12,979 nucleotides of DNA from Pseudomonadales bacterium (GTDB lineage Bacteria > Pseudomonadota > Gammaproteobacteria > Steroidobacterales > Steroidobacteraceae), in NCBI GenBank assembly GCA_020442965.1, contig JAGRJB010000031.1:1-12979 (forward strand), written 5' to 3'. Positions 1-12,979 of this stretch are shown here, piece by piece (position 1 is the stretch's first letter; each line of letters starts with the position of its first letter). The notes under the pieces are model-generated. The model ran no database searches and was not told where the DNA came from. It saw nothing but the letters and a program-made list of their open reading frames with translations. A program made the position numbers and the translations under genes.

Positions 1-91
1 GGCGGGCCAGTTTGCGGTACGCACGCTTCAGTTCAGCGGCAGTGGCATTGCGCTCGACCCCGAGAATCTTGTAATAGTCTTTGAATTCCAT
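1..91 (-). CDS. cbpA: DnaJ/CbpA-type J-domain co-chaperone, N-terminal fragment
   Basis: Only the first 30 codons are in the window; the gene continues off the left edge. The translation opens MEFKDYYKILGVERNATAAE and continues with a K-RAYRKLAR helix. This is the first helix, loop and start of helix II of a J domain, which stimulates Hsp70 (DnaK) ATPase activity. The HPD motif would lie just beyond the edge and cannot be seen. The MEFKDYY opening resembles CbpA (curved DNA-binding protein A) more than classical DnaJ, but the C-terminal domains that would settle it are missing. The ATG at 91 is chosen because the family normally starts a few residues before the DYY motif. It is transcribed divergently from the nnrS-like gene, sharing a 98-bp spacer. 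Confidence 0.8.
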   Translation of the reverse strand, partial: MEFKDYYKILGVERNATAAELKRAYRKLAR

Positions 92-129
92 TGGTGCGGA
101 ATTCTACACGTTGGTCGCTAAGGCCGGCA

Positions 130-140
130 CAGGTGACCTG
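130..140. promoter_or_regulatory. Perfect short palindrome in the cbpA/nnrS divergent spacer
   Basis: CAGGTGACCTG consists of two 5-bp arms around a central G, in the 98-bp region between the two divergent starts. It could be a half-site pair for a regulator of either gene. I see no FNR-, NnrR- or NsrR-like box in this spacer, and an 11-nt palindrome can arise by chance, so this is only a candidate. A TAGAAT hexamer on the minus strand (101-106) resembles a -10 element but sits only about 10 nt from the cbpA ATG and has no recognisable -35. Confidence 0.15.
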
Positions 141-189
141 CGGCAAGTACGTATCGAAGCATTCTCATCCCCCAATCAGGGTTAAGCCT

Positions 190-1371
190 ATGAAAACAAT
201 CACTGCGGCCACGGTCTTCTCCTACGGCTTTCGGCCATTCTTCCTCGCGGCGGGCGTCTTCGCCGCGCTAACAATCCCGGCGTGGATAGTCATTCTGGAC
301 GCGGGCTGGCAACCGCTAGGCGACCTGCCGCCGCAACTGTGGCACGGCCACGAAATGGTATTCGGATTCGTCGCCGCCGCGATTGGCGGATTCCTTTTGA
401 CCGCCGTCCCGAGCTGGACCGGCTCGCGAGGATTTGCAGGGCTGCCACTCGTGCTTGCCACGGCGGCTTGGCTCGTTGGACGCGTGGCATTCGCGATCGA
501 ACCGGTCTTGCCGTTACCGCTGACCGTGCTGGCGGAGCTCGCTTATATTCCAATACTGATTGCGCTGATCGCGCCACCCATTCTGCGTGAACGCAATCGG
601 AACATGGCGATGATCGGTGTGCTCACATTGTTGTGGCTGACCGATGCCGCATTCATGTTCGCGTTGTATCGCGGCGATCCGTTACTCGCTTCCAAGTCTC
701 TCGGCGTTGCCATCAATATCGTGTTGCTGCTGATCACCATCATCGGCGGGCGCATCGTGCCGGCGTTTACGGCCAACGGCTTGCGACAGGCAGGCCAGAC
801 CGTCACGCTACGCAACTACGCGCTCGTCGAGCGTGCGCTACCCATCGTGATGCTCGCCGTGATCGTAGTCGATGCCGTGGTACCCGGCGGAACCTGGGCG
901 GTCGCGGTGGCAGCGCTAGCGGCCCTGCTGCACGCGATACGGCTATCGGGATGGCGCAGCTTGCGGGTGACGGGCAAACCGATACTGTGGGTGCTGCATC
1001 TCGCCTACGTGTGGCTGCCCATCGGGTTCGCCCTGAAGGCCGTTTACCTCGCGGCAGGCAGCCCGTGGGCACAATGGTGGCAGCACGCGTTCGGCATCGG
1101 CGTGTTTGCGCTGATGATTCTCGCCGTCACGACACGCGCCTCGTTAGGCCACACGGGACGTCCGCTGAATGTGCATCCGACCATACCGATCGCCTATCTT
1201 CTGGTCGCACTAGCCGCGCTGACTCGCATCGCCGGGCCTTCCATCTGGCCTGCTCACTACCTCGGCGTGCTGACCGCAACGGCCACGATGTGGACCACGG
1301 CATTTCTGATCTTCGTGGCGATCTACGGACCTATCCTGACGCGACCGCGACTCGACGGCAAGCGCGGCTGA
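190..1371 (+). CDS. nnrS: NnrS family haem/copper membrane protein
   Basis: This is a 393-residue, strongly hydrophobic protein of about twelve membrane segments. Family marks are FSYGFRPFFLAAG at residues 9-21, LWHGHEMVFGF at 50-60 (His52 and His54 are candidate metal ligands), GGRIVPAFTANGL at 186-198, and a C-terminal HAFGIGVFALMILA...SLGHTGRPL block at about 299-326. NnrS proteins are inner-membrane haem- and copper-containing proteins linked to nitric oxide tolerance in denitrifiers and pathogens; their exact biochemistry is unsettled. I start at ATG 190, where the conserved N-terminus begins and AGGG lies 8 nt upstream. An in-frame TTG at 91 would add 33 unconserved residues and overlap the divergent cbpA start codon. 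The gene converges on the F420 operon, with a 64-bp gap between the two stop codons. Confidence 0.92.
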   Translation: MKTITAATVFSYGFRPFFLAAGVFAALTIPAWIVILDAGWQPLGDLPPQLWHGHEMVFGFVAAAIGGFLLTAVPSWTGSRGFAGLPLVLATAAWLVGRVAFAIEPVLPLPLTVLAELAYIPILIALIAPPILRERNRNMAMIGVLTLLWLTDAAFMFALYRGDPLLASKSLGVAINIVLLLITIIGGRIVPAFTANGLRQAGQTVTLRNYALVERALPIVMLAVIVVDAVVPGGTWAVAVAALAALLHAIRLSGWRSLRVTGKPILWVLHLAYVWLPIGFALKAVYLAAGSPWAQWWQHAFGIGVFALMILAVTTRASLGHTGRPLNVHPTIPIAYLLVALAALTRIAGPSIWPAHYLGVLTATATMWTTAFLIFVAIYGPILTRPRLDGKRG

Positions 1372-1408
1372 CCAGCCGCGCGATCGCCCGCACAGTTGCG
1401 CATCAGAC

Positions 1409-1428
1409 CGCTCTCGGCCTCGAGAGCG
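1409..1428. terminator. Hairpin between convergent nnrS and the SDR gene
   Basis: There is a perfect 8-bp stem CGCTCTCG/CGAGAGCG with a GCCT loop in the 64-bp gap between two genes that end facing each other. The position fits a shared bidirectional terminator. Neither strand has a convincing T run after the stem, so intrinsic termination is not shown; it may instead stabilise the 3' ends of both mRNAs. Confidence 0.4.
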
Positions 1429-1435
1429 TGCGGCG

Positions 1436-2287
1436 CTATTTCGCAGTGAACAATTGCCAGAGCATACGCCGATCGGAGTCGTAAGCCGTGTAGGTCTTGC
1501 CGACGGTGGTCGAATCGTGCAACGCCGCCACGGTGAGGCGCGCGAGATCCGAACGCGATATGAAGCTGAACGCGAGTGGATCTTCCACCAGTACCGCGTT
1601 CGCGGTGGCCGGCTGCTTGCCCAGGCCGCCAGGGCGAATGATGGTGTACTGCAAGCCGCTGCCGCGCAGATGGTCCTCTGCCATGGTCTTGAGCGGCACC
1701 ACCGCGCTATGCGCCTTCCGGGCCGCGAGCGGGGTAGCTTCGGCCGAGTCGCCGGCGCCGACCACGGAAACGAGGATAAAGCGTGCGATCTTGTGCTTGC
1801 GCGCTGCCTCGATCACGTTGCGATTGCCGATGAAATCGGGTCGTTTGTCAGGATCCATCCGCGGCGGACCCTTGATCATCGCCTTGATCGGGTTCATGCG
1901 CTCGGGCAGATCGGTCGCAGACGTGCCCAGTGCCGAGATGATCGCATCGACGGGCCTGGCGCCGACCGCCGTCATCACCTGCTCCGCATCGAGCGCGTCC
2001 GCGACGACCTTGTCGGCGCCGAGCCCGTCGATCACCGCAGTATCCGAACTCGCGCGTGCCATCGCGACGACGTTGTCGCCACGCTCGCGCAACACGCTCA
2101 CGAGTTCACGGCCCAAAGCACCGGTCGCGCCAATGACCATGACCGTACGCGGCGTTGCATCGGGAGCCAGCCGGGCGATCGATGCCGCCGGTGGCGAATG
2201 ATAGCCGCTCATCGCCAGTATGTAGCCGACGAAGAATAGCGCTAACAATCCGAACAGCCACCTCGCGAGCGACCATAGAATCCCCAT
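1436..2287 (-). CDS. Membrane-anchored atypical SDR / NAD(P)-binding Rossmann protein, last gene of the F420 operon
   Basis: The 283-residue protein has one N-terminal hydrophobic segment (about residues 5-26), a short linker, and then a Rossmann fold beginning VMVIGATGALGRELV with the glycine-rich GATGALG at 53-59. DFIGNRNVIEAA at 151-162 and SGLQYTIIRPGGLG at 210-223 are typical of atypical or extended SDRs of the NAD(P)H-binding class. The classical YxxxK pair is incomplete: Lys200 is present, but the tyrosine position (196) is Val, so ordinary SDR dehydrogenase chemistry is doubtful. The ATG lies 3 nt after the fbiC stop, with GGAG inside the end of fbiC as ribosome binding site, so it is almost certainly co-transcribed. 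The substrate is unknown. Roles in F420 metabolism or as a membrane-tethered oxidoreductase are inference from context. Confidence 0.8.
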   Translation of the reverse strand: MGILWSLARWLFGLLALFFVGYILAMSGYHSPPAASIARLAPDATPRTVMVIGATGALGRELVSVLRERGDNVVAMARASSDTAVIDGLGADKVVADALDAEQVMTAVGARPVDAIISALGTSATDLPERMNPIKAMIKGPPRMDPDKRPDFIGNRNVIEAARKHKIARFILVSVVGAGDSAEATPLAARKAHSAVVPLKTMAEDHLRGSGLQYTIIRPGGLGKQPATANAVLVEDPLAFSFISRSDLARLTVAALHDSTTVGKTYTAYDSDRRMLWQLFTAK

Positions 2288-2290
2288 TTT

Positions 2291-4675
2291 CTATCTCCGA
2301 AGAGCTGCGTTTGAGCAGTGGCCGCGGGCAGCAGCGCGTGCCGGCGGCTGATCCTCGGTCCACAACCACCCCGGCGTGCCATATAGCGTCGTTCGCTGCC
2401 GCGCGATGCGCCGCCGACGCGTGATCAGCGCGCGCAGATCCCGTTCGTCCAGCAATTGCCCGTGCACCGCACCTGCGGCGCGGGAAATGGATTCGTCCAT
2501 CAGCACACCGCCCAGGTCGTTGACGCCCGCGTCCAGCAGAGCCGCTGCACCGGCGGGCCCGAGCTTGACCCACGACGCCTGGATGTTGCGAATCGCCGGG
2601 TATAGCGCAATGCGCGCGACAGCATGCATCAACAACGCCTCGCGCCACGTGGGCCCGGGGCGCGTGCGGCCACGCCGCGCCATTGGCGCTTCACGATACA
2701 CGAACGGCAGCGGCACGAACTCGGTGATGCCCCCGGTGCGCAACTGCAGGTCGCGCAACGCGGCCAGGTGCCGCGCCCAGGCAGTCGGTGTCTCGAGATG
2801 ACCAAACATGATGGTCGACGTGGTTCTAAGGCCAGCCTGGTGTGCCGCCGCCACGACGGCTAACCACTCGGCCGTCGTTAGCTTGTCCGGACAGATCTGT
2901 GCACGAACTTCGTCGTCGAGAATCTCCGCGGCGGTGCCCGGCAGACTGCCGAGCCCTGCGCGACGCAGGCGGTGCAAGAATTCGGACACATCGATCCCGA
3001 GCGAACGCGCGCCATGCAACACTTCGAGCGGCGAGAAAGCATGCACGTGCATCTCCGGCACGGCGCGCTTCACGCTGCGCAGCAGTTCCAGATAGGTCTC
3101 GCCGGTGTAGCTCGGATGAATGCCGCCCTGCATGCACACTTCCGTGGCACCGCGATTCCACGCCTCGCGCGCGCGATCAGCGACCTCGCTGTAGTCGAGA
3201 TGATAGGCCGGCCCACGCAATGACTGCGCCGATCTGCCCTTCGAGAACGCACAGAAGCCGCAGCGGAAAGTACAAATATTGGTGTAATTGATATTGCGGT
3301 TGATCGCGTAGGTCACAACATTGCCGCAAGCCAGGCGTCGCAATCGATCCGCGGCCCGCACGACGTCACGAACCTCGGCGCCGCGCGCCGCGAACAATCG
3401 AACGATCTCATCCAGCGCCGGTGGCCGTCCATCCGTGGCACGCCCCAGAATCCGTACCACATCGTCGCGCGATCTGGAAGTTCGCGCAGCCCGTTTGGCG
3501 ACCACCGGCAAATCGCCGCGCTCCACTCCGAGCCAATCGTGTTTGAGCGGCGGCTCGCCCGATTCGCCGGCGATCCAGTTGTCGGTTCGCGCATAGCCGT
3601 CGGCATCCGCCAACCGCAACACGGCGGGCGCGATGCCCGGGTCGAGCCAGATGGCCCTCGCGGCAATGAACTTCGGATAAATCGTGAGCCGCGGCACCAG
3701 GACGCGCCCGTGCGACGCGAGTTCACGCGCCAGACGCGGCAGTTCTGGCCACGGAGATTCTGGGTTCACATGATCGGGAGTCACGGGGGAGATGCCGCCG
3801 AGATCGTTGATGCCCGCCTCCAGGAGCCCGCCGATGTCGCTCGCATTGAGGTTGGGCGGGGCCTGAATGCTCACTTCTCGCGAGAAGACAAGACGTGCCG
3901 CCGCGATGGTCCACTGCAATTCTGTTAGCGTGGCGCGCGCGACACCCCGCATGAGCGTCGCCGCCTTCGGCACGAAATTCTGGATGATCAGCTCCTGCAG
4001 ATGCCCGTGCTGATCATGTATTGTGCGGAGCTCACGCAGCGCTGCGAGTCGCTCCGCGCGCGTGTCGCCGATACCTACTAACAGGCCGGTCGTCGTCGGA
4101 ATGCGCGCCGCGCCGGCTGCGGCGAGCGAGCCGAGGCGTACAGCCGGGATCTTGTCGGGCGAACCGAAGTGTGGACCACCGCGCTCGCAAAGCCGCTCCG
4201 CCCCAGACTCCAGCATCAGGCCCATCGACGCGGCGTACGGGCGCAGCTCGCGATATTCTTCGAGCGATAGCACCCCCGCATTGATGTGCGGCAGCAGCCG
4301 TGTATTCTCGCGCACCGCACGCGCGGCAGCCGCGAGGTACGCGACGGTCGAATCGAATCCGCGTGCGCTCAGCCAGTCGCGCGCAACGCGATAGCGCGCC
4401 TCCGGACGATCACCCAAGGTGAACAGTGCCTCCCGACACGCGGCCGCTTCACCCGCGCGCGCGATCCTGACGACCTCGTCGATCTCGAGATAGGGGCTCG
4501 CAAGCTTCGCGGGCGTCGTCGCAAAAGTGCAGTAGTGACAAACATCGCGGCACAATCGCGTTAGCGGCACGAACACTTTGGGGGAGTATGTAATGACCCT
4601 CCCATAGGCCGCATCACGCCGCTCGCGGGCAGCGGCCATCAAATCGGTCAGTGGCAACGACATTAGATCGGTCAT
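2291..4675 (-). CDS. fbiC: FbiC: fused CofG-CofH FO synthase (two radical SAM domains)
   Basis: The 794-residue protein makes FO (7,8-didemethyl-8-hydroxy-5-deazariboflavin), the chromophore of coenzyme F420, from tyrosine and 5-amino-6-ribitylamino-uracil. It has two radical S-adenosylmethionine domains, each with a CX3CX2C [4Fe-4S] motif. The N-terminal CofG half has Cys42, Cys46 and Cys49 and the typical NDLGGISPVTPDHVNPE stretch at about 290-306. The C-terminal CofH half has Cys468, Cys472 and Cys475 (CTFRCGFC), MQGGIHPSYTG and VPLPFVYREAP. Both Cys triads are intact, so both halves should be active. Fusion of the two proteins is standard in actinobacteria, whereas archaea keep them separate; it is slightly shorter than the roughly 856-residue mycobacterial protein. 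The ATG overlaps the cofC stop by 4 nt (ATGA), implying translational coupling. Confidence 0.97.
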   Translation of the reverse strand: MTDLMSLPLTDLMAAARERRDAAYGRVITYSPKVFVPLTRLCRDVCHYCTFATTPAKLASPYLEIDEVVRIARAGEAAACREALFTLGDRPEARYRVARDWLSARGFDSTVAYLAAAARAVRENTRLLPHINAGVLSLEEYRELRPYAASMGLMLESGAERLCERGGPHFGSPDKIPAVRLGSLAAAGAARIPTTTGLLVGIGDTRAERLAALRELRTIHDQHGHLQELIIQNFVPKAATLMRGVARATLTELQWTIAAARLVFSREVSIQAPPNLNASDIGGLLEAGINDLGGISPVTPDHVNPESPWPELPRLARELASHGRVLVPRLTIYPKFIAARAIWLDPGIAPAVLRLADADGYARTDNWIAGESGEPPLKHDWLGVERGDLPVVAKRAARTSRSRDDVVRILGRATDGRPPALDEIVRLFAARGAEVRDVVRAADRLRRLACGNVVTYAINRNINYTNICTFRCGFCAFSKGRSAQSLRGPAYHLDYSEVADRAREAWNRGATEVCMQGGIHPSYTGETYLELLRSVKRAVPEMHVHAFSPLEVLHGARSLGIDVSEFLHRLRRAGLGSLPGTAAEILDDEVRAQICPDKLTTAEWLAVVAAAHQAGLRTTSTIMFGHLETPTAWARHLAALRDLQLRTGGITEFVPLPFVYREAPMARRGRTRPGPTWREALLMHAVARIALYPAIRNIQASWVKLGPAGAAALLDAGVNDLGGVLMDESISRAAGAVHGQLLDERDLRALITRRRRIARQRTTLYGTPGWLWTEDQPPARAAARGHCSNAALRR

Positions 4676-5316
4676 GACGACAGAGTGCCGAGTGCGGCGC
4701 GATTCGGCAATCCCGCGAGATCGACCGGCAAGTCGAGATCGAGCGCCAACGCATCGATCGCCGCAACTCGAGCGTCGACACCCGCCGCCGCCAGGCGCTC
4801 AACATGTCGCAATGCGCTGTCGGCGCCAAAGCGCAGGTTGATCCGGCGCGGCAAGGGCATACAAAACGCGTTCGTGCCGCCGTCACGTAGCGCGGCGACA
4901 AAGACCGCGACCTCGCCCTGGTCGGCGACTAGTTGGCACAGCGACTCCGTATCGACCCGCGGCAAATCGCTCGCCACGAAGCAAACCGCTCGCGCCCCCC
5001 GTTCAGCCACCGTGTCGAGTGCGGCATCGATAGCCGCGTCAAACGTTGCGTTCGGTGCATCGCGCAACAACTCGACGTCATAGCGCGCCGCCCAGTCGGG
5101 CCCACTCGCATCTGGTGTTAGTAAGTATATGTCATCGAAGGCCGCGCACCCCAGGCAGGACTCCAGGGCCCTTGCCAATAAGCTCTGCGATAGCGCCTGG
5201 CGTTCAGCAGGCGACAGCGCTTCGCCGAGCCTTGACTTGGCAGCGACGAAGCTCTTGGCCGGAACGAGTGCAACCATCGGACCCGTGCGCCGCAGCGCAG
5301 GCGCTGCACCGCTCAT
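4672..5316 (-). CDS. cofC: CofC/FbiD: guanylyltransferase for the phospho-acid of F420
   Basis: This 214-residue protein uses GTP to activate a phosphorylated three-carbon acid (2-phospho-L-lactate in archaea, phosphoenolpyruvate in mycobacteria, 3-phosphoglycerate in some proteobacteria) for transfer to FO. The nucleotidyltransferase signature VPAKSFVAAKSRL is at 18-30, with ASDLPRV (metal and nucleotide binding) at 115-121. The family-typical DGGTNAFCMPLP runs from 145, followed by RFGADSALRH. Length matches the family. ATG 5316 overlaps the cofD stop by 4 nt. Met14 is an alternative start closer to where many homologues begin (MVALVPAKS), but the overlap favours the longer form. Which phospho-acid it uses cannot be read with confidence from the sequence. 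Confidence 0.95.
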   Translation of the reverse strand: MSGAAPALRRTGPMVALVPAKSFVAAKSRLGEALSPAERQALSQSLLARALESCLGCAAFDDIYLLTPDASGPDWAARYDVELLRDAPNATFDAAIDAALDTVAERGARAVCFVASDLPRVDTESLCQLVADQGEVAVFVAALRDGGTNAFCMPLPRRINLRFGADSALRHVERLAAAGVDARVAAIDALALDLDLPVDLAGLPNRAALGTLSS

Positions 5317-6296
5317 GCGCGCCGACTCGCGAGCGAGCGCGCGCGCAGACCCCGCGCGAAATCCAGTACGGTCCGCGCCAATCCGCCGCGATCATCGTCA
5401 TTTCGCATGACGGTCTGTGTTACGTGTACTGCCAGACCGAGCTGTTCGATTTCATTGGCATACTTGGCATCCTGCGAGTCAATTACCAGGGCATCGAGCA
5501 ACTCGCCGTAATGCCGCGCGATCGAGACCGGGTTCACCGCAAGTCCAAACTCGCGCAGCATTTTGGCGGCACAGCCTTTCAAGGCATCGCCGGCGACGAT
5601 GGGCGAGACCGCGACGACTGGTGCGCGACGCTCGCGAACTCGACTGTGCCAATCGGGAACCGCCAAAATCGGATCGATACTGAGATACGGATTGGATGGG
5701 CAAATCACGATTGCATCCAACTGCGGCTCGATTGCGGGCCATGCCAGCGAAGCCCTGGCGGCGGCAGCACCGACATAGCGCAAATCGTGCACGAGAGGTG
5801 CGGCGCGGCGACGCACAAAGTAGTCCTGGAAGTCGAGCCAGCCTTCTGCCGTGCGCAGCTGCGTTCGGACGGGCTCATCGCACATCGGCACGATCGAGTG
5901 GCGGACCCCGTGCGCGCGCCCGAGCCGCGCCGTCACCTCGCTCAAGGATAGACCGGAGCGCAACCAGGCGCTGCGCTGGACATGCTGAGCCAGGTCGCGA
6001 TCGCCCAACTGAAACCAGGACTCGCCATCCATGGCCCGCAGTGCATCCAGGAAATTCCAGGTCTCGTCGGCGCGTCCCCAGCCGCGCGCATCATCGGCCA
6101 ATCCAGCGACCGCGTAGAGTACCGAATCGAGGTCAGGACAGACCGTCAGGCCCAAATGCTCGAAATCGTCCCCCGTGTTGCAAACGACAATCAACTCATC
6201 GACGCTCAGTTCACGGGTCAGACCGCGCGCCAGCTTGGCGCCCCCCACGCCCCCCGACAGCGCGAGGATGCGGGGTTTCCTGGGCAGTGCGTTCAA
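5313..6296 (-). CDS. cofD: CofD/FbiA: phospholactate (or analogue) transferase to FO
   Basis: The 327-residue enzyme transfers the GDP-activated three-carbon phospho-acid from the CofC product to FO, giving F420-0 or a dehydro or glycerate analogue. The N-terminal LSGGVGGAKLARGL (13-26) is the family nucleotide-binding loop; TGDDFEHLGL (41-50), CPDLDSVLYAVAGL (53-66) and CPSNPYLSIDPIL further on are the other hallmarks. The start must be just before the glycine loop. No ATG is available there, and the TTG at 6296 forms a TTGA overlap with the cofE stop, so I take TTG as the real start; it may lower translation relative to neighbours. A 4-nt ATGA overlap links its end to cofC. Confidence 0.95.
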   Translation of the reverse strand: MNALPRKPRILALSGGVGGAKLARGLTRELSVDELIVVCNTGDDFEHLGLTVCPDLDSVLYAVAGLADDARGWGRADETWNFLDALRAMDGESWFQLGDRDLAQHVQRSAWLRSGLSLSEVTARLGRAHGVRHSIVPMCDEPVRTQLRTAEGWLDFQDYFVRRRAAPLVHDLRYVGAAAARASLAWPAIEPQLDAIVICPSNPYLSIDPILAVPDWHSRVRERRAPVVAVSPIVAGDALKGCAAKMLREFGLAVNPVSIARHYGELLDALVIDSQDAKYANEIEQLGLAVHVTQTVMRNDDDRGGLARTVLDFARGLRARSLASRRA

Positions 6297-7072
6297 CGAA
6301 ACATGTCCTCGGTCTCAGCGCGCTGCAAGACGGCCGCACCCTCACCATCATCCTGCATCACCGGGTGGCCGCGTACGACCACCACCGGCCGGCGCTCGCC
6401 TGCCTGCCCCATCAGCATCGAGGCGCCGGCTGCTAACTCATCGATACTACCGACCTCGGTCGATCGCAAGCGGCGACCAAAAATGTCGGGCTGGCCGCGC
6501 AAATCCGTGAGCGCCGTGAGTCCGGCCGCACCGAGCGCCTGCCCGATCGTGCCGCGCCGCCAGGCCCGACCGATGCTGTCGATGATCAGCACGCCCGGCG
6601 CAACACCGAGTTGGACGCGCAACTTGGCGCGCAGTTCGCGTGCCGAGAGATCGCAATTCACGGGCAGCAGCAAGGCGCGATTTTCCGGGTCGTCCGGCGC
6701 AACGTTTGATTGATCGATTCCGGCATTGGCCAGAATGAAGCCATTGCGGTGCTCGACGATCAAGACCTCGCGACCCACTCGCAGCACGCATTTCGACTCC
6801 TCGAGTATCAGCTGCACCAGCCGCGGATCCTTGCCGGTGCGAGCGGCCAGAATCGTCGCCTTGCGCGATACCTTGACGTTTGCCAGCGCGACGATTCGCC
6901 CCTCCGCTTTCGAGACGATCTTCTGCGCAATCACGATCACATCCTGCGCGGTGATCACTAACGACTCACGCAGGAGAGCCGCCGCGATGACCGCCGCGAG
7001 ATCATCGCCCGGCTGAATGAGCGGCAGGGACGCGAGCGCAGTCAACGATAGAGAGTGCGGCGTACTATCCAT
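6293..7072 (-). CDS. cofE: CofE: coenzyme F420-0:L-glutamate ligase
   Basis: The 259-residue ligase uses GTP to add gamma-linked glutamates to F420-0, trapping the cofactor in the cell. Conserved features are QKIVSKAEGR at 50-59, GFILANAGIDQSNV at 111-124 and IDSIGRAWRRGTIG at 164-177. The last usually reads DSFGRPWR in relatives, so there is a mild substitution. It is the stand-alone, archaeal-like length. The C-terminal flavin (nitroreductase-like) domain found in mycobacterial FbiB, which reduces dehydro-F420-0, is absent. A ribosome binding site GAGGG precedes the ATG, 15 nt after the fno stop. The stop overlaps the cofD TTG start by 4 nt. Confidence 0.95.
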   Translation of the reverse strand: MDSTPHSLSLTALASLPLIQPGDDLAAVIAAALLRESLVITAQDVIVIAQKIVSKAEGRIVALANVKVSRKATILAARTGKDPRLVQLILEESKCVLRVGREVLIVEHRNGFILANAGIDQSNVAPDDPENRALLLPVNCDLSARELRAKLRVQLGVAPGVLIIDSIGRAWRRGTIGQALGAAGLTALTDLRGQPDIFGRRLRSTEVGSIDELAAGASMLMGQAGERRPVVVVRGHPVMQDDGEGAAVLQRAETEDMFR

Positions 7073-7087
7073 GACGCCCTCGCCACC

Positions 7088-7753
7088 TCAAACAGGGCGG
7101 GGTTCGCCCGTGATGCGGATGCCAGCACCATCGATGCCATAGCGCTTGTTGATCCCGATCAGAATGGACGTCAGCGCTTCCGCCGCTGCGGAGTTCGCCA
7201 ACGGCCCGGCGTGCCAGGCGCGCAGCCCTCCGGCCTGCAGCAGATCGATGATGACCTGACGATCGACCTCTTTATCGCCGGTGACGAGGACGTCGCAGTC
7301 GGGAACCGTACCAGCCGCCAAATGCGTGGCTGCAATGTTGTGCAATGCGGCCACGACTCGCACGCCGTCGCCCAACAATTGCTGTGCTTCCACCGCCGCG
7401 CAGCCCGCGGCCGGCAGCTGTACCCGCAGGACTTTGGGTGGCCGCAACGGCACGGTTGCATCGAGTACGAGCTTGCCCTGCACGACGTCACGCACAGCCT
7501 CCAGCGTTGTTTGGTGCGCCGTGTAGGGTACGGTCACCGCGACAATATCGGCTCTGGCAGCGGCGTTCGCTAACGACTCACCGCTGACACGACCCGGGAA
7601 GATCGCAGCCAGCTCGGCCGCGGTCCGTTGTGCGCGCTCAGCGGCGCGCGAACCGATGACCACGGCGACTCCCTGGCGCAGCAAAAATCGGGCGAGTGCG
7701 TTGCCAAGATCCCCCGTGCCGCCCAGCACGGCGACGGTCTTGCCAGCCGACAC
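7088..7753 (-). CDS. fno: NADPH-dependent F420 reductase (Fno/NpdG family)
   Basis: This 221-residue cytoplasmic enzyme exchanges hydride between NADP(H) and coenzyme F420. The Rossmann start VAVLGGTGDLGNALA has GGTGDLG at 11-17, and GSRAAERA at 34-41 supplies the Ser-Arg pair expected to bind the NADP 2'-phosphate. The C-terminal ANSAAAEALTSILIGINKRY and GIRITG match the end of Fno proteins, and the length is normal. The start is GTG at 7753, with GAGG 6 nt upstream inside the end of the LLM gene; the gap to that gene's stop is 2 nt. With no F420-dependent glucose-6-phosphate dehydrogenase visible, Fno is the probable route for making F420H2 here, although the reverse direction is possible. 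Confidence 0.93.
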   Translation of the reverse strand: MSAGKTVAVLGGTGDLGNALARFLLRQGVAVVIGSRAAERAQRTAAELAAIFPGRVSGESLANAAARADIVAVTVPYTAHQTTLEAVRDVVQGKLVLDATVPLRPPKVLRVQLPAAGCAAVEAQQLLGDGVRVVAALHNIAATHLAAGTVPDCDVLVTGDKEVDRQVIIDLLQAGGLRAWHAGPLANSAAAEALTSILIGINKRYGIDGAGIRITGEPRPV

Positions 7754-7755
7754 GC

Positions 7756-8781
7756 TCAGCCTCGCAGAGCGGGCATGACCCGCTCACCAATGATCTGCAA
7801 CGCCTCCATCGGCTCGTCGTGCAGACGCAGCGCTACTTCCGTGAGCCCCGCTCGACCGAACATACGAAAGCGTTCGATCTCGCGCTCGATGTCTTCGAGA
7901 CCGCCCGTGGAGGTGAAGTATTCGCACAGCCGATTCGGTATCGCTTCCGGCATGCCTTGGATATTGCCTGAGCGGTCGAACCAGGCTGCGACGCACTTGT
8001 CGTAGTTATCGCGCACTAGCCGAACCTCGTCCGGCTGCAAGACCTGCGCGAGCAATTCCGCTTCGAGTTTGCGCGCCCGCCACGCAATCTCACGTCGCGA
8101 CTCGCGATAGCCCTCCTTGCGATCGCGCTTGAGGTGCCATGCCCAGAATGTGTTCGTTCGCAGGGGAGCCATGCCGGCGGCGCGTTTGGCGGCGCCCTCG
8201 CTGACCTCCGCCATCGCTTCGGCCATCACTTCGGGCGGCGTACAGCCGATGTAAACGCCGTCCGCTACCCGCGCCTCCATACGCATCATCATGCCCCGAT
8301 ATGCCGTACCGTACACGAGCGGCGGTGAGGACTTGATCCAGCCGTAGGCGCAGGGAAAATTGACCTGGAAATCCTCGCCCTGATAGCCCTTGGCGAGTTG
8401 CCCGCGACCCGCGCCACGCACGATCTCGATCGCTTCGCGAACGGCGCGAACGATCTTCGCCGGCTTGGCCAGGCCCATCGCGTCGATATTGCCTTCGCCA
8501 GCCCCCATCGCGACGACGGCCCGGCCATCGCTCATCTCATTGAGTGACAGCAGGCTGTTGGCAATCTTGAGTGGGTGCATCTCAAACGGACTGATCGCCA
8601 GCGGGCCGACGAGCAGCTTCTGCGTTTGCTGCAGCAAAGGCACGAGTGAGAGAAAGCAGTCCCAATGGGCGAAGTAGTTCGAGCTCCAAACTGCCCGCAC
8701 GCCGTACCGCTCGGCCGCGACGCCCAGTTCGGCAACCTGTCGTGGCGACAGATCCGGCTCGAGAATGATATCGATTTCCAT
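7756..8781 (-). CDS. LLM-class F420-dependent oxidoreductase, Mer-like
   Basis: The 341-residue TIM-barrel protein belongs to the luciferase-like monooxygenase class, whose members bind FMN or F420. Features are a beta-strand start IDIILEPD, LAISPFEMHPLKIAN at 61-75, and SDGRAVVAMGAGEGN at 84-98. The latter resembles the cofactor-binding GxGxG loop region of methylenetetrahydromethanopterin reductase (Mer) and F420-dependent glucose-6-phosphate dehydrogenase relatives. Use of F420 rather than FMN is inferred from its place as first gene of the F420 operon, 2 nt before fno. The substrate is unknown. ATG 8781 has AGG 4 nt upstream. The upstream gap to galU (8782-8904) holds the likely operon promoter and a Fur-like box. 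Confidence 0.88.
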   Translation of the reverse strand: MEIDIILEPDLSPRQVAELGVAAERYGVRAVWSSNYFAHWDCFLSLVPLLQQTQKLLVGPLAISPFEMHPLKIANSLLSLNEMSDGRAVVAMGAGEGNIDAMGLAKPAKIVRAVREAIEIVRGAGRGQLAKGYQGEDFQVNFPCAYGWIKSSPPLVYGTAYRGMMMRMEARVADGVYIGCTPPEVMAEAMAEVSEGAAKRAAGMAPLRTNTFWAWHLKRDRKEGYRESRREIAWRARKLEAELLAQVLQPDEVRLVRDNYDKCVAAWFDRSGNIQGMPEAIPNRLCEYFTSTGGLEDIEREIERFRMFGRAGLTEVALRLHDEPMEALQIIGERVMPALRG

Positions 8782-8827
8782 AACACCTGAACCGCGTGCA
8801 GTCGCGGCGCCAACATCAGGCGGCTAG

Positions 8828-8846
8828 TGTAACGGTAATCATTATC
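8828..8846 (-). promoter_or_regulatory. Fur-box-like operator in front of the F420 operon
   Basis: The minus strand reads GATAATGATTACCGTTACA. By eye, 14 of 19 positions match the E. coli Fur consensus GATAATGATAATCATTATC, including the first nine without a break, and the site contains the 9-nt palindrome TAATGATTA. It lies in an AT-rich patch in otherwise GC-rich DNA, centred about 56 nt before the LLM start codon, where a repressor would cover a promoter. A TACACT hexamer (8826-8831) overlapping it could be a -10 element, but I find no good -35 at 16-18 nt spacing. Iron control is inferred only from the motif. Confidence 0.35.
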
Positions 8847-8904
8847 GGCCGCGCTCGAGCCGCGCGCGTGTCCGCCAGTCGTACCTGAGCAGCCTCAGCG
8901 ATGC

Positions 8905-9780
8905 TCAGCGACGCTTGCCGAGCGCGCGCAGGTATTGGCGGAAAGGCTTGGCCAGTTCCGGGTGCGAGAGTGCATATTCAACGGTGGCCTGCAGGTAGCC
9001 GAGCTTGCTGCCGCAGTCGAAGCGCTTGCCGTCGAACTTATAGGCGTACACCGATTCGTCTTTCATCAGGCGCGCGATGCCGTCGGTGAGTTGGATCTCG
9101 CCGCCGGCGCCCTCGCCGATGCGCTCCAGATGATGGAAAATCCGTGGTGTTAGTAAATAGCGCCCAACGACACCAAGGCGCGACGGCGCCACGGCTGGCT
9201 TGGGCTTCTCGACTATTTGCTCGATTCTGAACAAGTCGCCCGACGCAGCCGTTGTCTTGACGATTCCGTACTTGTCGGAATCCGCCTTCGGCACAGTCTG
9301 TACACCGATGATGCTGTAGCCCAGGAAACGCTGTGCCATCTGCTCGAGGCAGGGCACCTGGGCATCGATCAGGTCGTCGGCGAGATGCACGAAGAACGGC
9401 TCGTGTCCGACCGCCGGTTTGGCACAAAGCACCGCATGACCCAGACCGAGCGGCGCCGATTGGCGTATGTAGATACAGGTTGCGTAGGAGGGAAGCACGC
9501 TGCGCAGGCTCTGCGCCAAGCGCGATTTGCCTTGCTTGTGCAGGAGCTTCTCGAGTTCGGCGTCGGAGTCAAAATGGTCTTCGATGGCCCGCTTGGACGC
9601 GCCGGTGATAAATACGAGACGCCGAGCGCCGGCTGCCAGCGCTTCCTCCACCGCGTATTGGATCAAGGGCTTGTCGACGATCGGCAGCATCTCCTTGGGG
9701 CTCGCCTTGGTAGCCGGAAGGAAGCGCGTGCCTCGCCCCGCCACCGGAAATACCGCCGTCTCAATACCGTGCCGTTGCAT
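8905..9780 (-). CDS. galU: UTP-glucose-1-phosphate uridylyltransferase
   Basis: The 291-residue enzyme makes UDP-glucose from UTP and glucose-1-phosphate for envelope polysaccharides. The nucleotide-binding signature [18 protein letters not shown] begins at residue 9 and continues [33 protein letters not shown], the [12 protein letters not shown] loop, and [19 protein letters not shown] with LTPRIF further on are all as in GalU. The length is usual. ATG 9780 has GAGG 5 nt upstream. The stop is 123 nt before the F420 operon; a CTGAG/CTCAG hairpin (8885-8898) just beyond the stop is a weak terminator candidate, so some readthrough into the F420 genes cannot be excluded. Confidence 0.97.
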
Positions 9781-9789
9781 ATCGCCTCG

Positions 9790-9822
9790 CCGTTCGCTGC
9801 TGAATTCGCACTTGCCGAACGG
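9790..9822 (-). repeat. Inverted repeat in the galU leader, next to the ribosome binding site
   Basis: The arms CCGTTCG (9790-9796) and CGAACGG (9816-9822) flank a 19-nt spacer that itself contains the partly self-complementary TGCTGAATTCGCA. In galU mRNA the 3' arm ends one base before the GAGG ribosome binding site, so a folded leader could influence translation. The arms are only 7 bp and no known RNA element is recognised. Confidence 0.25.
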
Positions 9823-9898
9823 ATGGACGATACCACGGAACAGCTAACTCGCCCGCTGCGGCGCCACTCGAGCAGTGACGCAAGTCCGATTTGCGGGA

Positions 9899-9926
9899 GC
9901 GCGCCGGCCTCGCCGGACCGGCGCGC
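9899..9926. terminator. Strong GC hairpin downstream of comEA
   Basis: Perfect 9-bp arms GCGCGCCGG and CCGGCGCGC surround a 10-nt loop, 62 bp beyond the comEA stop and upstream of galU, inside the 208-bp gap between them. There is no T run on the minus strand after the stem, so it is not a classical intrinsic terminator. It could end or protect the comEA transcript and separate it from galU. Apart from this hairpin and the galU leader repeat, I see nothing definite in the gap. Confidence 0.35.
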
Positions 9927-9988
9927 GCAGAGGGCCCGTGGAAATTGAGAGTCTGTCGAATCTGACCGCAGAGATCAGTTCGGGAGCA

Positions 9989-10378
9989 TCAGTCTGGCGA
10001 CCTGCCGCCGGCCGGCGAGCGCACTGCGCCCGGTGGGGACTTCCGGACTATCGGCGTCTTGGCTGGCACCGCGGGCTTGGTCGGCGCGGCACGCAAATGC
10101 CCGCCATCGACTCGCATATTGGCGCGATTGCGCTCGATCATCTTCGGCCCTACGCCCTTGACCAGCGCAAGTTCGTCGATCGACTTGAATGGGCCGTGCT
10201 GCTGACGATAGGCGACGATCGCCTTGGCTTTCTCAGCGCCGATACCGACCAGCGCTTGATCGAGCGCGGCTGCATCGGCGGTGTTGAGATTGACGGGCTC
10301 CGCGCTCGCCGGCGCTGCCGCGCCAATCGAACCGAACGTGACGAGCGCGGTCGCGAGATAGAGGTGACGCAAGTTCAT
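9989..10378 (-). CDS. comEA: ComEA-family helix-hairpin-helix DNA-binding protein
   Basis: This is a 129-residue secreted or periplasmic protein. A signal peptide (NLRHLYLATALVTFGSIGA then PASA) is predicted to be cut after residue 26. VNLNTADAAAL follows, then two helix-hairpin-helix motifs at about 43-88 (VGIGAEKA and VKGVGPKM), the ComEA core that binds double-stranded DNA non-specifically during transformation. The tail from about 92 is rich in Pro, Arg and Lys and looks disordered. I start at ATG 10378: GGAG lies 6 nt upstream and the signal peptide begins properly, whereas the ATG at 10390 has no ribosome binding site and forms part of that leader. Small HhH proteins of this type do not prove natural competence without the pilus and ComEC genes. 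Confidence 0.88.
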   Translation of the reverse strand: MNLRHLYLATALVTFGSIGAAAPASAEPVNLNTADAAALDQALVGIGAEKAKAIVAYRQQHGPFKSIDELALVKGVGPKMIERNRANMRVDGGHLRAAPTKPAVPAKTPIVRKSPPGAVRSPAGGRSPD

Positions 10379-10458
10379 TGTGAGCTCCATGGCATCGAGA
10401 CAGGGGCCCTCAGACTAGCTCGTCGCAGCAATGCCGCGATGCCTTGAATCGCGTGTAA

Positions 10459-11457
10459 CTATCGAGAAAGTCGGCTACGTGACGGCGTCCAAGGGAGACT
10501 GTTCAGAGGCTCCCTCAACGCCAGGGTGTCCCAGTTTCGACAGCTCGGGCAGCGCCATTGCCACGCGTCGCTCTCGAGCCCGCAAGCGGTGCAGCGGAAG
10601 CGATTCACGGTTCGGTCGGCTTGCTGGTTGCCACCGGCTGGATGCGGCAGCGATGCCAGAAACGCGTCGCGCTCCTCGTCGCGCGCACCCTGCAGCGCCT
10701 CTTCGAGGAACGCCGATTGCAATGTCGGGCTTGCCAGGAACGCGCGGCGCCATGCGGATCGCGCCTCGGCGATCGTCCCTGTGCGCCGCGCGACCCGCGC
10801 CTCGAGCAATGCGGCGCGCGCGGAGTCCGGATCGTGAAAGCGCGCCTCGTCTAACAAGTTTTTCACGCGCTCGATCGCGCCCTCGCGCAACGCCTGCTCA
10901 GCCAGTTCGCAGAGATAATGCGCCGCCGTGTCCGCTCGATTGTCGCGCATGTCGAGCGGCATTTCGTACCAGATCCTGAGCGCGCTCGCGAAATCCCGTT
11001 GCTGCTCATAGAGCCAGGTCAACCGATCCAGGGCGCGATCGCGAAACGCGCGCGACGTAGCCGACTGCTCGAGGTAGCGCTCAGCCCGATCGAACAAACC
11101 TGCCGCAAGGTAGTCGAGTGCCAACTCGTAGGTCGCCTGTTCGCGTACGGCCGTCACACTCGATTCACGCAAACGCTCGTGCACGGCGCTCGCACGCGCA
11201 ACTTCACCACGGCGTCTGAACAGGCTGCCCAATGCAAATTGAATATCGGCTTGCTCCGCGCGCGTTGACGCAAGGCGCTCGATCACCTCGGTTGCCAGGT
11301 CGAAGCGCTCGTTCACCAGATGATCCAGCGCCGAGAGATAGTCGCGCGGCAGTCGGACGCGGCGCACAGGAATGGAACGACGACCGAGCAGCCAGGCGGT
11401 CGATCCGACCGCCGTGAAGGCTAACAACAGAAATACGATCGGCGGCAGTTCGTTCAC
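10459..11457 (-). CDS. lapB: LapB (YciM) lipopolysaccharide-assembly TPR protein, shortened
   Basis: LapB is an inner-membrane protein that, with FtsH, controls LpxC turnover and so lipopolysaccharide synthesis. The 332-residue product has an N-terminal membrane anchor (about 5-24), the conserved LPRDYLSALDHLVNE, a series of TPR helices (for example FALGSLFRRRGEVARASAVH and LALDYLAAGLFDRAERYLEQ), and a C-terminal rubredoxin-type metal knuckle with Cys289, Cys292, Cys303 and Cys306 in CTAC and CPSC. E. coli LapB is 389 residues. Here the segment between the last clear TPR and the metal knuckle is about 60 residues shorter, roughly two TPR motifs. The start is GTG 11457, 24 nt after the ihfB stop; the ribosome binding site is weak. 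The usual neighbour lapA is absent. Confidence 0.9.
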   Translation of the reverse strand: MNELPPIVFLLLAFTAVGSTAWLLGRRSIPVRRVRLPRDYLSALDHLVNERFDLATEVIERLASTRAEQADIQFALGSLFRRRGEVARASAVHERLRESSVTAVREQATYELALDYLAAGLFDRAERYLEQSATSRAFRDRALDRLTWLYEQQRDFASALRIWYEMPLDMRDNRADTAAHYLCELAEQALREGAIERVKNLLDEARFHDPDSARAALLEARVARRTGTIAEARSAWRRAFLASPTLQSAFLEEALQGARDEERDAFLASLPHPAGGNQQADRTVNRFRCTACGLESDAWQWRCPSCRNWDTLALREPLNSLPWTPSRSRLSR

Positions 11458-11481
11458 TGGCGAACCGCGACCACAGCCTTG

Positions 11482-11784
11482 TCAGTCGCGGATGGGATAG
11501 TCAGCGCCATCGTTGACGCGCTCGCGCAGATCCTTGCCGGGCTTGAAGTGTGGCACGTACTTGCCCGATAGCGCGACGGCCTCACCCGTCTTGGGATTGC
11601 GCCCCTGGCGCGGCGGACGGAAATGCAGCGAGAAGCTGCCGAACCCGCGAATCTCTATGCGATCGCCCGTCGAGAGCGTGTCACTCATGATTTCGAGTAT
11701 CTGCTTGAGCGCGAGCTCCACGTCCTTGGCAGGCAGATGCTTCTGCTTGGCAGTGATGATTTCGATGAGTTCGGATTTCGTCAT
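11482..11784 (-). CDS. ihfB: Integration host factor beta subunit
   Basis: The 100-residue DNA-bending protein pairs with IHF-alpha and folds like [32 protein letters not shown] (42-51), the beta-arm GRNPKTG with its intercalating proline (61-67), and [16 protein letters not shown] are diagnostic of the beta subunit. The C-terminal tail [10 protein letters not shown] is a few residues longer than in E. coli (94 aa). It lies directly downstream of rpsA, as in other gammaproteobacteria, with a hairpin between the two genes. Confidence 0.97.
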
Positions 11785-11809
11785 GCCGATCTGCGCGCCC
11801 GCCGAGTAG

Positions 11810-11842
11810 AACGCCTGGACGGATGTCCTCCGCCCAGGCGTT
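11810..11842 (-). terminator. Long hairpin between rpsA and ihfB
   Basis: In the minus-strand RNA a 14-bp stem (AACGCCUGG, then one G-U wobble, then CGGA, pairing with UCCG and CCAGGCGUU) closes a 5-nt loop. It begins 4 nt after the rpsA TAA stop. The complementary strand would have an A-C mismatch at the wobble position, which argues that the structure works in the mRNA. No T run follows, so it may be a partial terminator, a processing site or a 3'-end protector lowering ihfB expression relative to the far more abundant S1. Confidence 0.55.
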
Positions 11843-11846
11843 GTTG

Positions 11847-12979
11847 TTAGGACCGATCGCCGATCTGCTCCTTGAGGAGATCGCCGAGACTGGTACCGGA
11901 CGACGGCTGCTCGGAGCGATAGTTCTGCACCGCTTCAGCCTCTTCGTACATTTCCTTCGCCTTGACAGATAGCGTGATCGTACGCGTCTTGCGATCGACG
12001 CCCGTGAAACGCGCGTCGATTTCGTCGCCGACCTTGAGCACGGTGCGCGCGTCTTCGACACGATCACGCGCCAGCTCGGACGCACGCAACTGCCCCTCGA
12101 TCCCGTTGCCGAGGTCGATAACCGCGCCGCGTGCATCGACTTCCTTCACGACGCCCTTGACGATCGTGCCCTTGGGATTCTCAGCGATGTAGTTGGAAAA
12201 TGGATCCTGTGCCATTTGCTTGACGCCGAGCGAAATCCGCTCGCGTTCCGGATCGATCGATAGCACGGTCGCATCGAGCTGCTGACCCTTCTGGTAGTTG
12301 CGCACGGCTTCTTCGCCGGGCACATCCCACGACAGATCCGACAAATGCACGAGTCCGTCGATATTGCCGGGCAAACCGATGAATACGCCGAAATCGGTGA
12401 TCGACTTGATCTGGCCCGACACGCGGTCGCCGCGATTGTGATTCTCGGCGAACTCTTTCCAGGGATTCTGCTGGCATTGCTTGAGTCCGAGCGAAATCCG
12501 GCGTCGCTCTTCGTCCACGTCGAGCACCATCACCTCGACCTCCTGGCCCGAGTGAACAACCTTGGACGGATTGACGTTCTTGTTGGTCCAATCCATCTCC
12601 GACACGTGCACAAGGCCCTCGACACCGTCCTCGATCTCCACAAACGCGCCGTAGTCGGCAATGTTGGTGACCTTGCCGAACACGCGAGTGTTAGGCGGAT
12701 AGCGGCGCGCGATATTCTCCCACGGGTCCGCGCCCAGCTGCTTCAGGCCGAGACTGACGCGCGAGCGCTCACGATCGAATTTGAGAATGCGGACTTCGAC
12801 TTCATCGCCGACTTTGACGACCTCGGACGGGTGCTTGACGCGCTTCCACGCCATGTCGGTGATGTGCAGCAGCCCGCCGATGCCGCCGAGGTCGACGAAC
12901 GCACCGTAGTCGGTGAGGTTCTTGACCACACCTTTGACTTCCTGGCCTTCCTGCAGGTTGTCGAGCAGCTTGTCGCGCG
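11847..12979 (-). CDS. rpsA: 30S ribosomal protein S1, C-terminal part
   Basis: About 377 codons are visible; the N-terminus lies beyond the right edge. Four S1 RNA-binding repeats can be read in order, corresponding to repeats 3-6 of a standard six-repeat S1: [56 protein letters not shown] and [21 protein letters not shown]1 binds mRNA upstream of the start codon and aids initiation on structured leaders. The reading frame stays open to the edge, with [16 protein letters not shown] preceding the first visible repeat, so the GTG near 12929 is an internal valine and not a start. The tail ends [13 protein letters not shown], as is usual for gammaproteobacterial S1. Confidence 0.98.

Follow-up and report, generated by a model that had tools for sequence, protein, structure and literature searches.

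F420 is an unusual electron carrier. Among the described ways of making it, the closest to the locus reported here are the mycobacterial FbiA-FbiB-FbiC-FbiD pathway (PEP, dehydro-F420), the Mycetohabitans 3PG-F420 pathway and the F420 gene clusters of other proteobacteria (Afipia, Rhodopseudomonas and Reyranella; marine Pseudomonadales and OM182). The locus shares the FbiC fusion and the CofC residue type with the mycobacterial pathway, but its operon contains neither the FbiB C-terminal reductase domain nor FbiE. It has a stand-alone CofE and the nearest solved CofC structure in common with Mycetohabitans, whereas the diagnostic Ser162 of that pathway is replaced by Gly. The proteobacterial clusters resemble it in their fno-cofE-cofD-cofC order, a nearby FbiC, a stand-alone CofE and the lack of a clustered FbiE (lacking in 22 of 25 alphaproteobacterial and 18 of 18 gammaproteobacterial loci); unlike them, the locus begins with an LLM gene, ends with an SDR gene and has Phe at a CofC pocket site, and its cof proteins are at best 46-61% identical to theirs.

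The window, by which we mean the whole stretch of DNA analysed (12,979 bases), is the entire contig C604; its assembly comprises 653 contigs and 2.99 Mb and is 67.6% complete. After starts and stops were re-read, seven minus-strand open reading frames (ORFs) were placed at 1436-8781 (Table 1), transcribed in the order LLM, Fno, CofE, CofD, CofC, FbiC, SDR. LLM and Fno are separated by 2 nt, Fno and CofE by 15 nt, and FbiC and SDR by 3 nt; 4-nt overlaps join CofE to CofD, CofD to CofC and CofC to FbiC. The coordinates bear out the spacing given in a sequence-only reading of this DNA, and the contiguous, co-directional genes support the single operon proposed there. A run of seven adjacent genes in one direction and of one pathway is far beyond chance. 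A scan for promoters and terminators gave nothing above shuffles (0 promoters versus 1.6; 5 terminators versus 5.8).

Gene identities were called with the curated NCBIfam cut-offs, which FbiC, CofC, CofD, CofE and Fno all exceeded, in agreement with the names first given to them. LLM and SDR reached no NCBIfam cut-off in the profile search of the window proteins and were assigned by the Pfam cut-offs of PF00296 and PF13460. Both radical SAM CX3CX2C triads of FbiC are intact, as had been claimed, and begin at residues 42 and 468. CofE (259 aa) matched NF009810 (FbiB, 449 positions) only over positions 10-243, the nitroreductase domain being absent, and CofD was the sole PF01933 match in the assembly. 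The CofC start may be at 5316 (214 aa), as the 4-nt overlap suggests; one database entry (P0121) begins later (201 aa), but a length of 213 aa is given for P0122 and P0123, which with P0124 are the nearest CofC relatives. The nearest homologs of the SDR are 73% identical to it; one of these is P0242, whose contig and that of the CofC relative P0122 are both 11,642 long. A search of the fetched cof loci at E <= 1e-6 gave no SDR homolog.

Table 1. Genes of the F420 operon and its immediate neighbours in the window.
Feature	Position	Strand	Evidence and remarks
LLM (luciferase-like) oxidoreductase	7756..8781	-	PF00296 103.5 bits; Mer-like fold; proposed F420H2 client
Fno / NpdG, NADPH:F420 oxidoreductase	7088..7753	-	TIGR01915 170.6 vs cut-off 149.8; GTG start
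CofE, F420-0:L-glutamate ligase, stand-alone	6293..7072	-	TIGR01916 248.7 vs cut-off 180.65
CofD, phospholactate/FO transferase	5313..6296	-	TIGR01819 275.9 vs cut-off 257.45; TTG start
CofC guanylyltransferase, 2-PL/PEP type by diagnostic residue	4672..5316	-	TIGR03552 119.2 vs cut-off 105
FbiC (CofG-CofH fusion), FO synthase	2291..4675	-	PRK09234 1072.3 vs cut-off 1018
SDR / NmrA-like NAD(P)-binding protein	1436..2287	-	PF13460 122.3 bits; accessory; hydrophobic N-terminal stretch
galU, core-gene neighbour upstream of operon	8905..9780	-	TIGR01099 345.1 bits; 123 nt before LLM start
NnrS, convergent neighbour	91..1371	+	PF05940 343 bits

The F420 system is genuine and belongs to a known type; it stands out by the gap in its linker route, and LLM is well supported as its candidate client. 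FbiC would combine tyrosine with an intermediate of the riboflavin pathway to give FO, and CofC and CofD would attach a three-carbon phospho-acid, probably 2-phospholactate (2-PL) or PEP and not 3-phosphoglycerate (3-PG). CofE would then add glutamates, and Fno would charge F420 with hydride from NADPH. LLM, a Mer-like enzyme whose orthologs in the host's bacterial family accompany F420 genes, would spend the F420H2 on a probably organic substrate. On the precursor side, which the sequence-only reading had also raised, the riboflavin-pathway gene RibD was found on contig C361 of the same assembly. We consider it likely that these genes together form a self-contained module for F420 redox chemistry, in which synthesis and charging would be joined with what is probably the only client; this would make the operon a compact, testable F420 system from gammaproteobacteria. 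New here are the linkage of LLM to fbiC and its conservation, the gap in the linker route, and CofC-FbiC fusions in relatives.

Ser or Thr at CofC position 162 (Mrhiz numbering) marks 3-PG use, and Gly at this position is common to PEP and 2-PL enzymes (PMC8764529). CofC columns were counted over 78 distinct sequences, comprising the window and the other fetched loci (no length filter, 13 rows of CofC-FbiC fusions kept). Gly occupied the site in the window, in all 78 sequences and in P0122-P0126; as judged by this diagnostic residue, CofC is of the 2-PL/PEP type, not the 3-PG type. At the L92/M91 pocket site, 64 of the 78 sequences had Leu and the window alone had Phe, a residue that it shares with P0122-P0125.

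Neither an FbiB C-terminal domain nor an FbiE-like reductase was present in the operon, and an FbiE query found no match at E <= 1e-12 in its own assembly (67.6% complete). Across the 217 genomes of the family, the query gave 24 matches at this threshold, the best with 68.1 bits and 38% identity, versus 123.9 bits when the same query met Mycobacterium FbiB-C in the PDB. Neither the operon nor these genomes thus yielded a dehydro-F420 reductase that matched FbiE in quality. Of the 66 FbiC-positive family genomes, 7 had a match, on the fbiC contig in none of the seven. In 80 loci of relatives, an FbiE-like gene lay near cofE in 18 (15/31 Chloroflexota and 3/25 Alphaproteobacteria), and in none of the gammaproteobacterial (0/18), betaproteobacterial (0/1) or unclassified (0/5) loci; nor was one seen in 28 further gammaproteobacterial FbiC-bearing stretches, several of which end at contig ends. 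In two Chloroflexi loci (L012:5166-6242 and L020:9294-10328), the FbiE-like nitroreductase forms the C-terminus of an extended ORF, 358 and 344 aa in length respectively, whose N-terminal part is of a different kind.

The word 'complete', which the sequence-only reading had used for the pathway, is too strong: CofC carries Gly where 3-PG enzymes are diagnosed, CofE is a stand-alone protein, and the searches above gave no reductase comparable to FbiE. This gap, with neither a linker reductase nor a 3-PG CofC, appears to hold across the family's F420-positive genomes. The options that remain are 2-PL, an unrecognised reductase, or dehydro-F420 itself.

It is plausible, at not far short of an even chance, that CofC and CofD use PEP to make dehydro-F420-0, whose reduction falls to an FMN enzyme encoded elsewhere than in the operon, perhaps in the third of the genome that the assembly lacks. 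The Gly of CofC and the incompleteness of the assembly are consistent with this, and the route is common in neighbours, since 18 of the 80 loci have an FbiE-like gene near cofE; however, the low scores of the family's matches, their scarcity among FbiC-positive genomes and their absence from fbiC contigs argue against it, as do the gammaproteobacterial loci and stretches without such a gene. It seems rather unlikely that the linker is 2-PL as in archaea, in which case the reductase would be unneeded and the operon complete as it is. No FbiE was recognised across the FbiC-positive family genomes at the threshold used, and every assayed 2-PL/PEP-type CofC, those of Paracoccus and Oligotropha included, preferred 2-PL with M. 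jannaschii CofD; but such assays cannot separate 2-PL from PEP in vivo, where the cognate CofD decides (PMC8764529), and sources such as PMC8498797, in the text available, establish no bacterial enzyme as a source of 2-PL. A 3PG-F420 producer like Mycetohabitans, with which the nearest solved CofC structure by sequence (the 3-PG enzyme 7p97, 64.5 bits versus 44.7 and 41.7), the stand-alone CofE and the absence of a reductase would also be compatible, is highly improbable and was rejected because the diagnostic site is Gly instead of Ser/Thr in all of the sequences above; moreover, the M91 site is Phe, and M91L in a 3-PG CofC, one bulky residue for another, lowered 3-PG use (PMC8764529).

The same pathway segment is organised differently in some relatives. 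In 29 genomes of the family or class, a single fetched locus carries both cofC and fbiC; in 10 of these (8 of genus g12 and 2 of g14) the two form one ORF, at L171:3726-6836 (minus strand), L167, L166, L233, L235-L237 and L240-L242. The fused protein, with CofC at the N-terminus of FbiC, is roughly 1000 aa long and comprises CofC, CofG and CofH domains; that of G014 exceeded both cut-offs (TIGR03552, 152.2 bits; PRK09234, 1075.7 bits). In the window, the two are separate genes. The fusions suggest that FO synthesis is coupled to linker activation. The accounts of fusions in the available text of PMC8498797, PMC6450877 and PMC11104420 do not include this one, although it may have been published elsewhere.

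LLM orthologs, defined by E <= 1e-50, were found in the window, in G027 and in 19 genomes of genus g12, together 21 of the family's 217 genomes. FbiC was present in 20 of these 21. Outside the window, LLM lay on the same contig as fbiC, adjoining it on the opposite strand, in 17 of 20 genomes, the ends of the two matches ranging from a 64-nt overlap to a 55-nt gap; in the remaining three, fbiC was on another contig (two genomes) or was not found (one). The window differs from this arrangement in that LLM is the first gene of the operon. Among the window, G027 and G014, which represent three genera, LLM was 74-80% identical, versus 57-65% for FbiC, 46-53% for CofE, 46-53% for CofD and 52-67% for Fno; LLM is the most conserved part of the operon (74-80% versus 46-67% for the four cof genes). 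G027 has no PF00296 gene besides LLM, and the window's own assembly, at its 67.6% completeness, has no PF04075 gene and only one further full-length PF00296 gene.

The nearest characterised relative of LLM is Mer, the F420-dependent methylene-H4MPT reductase. Its best NCBIfam profile was PRK02271 (mer), at 106.4 bits below the cut-off of 276, and TIGR03555 gave 78.9 bits against a cut-off of 348.7. The AlphaFold model (mean pLDDT 90.1) ranked six Mer entries first among PDB structures (Z 32.7-34.5) and other F420 enzymes in rows 7-15. We aligned the N-termini of LLM, kMer and jMer without gaps and read the register by eye. In this alignment, LLM appears to have an invariant Ile where Mer has the catalytic Glu6, and Leu61-Ala62 where Mer has Gly61-Val62, the pair that forms the F420 backstop (roles as given in the available text of PMC11094777).

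These results indicate that LLM is likely the F420 client of the operon, with a Mer-like fold that lacks the catalytic Glu of Mer. Because Ile6 and Leu61-Ala62 replace the Mer residues, LLM may bind FMN instead of F420. It is unlikely, however, that LLM is an FMN monooxygenase that sits with the F420 genes by chance, the F420 client being elsewhere: the two replacements and a fold common to luciferase-family FMN enzymes speak for this, but the co-occurrence with FbiC, the adjoining position in 17 of 20 genomes and a structure ranking led by 15 F420-enzyme entries speak against it. That LLM takes the place of MetF and reduces methylene-tetrahydrofolate with F420, as its kinship to Mer might suggest, is barely credible and was rejected, because the pterin-activating Glu is absent by alignment and MTHFR (PF02219) is encoded on C510 of the same assembly and in 19 of the 21 LLM-positive genomes. 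As the likely F420 client, the LLM family is, because of its link to fbiC, a good candidate for learning the role of F420 in proteobacteria. Tentatively, and at somewhat less than even confidence, we propose that Steroidobacteraceae-type gammaproteobacteria make F420 without a 3-PG CofC or FbiE/FbiB-C, by a bacterial 2-PL route or with dehydro-F420 as the working cofactor, and that this synthesis is coupled to a new F420-linked, Mer-like family with a changed active site.

The F420 trait is patchy yet common in the family, which appears to be Steroidobacteraceae, to judge by the names of the closest database proteins. Counting the window's own genome each time, FbiC was present in 66 of the family's 217 genomes (in 15 of the 25 genera, and in 38 of the 114 good-quality genomes), in 16 of the 59 nearest relatives and in 15 of 369 genomes sampled across the class. 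These counts qualify the earlier view that the pathway is unusual in gammaproteobacteria. The literature searched contained no paper joining Steroidobacteraceae with F420. Among the 59 relatives, whose shared ancestry makes p values no more than indicative, the median number of LLM genes was 4.5 in FbiC-positive and 0 in FbiC-negative ones, and PF04075 reductases occurred in 6 of 16 versus 0 of 43. The F420-positive relatives G030, G049, G037 and G016 have 13 to 23 LLM genes, versus 0-3 in FbiC-negative relatives.

In the FbiC tree, the window's branch was long (0.97) and its neighbour was G026 (support 82). Forcing it into the 26-row main clade (25 rows from family genomes and one from another family) cost 5.2 log units (AU p 0.395), and forcing it together with eight alphaproteobacterial or unclassified rows cost 24.3 (AU p 0.114); neither placement, in groups picked after the tree was seen, was rejected. 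The CofD+CofE tree placed the window among alphaproteobacteria with a weak support of 82, apart from the five other rows of the family, and the nearest CofE sequences from named genomes are alphaproteobacterial (55-59% identical).

The core genes beside the operon are gammaproteobacterial, as the sequence-only reading had it: galU is 79-81% identical in all three congeners, RpsA (about 90%) and IhfB (about 97%) match in the two congeners whose stretch holds them, and the order rpsA-ihfB-lapB-comEA-galU recurs in G002 and G003, the two whose contig reaches that far. It had also suggested that the operon is settled in the chromosome. This is not shown, because FbiC was found in none of the three congeners, one of which is a single-contig 4.6 Mb assembly of 97% completeness, and because other genes follow their galU: a DUF533 gene in G001 and G003 and, further on, flagellar and not F420 genes (flgA in G001; flgN and flgA in G002). 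Since the congeners are without the genes, this lineage probably acquired the operon by transfer, or else the congeners lost it. On the other side of the operon, NnrS had a match at E <= 1e-30 in only one of the three congeners, with 53% identity. Its annotated TTG start at 91 is probably too early; a start near 190 is likelier, because homologs align from residue 37 or beyond.
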